In this document: one piece after another, positions 1-46,110 of the stretch
Position numbering within the stretch: the stretch's first letter is position 1
Layout: each line of letters begins with the position of its first letter
From: Bacteroidales bacterium
GTDB lineage: Bacteria > Bacteroidota > Bacteroidia > Bacteroidales > F082
Direction of reading: 5' to 3'
NCBI GenBank assembly: GCA_017645275.1
Contig: JAGCPH010000037.1
Span: forward strand, 93,783-139,892
Length of the DNA: 46,110 nt
Notes under the pieces: generated by a model
The model's input: only the letters and a program-made list of their open reading frames with translations
What the model was told of the DNA's origin: nothing
The model's database searches: none
Program-made: the position numbers and the translations under genes

Positions 1-747
1 AGATACACCGAGGAAAGCAACGAGAAACTTTTGGAAAACTTCTCACAGACCAAGGCTAACCTCGAAGGAATGGTACAGCCATACGCCAACTGCGAGGACC
101 TCGTCCGCATCTATCAGAAGAAATATGACGCCGACCCTGAAAACGTCGAGCTTCTCAACAAGATCGCCACAGTGCTCTCAGCAAGAAACTGCGACAAGTC
201 AGACCTTTACCTCAGCGTGGCAATCAAATTGCACCGCCTCAACCCATCACCTGAGTCAGCATATTTCATCGGCAAGAGATACCTCTCCGACCAGGAATAC
301 GCCAAGGCTACAAGCTACCTCCTCGAAGCTACAAAATCACAAGATGTGAAGTCAGCAGCACAAGCTTACAAATACCTCGCACAGATTATGCTTAAGGAAA
401 GCAAATGGGAACAGGGCCGCGCATACGCAAGAAAAGCTATCGAACTCGACAAGACCGACGGCGAGCCTTATATGATCATCGGCTACCTCTACGCATCAAG
501 CGGCAAGGACTGCAGCGCTAACCCACTTCAGGCAAAATCAGTGTTCTGGGCAGCTGTCGACAAATTCGAACAGGCAAAGAGAGTCGACCCGTCATTGGCT
601 TCAAAAGCCAACGAGATGATCCGCGACTACTCGAAGATGTTCCCGACCAGCGAAGACGCGTTCTTCTACAACGTGTTTGAAGGCGACGAATACCAGATCG
701 AATGCTGGATCAACGAGACCACAAAAGCAAGATTTTCAAATAATTGA
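1..747 (+). CDS. TPR-repeat protein, 5' end outside window
   Basis: The reading frame is open at the left edge, so this is the C-terminal part (about 248 residues) of a longer protein. The visible TTG at 31 is an internal Leu codon, not a start. The sequence is helical, with tetratricopeptide-like repeats such as AAQAYKYLAQIMLKESKWEQ followed by GRAYARKAIELDKTDGEPY. In Bacteroidales a TPR protein of this kind usually stands directly in front of lptC in an envelope operon, and here its stop codon overlaps the next start. TPR repeats are protein-interaction scaffolds; the partner is unknown. The family assignment is good, but a specific function cannot be given. Confidence 0.85.
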   Translation, partial: RYTEESNEKLLENFSQTKANLEGMVQPYANCEDLVRIYQKKYDADPENVELLNKIATVLSARNCDKSDLYLSVAIKLHRLNPSPESAYFIGKRYLSDQEYAKATSYLLEATKSQDVKSAAQAYKYLAQIMLKESKWEQGRAYARKAIELDKTDGEPYMIIGYLYASSGKDCSANPLQAKSVFWAAVDKFEQAKRVDPSLASKANEMIRDYSKMFPTSEDAFFYNVFEGDEYQIECWINETTKARFSNN

Positions 748-1307
748 AAAGACTGATTTATATATTATTGGGAATCAACATCATAGCACATGCTGTGATG
801 TTGATTTCTTGTGAGAACTCGATGGAGAAAGTCAAGCAGTTCATCGAATACGACACCATCTCAGGTCTAACGGCATACGAGGTGGAGATCGTCCGCAGCG
901 ACTCAGGACGCATGACAGCCAAGCTCATCGCTCCCGTGATGCACAGCGTCAGCGAAAATGACAGCTCAATGCTTGAATTCCCCAAAGGCTTTGTGGTATA
1001 TATCTTTGACGGCGACACCACTCCAACCGCAAAAATAAGCGGCGATTATGGTGTCAACTACGAACGCCGTGAACTGATGATGGCCAGACACAACGTGGTG
1101 GTCGAAAACACTGAAACTCAAGAACTTCTGGAGACCGAAAGTCTATATTGGGACCAGAAAAACCAGCGGCTTTATACCGGAAGCATGGTCAAGATATCAA
1201 GTCCCGACAAGATTGTTTTCGGCGACAGTATGACGGCCAACGAGAGCTTCACACGACGCGAGATTTTCGGCATCAGAGCCACTATCGAAATCGACGAAGA
1301 TGAGTAA
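744..1307 (+). CDS. lptC: LptC-like LPS export lipoprotein
   Basis: A 187-residue protein with an N-terminal hydrophobic stretch and a lipobox ending LISC (Cys at about residue 23). The remaining beta-rich region contains repeated 'D.G...Y' strands (GDYGVNYERRELMMARHNVV) typical of the LptA/LptC/OstA fold. LptC links the LptBFG transporter to the periplasmic bridge that carries lipopolysaccharide to the outer membrane. The start is a TTG at 744, overlapping the upstream TGA, which suggests translational coupling. The next ATG (797) would remove most of the signal peptide and is unlikely. It overlaps the next gene by 8 bases. Assignment rests on fold pattern, length and the conserved gene order. 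Confidence 0.82.
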   Translation: MKRLIYILLGINIIAHAVMLISCENSMEKVKQFIEYDTISGLTAYEVEIVRSDSGRMTAKLIAPVMHSVSENDSSMLEFPKGFVVYIFDGDTTPTAKISGDYGVNYERRELMMARHNVVVENTETQELLETESLYWDQKNQRLYTGSMVKISSPDKIVFGDSMTANESFTRREIFGIRATIEIDEDE

Positions 1308-2565
1308 TTGGATTATCGTCATAATAGCATTGCTGGCCTCGGCGCTCTTTTCGGGTGTCGAGATATCGTTTTTGAGCTCAAATCGTCTCAAACTCGAGCT
1401 CGACCTCAAGAAAAACCGCTTCTCAGCCAAGCTCATCACACATTTTGTGAAACATCAGTCGCAGTTTATGGGCTGCATCCTGCTCGGCAACAACATCGCC
1501 AACGTGATTTACGGCATCGCCATGGCAAAACTGCTTGAGCCAGTGATTATCAGCGTGTTACCCGACGCGATAACCAACGAATTCACCATCCTGCTCTGCC
1601 AGACGATAATATCGACGCTGCTCGTGCTGTTCATCGCCGAGTTCATCCCGAAGACGCTGTTCCGCATCAACCCCAACAAGCTGATGAAGGTGATGGCTAT
1701 CCCGATGATGGTATTCTACATTGTGCTTTACCCGCTGATTTTCATATATATAGGCATCTCCGAGCTTATCATACGATACATTTTCAGGATGAAAATAGAT
1801 CCTGAAGACTACAAACTAAGTCCCGTCGATTTGAACGACTACCTCAAAGAATACGCCGAAAACGACGAGGAGAACGAAGACATACAGCAAGGTCTTGAAT
1901 TGTTTCAAAATGCCATTGATTTTCAGACAGTTAAGCTCCGTGAATGCATGCAGCCGCGCAACGAGATCGTGGCCGTCGAGATAAAAGAGTCGATGGAAGA
2001 GGTGAAACGCATCTTCGAGGAGACCAAGCACTCGAAACTCATTGTGTATGAAGACAATATCGACAATATAGTCGGCTATATCCATATCAACGACCTGCTG
2101 AAAAAAGCCACCAGCATAAAGAAAAAAGTCCGCCAGATTGACTTTTATCCCGAGACTTACGGAGCCCAAGACCTGCTGCAGCATCTGTCGAAAACACGCC
2201 AGAGCATAGCGGTGGTCGTCGACGAATTCGGTGGAACCGCGGGCATTATCACTATAGAAGACCTCGTGGAAGAGATTTTCGGAGAGATCGAGGACGAATA
2301 CGACGAGGAAGACGACACCGAAAAGACCATCAACGAGAACGACCGTATCTTCTCGGCGAGACTGGAAATAGACTACCTAAACAAGACCTACAAATACGAT
2401 TTTCCGGAGTCGGATGACTACGAGACTTTGGCGGGTTATATCATACATTATCACGAAAGTATCCCGCAAACAGGCGAAGAAATCGTCATCGGAGACTATG
2501 TTTTCAAGATCCTGAAAGCCTCCGACACCAAGCTCGAAGAAGTGGAAATCAAGAATAATCAATGA
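1300..2565 (+). CDS. CNNM/CorC-family transporter (hemolysin-like)
   Basis: A 421-residue membrane protein. The first roughly 185 residues form a DUF21/CNNM transmembrane domain with about four hydrophobic segments (near residues 3-20, 60-80, 95-120 and 130-155). A CBS-domain pair follows (about 205-330) with the family signature [22 protein letters not shown]-terminal CorC/HlyC domain lies at about 345-418. Members are linked to Mg2+ or Co2+ transport; the gliding protein GldE belongs to the same superfamily. The position after lptC is the usual one in Bacteroidales, where it is annotated 'hemolysin family protein'. Substrate is not readable from sequence. Confidence 0.88.
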
Positions 2566-2612
2566 GTTAGCACATTTTTTATTAAAAATGTCAATTATAT
2601 TAATAATTTTCG

Positions 2613-2620
2613 TAAATTTG
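2613..2620 (+). promoter_or_regulatory. -7 promoter box of the PpiD-like gene
   Basis: TAAATTTG followed by CAG matches the Bacteroidetes primary-sigma -7 box TAnnTTTG, 45 bases before the start at 2666. No clear TTTG -33 element is seen. The foldase gene therefore probably has its own promoter besides read-through from the upstream operon. Confidence 0.55.
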
Positions 2621-2665
2621 CAGGCTAAAAAATTTGATTATAAATATTAAGAAATAAATAGAATT

Positions 2666-4444
2666 ATGGCAGCAATTGGAAAAATCAGACAACACTATGG
2701 TATTTTAGTGATTATCATCGGTGTAGCTCTTTTAGCTTTCGTTTTGGGCGACTTGTTCAAGAGCACCAGCAAGAGAAGACAGACCGATGTGGCAGTGGTG
2801 AACGGTGATAAGATTACTTATCAGGACTATACCAACAAAGCTGAACAAAACCTTCAGTATCAGAAGAGAATGTACGGCACGCTTACCAACGACCAGACTT
2901 TCAACATCCGTCAGCAGACTCTCGACCAGATGATCCGCGAAATCATCATGGATGACCAGTACAAAGCCCTCGGACTTGGCGTATCAAAGGATGAGCTCAC
3001 CGACAACTTCATTGGTGAGAAACCTAACCAGTACGTGGCCAGCAACTTCCAGAAAGATGGACAGTTCGACAGAGAAGGCTTGATCACCTACATCAACGAT
3101 GTCGAAAGCGGCGCATACGGCGCAGAAGCCCGCATGCAGTGGAACAGTTTCGTCGACGCTATCGAGGATGATATCATGAACAGCAAATATGAAAGCCTCC
3201 TCAAACACGCTTTCTATATGCCTAAGAAACTCGCCGACCGTTACAACGACAACAAGAACCTCAAGAGAACAGCCGAGGTCTATCTGGTGCGTTACAACAC
3301 AATCGCCGACTCAACAATAGTCGTGACCGACCAGGACAAAAAGGCATACTACGAACAATACAAGACCAAATATCCTACCGATGCAACACGCGGTATCGAC
3401 TATGTGGTGTTTGACGTGAAGCCATCAGAGGCCGACAGAGACAATGCAAAATCATTTGTCGAGAAGAGAAAAGACGAGTTCGCAACTGTTGACAATGTCG
3501 CCAACTACGTCACAAACAACTCTGACGGCATGTACGATGAGGCATGGCACAAGACCACTGACTTCAATGCAGACCTTGAGCAGGCCATCGCCAACAACAA
3601 CGTCGGTTTCGTTTACGGTCCATACGAGGACAACGAGGCTTTCAACATCGCAAGAATCATGGGCAAAGAGATGCGTAACGACACTCTCTGGGCTCAGGTA
3701 GCGGTTGTGTCACGCGACATCACAGTGAGCACAGCTACCGACCAGGCCATCTTCGCCGAAGTCAACAAGTTCGTCACTGAGAACAAGACAGAGGAGCAGT
3801 TCAACGCAGCCATCGAGGCACAGGGCTTGAACAAACGTACATACCAGACCATCCGTCAGAACACCAACCGCATCGCCGGCATCAGCAACCCGCGTGAGAT
3901 CGTGCGCTGGGCATTCGACAGCAACACCAAGATCGGTGACATGTCGAAGGTGTTCGAGCTTGAAAACATGTACGTCGTGGCCGTTTTGACCAAGATCGTC
4001 CCTGAAGGCTACATCCCTTACGAGGACCTCATGGAGCGCAACGCCACCCAGATCAAGAAAGTCAAGAAGGGCGAATATCTTGCAGCTAAAGCCAAGGCAT
4101 ACGGCACTGATTACGACAAGATGATCAAAGAACTCAACGGCGAGCTCACAAATGTCGAGAACATCACCATGGAAGGCCGTGGCTACGGCAGCCTGGGTGT
4201 CGAGGAGAAGATTGGCGGTGTCACACTGGCAATGCCATTAGGCGTGTACACTGATCCTATCGAAGGCGGCAACGCTATCGCCATCGTAAAGGCCACAACA
4301 GAGCTTCCAGCCGGCGCCACCGACTACGACGCAATCCGCAGAGAATACGTGTCGAAGTTTAACAACGCCATCCTCAACGGCTCGCATTACTCAGCGATGC
4401 TCGACAACGCCAACGTAAAGAACAACGGAGTTTTGTTCTTCTAA
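2666..4444 (+). CDS. PpiD/SurA-N-like membrane foldase lacking the parvulin domain
   Basis: A 592-residue inner-membrane-anchored periplasmic protein. It has a short cytoplasmic N-terminus, one TM helix (about residues 13-30), a SurA_N-like chaperone region (about 40-190) starting VAVVNGDKITYQDY, and a C-terminal chaperone part. Bacteroidales homologues are usually about 700 residues and carry a parvulin-type isomerase domain after a segment like 'ARIMGKEMRNDT'. Here that segment runs straight into the post-parvulin strand WAQVAVVSRDI, and no parvulin motif such as 'ARHIL' occurs. It is probably a chaperone without isomerase activity. The family is clear; the domain loss is inferred from remembered family length and needs an alignment. 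Confidence 0.8.
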   Translation: MAAIGKIRQHYGILVIIIGVALLAFVLGDLFKSTSKRRQTDVAVVNGDKITYQDYTNKAEQNLQYQKRMYGTLTNDQTFNIRQQTLDQMIREIIMDDQYKALGLGVSKDELTDNFIGEKPNQYVASNFQKDGQFDREGLITYINDVESGAYGAEARMQWNSFVDAIEDDIMNSKYESLLKHAFYMPKKLADRYNDNKNLKRTAEVYLVRYNTIADSTIVVTDQDKKAYYEQYKTKYPTDATRGIDYVVFDVKPSEADRDNAKSFVEKRKDEFATVDNVANYVTNNSDGMYDEAWHKTTDFNADLEQAIANNNVGFVYGPYEDNEAFNIARIMGKEMRNDTLWAQVAVVSRDITVSTATDQAIFAEVNKFVTENKTEEQFNAAIEAQGLNKRTYQTIRQNTNRIAGISNPREIVRWAFDSNTKIGDMSKVFELENMYVVAVLTKIVPEGYIPYEDLMERNATQIKKVKKGEYLAAKAKAYGTDYDKMIKELNGELTNVENITMEGRGYGSLGVEEKIGGVTLAMPLGVYTDPIEGGNAIAIVKATTELPAGATDYDAIRREYVSKFNNAILNGSHYSAMLDNANVKNNGVLFF

Positions 4445-4459
4445 TCCGTTTCTTCCCCC

Positions 4460-4495
4460 GTCATTTCGACCGGAGCGAAGCGTAATGGAGAAATC
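4460..4495. repeat. Half copy of the GTCATTTCGA palindromic repeat
   Basis: GTCATTTCGACCGGAGCGAA and the following GAGAAATC match the left arm of the dispersed repeat seen complete at 24223-24320 and 36797-36906. It lies between the stop of the PpiD-like gene and its terminator. Confidence 0.7.
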
Positions 4496-4497
4496 TT

Positions 4498-4536
4498 AAC
4501 GTAGAGACGCCATATTATGACGCCTCTACGTTTTTT
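4498..4536 (+). terminator. Rho-independent terminator after the PpiD-like gene
   Basis: The arms AACGTAGAG (4498-4506) and CTCTACGTT (4524-4532) form a 9-bp stem, and further GC pairing inside is possible. A run of six T follows at 4531-4536. It closes the envelope operon. Confidence 0.8.
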
Positions 4537-4577
4537 ATACAAAAAATAAACTTTTTCAATCGTATTATACTTTTTTG

Positions 4578-4585
4578 TATATTTG
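4578..4585 (+). promoter_or_regulatory. -7 box upstream of the structured leader/XRE gene
   Basis: TATATTTG followed by CAG fits TAnnTTTG. Transcription from here would include the whole long hairpin at 4654-4789 as a leader of the XRE gene, or as a separate small RNA. Confidence 0.5.
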
Positions 4586-4653
4586 CAGTTGCATTAATAA
4601 AGCATCGTAATAAGAAAAAAGATAAGACAATAATAATTTAGGACTATACGCTC

Positions 4654-4789
4654 TTGTTATCCTATTGAGAAGTCTGGAAAACTGAAAAGTGTGATGACAA
4701 GCAGGCGAGGTTCACGCTACAGGCGTGAACTGTTTTAGCTTGTTCACACTTGGGCTATTCCAGACGCCTTCAATAGGGATAAGCGACAA
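4654..4789 (+). ncRNA. Candidate structured RNA: 136-nt nested hairpin before an XRE gene
   Basis: Five stems nest in order. TTATCC/TATTGA (4657-4668) pairs with TCAATAG/GGATAA (4770-4782) with one bulge. GTCTGGA (4672-4678) pairs with TCCAGAC (4759-4765). AAGTGTGA (4687-4694) pairs with TCACACTT (4744-4751). ACAAGC (4697-4702) pairs with GCTTGT (4738-4743). GTTCACGC (4710-4717) pairs with GCGTGAAC (4723-4730) around a 5-nt loop. More than 35 base pairs in one rod cannot plausibly arise by chance. It sits between a -7 box and the XRE start, so it is a cis-acting leader or a separate RNA. An RNA class named HTH-XRE has been described from comparative genomics; membership is untested here. Confidence 0.7.
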
Positions 4790-4843
4790 ACGGTGAACGC
4801 CTTTTTTGTTGCTTGCAGGACGTGGTTCGGAAAGGCGGGCGAC

Positions 4844-5086
4844 ATGAAACACGAAACAACCATAGACAACTTTCACCTTGGAAAGCTTATTAAGCAGGAG
4901 CTCACTAAGCAGGGTCGCACGGCAGTCTGGTTAGCTAAGCAGGTAAACTGCACGCCCGAGAACCTTTACAAAATCTTTAACCAGCAGTGGGTTACGATGC
5001 CGTTGCTTTTCAAGATAAGCAAGGCGTTGAATTACGATTTTTTCAAGGAGTGTTCGGAGTGGTTTGAGAGTCAAAAGGGGGAATAG
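4844..5086 (+). CDS. Small XRE-type helix-turn-helix regulator
   Basis: An 80-residue protein, helical throughout, with the HTH core TAVWLAKQVNCTPENLYKIF followed by a second helix region (MPLLFKISKALNYDFF) as in Cro/CI/XRE repressors. The start at ATG 4844 (MKHETTIDNF) gives the usual compact form. An upstream GTG at 4793 would add 17 atypical residues encoded next to the hairpin and is rejected. The long structured RNA directly upstream is the most notable context and may control, or be controlled by, this protein. The regulon is unknown. The same type of small gene is common in Bacteroidales genomes. Confidence 0.85.
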   Translation: MKHETTIDNFHLGKLIKQELTKQGRTAVWLAKQVNCTPENLYKIFNQQWVTMPLLFKISKALNYDFFKECSEWFESQKGE

Positions 5087-5104
5087 CCATATATCTGACA
5101 TTTC

Positions 5105-5145
5105 GGGGTCAGTTAGATTTTTTGCGCTTCAAATTTAGGGGTCAG
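5105..5145. repeat. Two GGGGTCAG direct repeats
   Basis: GGGGTCAG at 5105-5112 and 5138-5145, 33 bases apart, each followed by a T-rich stretch. Multiple short direct repeats of this type occur at insertion-sequence ends (for instance IS21-like), but no transposase is present. They mark the left edge of the AT-rich island. Whether they are an IS relic is speculative. Confidence 0.35.
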
Positions 5146-5188
5146 CACTGATTTTTAATAAAAAAAATTCGGGGAAAACTTTTTTTTG

Positions 5189-5196
5189 TATTTTTG
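5189..5196 (+). promoter_or_regulatory. -7 box of the AAA ATPase gene
   Basis: TATTTTTG followed by CAG, 24 bases before the ATG at 5220. It matches the Bacteroidetes -7 consensus; no -33 TTTG at the expected distance. Confidence 0.55.
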
Positions 5197-5219
5197 CAGA
5201 GAATTAACAAGGTATTATT

Positions 5220-6548
5220 ATGGCTATATTCAAAAGAAAATTATACGACAGACTGCTTGAATGGAAAACCGAACGTCATGGAAAAACGGCTTTGCTGATA
5301 GAAGGTGCAAGACGTGTGGGAAAATCAACTTTGGTTACATTATTTGCCGAAAAGGAATATGAATCCCATATTTTAATCGATTTCAACAGAACATCTGAAA
5401 TTATAAAGAGTCTGTTTGAAGATTTAACCGATTTGAACAAAATATTCCTACAGCTGCAACAAAACTACCAGGTGGTTCTTAAACCACGCAAGTCGGTAAT
5501 CATTTTCGACGAGGTTCAAAACTGCCCAAAGGCTCGTCAAGCAATAAAATATTTGGTTGCTGATGGCAGATACGACTATATTGAAACAGGTTCGCTCATT
5601 AGTATAAAAAAGAACACGAAGGACATCACAATCCCTAGTGAGGAGGAACGTATAACAATGTTTCCGATGGATTACGAGGAGTTCAGATGGGCGTTGGGCG
5701 ACACAGCTTCAATAGACTTGTTAAGACAATTCTATGATAAAAAGATTCCGTTGAATGCTGCTAATAGGAAAGCGATGTTCGATTTCCGCCTGTATATGCT
5801 TGTCGGTGGTATGCCACAAGCTGTTAGTGAGTATTTGGAAACCAATAATCTGAGTTTGGTTGACCAGACAAAACGTGGCATTATCCGCCTGTATCTTGAT
5901 GATTTCCAAAAGATTGATCCAAGCGGCAATGTGGAGAAGCTGTTTCGTGACATCCCCGCACAACTAAACAGCAACGTGTCACGCTATCAGCCATATCCTG
6001 TCGTTGGAAATAAAAGCGAGGACAAAATGGCTGAATTGCTGCAATCTCTGTCCGACAGCAAAACCACGCTTTTCTGTTACCGCTGCGCCGATCCATCCGT
6101 TGGCATGTCTTTGAACAAAGATTTGTCGAGATTTAAAATCTTCATGGCTGACACCGGATTATTTGTCACACTTTGTTTTTGGGACAAGGATTATACCGAA
6201 AATACCATTTATCAAAAATTGCTATCTGACAAGTTGGAGGCAAATCTTGGATATATCTACGAGAATGCAGTGGCACAGATGCTTGCTTCTTCCGGAAACA
6301 ATCTGTATTATTATACATTCCCCAAAGATGAGAAGCACAACTACGAAATTGATTTCTTACTTTCACGAGGAAACAAGCTTATGCCAATAGAAGTGAAGTC
6401 ATCAGGATATAAAACACACGCTTCTTTGGATGCTTTTTGCCAGAAATATTCTTCACGCATCGGTCAGCGTGTTATGATTTACACAAAAGACCTGCAAACT
6501 GAAGGGAACACATTGCTTTTGCCTGTTTATTTTACACCATTTCTATAA
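5220..6548 (+). CDS. AAA ATPase with DUF4143 (PD-(D/E)xK-like) C-terminus
   Basis: A 442-residue protein. Walker A GARRVGKS lies at residues 29-36 and Walker B VIIFDEVQ at 93-100, the pattern of the AAA_14 family. The C-terminal DUF4143 region ends with NYEIDFLL and MPIEVKSS, which together give the Asp and Glu-x-Lys of a PD-(D/E)xK nuclease-like fold. These ATPases are abundant in Bacteroidetes, often in variable regions. Their biological role is not established; links to toxin-antitoxin systems or DNA processing are only proposed. It has its own promoter and no tightly linked partner. A distant paralogue stands at 21098, near the other end of the island. Confidence 0.85.
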   Translation: MAIFKRKLYDRLLEWKTERHGKTALLIEGARRVGKSTLVTLFAEKEYESHILIDFNRTSEIIKSLFEDLTDLNKIFLQLQQNYQVVLKPRKSVIIFDEVQNCPKARQAIKYLVADGRYDYIETGSLISIKKNTKDITIPSEEERITMFPMDYEEFRWALGDTASIDLLRQFYDKKIPLNAANRKAMFDFRLYMLVGGMPQAVSEYLETNNLSLVDQTKRGIIRLYLDDFQKIDPSGNVEKLFRDIPAQLNSNVSRYQPYPVVGNKSEDKMAELLQSLSDSKTTLFCYRCADPSVGMSLNKDLSRFKIFMADTGLFVTLCFWDKDYTENTIYQKLLSDKLEANLGYIYENAVAQMLASSGNNLYYYTFPKDEKHNYEIDFLLSRGNKLMPIEVKSSGYKTHASLDAFCQKYSSRIGQRVMIYTKDLQTEGNTLLLPVYFTPFL

Positions 6549-6685
6549 GAGTTAAAGTTTCTATACAGAAAATTACTATTAATCATAGTATAACTTTCAT
6601 ATCAGAGCCAAAAACCAAACTAATTTTCTTACTTTTCCTATAATTATTTTCATATTTTCCGATAATTTAAGTAGTGGCGTAAGGC

Positions 6686-6716
6686 TTTGATTTTTAATTG
6701 GTATGGTCTAAATTTG
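6686..6716 (+). promoter_or_regulatory. Complete Bacteroidetes promoter for the lipoprotein cluster
   Basis: TTTG (6686-6689), a 19-base spacer, then TAAATTTG (6709-6716). Both elements and the spacing match the TTTG-N19-21-TAnnTTTG consensus. It stands 44 bases before the first gene (6761) of the lipoprotein run and probably drives several of the closely spaced genes. Confidence 0.7.
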
Positions 6717-6760
6717 TGGTGTGCATTATTTGCCACTTTTTAACTTTACAAATTAGTGTT

Positions 6761-7441
6761 ATGAAAGCAACCAAACTTCTCTATATTTTTTTGCTTATCA
6801 TTGCTGTAATTTCTAATTGCAATGCACAAAATGATGAAGCTCACTCATACATTAGTGATGGTAATAATACTATTGAACAATATTCAATTAAGGGCTATAA
6901 GTATAATTTGGATTTTTACAAATGCAAACAGCGTCAGGTCAACAACAAAAGTGTATATATAATAGGTGAAGGACCATTAACAAACGTACTATTAGTAAGC
7001 GATACTACTATTTATGCCAAAATAACAACAAAAACATCAATTGAAAAAAATGAATCTGCATTAGAAACGGCTCAGTGTGACATCGCCGACAAATTGCTAT
7101 TAAATCTTTTGGCAGCGATGTATCCGGAAATTATTCAGGCTGTTGACTCTGCTATTACCCATAGCAAACACGTGTTTGAGTTATATCAAGAAACGACGGA
7201 TGGAATTACAAACACCAATTTCGAAATTGTAGTATCAAGAAAGGAATTTCAGAATTATTTTGAAGGAGCGCTTAAAGAAAGTGAATTTTTTAAAAAGAAT
7301 ATGGGAAATGCCAACAAGATTACAAAAGAGGATAAATTATATTGGAGTGGAGGTTCAAAAGAGTTTGAAGAAGCTATGGAAAAGGCACTTAAGGAATACA
7401 AAGAAAAGAAACAGAAACAAGACACTATAAACAACCATTAA
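6761..7441 (+). CDS. Secreted protein of unknown function, cluster gene 1
   Basis: A 226-residue protein beginning MKATKLLYIFLLIIAVISNC, with a signal peptide cleaved near NCNA/Q, or possibly a weak lipobox at Cys20. The start at ATG 6761 gives a proper signal peptide; a GTG or TTG further upstream would bury it. The body is mixed alpha/beta with a lysine- and glutamate-rich C-terminal helix. The segment SALETAQCDIADKLLLNLLA resembles helices seen in the neighbouring LPP20-like genes, where alanine-rich stretches run 'A...A...LA'. No family is recognised with certainty. The composition is very AT-rich, like the whole island. It is 10 bases from the next gene, so the two are likely co-transcribed. 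Confidence 0.75.
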   Translation: MKATKLLYIFLLIIAVISNCNAQNDEAHSYISDGNNTIEQYSIKGYKYNLDFYKCKQRQVNNKSVYIIGEGPLTNVLLVSDTTIYAKITTKTSIEKNESALETAQCDIADKLLLNLLAAMYPEIIQAVDSAITHSKHVFELYQETTDGITNTNFEIVVSRKEFQNYFEGALKESEFFKKNMGNANKITKEDKLYWSGGSKEFEEAMEKALKEYKEKKQKQDTINNH

Positions 7442-7451
7442 ATAATAAAAC

Positions 7452-8279
7452 ATGTCAAGAGCTTTAAGACTAATATGTATAGTGATTGTTATTGCCTCAA
7501 CTATATTGAGTTGTAATGACAACAAACATTTAGGACTAACACCTAACAGTGAAGATAGTAGAGATACAATCAATTTATCGCAAAGTGTTTTCGATATATC
7601 ACCACAATGTTTAAATGCATGGTTAGATGAAAACAATGTTGAAAACATCCGTCAATGGGGATATGGCATTAGCGATGATTCCATTCATTCCATACAAATG
7701 GCCAAGGAACACGCTTACTATTTATTATTAGCAGAATGGCTTTCGCATGTTTATCCTATGCTTTTCCAGTTTTATGATGAATCTATTATGGATGATTACA
7801 ATGTTGTATGCTCTCAGACCATTGTTAAAAATGACAATATATATAGGTCGGATATTGTGTTGGAAATACCAATAACAATTATGGATGATGCTGTTGGACT
7901 AGCCATTGAATATGCGAACATGTTAGATGTGACTACCGTTAGGAATGATGATGATACAGAAAAAAGATATTGTTGTGGACCTTATTATGATAATATCAAC
8001 GAAAGAATAAAAATCTTTAAGGAAAATGATTATAAATATGACAAAGAAACAAGTGAACTCATAACAAGATATAGAGATAACCACAGAAATAATGATATAT
8101 GCCTTAGATTTAATGCCTCGACTTATGTGACAGGTAACTTCCAACCGTATAATCCAGTATATAACAAATCAGTGAATGAGGAAATAGTGGAAGACGAAGT
8201 AGATACAACAGGGCTGAAAGAATACACAATAACGATGTTAGAAAGATTCAAATTACAACTAGATTCTATAAACAACTAA
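7452..8279 (+). CDS. Lipoprotein of unknown function, cluster gene 2
   Basis: A 275-residue protein with a clear lipoprotein signal: hydrophobic N-terminus and lipobox TILSC (Cys at residue 21). Mature sequence is acidic and Asn/Asp-rich. A central segment (SIQMAKEHAYYLLLAEWLSH) parallels SALETAQCDIADKLLLNLLA of the preceding gene, and both are followed by VYP/MYP, so genes 1 and 2 are probably distant paralogues. No catalytic motif is visible. It lies 10 bases after gene 1 and 27 bases before the LPP20-like gene at 8307, consistent with one operon anchored in the envelope. Function unknown. Confidence 0.8.
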   Translation: MSRALRLICIVIVIASTILSCNDNKHLGLTPNSEDSRDTINLSQSVFDISPQCLNAWLDENNVENIRQWGYGISDDSIHSIQMAKEHAYYLLLAEWLSHVYPMLFQFYDESIMDDYNVVCSQTIVKNDNIYRSDIVLEIPITIMDDAVGLAIEYANMLDVTTVRNDDDTEKRYCCGPYYDNINERIKIFKENDYKYDKETSELITRYRDNHRNNDICLRFNASTYVTGNFQPYNPVYNKSVNEEIVEDEVDTTGLKEYTITMLERFKLQLDSINN

Positions 8280-8306
8280 TTTATTAACAATTAAAATTTT
8301 AGTATC

Positions 8307-9035
8307 ATGAAAAAATCTTACATTTTTGGAATGACGATGATTATCGCATTGGCTTTCGCAAGCTGCGGAAGCAACAAACAGATGGTTAACAATCAACCAC
8401 AGCAACCAAGTTATCAGCAAAATGTTCGCGATCAGTTTAGCAAAGATGATCAAAACACTGATCAAGCCATTAAGAATGATATAAAACAACCGACAAACAA
8501 TCCGACAAACAAAAACAATGATTATTCAGAAGTGCAATTAAATCACTGCATTATGAAATCAATTGATGATACCGCACCAAATCTCAGAGCACTTGGAGTG
8601 TATGTTAGCTATGACCAATCTAACGCAATTAAACAGGCCACAGCCGAAGCAAGAACTGAACTTGCCAACTCAATCCGAGTGTCAGTTGAGGGCGCAAACA
8701 AAAGCTATGCAAAAGAAGTCGGCATTAACCAAGATGTAGCCTCCAAGAGATTGGCGCAATCAACATACACTCAATACGTCGCTGAACAAGTGGCAAATTC
8801 ACCAAGAATTGACATGTATATTGAGCAAGCATCAGACGGAAAATACCAGGTATATGTTTGTGTAGAAATGAAAGTTAGCCAAAAAGAATTAACACAAACC
8901 GTTGCAAAAACCATCAGCGACGACGACGTTTTAAGAACAGAATACGAAGCTATAAAATTCGAAGAAGAAGTTTCTGAAGGTCTCAACGAATACAAAAGGA
9001 CAAAGAATCAAGCTATTGTAAATGAATACAAATAA
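8307..9035 (+). CDS. LPP20-like lipoprotein
   Basis: A 242-residue lipoprotein: lipobox AFASC (Cys at residue 20), then a Gln/Asn-rich linker (about 25-70), then a globular domain from about 85. That domain has the LPP20 pattern: a strand ALGVYVSYDQ, the helix AIKQATAEARTELANSI, and a later strand DGKYQVYVCVEMKV. LPP20 proteins are outer-membrane lipoproteins first known from Helicobacter, with no firm biochemical role. It overlaps the next gene by 14 bases, so the two are translationally coupled. The leader before this gene (TTATTAACAA ... GTATCATGAAAAA) resembles that of the gene at 17678. Confidence 0.8.
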   Translation: MKKSYIFGMTMIIALAFASCGSNKQMVNNQPQQPSYQQNVRDQFSKDDQNTDQAIKNDIKQPTNNPTNKNNDYSEVQLNHCIMKSIDDTAPNLRALGVYVSYDQSNAIKQATAEARTELANSIRVSVEGANKSYAKEVGINQDVASKRLAQSTYTQYVAEQVANSPRIDMYIEQASDGKYQVYVCVEMKVSQKELTQTVAKTISDDDVLRTEYEAIKFEEEVSEGLNEYKRTKNQAIVNEYK

Positions 9036-9867
9036 AGCTTTACTAACTATGATAATGCTGCTGTGTTTTAATGCAGCAGCATTATCTCAGAAGTCTGATA
9101 ATATTCCGCCACAATGGATATCAGAACTTCCAAAACCCACCAATAATACTTTTGAGTATAGGACAGCCTCTGGCACGGGTAAAACATTAGAAAACGCCAG
9201 AAGGTCTTGTGATAATTATATTATAAATAGTTTATCCATGGCCGGTGGCGCAATTATCTGGTCGGATTACACCACAACAGATCGTAGTAATCAAACCATA
9301 ATTAATGGAAAGCTTGACGAGATTATAGAAAGGAGTTCTTTAATAAAAACAGAAGCTAAGGGTAATGAACGTGAAATATACATACTGATAATTGATGATT
9401 ATTGGGAAATTAACAAACTCGGTGATTACCAAGTTACAAAACTATATGCAATATCACAACTTCATAGTCCTTTGTTTGACGACATCACTTTATCTAAAAA
9501 ATATAGTGCATCATTTTTAGGTATTCGACCGTTTTGTCCTGGCGCAGCTCAAATATACAAAGGGAGCAAAAAGAAGGGCTGGGCTTTTATCGGTTTAGAA
9601 TTAATTGGCGCCGCTGGTATTGTTACAAGTTTAACTCAAATATCATCATATGATAGACTAATGCAAGAAGATCCCAAACACAAAACAGAGTATCAGGACT
9701 CTAAAGATATGTGGACAAATATTAACTGGGGTTGTATAGCCTTTACAGCTGGTGTGTATATTGTCAATCTTGTAGATGCTTGGTTTTCTCCAGGTGCTAA
9801 AAGAATTATTGCATATCCTCAAGGCAATAATAATAACATAGGTTTATCAATGTCTTATAAATTTTAA
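9022..9867 (+). CDS. LPP20-like N-terminus fused to a DUF5683-like membrane domain
   Basis: A 281-residue protein. A signal peptide (about residues 1-22, ending ALSQ) is followed by an LPP20-like domain (about 30-140; FEYRTASGTGKTLENARRSC). The C-terminal part (about 165-265) resembles DUF5683: FCPGAAQIYKGSKKKGWAF, then two hydrophobic segments, then a polar tail ending in Phe. The 'PG..Q.Y.G...KG' motif is usual in small Bacteroidetes membrane proteins. The fusion ties the LPP20 domain to the membrane independently of lipid. Start ATG 9022 lies within the end of the preceding gene. The DUF5683 assignment is from motif recall. Confidence 0.75.
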   Translation: MNTNKALLTMIMLLCFNAAALSQKSDNIPPQWISELPKPTNNTFEYRTASGTGKTLENARRSCDNYIINSLSMAGGAIIWSDYTTTDRSNQTIINGKLDEIIERSSLIKTEAKGNEREIYILIIDDYWEINKLGDYQVTKLYAISQLHSPLFDDITLSKKYSASFLGIRPFCPGAAQIYKGSKKKGWAFIGLELIGAAGIVTSLTQISSYDRLMQEDPKHKTEYQDSKDMWTNINWGCIAFTAGVYIVNLVDAWFSPGAKRIIAYPQGNNNNIGLSMSYKF

Positions 9868-9883
9868 TTAAACTTAAAAAATC

Positions 9884-10219
9884 ATGAAAAAAATTTGGTT
9901 GTTATCATTGATATTAATTACGTTTCTATCATTAGGATGTAAGAAAAAAAAGATTATTGACACAGATATCATAATCTATGGAACTGTTACAGAAGAAGCA
10001 ACTGGCGCCACAATTTCAGGTGCGACAGTAACACTGAAACCAGAATCCATAAATGTTTACACTGGTAATGATGGTTCATATAGGTTTACGGTAACCGAAG
10101 CTAAAGATTATAATATTTGGGTGAGCAAAGATGGTTATCAAACAGATAACAAATCCACGAGTGTCTTGGTTGCTGGTGAATCATACAGATATGATTTTGC
10201 ACTAAAAAAGAATGAATGA
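9884..10219 (+). CDS. Small lipoprotein with carboxypeptidase-regulatory-like domain
   Basis: A 111-residue lipoprotein: lipobox LSLGC (Cys at residue 19), then a single beta-sandwich of the CarboxypepD_reg type. The pattern is IYGTVTEEATGATISGATVT, a turn with GNDGSYRFTV, then a 'K.GY' strand. It is a minimal version of the N-terminal domain of the two large lipoproteins at 10798 and 13631. Such domains act as rigid spacers or assembly modules at the cell surface. It is 16 bases after the preceding gene and its stop overlaps a possible start of the next, so the genes are in one operon. Confidence 0.82.
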   Translation: MKKIWLLSLILITFLSLGCKKKKIIDTDIIIYGTVTEEATGATISGATVTLKPESINVYTGNDGSYRFTVTEAKDYNIWVSKDGYQTDNKSTSVLVAGESYRYDFALKKNE

Positions 10220-10233
10220 TAATTGAAAAGTCC

Positions 10234-10776
10234 ATGAAAAACAACTTTTATCTTATTATTCAGTTAATACTGGTTGTAATTGTATTGGTTGGTTGTGCTT
10301 CAAACAAAGACATTATGAACGCGGAGCCTAAAAACAATTATTACGATAAATGGCATTATTATGGTGAAAAAGTAAACCATCCATGCTATGATTCAATAAG
10401 TGATAATGATATCAATTATATAACAGCATATGGCGTGGGTTTTGGAAATGCCACATCGTTAAGAAGAACAGCTGTGTCAGATGCACATAATAATGCATTT
10501 ATTTACATCAACAGATTAGTTCATGATGCAGTTGAAAAATACAATAAGGATGCAGCTACTACGAAAAAGATTAAAGGGAGTTTTGAAATTCATATTCAAC
10601 CATATACCCAAGTTGATTGCTATAAAATGACTAAACAAAATTCTTATATCACACTCGACATTGTGATTGACACTCTTATTCCTTCCATATTAGATGAAAT
10701 CAAAGATAATAATATTGATTATGATAAAGAATTATTAGAAAAGTATCTTAATAATACATTGAGAAATAGACAATGA
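10234..10776 (+). CDS. LPP20-like lipoprotein
   Basis: A 180-residue lipoprotein: lipobox VLVGC (Cys at residue 21) followed by an LPP20-like domain (ITAYGVGFGNATSLRRTAVS, then alternating helices and strands). Start chosen at ATG 10234 (MKNNFYLII), which gives a standard signal peptide; an ATG at 10216 overlapping the previous stop would add MIIEKS before it. It is the third LPP20-like copy of the cluster, after 8307 and 9022, and is diverged from both. Function unknown; presumably outer-membrane associated. Confidence 0.75.
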   Translation: MKNNFYLIIQLILVVIVLVGCASNKDIMNAEPKNNYYDKWHYYGEKVNHPCYDSISDNDINYITAYGVGFGNATSLRRTAVSDAHNNAFIYINRLVHDAVEKYNKDAATTKKIKGSFEIHIQPYTQVDCYKMTKQNSYITLDIVIDTLIPSILDEIKDNNIDYDKELLEKYLNNTLRNRQ

Positions 10777-10797
10777 TGTAAGATTAATCTAAAAAAG

Positions 10798-13572
10798 ATG
10801 AAAAAGTACTTTTTATTATCAATTACAATTGCCTGCATCATATTGGCAGGTTGCAAAAAGAAAGAAGATACCATAAAGCCTGGTTCCATATATGGAACAG
10901 TTGTAGACAAATCGTCTCAAGCCAGTGTATCTGGTGCTGGAGTGGAATTGATGCCTAAAGGTTTGAAAACCGTAACAGGTTCCGATGGCTCGTTCCAATT
11001 TACACAAATTGATCCGGGAGATTATAATTTGTTTGTTACTAAAACAGGATATCAAGATTTGAAGTCAAATACTATAACAGTAAATCCTGGCGAAACAGCA
11101 AAAGGAGATGTGCAGATTGAAAAATTACCAGCTTCACTACAAATAAAGGATAACAATGGCAACATTATAACAGAACTTGATTTCGGTGGAGAGGAAGGTA
11201 TCGTCAGCAAAACTTTTATAATTGTCAACAGAGGTACTATGACCTTGAATTTTACAATTAATAAATATGTTGCATGGATTGAAAGTATAACGCCATTAAA
11301 TGGAACTATTCCTGTTAATAGAGACTGTCCTATAATATTACAAATAGACAGGGAAAAACTTTCTGATGGATTAAATACAACTTCGATAATTATAACATCT
11401 GAAGATGGCGGTGTAGAACTTCCTGTAAAAGCAAGAAAAGGAGGATATTCGGGTGATGTTTTTGTTTTAGAATCTGCACATTTGATGGTTCAGCTGGAAG
11501 ACTTGGGATGCGTAAACTGGAGCTCGGCAAAAACTTTGTGTGAATCGTCAACTGTTGCTGGTTATAATGATTGGAGATTACCTACAAAGGAAGAATTGAG
11601 CACTTTGTATACCAACAGAGATCTTATAGGTGGTTTTACAACAGAACGGTACTGGTCTTCTTCATGGACGGATTATTATCCTTATTATGTGGATTTTGCC
11701 GATGGGACAATAGGCTATAATAATAGTTCTTATCAATACTATGTCCGTGCTGTAAGGACAATAACAAATGAAAATGGAATATATGAGCTTGCAAGTGCAA
11801 ATGTAATGGTTCAGACACAAGACCTTGGATGTGTTAATTGGAGTTCGGCAAAAACGATGTGTGAATCATCTATAGTTGGTGGCTATAACGATTGGAGATT
11901 GCCAACACAATCTGAATTAATGACATTATATCATAACAGGGAAATTATTGGCGGATTTACAAATGCAATATATTGGTCGTCGGATACATCTGGTAACAAC
12001 CCAATTGCAATTGATTTTCATGATGGCTCTTTGGGTTGGGTTTATAGTAATAACACATATAACGTTCGAGCTGTTCGCACTATAAATAGCGGTACGTCAG
12101 CAACAATCCCGACTGTTACAACATCAGCACCTTCTAATGTTACAACCAATTCAGCAACATGTGGCGGCAATGTAACTTCAGATGGTGGAGCCACTGTAAC
12201 AGCAAGAGGTGTGTGTTGGAGCACAAGCCAAAATCCAACAATTAGCAACAGCCATACAACAGATGGCACTGGTACAGGCTCTTTTACAAGCAACATTACC
12301 AGTTTGGCAGAAAGCACAACATATTATGTTAGAGCTTATGCAACTAATAGCAAAGGAACGGCATATGGTGTGCAGCAAAGCTTTACAACAAATAGCGGCG
12401 GCAGTTCAACAACAACTCCAACTGTCACAACCTCAACTCCTTCAAATGTTACAACAAATTCTGCTACCTGTGGTGGAAATGTAACATCAGATGGCGGAGC
12501 CGCAGTAACAGCAAGAGGTGTATGCTGGAGTACAAGCCAAAACCCAACAATGAGCGGGAGCCATACTACTGATGGCACAGGTACAGGCTTATTCACCAGT
12601 AATATAACTGGTTTGGCTGAAAACACTACGTATTACGTAAGAGCATATGCTATCAATAGCGAAGGCACAGCATACGGTACACAACATAGTTTTACAACTA
12701 ACAGCGGCGGAAGTTCTGCAACCGTACCAACAGTAACGACAGGAACACCATTTGATATTGCCATATATTCAGCAGCTTGCGGAGGAAATGTTACATCTGA
12801 TGGCGGAGCAACTGTGTTTGAACGTGGTGTATGTTATAGTACATCTCAAAATCCAACGACATCCGATATGGTTGCGCAAAGTGGTAGTGGCACTGGCTCA
12901 TATACTTGTTATATGACAGGTCTTAATCAAGGCACAACGTACTATTTGAGGGCATATGCTATTAATAGCGAAGGCACAGCATATGGAGCTCAGGTCTCAT
13001 TTACAACTAACATGGAACCAACAAATGGAGTTTTACAATATGATGATGGCAACGGAATTGATGCTCTCGGTTTTACTAATGGAGGAACTATTTATTGGGC
13101 AAACATGTACCCCACATCAATGCTTAGCCAGTATGCAGGTACAAGCATAGTCGAAATAGAAGCATTGTTGAATTTAGCCGGCACCTATACACTGCAAATC
13201 TATTCAGGAGGAACATCTTCTCCAAATTCTTTAGTGGCTACAATAAACGTCACCCATAATTATTCAGATTTTGGATGGTATTATATAGCTTTACCCAATG
13301 CAGTTCCTTTAAACACATCTCAAAACTTGTGGATTGTGCTTAGCAAGACCCATTCTGCAGGCGAGTATCCTGCAGGAGTCTGTGCCGACTCTGGTAATCC
13401 TAATGGAAGATGGATTTCTGATGGTAGCGGAACATGGGAGGATTTGGGACAATCACGACCGAATACCTGGGGCATTCACACTTATGTTTCTAATCAAACA
13501 AAAGCAGGGAAACATGATAAAATGAAGATAATCAGTGCACAAATAGAGGGATCGGGTATACCTGCGCCATAA
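10798..13572 (+). CDS. Modular surface lipoprotein: CarboxypepD_reg, BACON-like, two DUF1566, three Ig/FN3-like repeats
   Basis: A 924-residue lipoprotein (lipobox LAGC, Cys19). Domains in order: CarboxypepD_reg-like (about 28-108); BACON-like beta-sandwich (112-215); two DUF1566 domains (220-325 and 326-429), each with GYNDWRLPT, IGGF, YWSS and VRAVRTI; three Ig/FN3-like repeats (about 434-737; ATCGGNVTSDGG and YYVRAYA); and a C-terminal beta-sandwich (about 741-905) resembling carbohydrate-binding modules. DUF1566 has a C-type-lectin-like fold and often serves in ligand binding. It is probably a cell-surface adhesin or glycan-binding protein. Paralogous to the next gene, with which it shares an almost identical N-terminal domain. 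Confidence 0.85.
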   Translation: MKKYFLLSITIACIILAGCKKKEDTIKPGSIYGTVVDKSSQASVSGAGVELMPKGLKTVTGSDGSFQFTQIDPGDYNLFVTKTGYQDLKSNTITVNPGETAKGDVQIEKLPASLQIKDNNGNIITELDFGGEEGIVSKTFIIVNRGTMTLNFTINKYVAWIESITPLNGTIPVNRDCPIILQIDREKLSDGLNTTSIIITSEDGGVELPVKARKGGYSGDVFVLESAHLMVQLEDLGCVNWSSAKTLCESSTVAGYNDWRLPTKEELSTLYTNRDLIGGFTTERYWSSSWTDYYPYYVDFADGTIGYNNSSYQYYVRAVRTITNENGIYELASANVMVQTQDLGCVNWSSAKTMCESSIVGGYNDWRLPTQSELMTLYHNREIIGGFTNAIYWSSDTSGNNPIAIDFHDGSLGWVYSNNTYNVRAVRTINSGTSATIPTVTTSAPSNVTTNSATCGGNVTSDGGATVTARGVCWSTSQNPTISNSHTTDGTGTGSFTSNITSLAESTTYYVRAYATNSKGTAYGVQQSFTTNSGGSSTTTPTVTTSTPSNVTTNSATCGGNVTSDGGAAVTARGVCWSTSQNPTMSGSHTTDGTGTGLFTSNITGLAENTTYYVRAYAINSEGTAYGTQHSFTTNSGGSSATVPTVTTGTPFDIAIYSAACGGNVTSDGGATVFERGVCYSTSQNPTTSDMVAQSGSGTGSYTCYMTGLNQGTTYYLRAYAINSEGTAYGAQVSFTTNMEPTNGVLQYDDGNGIDALGFTNGGTIYWANMYPTSMLSQYAGTSIVEIEALLNLAGTYTLQIYSGGTSSPNSLVATINVTHNYSDFGWYYIALPNAVPLNTSQNLWIVLSKTHSAGEYPAGVCADSGNPNGRWISDGSGTWEDLGQSRPNTWGIHTYVSNQTKAGKHDKMKIISAQIEGSGIPAP

Positions 13573-13630
13573 GAATAATATAATGAATAAAATACTCAAC
13601 CAGCATGCATTATTAAAAAGCACAACAAAC

Positions 13631-16405
13631 ATGAAAAAAATAGTCATTATAGCTATAGCCATAATCATATTGATTATTACGGGCTGTAAAAAAGACACCA
13701 CAACAACTATATCTCCTGGTTCCATTTATGGCACAGTAACAGATAAATCAACAGGCGACTGCGTAGCAACTGCAGGCGTTGAACTTATGCCTAAAGGTCT
13801 TAAGACTGTCACTGGTTCAGATGGTTCTTTCCAGTTCACACAGATAGACCCTGGAGATTACAACTTGTTTATCACAAAAACAGGTTATAAAGATTTGAAA
13901 TCGAATACTATAACTGTAAAATCAGGAGAAACAGCAAAAGGTGATGTGCAGATTGAGAAGTTACCGGCTTCTTTACAGATTATGGATAATAACGGACAAC
14001 CAGTAACAGAATTGAACTTTGGAGGAGATGCTGGAATTATAAGTAAGACGTTTAAAATATATAACAAAGGAATAGAATCTTTTAGCTTTAGCATTGAAAA
14101 ATATGTTGACTGGATTGAAAATCCAATACCTGCATCTGGGACCGTTCCAGTAAATGGTAATTGTCCTGTAGTCTTAAAAATTAACAGGGACAAACTAGTT
14201 GATGGATTAAACACTTCATCAATAATAATAAAATCTGAAACAGTTGGTGGTGTTGAACTTATCGTCAAAGCAAGCAAAAATCCATCACTCTCAATTCTTA
14301 ATAGCAACGGCTCTGAAATTACAGAATTGAATTTTGGCTCGGATGAAACCTCTATCCAAAAAACATTTAAACTACATAATAATACCAATCAAAACGTAAG
14401 TTTTACAATAACAAACACGGCAGCATGGATAGATAATATAAATCCATTATCAAACGTATTAACTCCTAATAGCTCATCGACAATAACTGTTCATATAATC
14501 AGAGATTTGCTGTCAAATGGTGACAATAGTACTATTTTGTTAATTACTACACCCAATAAAGGCAACTACGAGTTGATTGTTAAAGCAAAAAAAGTAACGA
14601 ATAGCCTTGTCATTGAGCTACCGTCTGCGAATCTGATGGTTCAAAAAATAGATTTAGGGTGTATGAATTGGAATGCCGCCCAAACAGCATGCCAAAATTC
14701 ACATATAGCAGAATATAATGATTGGAGATTGCCAACACAAGCAGAGTTAATGATTTTATATCAAAACAAACCTATTATTGGCGGATTCGAAGATGAATAT
14801 TACTGGTCGTCTTCATCCGCCGACTACAACGAATACTATATGATTAATTTTGATGATGGTTCTAATAGTTATCATAGTATTTACTATCAGCACTATGTTC
14901 GAGCTGTTAGAACTATTAACGGCACGCCCCAGGCCACCCCTACTGTTACGACAGCAGAACCTTCAAATATAACCACAAATTCTGCATTGTGCGGCGGTAA
15001 TGTAACTGATAATGGCGGTGCTGATGTGACGGAAAGGGGAATTTGTTGGAGTTTATCACCAAACCCTAACATCAACAACACCATTATAGAATGTGGGACA
15101 GGTATCGGTCCATTCACATGCAATATGACAGATCTTACCAATAACACAAAATACTATATTAAGGCTTACGCCAAAAACTCACAAGGCACAGCTTACGGCG
15201 ATGAGGTTACGTTTACAACAGAAATATTCCCAACATTCCAATATGGTGGGAATACTTATCAAGTGGCGCCAGACCCTGGAAATTCAATGAGTTGGGTGAA
15301 CGCTGATTCATATTGTAATAATCTAACATTACATGGACTATCAGGCTGGAGATTGCCAACATTAGACGAACTAATTCAAATGTATGCTGAAAGAAACTCA
15401 ATAGGAGGTTTTTCTTCTTATGCTTCTTATTGTTCTTATTGGAGTTCTACTTCATGTGAAGGAAACAATCATAATAAGGTCAACTTTTATTATAGCGGCA
15501 GCATAGATTGTGATGATTATGATCATCTGGTTCGTCCAATAAGGCCTATAAACGGTAGTACACCGACCATTCCTTCTGTTTCAACGATAGATCCTTCAAA
15601 TATTACCGCTAATTCAGCGACATGTGGCGGCAATATCACTGAATCTGGTGGAGCCACAATAACTGCAAGAGGTGTGTGCTGGAGTACTACAAACCATAAC
15701 CCAACGACATCAGACTACCATACAACAGATGGTACTGGAGCTGGCACTTTCACGAGTAATATTACGGGTTTGACAGGAAGTACAACTTATTATGTCAGAG
15801 CCTATGCCACTAATAGTGCTGGAACTGCTTATGGAGATCCTATCGGTTTTATTACATCTGGTAGTGGTGGTTCTTCAGGATCTGATTTTTTGGAAACTTT
15901 CGATAACGGCATTCCTGCAAATTGGGCGACGATTGATGCCGATGGTGACGGATACTCATTTGAATTGGGCACTGAGCCAGAATTTTCTGGTTATAATGGA
16001 GGTAATTGCGTTATATCGGCTTCCTATATTAACGAAATTGGAGCATTAACACCAGACAATTATCTTGTCACCCCTTTAATGCATATAGTTGACGGGTCCG
16101 TATTTGGTTTCTTCGCTTGTGCACAAGACAGCAATTATCCTACAGAGCATTTTGGTGTTGCAATATCGTTCACCAGCCAAACTGACGCTTCAACTTTTAC
16201 TACAATTATTGAAGGAGATCTGCAAGCCAAGAAAATTTCCAACGCCAAAGAAAGAGGATTAAACGAACAAGGCGCGTGGTATTTTTGTCATGTTGATTTA
16301 AGTTCGTATGCTGGTAGCAATATTTATATAGCTATACGTCATTTTAACTGTACTGACCAATTTTATCTTGACATTGACAATGTAGGGCTACATATTAATA
16401 AATAA
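13631..16405 (+). CDS. Modular surface lipoprotein with DUF1566, FN3-like and cleaved-adhesin domains
   Basis: Start chosen at ATG 13631 (MKKIVIIAIA), which gives a lipoprotein signal with lipobox IITGC (Cys19); the ATG at 13583 would add 16 polar residues in front. Length is 924 residues, the same as the preceding paralogue, but the architecture differs: CarboxypepD_reg-like (29-110), two BACON-like domains (112-214, 215-318), DUF1566 (327-431), FN3-like (435-530), a second, divergent DUF1566-like domain (534-640, GWRLPTLDEL), FN3-like (644-745) and a cleaved-adhesin-type domain (about 750-924, DNYLVTP). The last type occurs in gingipain/haemagglutinin proteins. Probable surface adhesin. Confidence 0.85.
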   Translation: MKKIVIIAIAIIILIITGCKKDTTTTISPGSIYGTVTDKSTGDCVATAGVELMPKGLKTVTGSDGSFQFTQIDPGDYNLFITKTGYKDLKSNTITVKSGETAKGDVQIEKLPASLQIMDNNGQPVTELNFGGDAGIISKTFKIYNKGIESFSFSIEKYVDWIENPIPASGTVPVNGNCPVVLKINRDKLVDGLNTSSIIIKSETVGGVELIVKASKNPSLSILNSNGSEITELNFGSDETSIQKTFKLHNNTNQNVSFTITNTAAWIDNINPLSNVLTPNSSSTITVHIIRDLLSNGDNSTILLITTPNKGNYELIVKAKKVTNSLVIELPSANLMVQKIDLGCMNWNAAQTACQNSHIAEYNDWRLPTQAELMILYQNKPIIGGFEDEYYWSSSSADYNEYYMINFDDGSNSYHSIYYQHYVRAVRTINGTPQATPTVTTAEPSNITTNSALCGGNVTDNGGADVTERGICWSLSPNPNINNTIIECGTGIGPFTCNMTDLTNNTKYYIKAYAKNSQGTAYGDEVTFTTEIFPTFQYGGNTYQVAPDPGNSMSWVNADSYCNNLTLHGLSGWRLPTLDELIQMYAERNSIGGFSSYASYCSYWSSTSCEGNNHNKVNFYYSGSIDCDDYDHLVRPIRPINGSTPTIPSVSTIDPSNITANSATCGGNITESGGATITARGVCWSTTNHNPTTSDYHTTDGTGAGTFTSNITGLTGSTTYYVRAYATNSAGTAYGDPIGFITSGSGGSSGSDFLETFDNGIPANWATIDADGDGYSFELGTEPEFSGYNGGNCVISASYINEIGALTPDNYLVTPLMHIVDGSVFGFFACAQDSNYPTEHFGVAISFTSQTDASTFTTIIEGDLQAKKISNAKERGLNEQGAWYFCHVDLSSYAGSNIYIAIRHFNCTDQFYLDIDNVGLHINK

Positions 16406-16504
16406 ACCAAATGAAGTGTCCTATTATCTCAATTGCCATAACGAATTCCTAATAATAAAAACAATAGAAATAATAATAAAAACAACCAATTATTTAATAA
16501 TATC

Positions 16505-17554
16505 ATGGAAAACACCTCTCAAGAATCAAAAAGCCACAAAATGGTGGGCTACGTAAGCACATTTCTCAAATCAGCGGCCGTAGCTTTGATATTTGCCGTA
16601 ATTTGCTTCGCATTCGACCGGTATGAAAACATCCAGCAACAGATACAACTCGACGAATCTATTCAGAAATTGGATGAGATCGAGAAAGGTCTGTCAACGC
16701 GCTCACTGGGCATTTTCCCTGGCTATATAAGAGAGATCAGGGAGCTGTTCGATAACATTGAAAAGACTGACTCGGTGGTGATTATGGAGGATGTGCTTTA
16801 TTACGGATTCAAAAGCAAGCCAAAAGAATTCTACGATATGAACAAAAAACTGTTTGACCATGCCATGATGGATGGATCTGTTACAATTGCTTACTATAAT
16901 TTTGAACAAACCCGTGTGCCTGTATCAAAGAACATTTTTCACAATATGATTAAAGAAGAGCTCATTAGCCTTGATAACCTTGCCAAAATGAAAAAAGAAT
17001 GCGACAGTATCATTAAAACATTGACAAATGTAAGGGGCAAAGACAAATATGATCTGGTTATGAAAACAGAATATGATTTGTGTGATAAGTACTTCAAGGC
17101 AACCATTGCTAATGATTTTAAAAAATTCTCAGAAAGTGTTGACAAATATTTGAGCACAGAGTTGATTGATTTCGGCGAAAACGAAAATTCACAAGGTGCT
17201 TTGATGGCCAAAGATATGTGTTTGGAGATTCAAAGAATCAAAGAAAAATATCTCAGAAAAAATCAAAAACAAATCACTTTCAAAGATTTTGAAGATATGA
17301 ATCGCGAAATAAGCGTTGTTATAGCTAACGCATACAAGCTACGAGGTATCAAACTGGTGCCATTGGACGAACACCTTACCATGAGCTGCTGGATGGTGAA
17401 AAGCACAACTAACATGAAGGCTGTATTGGCATTTCCAAGTAAGTATTCGTCTGATGAAATCGGTTTCTATTCTCAAGATGACGCATTTTCAAAATACATT
17501 TTCACAATGTTGGATGGTATACTGCTAAACCAACAGTTTGAAGGGGATAATTAA
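16505..17554 (+). CDS. Single-pass membrane protein of unknown function
   Basis: A 349-residue protein with a short polar N-terminus and one hydrophobic helix (about residues 17-38, SAAVALIFAVICFAF), then a largely helical domain. The segment IQLDESIQKLDEIEKGL suggests a short coiled coil after the membrane. A more conserved-looking core follows: SLGIFPGYIREIRELFDN, SVVIMEDVLYYGFKSKP and TIAYYNFEQT. This may be an alpha/beta sensor domain, but I do not recognise a family. GC content is higher than in the preceding lipoproteins. It lies 100 bases after the large lipoprotein and before the lectin-fold protein. Function unknown. Confidence 0.75.
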   Translation: MENTSQESKSHKMVGYVSTFLKSAAVALIFAVICFAFDRYENIQQQIQLDESIQKLDEIEKGLSTRSLGIFPGYIREIRELFDNIEKTDSVVIMEDVLYYGFKSKPKEFYDMNKKLFDHAMMDGSVTIAYYNFEQTRVPVSKNIFHNMIKEELISLDNLAKMKKECDSIIKTLTNVRGKDKYDLVMKTEYDLCDKYFKATIANDFKKFSESVDKYLSTELIDFGENENSQGALMAKDMCLEIQRIKEKYLRKNQKQITFKDFEDMNREISVVIANAYKLRGIKLVPLDEHLTMSCWMVKSTTNMKAVLAFPSKYSSDEIGFYSQDDAFSKYIFTMLDGILLNQQFEGDN

Positions 17555-17653
17555 AAAGCTTTTTAATTTAAAAAATAACAAGGGCAAAATAGATTCTTCG
17601 TTTGATATCGGTTTTACTGGAAACGGTATGTATATGACATTAAACTTCTAATA
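17541..17653 (+). pseudogene. Possible remnant of an outer-membrane barrel C-terminus
   Basis: In the spacer after the membrane protein one frame reads SSFDIGFTGNGMYMTLNF followed by TAA (to 17653). Ending in a strand with terminal Phe is typical of outer-membrane barrels. The frame is open only back to about 17529 and has no credible start. It may be a leftover from a deleted gene; chance is not excluded. Confidence 0.3.
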
Positions 17654-17677
17654 ATTATTAACAAAAATATCAGTATC

Positions 17678-18469
17678 ATGAAAAAGCTTTTAATTATAAC
17701 TATTATGCTAGCATTAGTGCCTTCTATTTATGCACAAAATGCTACACGAGGTGTGATAAGTGGTACATTTTCCGTTAATCGTAATAAGAAAGTGCAATTC
17801 TCACAAGGTAATCTTCAGTACCAAGCATCAACAAAAACTTGGCGTTTCGCAGAGCATCAGTGGGATATGATAGGCGACGGCAACAAGAACATCTCCTCAA
17901 ACTACAGCGGCTGGATAGACCTTTTCGGATGGGGTACTGGCAATAACCCGACAAACTCTTCGACATATTGGAGCGATTATTCCACATTTAATGATTGGGG
18001 GAATAATGCCATTTCCAACGGCGGCGGCAAGAGATGGTTCACTCTTACAAAAGACGAATGGGATTATGTATTTAACTCAAGAAGTACAAACAGTGGGATG
18101 AGATACGCTAAAGCGGTGGTTAATGGTATTAATGGACTAATCCTGTTGCCCGACAACTGGAATGCCAGCTATTACACGTTGAGCAACACTAACAACAGCG
18201 AGGCAGGCTTTACAAACAACAGGGTCTCAAAAGCAATATGGGCGGAGAAGTTTGAGTCCAACGGAGCAGTCTTCATACCTGTCGCAGGCTATCGCTTCGG
18301 AACGGATGTCTACTATGTCGGTGCAGGCGGCTACTACTGGTCGGCTACGGTTCATGGCAGTGATGCATACATATTATGGTTTGATGAGGGTTATCTCAGG
18401 GCAGCTGACGATTACTGGCGCTGCGACTTTGGGTGCTCTGTGCGCCTTGTCTGTTCTGCCGATAAATAA
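17678..18469 (+). CDS. Secreted C-type-lectin-fold protein with a DGR-like variable C-terminus
   Basis: A 263-residue protein with signal peptide MKKLLIITIMLALVPSIYAQ. The body follows the Fibrobacter-type major paralogous/DUF1566-like fold: VQFSQGNLQYQASTKTWRFA, GWIDLFGWGTGNNP, KDEWDYVF and a C-terminal lectin core GGYYWSAT ... GCSVRLVC. In retroelement-diversified members of this fold, the C-terminal core carries Asn at many positions in the template. Here these positions hold Phe, Asp, Tyr, His, Gly and Cys, nearly all encoded by codons ending in C or T, as mutagenesis of AAY codons would give. The secreted product may bind a variable ligand. The two-TM gene follows after 29 bases. Confidence 0.8.
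   Translation: MKKLLIITIMLALVPSIYAQNATRGVISGTFSVNRNKKVQFSQGNLQYQASTKTWRFAEHQWDMIGDGNKNISSNYSGWIDLFGWGTGNNPTNSSTYWSDYSTFNDWGNNAISNGGGKRWFTLTKDEWDYVFNSRSTNSGMRYAKAVVNGINGLILLPDNWNASYYTLSNTNNSEAGFTNNRVSKAIWAEKFESNGAVFIPVAGYRFGTDVYYVGAGGYYWSATVHGSDAYILWFDEGYLRAADDYWRCDFGCSVRLVCSADK
18298..18453 (+). other. Candidate DGR variable region
   Basis: The region encodes RFGTDVYYVGAG to GCSVRLV of the lectin-fold protein. At positions where the family commonly has Asn, the codons are TTC, GAT, TAC, TAT, CAT, GGC, AGT, GAT, TAC, GAT, GGT, TAT, GAC, GAT, TAC, TGC, GAC, TTT and TGC. All are NNY, as expected from adenine-directed mutagenesis of AAC/AAT. The cognate template repeat is not in the window, so the call is inference. 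Confidence 0.45.
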
Positions 18470-18498
18470 ATATATAACAATTATTAAATCTATAACAA

Positions 18499-19158
18499 AT
18501 GTTTGGAAGAATTTTAGGTATTATCATTAGTATCGGCATTATTATTGCCGGATTATCAGGAAATTTTGTGCTTATAGGCACTGAAAGCAGTATTGCTCTC
18601 GTCGTTGTTGGTGTCATATTTCTTATTATTGATATTATACAAATCGTAAGGTATAACAAACAACAAGAAACCGCTAACGGCGATAAGCCAGTTGTGGCTG
18701 AAATCAAAGATAAAGAGAACGTGAAGAATACAAGTGTCAAGCCAGAGACTCAGCCAAAAGTGCAAACTAACCATCACACTCAAATCGAGACAAAGTACTA
18801 TTTCAAAAACATTTTCGGTACTGATTTCAGCCGTTTTGAAGTGCGTGAAAACGTTGCTGTCACAGACATTGCAGGCTATGCAAATGAGAAGTTTCAGCTT
18901 TACAAGACACGGCCATATCAGGCTTACAAAGCAGAGTGGGGCAACCCTTACACATTTGGCCTTTACCAAAACGATGAAGTCAAAGCCCTCATTATGATTG
19001 GCGACGGTCGTAAAATGTGCAAAAATGTAAAATATCTTATATCAAAGATGTACGCCAAGAAATGCGACATTCCTTATGTTACATTCTGGACCGAAGCTCC
19101 GAACGAAAAGGATTATGTGATAATGCGTGTTAACAAGTATTTGAACAATAACATTTAA
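18499..19158 (+). CDS. Two-TM protein with conserved-looking C-terminal domain, upstream of the RT
   Basis: A 219-residue protein. Two hydrophobic segments (about residues 4-20 and 30-52) form a hairpin anchor, followed by a charged linker (about 55-100). A compact alpha/beta domain (about 105-219) carries AYKAEWGNPYTFGLYQNDEV, ALIMIGDGRKM and IPYVTFWTEAPNEKDYVIMR. The strand order loosely recalls PD-(D/E)xK-like domains, but no complete motif is seen and I do not assign it. It is not similar to Avd, the small helical accessory protein of DGRs. It stands between the lectin-fold gene (29-base gap) and the structured segment before the RT, so a role with the RT is plausible. Function unknown. 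Confidence 0.75.
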   Translation: MFGRILGIIISIGIIIAGLSGNFVLIGTESSIALVVVGVIFLIIDIIQIVRYNKQQETANGDKPVVAEIKDKENVKNTSVKPETQPKVQTNHHTQIETKYYFKNIFGTDFSRFEVRENVAVTDIAGYANEKFQLYKTRPYQAYKAEWGNPYTFGLYQNDEVKALIMIGDGRKMCKNVKYLISKMYAKKCDIPYVTFWTEAPNEKDYVIMRVNKYLNNNI

Positions 19159-19167
19159 TTTTAAACA

Positions 19168-19304
19168 GAAAAAGGAGGATGCGGCTTTCGCCGTGCCTGC
19201 AACGGATGCAGCATTGTCAACAACAGGTTTTGCAGGCTGACCCGACAATGTATCATCTCGTAAATTGTCAAACTTTGACAATTCAAAGCAATTCCTCCTT
19301 TTCT
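19168..19304 (+). ncRNA. Candidate structured RNA upstream of the reverse transcriptase
   Basis: A closing stem pairs AAAAGGAGGA (19170-19179) with TCCTCCTTTT (19293-19302). Inside are CGGC/GCCG with a TTTC loop (19182-19193), GCCTGCAA/TTGCAGGC (19195-19202 with 19230-19237), and a perfect 10-bp inverted repeat AATTGTCAAA/TTTGACAATT (19263-19283). CATTGTC (19212-19218) can also pair with GACAATG (19244-19250), giving an alternative fold. A branched RNA closed by a long terminal stem immediately 5' of an RT is the layout seen in retrons and in some defence RTs with ncRNA partners. It shows no similarity to the lectin gene's 3' end, so it is not a DGR template repeat. Confidence 0.6.
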
Positions 19305-19313
19305 TTTTTTGTT

Positions 19314-20516
19314 ATGGAAAGCATTCTGCATCAGATAGCCAATCAGCAAGTGTGGGAGGAATACTTAGCCTGTCGCCTAAAACAAGGTCGCCTTAATTGG
19401 CGTGAGTTTGACGAGCTTGATTCTTTTGTGGAGCAGAAACAATATCTCCCCACTATTTCCAAGCTGTTGGACGATGGGTTAAGTATCCCGACCAAAAAGC
19501 TTATAAACAAAAGCGGCACTGATAAAAAACGAGTTGTTTACACTTATCCCAACGATGAGGTGCTCGTTTTGAAAGTAATCGCTTCCCTTTTGTACAAATA
19601 CGACAATATCTTTGCCTCAAACTGCTATGCGTTCAGAAAAAACATAACGGCTCACGACGCTGTTTTTAAAATACAAAAAGCAGTTAGAGGCAAGAGATTT
19701 TGGGCATATAAGACAGATATCCACAACTATTTCAATTCATTAGACATTTCGTTGCTTCTTCCAATGCTTTCTGATATATTCTCGGATGATAAATCTCTAT
19801 ACGACTTTTTTGAAAAAATGCTGACGAATAAAAGAGTTAATGTGAATGGAGTTATTACCGAGGAAGAAAGTAAGGGCGTTATGGCTGGTACCCCAACGGC
19901 ATCGTTTCTGGCTAATGTCTATTTGATGAAAGTCGATAAATATTTTGAAGAAAAAGGCGTTATATATGCCAGGTATTCAGATGATATTATCATATTTGCC
20001 CCAAATGAAACAACCTTGCAGGAATACAAAAACACGTTGTTTGGTTTCTTTAATGAATATCATCTGGAAATCAATCCAAAAAAGGAGAAAACCCATACCC
20101 CTGATGATGGTTTTGAATTTTTGGGATTCAAATGTCAAGAAGATAAAATCGATATTTCATCTTCCACAAAAGCCAAAATCAAAGGCAAGATACGACGCAA
20201 AGCGCATGCTTTGATGCGTTGGCGTACTAAACACAACGTTTCGGCAGACAAGGCCATAAAAGGGTTCATTAAATCAATAAACATCCGGTTTTACGAGTCA
20301 GACGATCCTGAAACACTCAACTGGTCTAGATGGTTTTTCCCCGTAATCAACCAAGCTGAAGGCTTGAAGGAAATAGACCATTACATCCAGCAAAATATCC
20401 GATACTTAACCACAGGAAAACATAATAAATCCAACTATAGGACCAAGTATTCTGATATAAAAAGATTAGGGTATAGAAGCTTGGTTAATGAGTTTTTTAA
20501 GTACAAAATCGTATAA
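19314..20516 (+). CDS. Stand-alone reverse transcriptase, not intron-type
   Basis: A 400-residue RT. Motif 1/2 region: VVYTYPNDEVLVLKVIASLL and YAFRKNITAHDAV (about 74-117). Motif 3 WAYKTDIHNYFNSLD carries catalytic D135. Motif 4 is GTPTASFLANVYL (192-204), and motif 5 is YARYSDD with D223 and D224. Motifs 6/7 are LEINPKKEKT and FEFLGF (251-272), followed by a helical thumb and a C-terminal extension (YLTTGKHNKSNY, LGYRSLVNEF). Motif 4 is short like retron and DGR RTs, not the GTPQGGVISP of group II introns. It lacks the DGR 'SQ' and the retron NAxxH and VTG signatures. There is no maturase or HNH domain. Start at ATG 19314; an in-frame ATG at 19179 runs through the structured segment and is rejected. 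Confidence 0.88.
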   Translation: MESILHQIANQQVWEEYLACRLKQGRLNWREFDELDSFVEQKQYLPTISKLLDDGLSIPTKKLINKSGTDKKRVVYTYPNDEVLVLKVIASLLYKYDNIFASNCYAFRKNITAHDAVFKIQKAVRGKRFWAYKTDIHNYFNSLDISLLLPMLSDIFSDDKSLYDFFEKMLTNKRVNVNGVITEEESKGVMAGTPTASFLANVYLMKVDKYFEEKGVIYARYSDDIIIFAPNETTLQEYKNTLFGFFNEYHLEINPKKEKTHTPDDGFEFLGFKCQEDKIDISSSTKAKIKGKIRRKAHALMRWRTKHNVSADKAIKGFIKSINIRFYESDDPETLNWSRWFFPVINQAEGLKEIDHYIQQNIRYLTTGKHNKSNYRTKYSDIKRLGYRSLVNEFFKYKIV

Positions 20517-20541
20517 GTTTGATCAAATTCATATCTTGTTG

Positions 20542-20572
20542 TTTGCAACATAAATTATTTTTACTATTTTTG
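20542..20572 (+). promoter_or_regulatory. Complete promoter for the Fic-derived gene
   Basis: TTTG (20542-20545), a 19-base spacer, then TATTTTTG (20565-20572), 25 bases before the ATG at 20597. It fits the Bacteroidetes consensus. It shows that the gene after the RT has its own transcription. Confidence 0.65.
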
Positions 20573-20596
20573 CATGTTTCAATATTGTTGTTTCCA

Positions 20597-20974
20597 ATGA
20601 AACAGGAACTTGCCAACGAGTTGTTGAGCGCGCTCAAGGAATACAAAGAACTGGGCATCGCGGAGCAGATAGACTACCAGAAGTTCTATCTGGACTCAGT
20701 TATTAGCAATTCCGCAGCTCTTTCTGACCTATATCCAGATCCAATTGCCCCTGAAATGGTCGATAATTGTACAAAAGAGCCTTCCGAAGCAGAGAGAATG
20801 GCCGATATTTTGGATTTCGTGGCCGATAAAGATGCGATAACCACCGAGATGATTGTAAAACGATTCGATTTCACGGCCACTACAGCGAAACGCTATCTGC
20901 GACAACTAACCGAGTTTGGCTATCTGAAAGCTCATGGTGGCAATAAGAATCGTACTTATCAGGTCTTGTTTTGA
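20597..20974 (+). pseudogene. Fic-protein remnant: N-terminal helix plus C-terminal winged helix
   Basis: A 125-residue open frame from ATG 20597. The first 35 residues (LLSALKEYKELGIAEQIDYQ) match the N-terminus of Bacteroidetes Fic-family AMP transferases. The last 60 (FDFTATTAKRYLRQLTEFGY) match their C-terminal winged helix. The catalytic Fic domain with its HPFxxGNGR motif is absent, and residues 35-60 bridge the two ends directly. Typical Fic proteins are about 330 residues, so roughly 200 residues are missing without loss of frame. It may be a decayed gene or a mini-protein kept for its DNA-binding part. Upstream TTG/ATG codons at 20519 would add hydrophobic residues from the promoter and are rejected. 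Confidence 0.6.
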
Positions 20975-21052
20975 CCCGATAATTTATAAAAATCAAGGCT
21001 TGTCAGTCACCCAATAAAATATTTTAAAAAAAAACGAGTAAAACCCCTCAAT

Positions 21053-21090
21053 ATTCGGAATTTATTGTAATTTTGCAGAAAATTCCGAAT
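21053..21090 (+). promoter_or_regulatory. Inverted repeat flanking the -7 box of the ATPase gene
   Basis: ATTCGGAATTT (21053-21063) and AAATTCCGAAT (21080-21090) are perfect 11-bp inverted repeats. They enclose the -7 box TAATTTTG (21068-21075). The second arm ends 7 bases before the ATG. This is the layout of an operator for a dimeric repressor, or of a short leader hairpin. Confidence 0.65.
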
Positions 21091-21097
21091 AGAGATA

Positions 21098-22348
21098 ATG
21101 CGATACATTAATAGAGACAGCTATCTGCAACAACTGATAAACCGCAAGGACAACGGCGAAATCAAAGTCATTACCGGCCCGAGAAGATGCGGTAAATCGT
21201 GGCTGCTTAACAGAATATATAAGGATTACCTGATAAAATATGGCATTCCTGAAAAGAATATCATTATCGTGTCTTTCGACGTCGATGAAGAGGAAAACGG
21301 CGATCTTTCCGACCGTCAGGCATTGAAATCTTATCTTTATAGCCGTATTACATCGAAAGAAGAGCCATATTACGTCATCCTTGATGAAGTTCAAGAAGTT
21401 GAGGGATTTGAGAAACTGGTGAACGGCTTGAATGCAAAAGATAATGTTGATGTGTATGTGACTGGAAGCAATTCGCATTTCCTTTCTTCCGATATAAATA
21501 CCATTTTCCGTGGGCGTGGCGATGAGGTGAGGGTTTATCCGTTCTCGTTCAAGGAATTCTGTATTGGCCGTACTGAGCCGACAAATGAACTTTGGAAGGA
21601 GTATTACACTTACGGAGGTATGCCAGGTCTTCGTAAGCATCAAACTCCGGAAGAAAAGATCGTTTACCTACAACGCCTTTGGAACAAGACATATCTGGAT
21701 GACGTTGTTGAACGTCATCATGTTAAAAACCGCGAAGCTCTCGATGCTTTGGTCGATGCTCTCTGCTCTTCAGTGGGCTCGCTTACCAATCCGAATCGTG
21801 TCAGCAATATCCTTCAAAGTACCCAAAATGTGAAAATAGACCCTGATACGGTATCAAACTATATTAGTTATTTGGAAGAGGCTTTTCTTTTTGAAGGTGC
21901 AAAACGCTATAACATTAAGGGTAACAAATATTTTGAGAGTATAAAGAAGTATTATACTGTCGATGTCGGTCTTAGAAATGCCAAACTTAATTTCCGCCAA
22001 CAGGAGGTAACACATATAATGGAAAATGTGATATATAACGAATTGCGAATGCGTGGATATGCTGTTGATGTCGGAGTGATAGAATCACGTGAGATGCGCA
22101 ACGGCAAGCAGGAATATATCCAATATGAGGTAGATTTTATAGCCAGCAACGGCATCAATAAATACTATATACAATCGGCTTATGCCATTGATGACGAAGA
22201 AAAACGTCAGCAAGAGATGAAATCATTGTTAAAAATAGATGACAGTTTCCAGAAAATTGTCATAGTGGGGCAGGATATAGCCGAATATTCCGACAACAAA
22301 GGAATCCGTTTCATGGGTTTGTTCCAATTTTTGCAGTCAGGACTTTGA
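21098..22348 (+). CDS. AAA ATPase with DUF4143 C-terminus
   Basis: A 416-residue protein. Walker A GPRRCGKS lies at residues 27-34, and the Walker B-like VILDEVQEVEGF around 92-103, followed by VTGSNSHFLS (sensor-like). The C-terminal region matches DUF4143: the YEVDFIAS strand corresponds to the nuclease-like Asp, but the following strand reads YYIQSAY, so the E-x-K of an intact PD-(D/E)xK site is missing. Compare the gene at 5220, which has IEVK. It probably acts as an ATP-dependent regulator rather than a nuclease. A palindrome over its promoter suggests repression, perhaps by a TA-like or autoregulatory mechanism. It is the last gene of the AT-rich island. Confidence 0.85.
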   Translation: MRYINRDSYLQQLINRKDNGEIKVITGPRRCGKSWLLNRIYKDYLIKYGIPEKNIIIVSFDVDEEENGDLSDRQALKSYLYSRITSKEEPYYVILDEVQEVEGFEKLVNGLNAKDNVDVYVTGSNSHFLSSDINTIFRGRGDEVRVYPFSFKEFCIGRTEPTNELWKEYYTYGGMPGLRKHQTPEEKIVYLQRLWNKTYLDDVVERHHVKNREALDALVDALCSSVGSLTNPNRVSNILQSTQNVKIDPDTVSNYISYLEEAFLFEGAKRYNIKGNKYFESIKKYYTVDVGLRNAKLNFRQQEVTHIMENVIYNELRMRGYAVDVGVIESREMRNGKQEYIQYEVDFIASNGINKYYIQSAYAIDDEEKRQQEMKSLLKIDDSFQKIVIVGQDIAEYSDNKGIRFMGLFQFLQSGL

Positions 22349-22440
22349 ATTATTGCTCAACATCACTAATGACTGAGTTATCGTTAGAGTTGGAAGCAAT
22401 AAGACCGGTCATTGGAAAATCATGTAACCTTTCAAATAAA

Positions 22441-22478
22441 ATGTCCCCGAATGACATAACTTTGCTTTTCGGGGACAT
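22441..22478 (-). terminator. Hairpin between convergent genes
   Basis: ATGTCCCCGA (22441-22450) pairs with TCGGGGACAT (22469-22478), a 10-bp GC-rich stem. The T-rich side (ATTTTATTT) follows on the minus strand, so it most likely terminates the aminotransferase gene. It may also stop read-through from the ATPase. It marks the right edge of the island. Confidence 0.65.
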
Positions 22479-22498
22479 TATAGTCTAGAAAGCTATTC

Positions 22499-23623
22499 TT
22501 AGCACATCTCCAGCACCGCGTCAGTGACGTATTTCAGCTGTTCGTCGGTGAACTCGGTGTGGATTGGCAATGCCATCACGTGGTCGCAGAGGTACTCGCA
22601 GACCGGGAAGTCGCCTTTCTTGTAGCGTGGGTCGGCGTAAGCCTTCTGCATATGCAAGGCCACCGGATAGTAGATGGCGCATGCGATGCCTTTCGACTGC
22701 AGATGTTCCATCACCTTGGCACGGTCCAAACCCTTGAGAACCACCACATACTGGTGATACACATGGTCGGTGAACGACGCCACTTTCGGAGTCACGATCT
22801 TGTCGGTCTGTGCGAAAGCCTTGTCGTAATATGCCGCCGCATACTGGCGTGCCTTGATATATTCGTCAAGATGTTTCAGTTTGATGTCCAAGACAGCCGC
22901 CTGGATAGCGTCGAGACGTGAGTTAACTCCCACATAATCATGATAATAGCGCACTTTCATACCATGGTTCACCACCACGCGCATCATGTCGGCGAGAGCG
23001 TCGTCGTTGGTGAATATAGCGCCACCGTCACCATAGCATCCGAGGTTCTTCGATGGGAAGAACGAGGTGCAGCCGATGTTTCCGATAGTTCCAGACTTCT
23101 TCACTGTGCCGTCTTTGAAAGTGTAATTAGCGCCGATAGCCTGTGCGTTGTCTTCCACAACATAAAGGTTATGGCGTTTCGCAATGTCCATGATGGCATC
23201 CATATTGGCGCACTGGCCAAACAGATGCACCGGCACGATAGCCTTTGTGCGAGGAGTGATAGCCTTCTCAACTGCAACAGGATCAATGCAATAGGTGTCC
23301 ATGTCGACATCCACCACCACTGGTGTGAGACGCAGCAAAGCGACCACCTCAGCTGTCGCGATAAACGTAAACGAAGTGGTGATGACCTCGTCGCCCGGTT
23401 TCAGGCCGAGACCCATCATAGCCACCTGCAAAGCGTCGGTGCCATTGGCGCACGGAATCACATGTTTTACATTGAGATATTGTTGCAAATCTTCTTGGAA
23501 TTTCTGTACAAAAGGACCGCCGATGAAACCGCCAGTCGCTAATATCTGCTGGATGGAAGCGTCAACTTCCGGTTTGATTTTGTTGTATTGACCAACGAGG
23601 TCAACCATTGGGATTTTCATCAT
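22499..23623 (-). CDS. DegT/DnrJ/EryC1/StrS-family aminotransferase
   Basis: A 374-residue PLP enzyme. Family motifs: ATGGFIGGPFVQKFQ near the N-terminus, CANGTDALQVAM (about 58-69), SFTFIATAE, VVEDNAQAIGA with D158, and FFPSKNLG with the PLP-binding Lys at 192. SRLDAIQAAVL and the C-terminal CAIYYPVALHMQ are also present. These enzymes transfer an amino group to keto-sugars for surface polysaccharide. The closest functional type is the sugar aminotransferase of WbpE kind, but the substrate cannot be read. It stands alone, convergent to the island and divergent from rpmB, not in an obvious polysaccharide operon. Either of two adjacent ATGs may be the start. Confidence 0.9.
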   Translation of the reverse strand: MMKIPMVDLVGQYNKIKPEVDASIQQILATGGFIGGPFVQKFQEDLQQYLNVKHVIPCANGTDALQVAMMGLGLKPGDEVITTSFTFIATAEVVALLRLTPVVVDVDMDTYCIDPVAVEKAITPRTKAIVPVHLFGQCANMDAIMDIAKRHNLYVVEDNAQAIGANYTFKDGTVKKSGTIGNIGCTSFFPSKNLGCYGDGGAIFTNDDALADMMRVVVNHGMKVRYYHDYVGVNSRLDAIQAAVLDIKLKHLDEYIKARQYAAAYYDKAFAQTDKIVTPKVASFTDHVYHQYVVVLKGLDRAKVMEHLQSKGIACAIYYPVALHMQKAYADPRYKKGDFPVCEYLCDHVMALPIHTEFTDEQLKYVTDAVLEMC

Positions 23624-23642
23624 TTTTTTAAGTTTTAAAGCG

Positions 23643-23650
23643 CAAAAATA
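23643..23650 (-). promoter_or_regulatory. -7 box of the aminotransferase gene
   Basis: CAAAAATA on the plus strand reads TATTTTTG on the minus strand, 20 bases before the start at 23623. It matches the Bacteroidetes -7 consensus. Confidence 0.55.
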
Positions 23651-23658
23651 ATATTTTT

Positions 23659-23787
23659 TCTCACAGATTTCACAGATTTACACTGATTTTTTTCTTTTCT
23701 TCCTCAAATCTGTGAAAATCTCTCGCTTTAGCGAGCAAATAATTGCGGTATAATTTATCTGTGACATCTGTGTAATCTGTGAGAGAA
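23659..23787. repeat. Inverted-repeat element (TCTCACAGATT type)
   Basis: TCTCACAGATTTCACAGAT at the left end pairs with ATCTGTGTAATCTGTGAGA at the right end. Between them lie further CTGTGAAAATCT copies and a small hairpin CTCGC/GCGAG. Repeats built on 'TCACAGATTnCACAGAT' occur in many Bacteroidetes genomes as dispersed elements. It sits between the divergent aminotransferase and rpmB promoters. Confidence 0.7.
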
Positions 23788-23839
23788 AGAAGAATTTTAT
23801 TTTTTTCAAAAAAAATGTAAATCATATCAAAAAAAGTTG

Positions 23840-23847
23840 TATTTTTG
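23840..23847 (+). promoter_or_regulatory. -7 box of rpmB
   Basis: TATTTTTG followed by CAG, 46 bases before the rpmB start. It fits the Bacteroidetes -7 consensus. Confidence 0.6.
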
Positions 23848-23893
23848 CAGTCCGTTTCGTAAAAGGAAATAAGAACAAAAAAATATTAGAAAA

Positions 23894-24136
23894 ATGTCAA
23901 GAATTTGTCAGATTACAGGTAAGAAGGTCATCAGTGGAAACAACGTTTCACACTCAAACAGAAAGACCAAGAGAACTTTCAGTCCTAACTTGAAGATCAA
24001 GAGATTCTACGTTCCAGAGTGGGATGAATGGGTAGTTTTGAAAGTTTCTGCAGCAGGTTTGCGCACCATCGACAAGAAAGGCGTTTATCAGGCAATGGTC
24101 GACGCAGCAAAAGATGGTAACCTCAACCGCTGGTAA
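23894..24136 (+). CDS. rpmB: 50S ribosomal protein L28
   Basis: An 80-residue protein beginning [20 protein letters not shown], with [12 protein letters not shown] and the C-terminal LRTIDKKGV, all diagnostic for L28. It is a structural protein of the large ribosomal subunit near the exit-site region. In most Bacteroidetes rpmB is followed by rpmG (L33) and a small DUF4295 gene; here a terminator follows after about 20 bases and neither is present. It therefore forms a single-gene unit. Its own promoter lies at 23840. Confidence 0.97.
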
Positions 24137-24156
24137 GATATGACTATTTGAAAAAG

Positions 24157-24186
24157 AAGCCGTCTGCATCAAGGCGGCTTTTTTTT
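24157..24186 (+). terminator. Terminator after rpmB
   Basis: AAGCCG (24157-24162) pairs with CGGCTT (24175-24180), followed by a run of eight T. It is a compact intrinsic terminator 20 bases after the rpmB stop. Confidence 0.8.
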
Positions 24187-24222
24187 ATAATAAAAGTGTA
24201 TTATTAACGTTAACAATAATAT

Positions 24223-24320
24223 GTCATTTCGAGCGAAGTCGAGAAATCACCGCCAATAATTGATGCAGAATCATCCCAATGCCGGTGATTTCTCCACTCC
24301 CTTCGGTCGGTCGAAATGAC
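24223..24320. repeat. Complete GTCATTTCGA palindromic repeat
   Basis: The left arm starts GTCATTTCGAGCGAAGTCGA, then GAAATCACCG. The right arm reads CGGTGATTTCTCCACT, then GGTCGAAATGAC. The arms are imperfect inverted copies about 40 bases long around a spacer. It ends 6 bases before the TonB receptor start, so its hairpin would form in that gene's 5' leader. Confidence 0.8.
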
Positions 24321-24326
24321 GGAAAC

Positions 24327-26852
24327 ATGATGAGGAAGCTGCTGTTTTTTATATTGTTACTCCTCCCCTCTTTTGTCTTCGGGCAGAAGCAGGACGGCGT
24401 GCTGTATGGAAAAATCACCGACGAAAGCGGCAAAGCCATCGAATTTGTCAACGTGGCAGTGCAAAACACACCGTATGGCGTGGTCTCCGACTCGCGAGGA
24501 AGCTACAACCTGCGACTGCCATCCGACACCTTGGTAAATATAGTGTTTTCGTACGTCGGATTTCAGGAGGTGCAGCTGCAAACCAGCGTGAAACCTGGCG
24601 AAAGGCGCAACCATAACGTGACGATGATACTTGCCTCGACTATGCTGCCCGAGATGATGGTGCAGGACCAATCCATCAAATCGTCAACAATCACTAGGCT
24701 TGACGCACGCGAGACGGTGCTGCTGCCATCGGCAGGCGCAGGCGGCGTGGAAGACCTGGTGAAGACACTCGCCGGCGTGAGCTCGACCAACGAGCTGAGC
24801 TCGCAATACAATGTGCGAGGCGGCAACTTCGACGAAAACCTCATCTACGTCAACGGAATAGAGATCTACAAGCCTTTCCTGGTAGGTACCGGCCAGCAGG
24901 AAGGTCTCAGCTTCATCAACTCGAGACTCGTATCAAACATCGACTTCTCGGCAGGCGGATTCGCAGCGGAATATGGCGACAAACTCTCGTCGGTGCTCGA
25001 TATCACATATAAGAAGCCTATCATCCCAGCGGGATCGTTGACACTCAGCTTGTTAGGTGCCGAGGCACACGCCGAAGGCATGGCATTCAAAAACAAGATG
25101 AGCTACCTCATCGGAGCACGTTACAAAAACACGAAATACCTGCTCGGCAAGATGGACACCAAGGCCGACTATCAGCCAAACTTCGCTGACGTTCAAGCAC
25201 TTATATCGTATAACATCTCGCCAAGATTCGAAATCTCAGCCCTCGGATACTACTCGCGTAACAGCTATCTCATGATCCCGACCACTCGCGAGACCGACTT
25301 TGGCAACCTGCAGGCATCATACCGACTGAAGATTTATTTCGACGGCCAGGAACTGAGCAAATACACCACAGGACTTGGCGCCGTGACGTTTAATTTCAGC
25401 CCTAACGAAGACCTGAACCTCAAACTCATCGGTTCGGCGTTCTCAACAGTGGAATCGGAGACTTACGACATCCAAGGACAGTATTGGATTGGACTTCTAG
25501 AGACAAACCCAGGAAGCGAAGAATATGGCGATGTGGTTGCTAATCAAGGAGTTGGAACGTATATTGAGCACGCAAGAAACTCATTCTATTCACGTGTTTA
25601 CACCATCGACCACAAAGGCGCATACAAATACAACGACAACATCTTGAAATGGGGTCTTCGTTACCAAAACCAGATGTTCGACGACATCGTCAACGAATGG
25701 GAGATGAGCGACTCGGCAGGTTACACACAGCCACATTCTGTCGACTCCATCCTTAACCCCAACAACCCGATGCAGACGCCACTGGAGTTGAAGAACGTCG
25801 CACACGCTCATAACGAATTGTATGTCAACACATTAGACGGATATCTACAAAATTCGTGGCAGTTCGAGTCAGAGAAAGGCAACATTTGGGTGCTGACAGC
25901 CGGACTTCGTGCCAACTACTGGGGTTACAACAACTCGGTGCATATCAGCCCGCGTGTCGGAATAGCCTTCAAGCCCGAGAAACGCCCCAACATGACGTTC
26001 CGTCTGTCGGGTGGACAATACGTGCAGCAGCCATTTTACCGTGAGATTCGCATGTTTGACGGCAGTCTGGTCGACAAAGAATATGCCTCGGTGCAGAAAT
26101 CGTATCAGGTGGTTTTCGGCCACGAATATCAGTTCATAGCTTGGGATCGCCCGTTTATGCTGACATCAGAGATTTATTACAAATATCTCAAAGACATCAT
26201 CCCTTACGAGGTCGACAATATTAGAATTAGGTACTACGCCGACCAGAAAGCTACGGGTTATGCCACCGGCGTCGACTTCAAAATCAACGGTGAGTTTGTG
26301 AAAGGCATCGAGAGCTGGGCTTCACTATCGTTTATGAAGACAGCTGAAAATATTCAGTATTTCATTGATTATCAAGGAAATATCATCTCTCAGACAGATG
26401 TACACAACGGTGCCGACTATGTGCGCGACACCATAATCTCTGGTATCCCACGCCCTTCCGACCAGCGCATTAACTTCGCGATATTCTTCCAAGATTATCT
26501 TCCTATAATTCCGTCGTTTAAGGTCAACCTGAAACTCATTTTCGGAACAGGATTGCCATTTGGACCGCCTGACAGCGAGCGTTATCAGCAGAAATACAGG
26601 ACACCGCCATATCGTCGCGTCGATTTGGGCTTCAGCAAACAACTGATTGGTGACGAGACAACATTCCGTAACCCTCGTAACCCATTGAATTACATAAGAA
26701 ACTGCTGGTTAAGTCTGGAGATTTTCAATCTCTTGGGCATCAACAACGTGAGCTCATACATGTGGGTCACCGACGTGTACAATGTGCAGTACGCCGTACC
26801 TAACTATCTGACTGGCAGACAGTTAAATCTAAAACTTATCATGGAATTCTAA
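24327..26852 (+). CDS. TonB-dependent outer-membrane receptor
   Basis: An 841-residue protein from ATG 24327 (MMRKLLFFIL, signal peptide ending VFGQ); the ATG at 24279 lies inside the repeat and is rejected. An N-terminal CarboxypepD_reg-like domain (about 25-105; LYGKITDESGKAIEFVNVAV) is followed by a plug domain with VLLPSAGAGGVEDLVKTLAG and YNVRGGNFDENLIYVNG, then a long beta-barrel ending in Phe (LNLKLIMEF). It is the single, non-SusC type with no SusD partner next to it. It transports an unidentified large substrate, probably an iron complex, vitamin or oligomer. GC content is high, in contrast to the island. The repeat in its leader may affect expression. Confidence 0.9.
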   Translation: MMRKLLFFILLLLPSFVFGQKQDGVLYGKITDESGKAIEFVNVAVQNTPYGVVSDSRGSYNLRLPSDTLVNIVFSYVGFQEVQLQTSVKPGERRNHNVTMILASTMLPEMMVQDQSIKSSTITRLDARETVLLPSAGAGGVEDLVKTLAGVSSTNELSSQYNVRGGNFDENLIYVNGIEIYKPFLVGTGQQEGLSFINSRLVSNIDFSAGGFAAEYGDKLSSVLDITYKKPIIPAGSLTLSLLGAEAHAEGMAFKNKMSYLIGARYKNTKYLLGKMDTKADYQPNFADVQALISYNISPRFEISALGYYSRNSYLMIPTTRETDFGNLQASYRLKIYFDGQELSKYTTGLGAVTFNFSPNEDLNLKLIGSAFSTVESETYDIQGQYWIGLLETNPGSEEYGDVVANQGVGTYIEHARNSFYSRVYTIDHKGAYKYNDNILKWGLRYQNQMFDDIVNEWEMSDSAGYTQPHSVDSILNPNNPMQTPLELKNVAHAHNELYVNTLDGYLQNSWQFESEKGNIWVLTAGLRANYWGYNNSVHISPRVGIAFKPEKRPNMTFRLSGGQYVQQPFYREIRMFDGSLVDKEYASVQKSYQVVFGHEYQFIAWDRPFMLTSEIYYKYLKDIIPYEVDNIRIRYYADQKATGYATGVDFKINGEFVKGIESWASLSFMKTAENIQYFIDYQGNIISQTDVHNGADYVRDTIISGIPRPSDQRINFAIFFQDYLPIIPSFKVNLKLIFGTGLPFGPPDSERYQQKYRTPPYRRVDLGFSKQLIGDETTFRNPRNPLNYIRNCWLSLEIFNLLGINNVSSYMWVTDVYNVQYAVPNYLTGRQLNLKLIMEF

Positions 26853-26876
26853 AGAATCAATTTTAGTCCCTATTAT

Positions 26877-26909
26877 ACTAAAGACTAACGACTAAAGACT
26901 AAAGTCTAA
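26877..26909. repeat. Short 'actaaagact' tail repeat
   Basis: Units of about 7 bases (ACTAAAG, ACTAACG, ACTAAAG, ACTAAAG) stand between the convergent TonB receptor and aspA. The last bases of aspA, including its stop codon, are part of it. Similar tails occur at 30010-30040 and 31046-31108. Confidence 0.6.
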
Positions 26910-28311
26910 TTTCCACAGGTTTGATCATATTCTCAGGCCTCAATATGCGGTCGAGCTGCTCTTTGGTGAGAAGACCATGTTCGAGGACGAGCTCATATAC
27001 GCCGCGACCAGTCTCACTTGCCTCTTTCGCAATCTTTGTCGACTCTTTGTAACCGATAATCGGGTTGAGCATTGTGACGATACCGATACTGTTTTCAACC
27101 ATCCTGCGGCAATGGTCGGCATTGGCCTCGATACCTTCGATACAAAGCTTTCTCAGCGTGTCTAAACCATTGGTTAACAAGTGTATAGACTCAAATAAGC
27201 TGTATGCTATGACAGGCTCCATCACATTCAGCTCGAGCTGTCCGTTGTCTGAAGCGAGGGTGATAGTGAGTTCGTTGCCTATGATTTTGTAGCAGATCTG
27301 GTTCATCACCTCAGGAATAACAGGGTTCACCTTACCTGGCATGATTGACGACCCTGGCTGACGTTGTGGCAGGTTGATTTCGTTGAGGCCACATCTCGGA
27401 CCCGAACTCATCAGGCGCAAATCGTTGCACATCTTATTGATTTTGATACACAAACGTTTCATTGCGGCACTATATTGAATCATGCATGAGGTGGCACTCG
27501 TAGCCTCGATAAGATTGTCGGCGAGGGTGATGTTCCAGCCTGTTATTCTGCGTAAAGCGTTGATACATGCGCCACTATAGCCTGGCTTGGAACATATACC
27601 CGTTCCGATAGCCGTCGCTCCCATGTTGACGACGAGAAACTCGCGTGCCGCCATGTTGATAGTCTTCAGCTCGCCACGGAGTGCTGCCGCATAACCACTG
27701 AATGTCTGTCCGAGAGTCATCGGGACGGCATCCTGAAGCTGTGTACGCCCCATCTTGATGACATTTTTAAACTCTTCGGCTTTCTTTTCGAGAGCGCCAA
27801 TCATATCCACAAGATGTGGCAGGAACGCCTCGTGCTCAAGCACCATGGCGAGGTGAATCGCACACGGATAAGCGTCATTCGTTGATTGTGAAGCGTTTAC
27901 GATGTCGTTTGGTGAGCAATACTGGTATTCTCCACGTTTGTGTCCCATGATTTCGAGGGCACGGTTGGCGATGACCTCGTTGGCGCACATATTGGTGGAA
28001 GTGCCTGCTCCGCCTTGAATCATATCGATTGGGAACTGGTCGTGATGTTTGCCTTCAAGAAGCTCGTCGCAAGCCTGACAAATGGCATCAAATTGCTCGC
28101 GGTTAATCATCTCGAGCTCATAATTGGCCATGGCAGCGGCTTTTTTCGTCAACGCCATGCCTTTTATGAAGTTAGGGTAACTCGACATGAGGTTACCGCT
28201 TATATTGAAATTCTCTATTGCTCTAACAGTTTGTACGCCATAAAGCGCATCAGCCGGCACCTGTTTCTGGCCAAGCAAATCACTCTCTATTCTGAAATTA
28301 TCCGTAATCAT
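26899..28311 (-). CDS. aspA: Aspartate ammonia-lyase
   Basis: A 470-residue enzyme of the fumarase/aspartase superfamily. It has the signature GSSIMPGKVNPVIPEVMNQ with the mobile catalytic Ser loop, plus IQGGAGTSTNMCANEVIANR and ASQSTNDAYP. The N-terminus RIESDLLGQKQVPADALYGV and the overall spacing favour AspA over class II fumarase. It converts aspartate to fumarate and ammonia reversibly, feeding fumarate respiration in anaerobic Bacteroidales. It has its own promoter on the minus strand and is convergent to the TonB receptor. The length equals that of typical AspA. Confidence 0.92.
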   Translation of the reverse strand: MITDNFRIESDLLGQKQVPADALYGVQTVRAIENFNISGNLMSSYPNFIKGMALTKKAAAMANYELEMINREQFDAICQACDELLEGKHHDQFPIDMIQGGAGTSTNMCANEVIANRALEIMGHKRGEYQYCSPNDIVNASQSTNDAYPCAIHLAMVLEHEAFLPHLVDMIGALEKKAEEFKNVIKMGRTQLQDAVPMTLGQTFSGYAAALRGELKTINMAAREFLVVNMGATAIGTGICSKPGYSGACINALRRITGWNITLADNLIEATSATSCMIQYSAAMKRLCIKINKMCNDLRLMSSGPRCGLNEINLPQRQPGSSIMPGKVNPVIPEVMNQICYKIIGNELTITLASDNGQLELNVMEPVIAYSLFESIHLLTNGLDTLRKLCIEGIEANADHCRRMVENSIGIVTMLNPIIGYKESTKIAKEASETGRGVYELVLEHGLLTKEQLDRILRPENMIKPVEIRL

Positions 28312-28362
28312 TTCTTAATCAACCAGTTACAAAATCTTTTCAAAATTCAATCAAATAATCTG

Positions 28363-28370
28363 CAAAGATA
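28363..28370 (-). promoter_or_regulatory. -7 box of aspA
   Basis: CAAAGATA on the plus strand reads TATCTTTG followed by CAG on the minus strand, about 52 bases before the aspA start. Confidence 0.55.
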
Positions 28371-28434
28371 CGACTAAAATTTGAAACGGATACGAAAAAT
28401 AGTAAAATAATTTACTATAAATTTGTTTACAACA

Positions 28435-29967
28435 TCATTTTCCCCAGTTGTCTCTGTCTAAACTGCGATATTGAATAGCTTCTGCGAGGTGTTCGGGCTG
28501 TATTTTTTCTGAGCCGGCAAGGTCGGCAATTGTGCGTGAGACCTTGAGGATTCTGTCGCGGGCACGGGCTGAAAGACCTAATCGTTCCATGGCGTTTTTC
28601 AGCAAAAGTCCGCATTGCTCATCCAAATCGCAATATTTTTGAATCATTTTTGCAGTCATCTGAGCGTTGCAGTGAATGCCAGGCACGTCGGCGAAGCGCT
28701 TCACCTGTATCATCCTAGCTTTGACGACACGCTCGCGAACATCGGCACTCTTCTCACCCGGTTTTTTCTGCGCAAGCTCCTCGTAAGAAATCGGAAACGT
28801 CTCGATATGCAGGTCGATGCGGTCAAGTAAAGGGCCTGAAATCTTAGAGAGATACGTCTCCACCTGTCCTGGCTTACAGGTACATTCTTTTGTAGGGTGG
28901 TTGTAATAGCCGCACGGACAAGGATTCATCGCCGCCACGAGCATGAAATTCGCCGGAAACTCCACCGTCTGCTTGGCTCGGGCAATAGTCACCATTCTGT
29001 CCTCCATCGGCTGCCTTAGCACTTCAAGCACCTGACGTTTGAATTCCGGCAGCTCATCAAGAAAAAGCACTCCGTTATGTGCCAACGATATCTCACCTGG
29101 CTGCGGGTAGGTGCCGCCACCCACCAAGCCGACATACGACGTAGTGTGATGTGGACTTCGAAACGGTCGGGTGCGCATCAGCGAGACACCATGTCCCAGC
29201 ATCCCGACCACAGAGTGAATCTTAGTCGTCTCAAGCGACTCTTTCAGCGTCATCGGAGGCAAAATAGTAGGCAAACGCTTGGCTAACATAGTCTTGCCAC
29301 TACCAGGCGGACCTATGAGAATCACGTTATGCGATCCTGCAGCTGCCACCTCGAGAGCACGTTTTATATTCTCCTGCCCTCGAACATCCGAAAAATCGAA
29401 GTCATAGACATTGTCGGTCACCTCCTCTTCAATGTTTAGTTTCACAGGCTCAAGATGATGGAAACCATTGAAAAAGTTGATGACATCCATAATTGTCTCC
29501 ACGCCATACACCTCGATATCTTCCACCACCGCAGCCTCGTTGGCGTTGGCTTTTGGCACAATCACGCCCTTGAAACCCTCCTCGGCGGCTTTTATCGCTA
29601 TCGGCAAGGCTCCTTTTATCGGGTTGATGCCGCCATCTAGCGAAAGCTCGCCCATTATTATGTATTTGTCAAGCAAATCGACGCTAACCTGTTCAGTAGC
29701 TGCAAGGATTGCTATCGCCAAAGGCAGGTCGTAGCTCGAACCTTCCTTCCGGATGTCAGCCGGCGCCATGTTTATCGTGATTTTTCGCTTCGGATACTTT
29801 AACCCATTGTTACTCAATGCCGCTTCAATGCGCTGCTGGCTCTCTTTCACCGCGCTGTCGGGCAATCCGACCAGAAAAAACTGCACTCCACGGTCACTGT
29901 TGACCTCGATAGTAACAGTAATAGCATCAATGCCATTTAAGGCACTCCCAAAAGTTTTTACTAACAT
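28435..29967 (-). CDS. comM: YifB/ComM-family Mg-chelatase-like AAA ATPase
   Basis: A 510-residue protein. The N-terminal Lon-protease-like domain (about 1-170) has VEVNSDRG-type strands and [20 protein letters not shown]. The AAA+ Mg-chelatase domain has Walker [11 protein letters not shown] (about residue 220), Walker B-like [12 protein letters not shown], and [19 protein letters not shown]. The C-terminal helical part contains [20 protein letters not shown]. ComM is a hexameric helicase that promotes branch migration during natural transformation. Members outside competent species are widespread and their role less clear. The cinA gene downstream in the same direction is also historically linked to competence, but no other competence genes are seen. 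Confidence 0.92.
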
Positions 29968-30009
29968 GATAGTTGGTTTTTAGTTATTAATTAGATTTTT
30001 TCAATAAAT

Positions 30010-30040
30010 GCTAAAGTCTAAGGTCTATAGTCTAAGGTCT
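30010..30040. repeat. Short 'agtctaaggtct' tail repeat
   Basis: AAAGTCTAAGGTCTATAGTC and following TAAGGTCT directly follow the gldB stop codon (minus strand). It is of the same type as the tail at 26877-26909. Confidence 0.55.
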
Positions 30041-31044
30041 CATTTCCGCGGTTTGTATTGCGACTGCTCTAAAACATCTTGATAATCAGTGATTCGCATC
30101 ATTTCATTAAACATAACATCATTATTCGTCATGAACGAGCGTACTATTTGCAATCCGATATAGTCACCCAATCGTGCTGGTGAGTCATTGCCAAATGCTG
30201 CTGTAAACGGACCGTCATTAAACAGCAGTCTTCGATGATCTAACACATTGTTATACAACATATTATTGCCTACAATAGCAGCCCATACAGCGCCTTCATT
30301 GTCTTCAGCCCACTCCATCTGCTGCCTTGAATAGCCCAAAATCACCGAGTCGGGCAGCGACGGGTTCATGGCCTCAATGAAATATAGCTCTTTGCCATGC
30401 TCGACCATCTCTGCGAGGACACTCTTCTGGTTTATACGTTTGCCATATGTATGATAATAAAAGGCTTCCGCCAAATCCCTCGTCAACGCAACAGGCTGCA
30501 TGCGCCTTGACTGATACCTTGGAAATCCAATCTGGTCGTATACTAAGTCTTTGTTGCTCAAGTAGAAATCCAGTCCTATCATGACACATTCATCTCCTAT
30601 ACTTATAGGACTGTTGTAATATGTACCCGACACGTAAGTATAAGTCGGGACTGGCATCCACTCCGGGAAATAATATCTGTAATGCTGATAAACGTCTCTC
30701 ACCTCATCCGCCACAAGCTCGATATCAGGGAAAGTTTCATCCACCATCTCATTGATTTTCAGCATAAATGTATCAGTCACAAAATCTTTCATATACCCAA
30801 CCTCTACCTCGTCAGGGTCATCTATCAAAAAATCGCTGAACTGCGGTAATATCGCAAGGTATTCCTCCTCGAAATTGGCAGTGTCGATGGCAAAAAGCGC
30901 CTTGTTGAACTCTACAATCGTCACCTCTTTCGGCTCCATTTTCTGATACGGCACATTCAATTTTTTCTTGTAACCAGCTGATTTTGAGCATGATACAAAA
31001 ACAAGTACCAAAACAAATACCCAAATAAAACACTTCTTCTTCAT
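30040..31044 (-). CDS. gldB: GldB-like gliding/T9SS-associated lipoprotein
   Basis: A 334-residue lipoprotein: signal peptide with lipobox VFVSC (Cys at residue 19). The mature part follows the GldB pattern: an N-terminal acidic segment (EFNKALFAIDTANFEEEY), then YRYYFPEWMPVPTYTYVSG, a strand CVMIGLDFYL, and a C-terminal peptidase-like helical domain (DUF2268-related). GldB is required for gliding in Flavobacterium. Non-gliding Bacteroidales keep it, probably for T9SS or envelope function. This agrees with the T9SS sorting domain in the gene at 42018. It is separated from cinA by a short repeat tail and both are on the minus strand. Confidence 0.75.
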   Translation of the reverse strand: MKKKCFIWVFVLVLVFVSCSKSAGYKKKLNVPYQKMEPKEVTIVEFNKALFAIDTANFEEEYLAILPQFSDFLIDDPDEVEVGYMKDFVTDTFMLKINEMVDETFPDIELVADEVRDVYQHYRYYFPEWMPVPTYTYVSGTYYNSPISIGDECVMIGLDFYLSNKDLVYDQIGFPRYQSRRMQPVALTRDLAEAFYYHTYGKRINQKSVLAEMVEHGKELYFIEAMNPSLPDSVILGYSRQQMEWAEDNEGAVWAAIVGNNMLYNNVLDHRRLLFNDGPFTAAFGNDSPARLGDYIGLQIVRSFMTNNDVMFNEMMRITDYQDVLEQSQYKPRK

Positions 31045-31045
31045 A

Positions 31046-31108
31046 CTTCAAACTCTAAACTTTAAAACTACTCTAAACTCTACACTCTAAACTCTCAACT
31101 TTAATCTT
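31046..31108. repeat. 'actctaaactct' low-complexity tail
   Basis: Repeated ACTCTAAACT-like units fill the spacer between cinA and gldB. Same style as the other gene-end tails in the window. Confidence 0.55.
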
Positions 31109-32372
31109 TAATCTCAGTCGAAATGACATATTGTCTGACCATCTCAAGTGCCGTAATCGACGCTCTTTCAATGTTATTTCCTCTGTCTTTTCCAAAATTA
31201 CATCTTTTCGATACAACTCCATTCGGACCTGCCACCGCAATCCACACCGTGCCGACAGGGTTTTCCTCGGTAGCTCCGCCTGGACCCGCCACTCCGGTGG
31301 TCGCCACAGCATAGTCGGTCTTCAACAACGTCCTCACTCCTGTCGCCATCTGCTCCGCAACTTGTTGACTTACAACAGTATACTTCTCTACATCGTCATG
31401 ATTCACACCCAAGACTTCTTCTTTTACAGAAGTGGCATACGACACCACGGTACCTTTGAAAACATCAGAACTGCCTGGAATTGCTGTGATCATCTTAGCT
31501 ATAGTGCCGCCAGTACAGCTCTCCGCCGATGCCAAGGTCTTGCCAGCAGCCTTGAGTTTCTCCAACACAGCCTCCGCAATAGGTTTCTCATCGTATCCAA
31601 AGATATATTGACCGATGATTTTAGATAACTTATCTATCTCATTATCAATTGTTTGCTGCAAATATGCGCGATCAGGATGACGGCCGTCTAGACGCAGACG
31701 CACCATGCCATATTGCGGCAGATACGCCAGTGAGAGAAACTCAGGCAACGCTTCTTCCCAGTCTTTGATGGCATCAGCGAGGAATGACTCGCCAACACCA
31801 GTTGTCATCACCACCTTACTAATATATGGTGTCACCTTAAAATGTTCCAGAAGCTTAGGCAAAATCTCTTGCTCGAACACGTTTTTCATCTCGAAAGGCA
31901 CGCCCGGCATCGAGATATACACCGATTTGTCTTTCTCAAACCACATGCAAGGCGCTGTGCCATAACGGTTTGGGATATATGTGCACGACTTCGGGATGTA
32001 TGCCTGACCACGGTTGCGTTCAGTCATCTGATAGCCACGTAACTTAAAGATACTCATCACGTTATCATACGCATCCTGACAAAACTCAAGCTCAGTGCCG
32101 AAGTATTTGCACAGCGTCGGCTTGGTGATGTCGTCTGCCGTCGGTCCCAGTCCGCCCGTCATCACAATAATTTCAACGTCGGAACAGGCATCCAAAGCAC
32201 CCACGATATCCTTCTCCCCATCACCTATCGTCAAAGTGGAAATTACCTCTATTCCGTTGTTTGTCAATATGTTACCAAGCCAAGCGGCATTGGTGTTAAT
32301 CACCTGTCCGATCAGCAGTTCATCGCCGATAGAGATGATTTTAGCCTTCACAAAATTGTTGTCTGTCTTCAT
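31101..32372 (-). CDS. cinA: CinA-family nicotinamide-nucleotide amidohydrolase
   Basis: A 423-residue protein. The N-terminal MoaB/MogA-like COG1058 domain (AKIISIGDELLIGQVINTNA, VMTGGLGPTADDITK) is joined to a C-terminal CinA domain (LASAESCTGGTIAKMITAIP, TGVAGPGGATEENPVGTVWI). The enzyme deamidates NMN in pyridine-nucleotide salvage; the N-terminal domain is an ADP-ribose pyrophosphatase type. Start chosen at ATG 32372 because AGGAGG lies 7 bases upstream; the ATG at 32393 would put that site inside the gene. The final residues VISTEIKD come partly from a GTCATTTCGA repeat copy. Confidence 0.93.
   Translation of the reverse strand: MKTDNNFVKAKIISIGDELLIGQVINTNAAWLGNILTNNGIEVISTLTIGDGEKDIVGALDACSDVEIIVMTGGLGPTADDITKPTLCKYFGTELEFCQDAYDNVMSIFKLRGYQMTERNRGQAYIPKSCTYIPNRYGTAPCMWFEKDKSVYISMPGVPFEMKNVFEQEILPKLLEHFKVTPYISKVVMTTGVGESFLADAIKDWEEALPEFLSLAYLPQYGMVRLRLDGRHPDRAYLQQTIDNEIDKLSKIIGQYIFGYDEKPIAEAVLEKLKAAGKTLASAESCTGGTIAKMITAIPGSSDVFKGTVVSYATSVKEEVLGVNHDDVEKYTVVSQQVAEQMATGVRTLLKTDYAVATTGVAGPGGATEENPVGTVWIAVAGPNGVVSKRCNFGKDRGNNIERASITALEMVRQYVISTEIKD
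31118..31127 (-). repeat. GTCATTTCGA repeat start within the cinA 3' end
   Basis: On the minus strand GTCATTTCGA codes for Val-Ile-Ser near the cinA C-terminus. It is the same ten bases, in the same reading frame, as in pepP at 36797. Only the first part of the repeat is present. Confidence 0.45.
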
Positions 32373-32412
32373 TTTTAACCTCCTGAACAACATTTTTTTA
32401 TTAAAAACGTTA

Positions 32413-32420
32413 CAAAATTA
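32413..32420 (-). promoter_or_regulatory. -7 box of cinA
   Basis: CAAAATTA reads TAATTTTG on the minus strand, 41 bases before the cinA start. It shares the divergent intergenic region with the phosphorylase promoter at 32482. Confidence 0.5.
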
Positions 32421-32481
32421 AACATTAATATTTTACGATGTTCATTTTTAACATTTTTTAACATAATATTCAAAATTTTGC

Positions 32482-32489
32482 TACTTTTG
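32482..32489 (+). promoter_or_regulatory. -7 box of the nucleoside phosphorylase
   Basis: TACTTTTG, 29 bases before the ATG at 32518. It matches TAnnTTTG. Confidence 0.55.
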
Positions 32490-32517
32490 TAAAAAATTTT
32501 TAACATTCTAGAGAGAC

Positions 32518-33393
32518 ATGAACACTAAACCCATCCCAGGCTCACAACTCGTCTTCAACAACGAAGGTGCAATATATCATTTGAATCTCTTTCCGGAGAT
32601 GCTCGCCGACAACATCATTTTGGTTGGCGACCCCGACCGTGTCGCGATGGTTTCAAAGTATTTTGACACCATAGAATACAAGCGTCATAACCGCGAACTT
32701 GTAACGCATACAGGCACTTACAAAGGTAAACGTATCACTGCTCTGTCGACAGGTATGGGCACCGACAACATCGACATCGTCGTCAACGAACTGGATGCTG
32801 TTGCCAACATCGATTTCAAGACACGTACTCCGAAAACCGAACATCGCACGCTCAACATGGTGCGTTTGGGCACCTGCGGCGCACTCCAGCCTGAAATCGG
32901 GGTGGAAGACAGCTACGTGGCATCACGTTATGCCATCGGTCTCGACGGCCTCGCATACTTCTACAAAGAGCATAACGAAGTGATTGACAAAGAGATGACC
33001 GACGCTTTCATCCGCGACATGCACTACCCGGAGAACCTCCCGACACCATATATCGTGGAAAGTTCAAAGGAGCTCTTTGACCGTCTGGCAGCAGGTTATC
33101 ATCAGGGAATCACAGCCACCTCGCCAGGTTTCTATGGACCTCAGGGACGCTCGCTACGTCTGGAGCTGACATATCCGCAAATCAACCCGGACATTGAGAA
33201 GTTTAGTTACAATGGTTGGAAAGTGTGCAACTTCGAGATGGAGTCATCGGCATTGTTCAGCTTAGGTAAGATGCTGGGACACAATTGCTTAACCATATGC
33301 GTGGCAATAGCAAACCGCGTCACGGAGAAGTTTGCGGCAAACTACCATCCTTACGTTGAGAAACTGATTGAAACGACCCTGGAGAGGTTATAA
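32518..33393 (+). CDS. Nucleoside phosphorylase (uridine phosphorylase-like)
   Basis: A 291-residue protein of the PNP/UDP family: ILVGDPDRVAMVSKYFD (phosphate site), ITALSTGMGTDNIDIVVNEL, VRLGTCGALQPEIGVEDS, and the NFEMESSALFSL motif whose Met-Glu pair contacts the ribose. It cleaves nucleosides with phosphate to give the base and ribose-1-phosphate. The sequence best suits the uridine-phosphorylase branch, although the base specificity is uncertain. It overlaps the convergent nitrilase-like gene by 6 bases at the 3' ends. It is probably a salvage enzyme of the cytosol. Confidence 0.88.
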   Translation: MNTKPIPGSQLVFNNEGAIYHLNLFPEMLADNIILVGDPDRVAMVSKYFDTIEYKRHNRELVTHTGTYKGKRITALSTGMGTDNIDIVVNELDAVANIDFKTRTPKTEHRTLNMVRLGTCGALQPEIGVEDSYVASRYAIGLDGLAYFYKEHNEVIDKEMTDAFIRDMHYPENLPTPYIVESSKELFDRLAAGYHQGITATSPGFYGPQGRSLRLELTYPQINPDIEKFSYNGWKVCNFEMESSALFSLGKMLGHNCLTICVAIANRVTEKFAANYHPYVEKLIETTLERL

Positions 33394-34146
33394 AACATAG
33401 TCTTCCTGCATGTCTTCGTGCTTCATCGAGATGAGACATTCAAGGTTAACATCGACCACTGCCTCTCCGAAGAACGGAGCCGAGGCCACGACATAGCTCT
33501 CGTAGCCGAAAATCATAGAGCCGCCGTCATAGGTGGCTTCTTTTTTTGATGCCACATTGTTCACGAACACCAGCGGACGCTCAGTCTTCAACACATTCTG
33601 TCTCAATGTGTTACGACGGATTCTCGACTGATCAACGCCACATTTTTCTGCACCTATGTTAATAATGACATCAGGACCCAGCGGCATGAGCTCGTCGACA
33701 CGGTTCTGGAGCAGAAACTCGTCATCGTTAGTGTTTGCAAGGTCCGAGCCGATAGTCACTGCATACTTATGACAGCCTATCTGAAGCAAATCGTCTTCGT
33801 CGGCAGGTACGAAATATTTCTTATCAGCTTCGGTTAACTGCTTCTTTTTGAACACCTTACGCTGTCCTTGAAACATATAGACAGCAGCGTTGAACTTACC
33901 GACGGGACAGCCCACGAGCACTCCCACAGTCTCGCATTCCAAAGCGATGGTATCCAAAGCTTTTTCGCATTTTTTTATAAAATCTGCATCACCATAAAGG
34001 TCGCCACAGTCGCATCCGCTTACTGAAAGCTCAGGAAATACTACCAAAGTAGAGGCTTTTGCCTTATGTGCCGCCTCTACTATCTTCTTCACGTTGCCGT
34101 CAACATCGCCGGCCACGCATTTTATCTGTGCTAAAGTTATTTTCAT
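33388..34146 (-). CDS. Nitrilase/NadE-glutaminase-like protein lacking the catalytic Cys
   Basis: A 252-residue protein with the carbon-nitrogen hydrolase fold: MKITLAQIKCVAGDVDGNV, LVVFPELSVSGCDCGDLY with the catalytic Glu, and the Lys-rich strand VFKKKQL. It resembles the glutaminase half of NAD synthetase, but the synthetase half is absent. The nucleophile position, usually ICEDLW, reads IGSDLAN here, so the Cys is replaced by Gly. It is therefore probably not an amidase; a binding or regulatory role is possible. The start ATG overlaps the stop of the upstream barrel gene by one base, so both are translated together. Confidence 0.75.
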   Translation of the reverse strand: MKITLAQIKCVAGDVDGNVKKIVEAAHKAKASTLVVFPELSVSGCDCGDLYGDADFIKKCEKALDTIALECETVGVLVGCPVGKFNAAVYMFQGQRKVFKKKQLTEADKKYFVPADEDDLLQIGCHKYAVTIGSDLANTNDDEFLLQNRVDELMPLGPDVIINIGAEKCGVDQSRIRRNTLRQNVLKTERPLVFVNNVASKKEATYDGGSMIFGYESYVVASAPFFGEAVVDVNLECLISMKHEDMQEDYVL

Positions 34147-34766
34147 CAGAATAAAAATCCAATTTCAAAATGCAAGTCTCTCATTGTCAACTTGTTATTG
34201 TCTTTCGACATCAGATTTGAAAAGAAATCGTCGTATGCCACCATAAACTGCAGAGTGCTATGGTTGAGCACCTCCATCTCCATGCCAAGATGCACTATCA
34301 AAGAGCTGCAGATGTCGCGGTAAGGATGTATATAATCACCTTTGTCGTGCTTGCTGGCTAGAATATTGAAGCCGTAACCGATTTCTCCGACAATGCGGAA
34401 ACGGTCGGCAATAGCATCGGTGCGCATCTTCAACATCAACGGGATCTGCAGATATGTATTGTTCATATTTCTGTCTTCAATAATCTCAACTCCAAACTCA
34501 TCGACAACCTTATATTTGTACGAAAGCGTATTGCCCACGACACTGAATCCCGATGAAAAACCATAGTTTTCACCAAAATAATAAATTCCTGTAAAGCCAA
34601 ACTGGTAGCTGAATCCGGTGTCTTTGCTCACAACATTCTTGTCGGACGAACCTAAAAATCCCACACCGAGTCCACCTTTCAAACCCAATTGATACTCATA
34701 ACGTTGCGCTGATGCGACGAAGGAAAGTAACACTGTGAAAAGCAATAAGCAAAATTTCTTTTTCAT
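34146..34766 (-). CDS. Outer-membrane beta-barrel protein
   Basis: A 206-residue protein starting at ATG 34766 (MKKKFCLLLFTVLLSFVASA, signal peptide ending ASAQ); the upstream ATG at 34805 would place 13 polar residues in front of it and overlaps the promoter. The body has alternating amphipathic strands (YEYQLGLKGGLGVGFLGS, YQFGFTGIYYFGEN) and ends in Phe (HFEIGFLF), as in PorT-like or OmpW-type barrels. Coupled to the nitrilase-like gene. It faces a second barrel gene (34849), with the two promoters overlapping. Confidence 0.82.
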   Translation of the reverse strand: MKKKFCLLLFTVLLSFVASAQRYEYQLGLKGGLGVGFLGSSDKNVVSKDTGFSYQFGFTGIYYFGENYGFSSGFSVVGNTLSYKYKVVDEFGVEIIEDRNMNNTYLQIPLMLKMRTDAIADRFRIVGEIGYGFNILASKHDKGDYIHPYRDICSSLIVHLGMEMEVLNHSTLQFMVAYDDFFSNLMSKDNNKLTMRDLHFEIGFLF

Positions 34767-34794
34767 ATTTTGTCGAACATTTAATTTTTTTAAA

Positions 34795-34810
34795 TATCTT
34801 TGCAAAAATA
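34795..34810. promoter_or_regulatory. Face-to-face -7 boxes between two barrel genes
   Basis: TATCTTTG on the plus strand (34795-34802) is directly followed by CAAAAATA (34803-34810), which is TATTTTTG on the minus strand. The first serves the gene at 34849 and the second the gene starting at 34766. The 16 bases form a near-palindrome, so polymerase cannot occupy both at once. Confidence 0.6.
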
Positions 34811-34848
34811 ATAAAAATTAGTAGAACAATATTAAAATTTTTAAAAAT

Positions 34849-35532
34849 ATGAAGAAATTATTACTCGTTTTAGCAGTTGTTTTCTTCGCCAACGTGGCAA
34901 GAGCAGAAGGTTTCGGTTTCTGCATCGGACCGAAAGTCGGTTATCAGACAACTAAGCTTTCATTGGAAAAAGCTGAAATCAAGAAAGGTTTTTCAGACCA
35001 TCTCACAGTTGGTGTCTTCGGAAGAATCACCATCAACAACTTCATCATCCAGCCTGAATTGTTATGGTTCAAGAGCGGTCAGGTGTTCAATTTCGAAGTT
35101 GATCCTTCGGTCAATGTCAACAACGGCGTCAACGTCGCCCTCAACCCAACAGTAACACTCACCAGACAAAACCTCGCATTCCCGATCTTCCTCGGCTATC
35201 AGATAGACGGTGGCATCCTGAAACTGAGAGCCAACGTGGGTCCTGTGATGTATTTCGTTCTGAATCAGAAGCAAACTGTCGACAATGATGGCAACACTCA
35301 GAGTGTTGATTTCGACAACCTTGACGCAAAAGGCATGACATGGGGCGCAGCTCTCAACATCGGTCTCGACGTGTGGAAACTCACTCTCGACGTCAACTAC
35401 AGCTTCGGTCTCTCCAATTTCTTCAAATCGGACGATGTCAACTGGAGTGTGGGACAATACAGCGGCAGTGTCCATCTCGACAAGACAAAACAGAACGTGT
35501 TTACCATAACTCTTGGCCTCAAGTTCTTGTAA
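34849..35532 (+). CDS. Outer-membrane beta-barrel protein (PorT-like)
   Basis: A 227-residue protein with signal peptide MKKLLLVLAVVFFANVARA. The mature part is a small beta-barrel: FCIGPKVGYQTTKLSLEKAE, LTVGVFGRITINNFIIQPEL, LAFPIFLGYQIDG, and repeated amphipathic strands to the end NVFTITLGLKFL. Such proteins are annotated as outer-membrane beta-barrel or porin-family proteins in Bacteroidetes. The function is unknown; it could be a channel or a small receptor. The aminopeptidase gene starts 1 base after its stop, so the two are co-transcribed. Confidence 0.82.
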   Translation: MKKLLLVLAVVFFANVARAEGFGFCIGPKVGYQTTKLSLEKAEIKKGFSDHLTVGVFGRITINNFIIQPELLWFKSGQVFNFEVDPSVNVNNGVNVALNPTVTLTRQNLAFPIFLGYQIDGGILKLRANVGPVMYFVLNQKQTVDNDGNTQSVDFDNLDAKGMTWGAALNIGLDVWKLTLDVNYSFGLSNFFKSDDVNWSVGQYSGSVHLDKTKQNVFTITLGLKFL

Positions 35533-35533
35533 A

Positions 35534-36817
35534 ATGTCAGTAACAAGCCTACCAAGTGCGCTTTTTGTAAGAAATCGCAGGAATTTCGCCTCGATGATGA
35601 CAAAAGGCGCTCTTGCTGTATTCACTGCCAACGAGGAGATGCCTCGCAACGGTGACCAGTGCTACCCTTTCCGCCAGAATTCCGACTTCTTCTACCTCAC
35701 CGGAATCGACAGAGAGGGGGCATACCTTATTATATACCCCGACCATCCGAAACCCGAGATGCGCGAGATTCTCTTCATCGAGCCTTACAGCGAGACGAAA
35801 GCCATCTGGCGAGGCGAGATGCTCGACGCAAAACAAGCGAAAACCATCTCGGGATGCCCAAACGTGATGTACGCCGACAGCTTCAACGACGTGCTTAAAG
35901 AATTGATACTCAGCAGCTCAAAGGTATATCTCAACCTTTACGAATACGCACGCTTCGAGACCAAAGTGTCGACAATACAAGACCGTTTCGTGAAGGAGAT
36001 AAAAGAGCAATATCCGCTCCACACCTTCGACCGCTCAGCTCCGATTTTAAATAAACTTCGCAAAATAAAATCTCCAGAGGAGATCGAAGTCATAAAACAC
36101 GCCTGCGACATCACCGGGAAAGCGTTTTTACATTGCTTAAACACTGTAAAACCTGGACGATACGAATACGAGATGCAAGCCGAAATGGAATACATCTTCA
36201 AGATGAACAACGCCTCGGGTCACGCTTTCCACCCTATCGTCGCCGGCGGCAAAAACGCCTGCTGTCTGCACTATTCGAAAAACGATAGCATATTGAACGA
36301 CAATGAGTTACTGCTCTTCGATATGGGTTGCGAATACCAAAACTACGCCTCCGACCTGAGCAGGACAATACCTATTAACGGTAAGTTCACGCCACGACAA
36401 AAAGAGTGTTACGAGGCCGTATTGAGGGTGAAAAAAAAGATTACAAAGCTTTATAAAGTTGGCCATACCATCGACGAGATAAACCAGACGACCTATCAGC
36501 TAATGGAGAAAGAGATGATAAAACTTGGCCTCTTTACCCAGCAAGACGTTGATAATCAAGATCCTGCGAATCCACTGTACCGTAAGTACCTCATGCATGG
36601 CATGGCACATCACATCGGACTGGACTGCCACGACAACCTCGACAAATACGAGCCTTTCGCTCCAGGCATGATACTCTCGTGCGAGCCAGGCCTCTACATC
36701 CGCGAGGAAGGCATCGGAATACGTCTCGAAGACGACATCTTAATCACTGATAATGAGCCAGTTAACTTATTTGGAGACTTGGCAATAGAACCAGATGTCA
36801 TTTCGAGCGCAACGTAG
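35534..36817 (+). CDS. pepP: Xaa-Pro aminopeptidase (M24B), C-terminus formed by a repeat
   Basis: A 427-residue enzyme from ATG 35534. The N-terminal creatinase-like domain (FRQNSDFFYLTGIDREGAYL) is followed by the pita-bread catalytic domain. The metal ligands are all visible: LLFDMGCEYQNYASDLSRTI (two Asp), MHGMAHHIGLDCHD (His), LSCEPGLYIREEGI (Glu) and IRLEDDILIT (Glu). It removes N-terminal residues preceding proline. The last residues DVISSAT and the stop codon come from the GTCATTTCGA repeat at 36797, so the native C-terminus was altered or extended by that element. The catalytic core is unaffected. Confidence 0.92.
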   Translation: MSVTSLPSALFVRNRRNFASMMTKGALAVFTANEEMPRNGDQCYPFRQNSDFFYLTGIDREGAYLIIYPDHPKPEMREILFIEPYSETKAIWRGEMLDAKQAKTISGCPNVMYADSFNDVLKELILSSSKVYLNLYEYARFETKVSTIQDRFVKEIKEQYPLHTFDRSAPILNKLRKIKSPEEIEVIKHACDITGKAFLHCLNTVKPGRYEYEMQAEMEYIFKMNNASGHAFHPIVAGGKNACCLHYSKNDSILNDNELLLFDMGCEYQNYASDLSRTIPINGKFTPRQKECYEAVLRVKKKITKLYKVGHTIDEINQTTYQLMEKEMIKLGLFTQQDVDNQDPANPLYRKYLMHGMAHHIGLDCHDNLDKYEPFAPGMILSCEPGLYIREEGIGIRLEDDILITDNEPVNLFGDLAIEPDVISSAT

Positions 36818-36906
36818 TGAAGTCGAGAAATCACCGCCAATCAATTGATTCTGAACAATTATATGCCGGTGATTTCTCCATTCCGCTTCGCTTCAGTCGA
36901 AATGAC
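36797..36906. repeat. Complete GTCATTTCGA palindromic repeat overlapping the pepP end
   Basis: The left arm starts GTCATTTCGAGCGCAACG, then GTCGAGAAATCACCG. The right arm reads CGGTGATTTCTCCATT, then CAGTCGAAATGAC. The arms are inverted copies around a spacer of about 28 bases. The first arm codes for the final VISSAT of pepP. The structure could act as a transcript-end hairpin between pepP and the DUF5020 gene. Confidence 0.8.
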
Positions 36907-36939
36907 GCAAACAAAGTAAATTAAATAAAAATTATAAAA

Positions 36940-37701
36940 ATGAAAAGACTTTTATTATTCGCAGCTCTCGTAGCTACAGCATTCTGCGCAAAGGCACAGA
37001 CAAACATTCAGGAACAGTACGATTTTAACCGTGAGCACCTCACAACAACCTTGGAAATGTTCCAGCCAGACAATTGGGGAAGCACGTTCTTCTTCACCGA
37101 TATCTATCACCCAAACAACACCAACGGCCCGACAGGTTACTACACTGAGATTGCCCGTGGCTTGAACTTCTGGCAGAACACCAAGGCAGGCAACCTGAGC
37201 GCTCACGTGGAATGGAACGGCGGCCAGTTTGCCAACAACGCATGGCTCTTCGGTGCCGAGTACCTCTTCCATTCGAAAGACTACAGATACACACTTACAT
37301 GCGAGGTGTTGTACAAGACCATCGCCAAAGCCAAACAGGAGGTGCCGCTTCAGTTCACCATCGTGTGGGGCATCAGCGACTTATTTGGTGCTAAAGGCTT
37401 GACATTCAGTGGCTTCGCCGATTTCTGGTGGGAGACACTCCAATGGGCTCCAATCCTCGACGCTAACGGCGTGCAAGAGATCGATGCCAACGGCAATCCT
37501 ATGTTCGAGGAGACCACATGCGTGTTCATCAGCGAGCCACAGCTCTGGTACCGCGTCGGACAGTTCTTCAACTGCCCTAACCTCCACATCGGTGGCGAGA
37601 TAGAGTTGGCATACAACTTCGCAGGTGCTTGGCGCAAAGAATATGTCGACAACAAAGGCTTCAACGTGTCGCCTTGCCTCGGCTTGAAGTGGATATTCTA
37701 A
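36940..37701 (+). CDS. DUF5020-family outer-membrane protein
   Basis: A 253-residue protein with signal peptide MKRLLLFAALVATAFCAKAQ. It contains the DUF5020-like features TLEMFQPDNWGSTFFFTDIY, EIARGLNFW, HVEWNGGQFANNAWLFGAEY and VSPCLGLKWIF at the end. The family resembles nucleoside-specific Tsx-like channels and ends in Phe like barrels. An Asn/Asp-containing insertion (DANGVQEIDANGNPM) is near the C-terminal third. It is flanked by two M24 aminopeptidases of different subtype, so a peptide- or nucleoside-uptake context is possible. Function unproven. Confidence 0.8.
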   Translation: MKRLLLFAALVATAFCAKAQTNIQEQYDFNREHLTTTLEMFQPDNWGSTFFFTDIYHPNNTNGPTGYYTEIARGLNFWQNTKAGNLSAHVEWNGGQFANNAWLFGAEYLFHSKDYRYTLTCEVLYKTIAKAKQEVPLQFTIVWGISDLFGAKGLTFSGFADFWWETLQWAPILDANGVQEIDANGNPMFEETTCVFISEPQLWYRVGQFFNCPNLHIGGEIELAYNFAGAWRKEYVDNKGFNVSPCLGLKWIF

Positions 37702-37739
37702 TACATCAATCATTAGAAAATAATCAAAAAAAAAACACC

Positions 37740-39161
37740 ATGTTCAACAAAGAATTCTATATCAACCACAGAGCAGCCCTTAAGAAATTGATGCACAAGG
37801 GCTTGGCAATATTCGTGTCAAACGACGAGGCACCTCAAAACTACCCTGACAACACCTATCACTACCGTCAGGACAGTAATTTTGCCTATTTCTTCGGCCT
37901 GAATCACCCTGATTTAGTGGGCGTCATCGACTTCGAGAACGGTGAGGAGATACTCTTCGGCCAGGAAGTCACCATCGACGACATCATCTGGTGCGGTCCG
38001 CTGCCATCGTTGCAGGAACAAGGCGAGATGATTGGCATCAAAGACTGCCGCGATATCAACCGTTTCCCGGAATACATCCGCGAACAGATGGAGAAAGGCC
38101 GCATGATCCACATCACCCCACAATACCGTGGCGGCATGGCCATAAAAATCGCCAACTACATGGACATCGACGTTCATGAGGTGGAAAACTACGTCAGCCA
38201 GCTCCTCATCGAAGCCATCGTGAGCTTACGCGAAATCAAGAGCGATATCGAGATCCAAGAGATGGACAAGGCAGCCGACACTGCTTATTTCATGCAGACC
38301 ACAGCCATGAAGATGTGCAAGCCAGGTGTCATCGAGCAGAGAATCAGCGGCGCCATCGAAGGCATCGCCATAGCACGTGGCGGCATAGTGTCGTTCCCTA
38401 ACATCGTCAGCCAAGACGGACAGACGCTGCACAACCACTATCACGGCAACATCCTGAAAGAAGGCCGTATGATGGTGTGCGACTGCGGTGCCGAGACCGA
38501 GAACTACCTCGTCAGCGACTTCACCCGTACCACCCCAGTCGGCGGCAAGTTCAACTCACGCCAAAAAGACGTGTACGAGATAGTGTTGAAGGCTAACATG
38601 GAAGTGGCAAAGAACACCAAGCCAGGCATCCGTTACATGGAGATGCACAAACTCGCGGTACGCACGCTCATCGAGGGCTTGCAGGGCATCGGCCTGATGA
38701 AAGGCAACGTCGACGACGCTCTCGCAGTAGGCGCACATTTCTTATTCATGCCTCACGGCCTCGGACACATGCTCGGCATGGACGTGCATGACATGGAAGG
38801 CCTCGGCGAGATCAACGTGGGCTACAACAAAGAGACTCCACGTTCGAAGCAGGAAGGATTCAGCTGCCTCCGCTGCGGTAAGGTGCTGAAACCAGGTTTC
38901 GTGGTCACCGACGAGCCAGGATGCTACTTCATCCCTACACTGATTGACATCTGGAAATCACAAGGAAAACATAAGGATTTCATCAACTACGACAAGCTTG
39001 AGACATTCAAAGACTTCGGCGGAATCCGCATCGAAGACGACCTCCTCATCACCGAGACAGGCAACAGAATCTTGGGCAAACCTATCCCGAAGACCGTCGA
39101 AGACGTTGAGAGATGCTGCGCCGAAGACAACGGCGGAATCCACATCCCTGGGGTTTTCTAA
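37740..39161 (+). CDS. Aminopeptidase P-type M24 peptidase
   Basis: A 473-residue enzyme from ATG 37740 (MFNKEFYINH); longer frames upstream overlap the DUF5020 gene and are rejected. The N-terminal domain has NTYHYRQDSNFAYFFGLNHP. The catalytic domain has the metal ligands in VCDCGAETENYLVSDFTRT (two Asp), MPHGLGHMLGMDVHDM (His), VTDEPGCYFIP (Glu) and IRIEDDLLIT (Glu). It is of the longer aminopeptidase-P type compared with pepP at 35534; the two are distant paralogues. It probably acts in the cytosol on proline-containing peptides. GC-rich and core-like. The next gene starts 5 bases after its stop. Confidence 0.9.
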   Translation: MFNKEFYINHRAALKKLMHKGLAIFVSNDEAPQNYPDNTYHYRQDSNFAYFFGLNHPDLVGVIDFENGEEILFGQEVTIDDIIWCGPLPSLQEQGEMIGIKDCRDINRFPEYIREQMEKGRMIHITPQYRGGMAIKIANYMDIDVHEVENYVSQLLIEAIVSLREIKSDIEIQEMDKAADTAYFMQTTAMKMCKPGVIEQRISGAIEGIAIARGGIVSFPNIVSQDGQTLHNHYHGNILKEGRMMVCDCGAETENYLVSDFTRTTPVGGKFNSRQKDVYEIVLKANMEVAKNTKPGIRYMEMHKLAVRTLIEGLQGIGLMKGNVDDALAVGAHFLFMPHGLGHMLGMDVHDMEGLGEINVGYNKETPRSKQEGFSCLRCGKVLKPGFVVTDEPGCYFIPTLIDIWKSQGKHKDFINYDKLETFKDFGGIRIEDDLLITETGNRILGKPIPKTVEDVERCCAEDNGGIHIPGVF

Positions 39162-39166
39162 ATAAA

Positions 39167-40768
39167 ATGAAAAGACTTCTTGTCTTATCGTTACTATTGG
39201 TATTGGCGATATCGCTGGTCGGACAGACGTTTGATTTCGAGCGTCTGCCCGACCTTAATATACCTCGCGCCGGACATAACGTGTTTTATGTCAACGACGA
39301 GCTGACGGTGGTCGGCGGTCACACCTCGGGATTTGTTATGACACCGACAGCCGAATATTTCAGCGACGGCACATGGCATACGATTTCTACGGTTTATCAT
39401 CATGACGACGGGATGGCGGTGGTTATGAGCGACGGCCAGAGGGTACTCCTCGCAGGAGGTCACGACAAGAACCTCGGCATCGGACAGAGCTTCGAGGCGG
39501 AGATGTACAACAGCTTGACGCACACCTTCGAAGGCTTCGGCAGTCTCGAGCGCAACAGAGCGCTGGCACAAGGCGTAGAACTCACTGACGGACAAGTACT
39601 GATATCGGGCAACCACAAAGACAACGATGGTTTTGAAGTGTTCGACGGCAAGAAGTCTTTTAGTTTCGTAAAAGATGTAAGCATTTGGCGCTCATCGCCT
39701 TACATATTGCCAATTAAAAACGGCGATGTCATCTCTTTCGGCTCCGTCTGGCGCGGAAGTTTCGAGCCTTGTGACACCGTCGACCGCCTCAATGGCGAGC
39801 CGTTCACCGTGCCGCTGCTGAACGATTGGATGCCATTTTTGTACGACCAAAGCAACCATGCCAACGAATCGTTTATCGGAGATGAAGCCACTGGCGACTA
39901 CTCCTATCTCATTGCGGCAAAGAATTTTAATGGCGAAGTTGCCTTCATCCATGTTAAAGACACCGTTTTTTCGCTTTTGGAGACCACAATTCCAGTGCCT
40001 ACGATGACGGAATTTGGAAGCATAAAATATGACCGTCCCGCCATCGCCGACCGCAGTGCAAAACGTGCATATTTGGTAGGAAACGACACCACAAACCGAG
40101 TTTATGTAGTAGCGGTTGAATACGACAAGCATCCTGCTCCGCTCACCTTATATAATATCGGTCCTTTGGAAGATTTCGGCGATGCCACTCCTGTTTTGAC
40201 ACCCGACGGCAACCTCATTATCGCAGGAGGCATTATCGACGACAACTTCGCGCCTTTGGCCTCGGTGTGGCTGATACATATTGGCACTGAAAAAGCCTTG
40301 GTGGAGGCCGAAACCAGCCGTGATTTGACTTGGCTTTGGGTGCTTGGCAGCTTTTTGTTGGCAGTGGCGATTATCGCGGCTATCCGATACGACATGCGGC
40401 ATCGCTCCAAGCCTGAATCTGACGCCACATCCAATGAGTTGATAGCTCGCATCATCCAGCTGATGGAAACGCAGCAAGTTTATCTTAACCAAGATTTGAA
40501 GGTTAAAGATGTTGCCGATTCGCTTAATGTATCCAGCAACACCATCTCTGCATGCATCAACGCGCAAAAAGGCTGTTCGTTCAACCAGTTTGTGAACGAA
40601 TATCGTGTGGAGCACGCCAAGAAGCTGCTCAGCGAGGCCACCGACATTAAGATCTCCCACATCTGCTACGAGTCGGGATTTGCCTCTGAGGCGACCTTCT
40701 TCAGAGTTTTTAAAACCACCACAGGACTAACTCCAAAGGAGTGGTGTGCAAACTCAAGTATCAAGTAA
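39167..40768 (+). CDS. Membrane one-component regulator: Kelch-like sensor, TM, AraC DNA-binding domain
   Basis: A 533-residue protein from ATG 39167 (MKRLLVLSLLLVLAISLVGQ, signal peptide or first TM). Residues about 22-380 form a periplasmic beta-propeller-like domain with Kelch-style turns (VVGGHTSGFVMTPTAEYF, VLLAGGHDKN, LIIAGGIIDDN). One TM helix follows at about 387-408 (WVLGSFLLAVAIIAAI). The C-terminal part (about 430-530) is an AraC-type double HTH: LKVKDVADSLNVSSNTISAC and ISHICYESGFASEATFFRVF. It resembles the output half of Bacteroidetes hybrid sensors but lacks kinase and receiver domains. It senses an envelope signal and directly controls genes, probably the secreted-protein genes downstream. 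Confidence 0.85.
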   Translation: MKRLLVLSLLLVLAISLVGQTFDFERLPDLNIPRAGHNVFYVNDELTVVGGHTSGFVMTPTAEYFSDGTWHTISTVYHHDDGMAVVMSDGQRVLLAGGHDKNLGIGQSFEAEMYNSLTHTFEGFGSLERNRALAQGVELTDGQVLISGNHKDNDGFEVFDGKKSFSFVKDVSIWRSSPYILPIKNGDVISFGSVWRGSFEPCDTVDRLNGEPFTVPLLNDWMPFLYDQSNHANESFIGDEATGDYSYLIAAKNFNGEVAFIHVKDTVFSLLETTIPVPTMTEFGSIKYDRPAIADRSAKRAYLVGNDTTNRVYVVAVEYDKHPAPLTLYNIGPLEDFGDATPVLTPDGNLIIAGGIIDDNFAPLASVWLIHIGTEKALVEAETSRDLTWLWVLGSFLLAVAIIAAIRYDMRHRSKPESDATSNELIARIIQLMETQQVYLNQDLKVKDVADSLNVSSNTISACINAQKGCSFNQFVNEYRVEHAKKLLSEATDIKISHICYESGFASEATFFRVFKTTTGLTPKEWCANSSIK

Positions 40769-40814
40769 TTTACGTTAATCGATACTTAAGAAAGTTCAAT
40801 TTGTAAACAAAAAA

Positions 40815-40866
40815 CTCTCATTTTACACAATCGACTCTCAATATGCAAAATGAGAGTCGATTTTTT
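40815..40866 (+). promoter_or_regulatory. Mutually exclusive hairpins, one a terminator
   Basis: Terminator form: ATCGACTCTCA (40830-40840) pairs with TGAGAGTCGAT (40851-40861), followed by T5. Alternative form: CTCTCATTTT (40815-40824) pairs with AAAATGAGAG (40847-40856). Both use 40851-40856 and cannot coexist, as in attenuators. It may simply terminate the regulator gene. Confidence 0.6.
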
Positions 40867-40899
40867 GTGCTTTGACACCTCTGTCTCAAAGCTTTTATT

Positions 40900-40907
40900 T
40901 AGTTTTG
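40900..40907 (+). promoter_or_regulatory. -7 box of the beta-helix gene
   Basis: TAGTTTTG followed by CAA, 38 bases before the ATG at 40946. A TTTG at 40871-40874 is somewhat too far (25-base spacer) for an ideal -33 element. A candidate target of the upstream AraC-type regulator. Confidence 0.5.
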
Positions 40908-40945
40908 CAACTTCCTATTTTTAAAATTATTAAATCAAACATACA

Positions 40946-41998
40946 ATGAAAACTAAAAGCTTTATCCTTTCAGTGATTGCACTGTGCTGCATGACGATGG
41001 CACAGGCTCAAAAAACCGATGTCATGACCGCCACCTTGCAACATGGCGACAACGTGACCGTATTCACAACCCAGACGGCTTTTGCCAATGCATACGCCGC
41101 AGCCGTTGATGGCGATGTGATTACACTTTCTCCTGGACAATTTAATGCGACGAACCTCACCAAATCGGTAAACATCTATGGCTCTGGGTTTGAAGAAGAT
41201 GAGACCAATGGTACTGGAATTACCCAGATTAACGGCAATCTGAATATTGGAGTGACTGACGAAACCTTGAGCAATGTTCATATTGAGGGTGTGTATTTCT
41301 ATGATTACGTTATCAATAACGAATCTTCCCCTCTGACTAATGTAACTATCAAAAAATGCAGTTTTAGACGTGATATAAGTATTCGCAGTGAAATTACAAA
41401 CGTCACTTTCTGCGATTGCTATACATGTTCCATATACGGCATTTCTGACATTATGGCCACTAACTTATTGGTGACAAATTGTTATGTCAACGGTTGTGTG
41501 AGAGCATTCCAATTGGGAAGCACGGTACTCATTGACCATTGCATTATCACTGGTTTCATTGCTGTATATTCGAGTGGCAATATAACTGGAGATTTAGCCT
41601 GCTCAGCTTTTACCTGGAAAAACTGTGTTTTCACATGGTGGAATTCTACTTCCCAGTGGAGTAATTATAATTATAATAGAGTTGGCGTAGGTGCTACTGT
41701 CTATAATTGTATTTACAGACAACACATGGGCAATATTTCTTTTACGTCATATGACCTCATACAAGTTGAAAGGGGTACCCAAATTTTTAGCGATGCTAAC
41801 AATGATACATATACCCCAACCAGAACCTTTACACTGATACAACCAACAGTATGGCTTGGCACGGATGGGACACAAATTGGCGTCAGCGGAGGCAACTATC
41901 CTTGGAGCAGAGTGCCGGCAACGCCTGTAGTGAAAAGCCTGCAGCTTGATGTTGATGGTACAAATCTGAATGTAACTTTCGATGCGGAGACACGCTAA
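40946..41998 (+). CDS. Secreted right-handed beta-helix-like protein
   Basis: A 350-residue protein with signal peptide MKTKSFILSVIALCCMTMAQ. The body shows beta-helix rungs: VDGDVITLSPGQFNATNLTK, VNIYGSGFEEDE, NVTIKKCSFRRDISIRSEI, NVTFCDCYTCSIYGI and NLLVTNCYVNGC, as in surface and pectate-lyase-like proteins. The C-terminus VKSLQLDVDGTNLNVTFDAE is a short beta segment without a T9SS sorting domain. The next gene, which does carry one, starts 20 bases later, so the two form one transcription unit. Function unknown; no catalytic residues are recognised. Codon use is core-like. Confidence 0.82.
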   Translation: MKTKSFILSVIALCCMTMAQAQKTDVMTATLQHGDNVTVFTTQTAFANAYAAAVDGDVITLSPGQFNATNLTKSVNIYGSGFEEDETNGTGITQINGNLNIGVTDETLSNVHIEGVYFYDYVINNESSPLTNVTIKKCSFRRDISIRSEITNVTFCDCYTCSIYGISDIMATNLLVTNCYVNGCVRAFQLGSTVLIDHCIITGFIAVYSSGNITGDLACSAFTWKNCVFTWWNSTSQWSNYNYNRVGVGATVYNCIYRQHMGNISFTSYDLIQVERGTQIFSDANNDTYTPTRTFTLIQPTVWLGTDGTQIGVSGGNYPWSRVPATPVVKSLQLDVDGTNLNVTFDAETR

Positions 41999-42017
41999 CC
42001 ATTATTTGCAAACGACT

Positions 42018-44018
42018 ATGAACAGACTAAGAAGCATATTGCTCGCTGTCGCCACTGTCGTCTGCACGACGATGATGGCACAGACGCCGAACGCCATCAC
42101 CCAGCAGCTCTATTGGCTGGATGGTGACATCAGTTCGGCACAGGCAGTGACATCAACAGTTGATATATCCGGCCTTTTGCCAGGATTACACTCCTACTCC
42201 ATTCGTGTAAAAGACTCAAACGGGCTTTGGAGTTCGATAGTTACCAAGTATTTTGTCATTCCTTATTATGAGCCAGCGGCAACCGCCATAGCTCAGCGTG
42301 AATATTGGATTGACGGCAACGTGGCAGCTCGTACTGCACTCGGTGAATCGCCAGCGGTCATTTCTATTGGCAGTCTTTCGTCGGGTCTGCACTCGCTTTC
42401 CGTTCGCGTGAAAGACGACGCCGGTCGGTGGAGTTCGGCTGTAACCAAATATTTCATCATACCATCGGCAACGGAATCATCGAGCGTGGCAATTGCACGC
42501 TACATGTACTGGATTGACGGCAATGTGGCGAACTGTGTGACGGGCAACGTTACCGGCAGCGCCATCGGGATAGACTTCTCGGCACTCTCAGAAGGCACCC
42601 ATACCCTCAGCTGGCGAGTGAGCGACACCAAAGGCGCGTGGGGTCCAGTGAAAACAGAAACATTCACCTATTCGAACCTCACCGCAGCAGGCGATTGGAA
42701 TGTCGCTGCCAATTGGAACACTGGCGTTGTGCCAGCAGATGGTACTGATGTCACCATCGCCGCAGACATCACCATCCCGAGTGGTTACATTGCCAATGCA
42801 AACAACATCACCATCGCCGATGGAGGAAGCCTTACCATCGAGGACGGCGGTCAGCTTATCCACAGCAACACCATGAATGTCACTACAGAGAAAAACCCTG
42901 AAAAAGCTACTAACTGGGGCGAGCCAGACCCTGCCAGTCCTTACGTCCCCGACGGTTGGTATTTCATAGCATCGCCTGCCGACGGTGCCAGCTTCGGCAC
43001 AGTAACCACTGGCGACTACGACCTTTACCGATTTGACAACGCGAACAACCTATGGCTCAACCAAAAGAACGTCGCCAACGCATCACTGTTTGAAAACGGA
43101 TTCCAGAGAGGCACGGGGTATCTTTACGCCACCAACGAAGAAAACGTCACGCTGCAATTCAGCGGCGAAGCTATCCCATACGAATCCACCTATACCATTC
43201 CTCTTGAGGCGGGTTGGAACTTGGTTGGCAACCCGTTCACACGCAATGTGGTTCCTAACCAGAGCTATCTCACACTTGTCAATGCTGCGTCAACCACAGC
43301 TGTTACAGCAGGCAGCGGCGAGATCACCCCAGGTATGGGTATCGCAGTATATTCAGAAAATGGCGGAACCCTTGGCTTTACACTTCCTGGCGAAGCCTCA
43401 TCGGCGCCAAGCAACAACATTCAGATGACCTTGTCGCAGACAGTCACCACCCGTGGCGAAACGCATACCACCACTATCGACAATGCCATCGTGAGCTTTA
43501 ATGAAAATGAACGCATGCCGAAATTCGACCTCTTAGAAGGTCGTGCCAAGCTCTACATACCGAAAAGCAACAACGATTACGCCATCGCGTTCAGCAACCG
43601 TCAGGGCGAGGTGCCAGTATATTTCAAGGCAAAAGAAACAGGAAGATATACGATTTCCGTTGAGACGCACGGCTGTGCATCTCTACAAGGGGTGAAATTG
43701 ATAGATAAATTTGAAAACGTTGTTATTGATTTAGGTATTGAGAACAGTTACACATTCATTGGCACGCCTGCTGACAGCAGAGACAGATTCATCATCCGGT
43801 TCGAGAACTCTGAGAATTTCGAAAGTTCAGATTTCGCCTACCAAAACGGCACCGACATCATCGTCAACGGCAATGGTGAACTGCAAATCTTCGATGTAAT
43901 GGGACGTCTGGTTTCACAACAATATGTCAACGACATTGAAATCATTGCAAAACCGTCGCAAACAGGCGTTTACATTTTCAAACTAGAAGGAAAAACACAG
44001 AAAATTGTCATTAAATAA
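42018..44018 (+). CDS. T9SS cargo protein with three YWxDGN-type repeats
   Basis: A 666-residue protein from ATG 42018 (MNRLRSILLAVATVV, signal peptide ending MMAQ). Three repeats of about 65 residues carry QLYWLDGDIS, REYWIDGNVA and YMYWIDGNVA, each followed by GLHSYSIRVKDSNGLWSSI-like strands. The middle (about 230-290) includes a beta-rich VTIAADITIPSGYIANANNI segment. Then comes a region with WYFIASPADGASF and YTIPLEAGWNLVGNPF. The C-terminal 60 residues (GELQIFDVMGRLVSQQ, TGVYIFKLEGKTQKIVIK) match the type A T9SS sorting domain, so the protein is exported by T9SS. Probable surface protein; specific ligand unknown. Confidence 0.85.
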   Translation: MNRLRSILLAVATVVCTTMMAQTPNAITQQLYWLDGDISSAQAVTSTVDISGLLPGLHSYSIRVKDSNGLWSSIVTKYFVIPYYEPAATAIAQREYWIDGNVAARTALGESPAVISIGSLSSGLHSLSVRVKDDAGRWSSAVTKYFIIPSATESSSVAIARYMYWIDGNVANCVTGNVTGSAIGIDFSALSEGTHTLSWRVSDTKGAWGPVKTETFTYSNLTAAGDWNVAANWNTGVVPADGTDVTIAADITIPSGYIANANNITIADGGSLTIEDGGQLIHSNTMNVTTEKNPEKATNWGEPDPASPYVPDGWYFIASPADGASFGTVTTGDYDLYRFDNANNLWLNQKNVANASLFENGFQRGTGYLYATNEENVTLQFSGEAIPYESTYTIPLEAGWNLVGNPFTRNVVPNQSYLTLVNAASTTAVTAGSGEITPGMGIAVYSENGGTLGFTLPGEASSAPSNNIQMTLSQTVTTRGETHTTTIDNAIVSFNENERMPKFDLLEGRAKLYIPKSNNDYAIAFSNRQGEVPVYFKAKETGRYTISVETHGCASLQGVKLIDKFENVVIDLGIENSYTFIGTPADSRDRFIIRFENSENFESSDFAYQNGTDIIVNGNGELQIFDVMGRLVSQQYVNDIEIIAKPSQTGVYIFKLEGKTQKIVIK

Positions 44019-44020
44019 TT

Positions 44021-44028
44021 AGGAGGGA
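44021..44028 (+). promoter_or_regulatory. Strong Shine-Dalgarno site
   Basis: AGGAGGG stands 7 bases before the ATG at 44035. Such strong sites are uncommon in Bacteroidetes. It suggests high translation of the small secreted protein that follows. Confidence 0.6.
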
Positions 44029-44034
44029 ATCGCA

Positions 44035-44286
44035 ATGAAAAAGATATTATTCACAATAGCTATTTTAATGACAATGGCATTTGGTGCCAACGCACAAAGC
44101 GACGCGTTTTTCAAATGGAACAATGCCGACAATGAGACGTACCGCGATATAGACAACGGCATCAGTTTTGCATTGCCAAACGGCCATGGCTACGATTACG
44201 ACAGCGAAGCTCCCCTCGGTAGCGGATTGCTAATCCTCACTGCATTAGGCGCAGGCTACGCAGTAATGCGCAAACGCAATAAATAG
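44035..44286 (+). CDS. Small secreted protein with PLGSG-TM-basic tail
   Basis: An 83-residue protein: signal peptide MKKILFTIAILMTMAFGANA, a short acidic, aromatic mature part (FFKWNNADNETYRDIDNG), then a C-terminal tail EAPLGSGLLILTALGAGYAV ending in MRKRNK. The tail (Pro-Leu-Gly-Ser-Gly, hydrophobic helix, basic end) looks like a tripartite sorting signal and recurs in small Bacteroidales proteins. Its processing enzyme is not certain. It lies 16 bases after the T9SS cargo gene with a strong Shine-Dalgarno site, so it belongs to the same operon. Function unknown. Confidence 0.75.
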   Translation: MKKILFTIAILMTMAFGANAQSDAFFKWNNADNETYRDIDNGISFALPNGHGYDYDSEAPLGSGLLILTALGAGYAVMRKRNK

Positions 44287-44346
44287 ATAAAAGTCTATTT
44301 TACTAAACTTTTTTTCTTTTTTAACTGACATTTTGTCAGAATTTTG

Positions 44347-44354
44347 TATTTTTG
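44347..44354 (+). promoter_or_regulatory. -7 box upstream of pheT
   Basis: TATTTTTG followed by CAG. It is about 200 bases before the pheT ATG; two repeat copies lie between, so the leader would contain their hairpins. Confidence 0.5.
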
Positions 44355-44374
44355 CAGTTTGTATCGTTTCACTT

Positions 44375-44461
44375 GTCATTTCGAGCGAAACGAAGTGTAG
44401 TCGAAAAATCTTTTTCAAACGTTAATTTTAAAAAGGATTTCTCCACTACGGTCGAAATGAC
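44375..44461. repeat. GTCATTTCGA palindromic repeat, first of two before pheT
   Basis: The left arm starts GTCATTTCGAGCGAAACGAA. The right arm ends CTACGGTCGAAATGAC. The spacer between (TTTTTCAAACGTTAATTTTA) differs from the other copies. Confidence 0.75.
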
Positions 44462-44484
44462 GAAAAAAACAACTGACTGTTCTC

Positions 44485-44527
44485 GTCATTTCGAGCGAAA
44501 CGAAGTGAAGTCGAGAAATCACCGGCA
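44485..44527. repeat. Half copy of the GTCATTTCGA repeat before pheT
   Basis: GTCATTTCGAGCGAAACGAA then GTCGAGAAATCACCGGCA match the left arm only. It ends about 30 bases before the pheT start. Confidence 0.7.
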
Positions 44528-44557
44528 TGGATTGAAAAAAAATAAATATCATATACA

Positions 44558-46110
44558 ATGAAAATCTCATATAATTGGCTTAAACAGTACATCAAATGCG
44601 ACCTCCCGGCGGAGGAACTTGGAAAAACATTGACAGGAACAGGTCTCGAAGTGGAAGACATGACACGTTATGAGTCGGTGAAAGGCGGCCTCAAAGGCGT
44701 CGTCGTCGGCAAAGTGCTCACATGCATCGACCACCCTAACTCCGACCATCTTCATATCACCACAGTTGACGTCGGTCAACCTGAGCCTCTGCATATAGTG
44801 TGCGGCGCCCCTAACGTGGCTGCCGGACAGAAAGTCCTCGTGGCAACAATAGGATGCGAGCTGTGGAGCGGCGACGAGAGCTTCACCATCAAGAAAGGCA
44901 AAATCCGTGGCGAGGTGTCGGAAGGCATGATCTGCGCCGAAGACGAGCTCCAACTCGGACCATCACACGAAGGCATCATGGTGCTGCCAGAGAATTACGA
45001 AGTGGGCAAGCCTGCCTCGTTCTATTTCCCTGTGGAAGAAGACTTTACATACGAGATTGGCCTCACCGCCAACCGCTCCGACGCCACCTCGCATATTGGC
45101 TGCGACCGCGACATCGTGGCTGCCCTCAACCATAAGAACGACACACGCGAATACCATATCACACGCCCTTCAGTGGACGCTTTCAAGGTGGAAAACACCA
45201 ATAACAACATCGAGGTCATCGTGGAAGACACCAAGAACTGCCCTCGTTACACCGGCGTCACCGTCAGTGGCGTGAAAGTAGGACCTTCACCGGCATGGCT
45301 TAAAAACCGCCTCGAGGCAGTGGGTATCCGCTCAATCAACAATATCGTCGATATCTCCAACTTCGTGTTGATGGAAGTCGGCCAGCCGATGCATATCTTC
45401 GATGCCGATAAAATCAAAGGTAAAAAAGTGATTGTCAAATGCTTGGCAAAAGACACTCCATTCACCACTTTGGACGGCGTACAGCGTAAGCTCAGCGACA
45501 CCAACCTCATGATTTGCAACGCCGAAGAGCCTATGTGCATCGCTGGTGTGTTCGGAGGCCTCGACTCAGGCGTCACCGAGGAGACCAAGAATGTCTTCAT
45601 TGAGAGCGCTTACTTCAACCCTACCTCTATACGTAAAACCGCACGTTTCCACGGGCTTCAGACAGACGCCTCGTTCCGTTACGAGCGTGGCTGCGATCCT
45701 AACATCACTATGTATGCACTGAAACGCGCGGCATTGCTGGTGAAAGAACTGGCAGGCGGCACCGTGTCATCAGAGGTGAAAGACGTGGTCAACGGCGACT
45801 TCACCCCTGTCCGCGTGCAGCTCAAATTCGACTATCTCAACAAAATCGCCGGTCAGAATATAGAGAAAGATACGGCTGTCAACATCCTCAAAGACCTTGA
45901 CTGTCAAGTGGTTGAGCTCACCGACGCCTACGTCACAGTGGATATCCCGACATGCAAAGTCGATGTGTACCGCCCTGCCGACCTCGTCGAGGAAATCCTC
46001 CGCATCTACGGCTACGACAACATCGCTATCCCTACAAAAATCAACGCAAGCCTCAACGTCAACGTAAAACCTGACAAGGAGAAGATTCAGAAAGAGATTT
46101 CTATCTTCCT
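44558..46110 (+). CDS. pheT: Phenylalanine-tRNA ligase beta subunit, 3' end outside window
   Basis: The first 517 codons of pheT, open to the right edge (complete PheT is about 800-820 residues). The start MKISYNWLKQYIKCDLPAEE is typical. The tRNA-binding EMAP/OB-like domain (about 40-150; HPNSDHLHITTVDVGQPEPL and KKGKIRGEVSEGMICAEDEL) and then the B3/B4 domain (NNIVDISNFVLMEVGQPMHI, SFRYERGCDPN) follow. The B5 domain with PADLVEEILRIYGYDNI lies near the end. PheT with PheS attaches Phe to its tRNA and edits misacylated Tyr-tRNA. The pheS gene is not adjacent here, as is usual in Bacteroidetes. Confidence 0.95.
   Translation, partial: MKISYNWLKQYIKCDLPAEELGKTLTGTGLEVEDMTRYESVKGGLKGVVVGKVLTCIDHPNSDHLHITTVDVGQPEPLHIVCGAPNVAAGQKVLVATIGCELWSGDESFTIKKGKIRGEVSEGMICAEDELQLGPSHEGIMVLPENYEVGKPASFYFPVEEDFTYEIGLTANRSDATSHIGCDRDIVAALNHKNDTREYHITRPSVDAFKVENTNNNIEVIVEDTKNCPRYTGVTVSGVKVGPSPAWLKNRLEAVGIRSINNIVDISNFVLMEVGQPMHIFDADKIKGKKVIVKCLAKDTPFTTLDGVQRKLSDTNLMICNAEEPMCIAGVFGGLDSGVTEETKNVFIESAYFNPTSIRKTARFHGLQTDASFRYERGCDPNITMYALKRAALLVKELAGGTVSSEVKDVVNGDFTPVRVQLKFDYLNKIAGQNIEKDTAVNILKDLDCQVVELTDAYVTVDIPTCKVDVYRPADLVEEILRIYGYDNIAIPTKINASLNVNVKPDKEKIQKEISIF

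Follow-up and report, generated by a model that had tools for sequence, protein, structure and literature searches.

A UG26 reverse transcriptase, an RT-5 RNA and an accessory protein form a compact, conserved unit in a Bacteroidales contig

An accessory protein, an RT-5 non-coding RNA (ncRNA) and a reverse transcriptase (RT) constitute one conserved, compact and co-inherited unit in a stretch of Bacteroidales DNA of 46 110 nucleotides (GenBank assembly GCA_017645275.1, contig JAGCPH010000037.1), hereafter called the window. The best explanation, which taken as a whole we consider rather probable, is that the unit is a UG26 reverse-transcriptase ribonucleoprotein (RNP) operon, uncharacterised and class-2 UG/DRT-like. 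In appearance the three-part unit, whose small protein is probably bound to the membrane, is a so far unstudied relative of those bacterial antiviral systems in which, as in telomerase, a built-in RNA is copied into DNA. The RT and RNA models were known before, and the window's RT and RNA are members of UG26 and of Rfam RT-5 according to these library models; what the present analysis adds is the UG26-RT-5 linkage, the accessory family and the helices P0, P1 and P2. UG26, RT-5, the accessory family and a covariation-supported pseudoknot, once joined, define a testable RNP. In the literature searched, UG26 and the RT-5 RNA were named with no biology attached, and no published description of their linkage, of the accessory family or of P0, P1 and P2 was found; this search did not extend to the 224-RNA paper, said to have named the RT-type RNAs, nor to the UG/Abi survey. 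Either of them may already describe what surrounds UG26 or where RT-5 occurs.

Table 1. Positions of the features in the window (position 1 is its first nucleotide).
Feature	Position	Strand	Basis or remark
C-type-lectin-like gene	17678-18469	+	30 nt upstream of the accessory gene
Accessory protein, 219 aa	18499-19158	+	ORF
RT-5 ncRNA, extended model	19165-19313	+	Rfam RF03026, covariance model R1, covariation
P0 closing helix	19169-19179 with 19293-19303	+	Outermost pair here an A-C mismatch; absent from the printed Rfam model
P1 hairpin	19181-19194	+	Absent from the printed Rfam model
P2 pseudoknot	19195-19200 (GCCUGC) with 19232-19237 (GCAGGC)	+	3' partner is the apical loop of P6
Long hairpin, P3	19204-19208 with 19254-19258	+	Covariation
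Long hairpin, P4	19212-19218 with 19244-19250	+	Covariation
Long hairpin, P6	19226-19229 with 19239-19242	+	Covariation
P5 hairpin	19263-19283	+	Two-sided changes in 6/7 pairs
J5/0 loop, CAAAGCAAU	19284-19292	+	Candidate template (inferred)
UG26 reverse transcriptase, 400 aa	19314-20516	+	PADLOC RT_UG26, RVT_1, invariant residues

The preliminary description of this DNA had reported four co-directional elements separated by short gaps. ORF positions confirmed this layout: between 17678 and 20516, the lectin-fold gene, the accessory gene, the RNA and the RT all lie on one strand and the gaps are short. Neither of the findings that it had named as speaking against a module (RT homologues mostly devoid of the RNA and the two-TM gene, or an RT placed among ordinary intron-derived RTs) was obtained, because 90 of 92 UG26 loci have the RNA on the 5' side of the RT, the accessory C-terminal domain was detected by tblastn in 79 of 80 and the RT was separate from group II intron RTs. 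Spacing was measured in 74 of the 80 loci (L032, L043, L044, L045, L046 and L053 being omitted); the median distance was 7 nt from the accessory stop codon to the RNA and 2 nt from the end of the RNA model to the RT ATG. The proximity to the RT start codon would suit an RNA that is a mere cis-regulatory leader of the RT mRNA, neither template nor partner. This reading is very unlikely: at locus L081 the RNA stays beside the accessory gene, 3 kb and two other genes away from the RT, at L005 another ORF intervenes between RNA and RT, and in the class-2 UG RTs studied so far such RNAs serve as templates, in the account given in PMC13174585.

The RT was matched over its full length (2-396 of 398) by the PADLOC model RT_UG26 with 518.5 bits. 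Among the 25 listed of the 64 matching families, the runner-up named UG models were UG4 (114 bits), Drt9 (112 bits), UG27 (112 bits) and UG17 (110.9 bits); RVT_1 scored 78 bits. UG26 is filed under DRT in PADLOC, and the unit combines a UG-family RT with a cis-encoded conserved ncRNA, as is expected of class-2 DRT systems. As described previously, the RT has 400 residues, starting at the ATG at 19314, and intact catalytic aspartates: D135 of motif A and D223 and D224 of the YSDD box were invariant in 79/79 aligned sequences (alignment A4, 79 of the 92 loci), as was Y379. The earlier view that the RT is neither intron-type nor retron also held. A retron identity was rejected on the score of the sole retron model matched (63 bits for a cut-off of 235). 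A group II intron identity was rejected on the score of the corresponding model (124.5 bits for a cut-off of 300), on the Rfam scan of the window, which gave RT-5 only, and on the tree. In this phylogeny, proposed at the outset as a check, 14 UG26 sequences were split from 25 other RTs, group II intron RTs included, with a support of 0.967; the value of 0.238 at the UG26 node arises from midpoint rooting. Outgroups were restricted to viral UG27, UG4 and group II RTs because the phylum genomes yielded no UG17, Drt9 or UG27: no match was obtained in 158 genomes for each, and no control genome matched either, so that absence is not implied. Among solved structures, the RT profile was closest to group II intron-type RTs (104 bits), which counts against the UG26 RNP explanation, and its similarity to TERT chains was weak (from E 6e-7). 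Viral contigs contained 17 relatives, the best with 26% identity across a full-length stretch. Matches in plasmid and phage records were all below 60% identity, and the 20 plasmid matches listed were annotated as group II intron RTs.

The lectin-fold gene noted previously is real, and its membership of the unit was not borne out: no tblastn match (E <= 1e-3) was found in the 91 other UG26 loci, whose available flanks ranged from next to nothing to 5 kb. Its position just 5' of the accessory gene speaks for the earlier proposal of a non-canonical DGR that targets the lectin gene and has its template elsewhere. This is strongly disfavoured and has hardly any likelihood left. The genome-wide search for a template repeat of the lectin C-terminus returned none in the window's genome (82% complete); beyond the gene itself, DNA similarity was highest at a single paralogue, with 73% across about 95 bases and 87% across 31, and 28 further stretches of this genome, some of them in one gene, matched the lectin gene. 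A DGR is unsupported because the search of this 82% complete genome gave no template repeat, because no target is conserved, and because the single RVT_1 match in the genome is the RT of the window, which is UG26 by model; the RNA is also no copy of the lectin target. With the lectin gene outside the unit and a DGR unsupported, the adjacency of the RT unit to a surface-protein gene is best taken as coincidence.

The RT-5 RNA is a conserved companion of the UG26 RT. RF03026 (RT-5) matched the window at 19191-19295 with 72.1 bits (gathering threshold 45.7), and the Rfam scan of the window returned no other family. The multi-hairpin segment of the preliminary description is thereby a real structured RNA whose extent had to be corrected (Table 1). 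Covariance model R1 scored 120.4 bits on the window RNA, which is one of its 35 training rows. Among the 92 UG26 sources, 88 full-length matches and one contig-cut match (L044) were obtained, all with E <= 1e-6, 35 of the matching RNAs having trained R1; the RNA of L012 was found with filters off. The RNA model scored at most 12.5 bits (E 0.42) at 28 loci of other RTs, and no Rfam family was found in 13 UG27-type viral loci.

In the first RNA alignment (A5, 35 sequences, unfitted), 95.5% of cells were paired and two-sided changes were present in 32/45 pairs; 0/500 shuffles were as high on any of five measures. In the fitted alignment of 88 RNAs (all but L003, L012, L013 and L044), 98.7% of P0 cells were paired with two-sided changes in 10/11 pairs (96.1% and 7/11 in the unfitted alignment), and P1 had such changes in 5/5 pairs (4/5 unfitted). 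These 88 sources had been chosen as known full-length matches, so that finding the RNA in 88/88 of them is no test. The pseudoknot P2 was not fitted, R1 having been built without it. Its cells were paired in 528/528 cases, two-sided changes were present in 5/6 pairs, and shuffles as high numbered 0/500 for four measures and 51/500 for the fifth, further pair types. As read from the alignments, the RNA is a closed, pseudoknotted scaffold, in which J5/0, a loop of some 9 nt that opens with an invariant CAAA, directly follows the last hairpin, P5. J5/0 started with CAAA in 90/90 RNAs read (the 88 full matches, L044 and L012). In 87 RNAs (sets without L008, L012 and the cut L044), the loop measured 8-10 nt and no other stretch of four unpaired positions reached the 99-100% conservation of CAAA.

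The two-TM protein of the preliminary description is a real ORF, and what is conserved in it is the C-terminal domain (about residues 95-215), not the TM helices. The latter (about residues 6-27 and 31-50, by eye and hydropathy, then a linker) are a local replacement of the accessory N-terminus. TM helices are also present, separately from those of the window, in an orphan homologue (L128), and an amphipathic N-terminus was seen in 48 of the 73 members of the accessory alignment (A3). Sequences of L016, L017, L032, L042-L046, L060, L063, L067 and L079 were left out of the 80 loci because their frames were over-long or read through, their ends were lost or they were near-duplicates. No convincing Pfam family was found among the 73 members (23 weak matches, none of them SLATT), PADLOC gave no match to the window's protein, and no PDB sequence match was believable (two at E 0.11 and 0.96; none at E <= 10 in another search). 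The accessory protein was present in 6/393 genomes drawn from the order, and all 6 were among the 11 with UG26, the window's genome being in both sets. Accessory and RT distances were correlated over 67 loci (r 0.82; maximum of 1000 permutations 0.39) and over the 63 closer loci (r 0.57; permutation maximum 0.26). The accessory protein is not essential to the core, since the distant clade L008-L012 has RNA and RT with no accessory match; this clade also counts against the three-part explanation.

According to the mechanism that we propose, the RT would bind the RT-5 RNA and copy the J5/0 loop into a short cDNA, P5 serving as the 5' template boundary by analogy with SL5 of DRT10. In the window member, the motif complementary to J5/0 is ATTGCTTTG. 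The cDNA would probably be reiterated, via slippage or realignment, and a tyrosine within the RT may act as its primer. Y379 is the candidate; its invariance is only suggestive of protein priming. An amphipathic helix or, in the window, two TM helices would keep the accessory protein at the membrane, where it would be a partner that acts as effector or sensor under the control of the cDNA or of the RNP. Among possible purposes, anti-phage abortive infection is the most likely, as in the class-2 relatives DRT9 and DRT10; Drt9 and UG17 are described as RNA-templated defence enzymes (PMC12483538, PMC12632851).

The preliminary description had also considered an RT-ncRNA defence module. The module stands, with a UG26 RT, a companion RNA and an accessory gene nearby, but its defence function is plausible and unproven, few neighbours being defence genes. 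PADLOC (E <= 1e-10) matched at most 6/69 and 1/66 nearest neighbours, which gives no defence-island location and speaks against the immune part of the UG26 explanation. The scans covered 135 of 148 listed neighbours, the others being 12 that position and size marked as near-duplicates, plus a long L050 protein; Pfam matches (66 of the 135) were mostly metabolic or housekeeping among the 25 of 63 families listed. Both results, together with flanking genes common to L009, L010 and L012 (one family, compared by eye), would agree with a vertically kept cellular RNP with a regulatory or genome-maintenance role, not an immune one. We consider this unlikely in view of the patchy distribution of UG26 (11/393 genomes of the order, 2/5 in the window's genus) and of genome G349, in which the 0.5 kb between an orthologous neighbour gene and the end of the contig shows no alignment to the module. 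Because few UG26 neighbours are defence genes, a cellular role other than phage immunity is nevertheless conceivable. Several unprecedented DNA-writing mechanisms have recently come from class-2 UG RTs, and work on them has led to the proposal that telomerase is of bacterial origin (PMC12632851, PMC12483538). A speculative extension, with perhaps a small chance of being right, is that UG26/RT-5 is a distinct telomerase-like RNP in which the fixed CAAA word is written as an unvarying DNA, TTTG- or dT-rich, that a new membrane-anchored family reads, and which may serve such a non-immune role. The RNP resembles telomerase by its pseudoknotted RNA, separate RT and short candidate template at a hairpin boundary, and differs by the weak RT similarity and by a repeat-alignment sequence that is not established.

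DRT9 (UG28 RT + ncRNA) resembles the unit by its RT and ncRNA core, as in L008-L012, and by an invariant short unpaired tract near the RNA 3' end. Its template is a universally conserved poly-U near the 3'-proximal hairpin (PMC12483538), whereas the UG26 tract is CAAA, and the window's RT scores far lower on the Drt9 model than on UG26. A DRT9-like RNP, in which slippage on the A-run of CAAA(A) would give a homopolymeric, dT-rich product, toxic or factor-titrating, and the accessory protein would only modulate, accords with this parallel, with the conservation of CAAA and with the lack of an accessory match in L008-L012. It is rather unlikely: the run has only three A in 29/87 RNAs, window included, and the conservation of CAAA could mean protein binding rather than templating.

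DRT10 (UG17 RT + SLATT + ncRNA) is likewise a three-part operon with a membrane-type partner, and by published description its ncRNA and that of DRT9 share with RT-5 a closed stem, small hairpins and a loop after the last hairpin. Unlike DRT10, the window's RT prefers the UG26 model to UG17 (518.5 versus 110.9 bits), the accessory protein has no SLATT match, few neighbours are defence genes and the RNA lies between accessory gene and RT instead of upstream of both. An A-B-A' realignment signature is reported for 85-95% of DRT10 ncRNAs. In unpaired J5/0, CA recurred in 13/42 distinct loops for a null of 12.9, i.e. at chance, which counts against the UG26 explanation, and in the P4/P6 loop the signature showed no clear increase (p 0.058). 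Wider stretches were mixed: repeats of at least 4 nt occurred in 56% of 21-nt stretches including paired bases (36% of shuffles), mean repeat length in these stretches was not raised (3.53 versus 3.41, sd 0.11), and in a fixed 10-nt register a match of at least 3 nt was present in 60% of 88 RNAs (permutation p 0.049-0.065), its A part being paired in P5. DRT10-style repeat addition is thus not established in UG26 from these sequences. The window RNA carries a striking CAATTC-AAAG-CAATTC. This repeat was not relied on, since most of its first copy belongs to the 3' strand of P5 and the unpaired loops, taken together, are at chance. The candidate template word is invariant in UG26 and variable in DRT10.

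The UG26 module is a real, conserved, three-part unit made up of an accessory protein, an RT-5 RNA (Rfam RF03026) and a UG26 reverse transcriptase (RT). Its anatomy is secure, its mechanism is what we infer, and in kind it is akin to DRT9 and DRT10, two RNA-templated class-2 UG RT systems. As far as the papers searched show, the assembly of the module, the accessory family and the RNA architecture are new. In that literature, outside which stood a UG/Abi survey and an RT-RNA paper, UG26 RT was found in one paper only, as a label of viral RTs (PMC10504277), and no paper was found on RF03026 or on RT-5 RNA with a reverse transcriptase.

Features of the module and of the adjoining lectin-fold gene in the window
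Feature	Position	Strand	Remark
Lectin-fold ORF	17678-18469		ends 30 nt upstream of the accessory ORF
Accessory ORF	18499-19158	+	219 aa
Structured RNA	19165-19313	+	
RT	ATG at 19314	+	400 aa

The window RT, the sole RVT_1 match in its genome (2.0 Mb, 82% complete), was matched by the PADLOC model RT_UG26 with 518.5 bits over the whole model length. The next named UG models among the matches listed were UG4 (114 bits), Drt9 and UG27 (112 bits each) and UG17 (111 bits). Group II intron RT (124.5 bits, cut-off 300) and retron St85 RT (63 bits, cut-off 235) were rejected. A tree was built with 14 UG26 RTs, 13 viral-contig RTs grouping as UG27 (all by grouping, two also by PADLOC), one other viral RT, three UG4 and eight group II RTs. 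The UG26 RTs were split from the other 25, group II RTs included, with a support of 0.967. Branching within UG26 near a distant clade (loci L008-L012) was weak (0.238). Among solved structures, it was group II intron-type RTs that the RT profile matched best, with 104 bits. All 79 aligned UG26 RTs keep D135 and the YSDD box; Y379 was the sole invariant tyrosine past residue 225 (79/79), and Y387 was tyrosine in 74. Y379 may be considered a candidate priming residue by analogy with DRT10, whose priming residue is reported at the C-terminal end of the RT (PMC12632851), and DRT9, for which priming by tyrosine is reported (PMC12483538).

The Rfam RT-5 match lies at 19191-19295; of 13 other sources scanned (E <= 0.1), nine matched and six exceeded the gathering score. 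An extended model was built on 35 sequences and run over 92 UG26 sources. Full-length matches at E <= 1e-6 were obtained in 88, a contig-cut match in L044 (43.1 bits, E <= 1e-6) and, with filters off, a match in L012 (55.3 bits), so that the RNA is found in 90/92 sources. The structured segment thus stays near the RT in homologues, a point that the preliminary description had set as a test: 89 of the 90 RNAs lie within about 0.6 kb upstream of it. As for the two sources without a match, L003 was taken as the same genome as L081 because their contigs are equally long (51493), with the RNA beyond the flank examined, and the RT of L013 is cut by the contig end. Most of a further 37 weak matches (E 7.5e-5 to 0.45) were these RNAs read on the reverse strand. 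When 28 loci with other RTs were searched, nothing scored better than E 0.42. In L005, a small lipoprotein-like ORF (L005:1006-1482) lies between RNA and RT.

The RNA is closed by helix P0, which encloses hairpin P1, the long hairpin P3-P4-P6 and hairpin P5. In pseudoknot P2, GCCUGC upstream of P3 pairs with the P6 apical loop (UUGCAGGC). P0, P1 and P2 are absent from the Rfam RT-5 alignment as printed, and the outermost P0 pair of the window is an A-C mismatch. In the unfitted alignment of 35 sequences, 95.5% of cells pair, with two-sided changes at 32/45 pairs; in the 88-RNA alignment, which was fitted to every helix except P2, the figures are 96.6% and 40/45. For P2 alone, 528/528 cells are paired, with two-sided changes at 5/6 pairs; none of 500 shuffles scored as high for pairing, two-sided changes or covariation, and 51 did so for further pair types.

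P5 and P0 are joined by the loop J5/0, 8-10 nt in length (87 RNAs), which starts with CAAA in all 90 RNAs read, L012 and L044 among them; CAAA is the only four-position unpaired run conserved at 99-100%. The loop follows hairpin P5 as the DRT10 template loop follows SL5 (PMC12632851); in DRT9, the U-rich template adjoins the 3'-proximal SL6 (PMC12483538). The A-B-A' pattern of DRT10 was at chance in unpaired J5/0 (13/42 vs a null of 12.9). When the stretch was widened to 21 nt, so as to take in parts of P5 and P0, 56% of 55 distinct stretches held a repeat of 4 nt or longer vs 36% in shuffles, with no rise in mean repeat length over shuffles. In a fixed 10-nt register, 60% of 88 had a match of at least 3 nt (p 0.049 to 0.065 on re-pairing left and right halves), and the repeat test on the P4/P6 loop gave p 0.058. 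Given these mixed tests, J5/0 is proposed as the candidate template location by position and conservation.

Adjacency of the accessory gene, the 'two-TM' gene of the preliminary description, was also kept. Its C-terminal domain was detected by tblastn in 79/80 UG26 loci from the contig scan, the exception being L044, whose sequence starts 60 nt before the RT; the gene stands directly ahead of the RNA-RT pair in 78. In L081, accessory gene and RNA lie together about 3 kb (3.2 kb) upstream of the RT, and the two genes between RNA and RT (L081:1803-6188), recognised by eye, are presumably trkA-trkH-like. L053 carries a tandem pair of accessory-domain genes ahead of the RNA (L053:3881-4851). Accessory distances correlate with RT distances across loci. 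Pfam gave nothing convincing on the 73 members searched: the lowest E was 0.007, for a single protein, and the family matching most members (7/73) reached 0.009. No PDB chain matched the domain at E <= 10. The TM stretch of the window protein had no tblastn match in 91 loci. Hydropathy flagged only the proteins of the window and L074 among the 73, the L074 stretch sitting in an N-terminal extension with a possibly wrong start; an amphipathic N-terminal segment was found in 48/73 (shuffle p <= 0.05). An orphan copy of the domain in a second genome (L128:1108-1797) starts with separate hydrophobic helices at its N-terminus; the 3.3 kb examined contained no RT, and the RNA model gave only a weak match (17.6 bits) within another ORF. 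The protein is probably membrane-attached, through N-termini that differ between members.

Of 393 genomes sampled from the order, 11 carry UG26, that of the window included. The accessory domain profile matched six of the 393, all among these 11; the five without it are the distant clade L008-L012. The contig scan added at least 80 UG26 loci, labelled mainly ruminant-gut Bacteroidales and representing related species rather than independent events; one locus (L093) is labelled Acidobacteriota. No close UG26 relative was found in viral contigs. The related viral-contig RTs (L094-L106), two of which were tested and are UG27 by PADLOC, had no RNA at gathering score in an Rfam scan of their loci. 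Within the window's genus the module is patchy (2/5 genomes), which argues for an accessory rather than a core role.

The lectin-fold gene had been read as the target of a non-canonical DGR with its template elsewhere. This reading was not supported: no template repeat for the lectin C-terminus was found in the genome (82% complete), the gene had no match in 91 other UG26 loci, and 28 more stretches matching the protein occur elsewhere in the same genome. Lectin/adhesin-like genes occupy 13583-18469, the adjoining protein belonging to a large paralogous family.

For the other early reading, an RT-ncRNA defence module, 135 of the 148 nearest neighbours listed were scanned in sets of 69 and 66. 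At E <= 1e-10, PADLOC named at most six of the 69 and one of the 66 (RmuC); with so few matches, the guilt-by-association case for defence is weak. A Pfam scan of the set of 66 gave mostly metabolic or housekeeping families among the 25 of 63 listed. Downstream of the module (20597-22348) lie genes for a small protein of winged-helix type and for an ATPase with AAA_14/DUF4143 matches (21098-22348), the latter matching the PADLOC candidate PDC-S01 with 401 bits.
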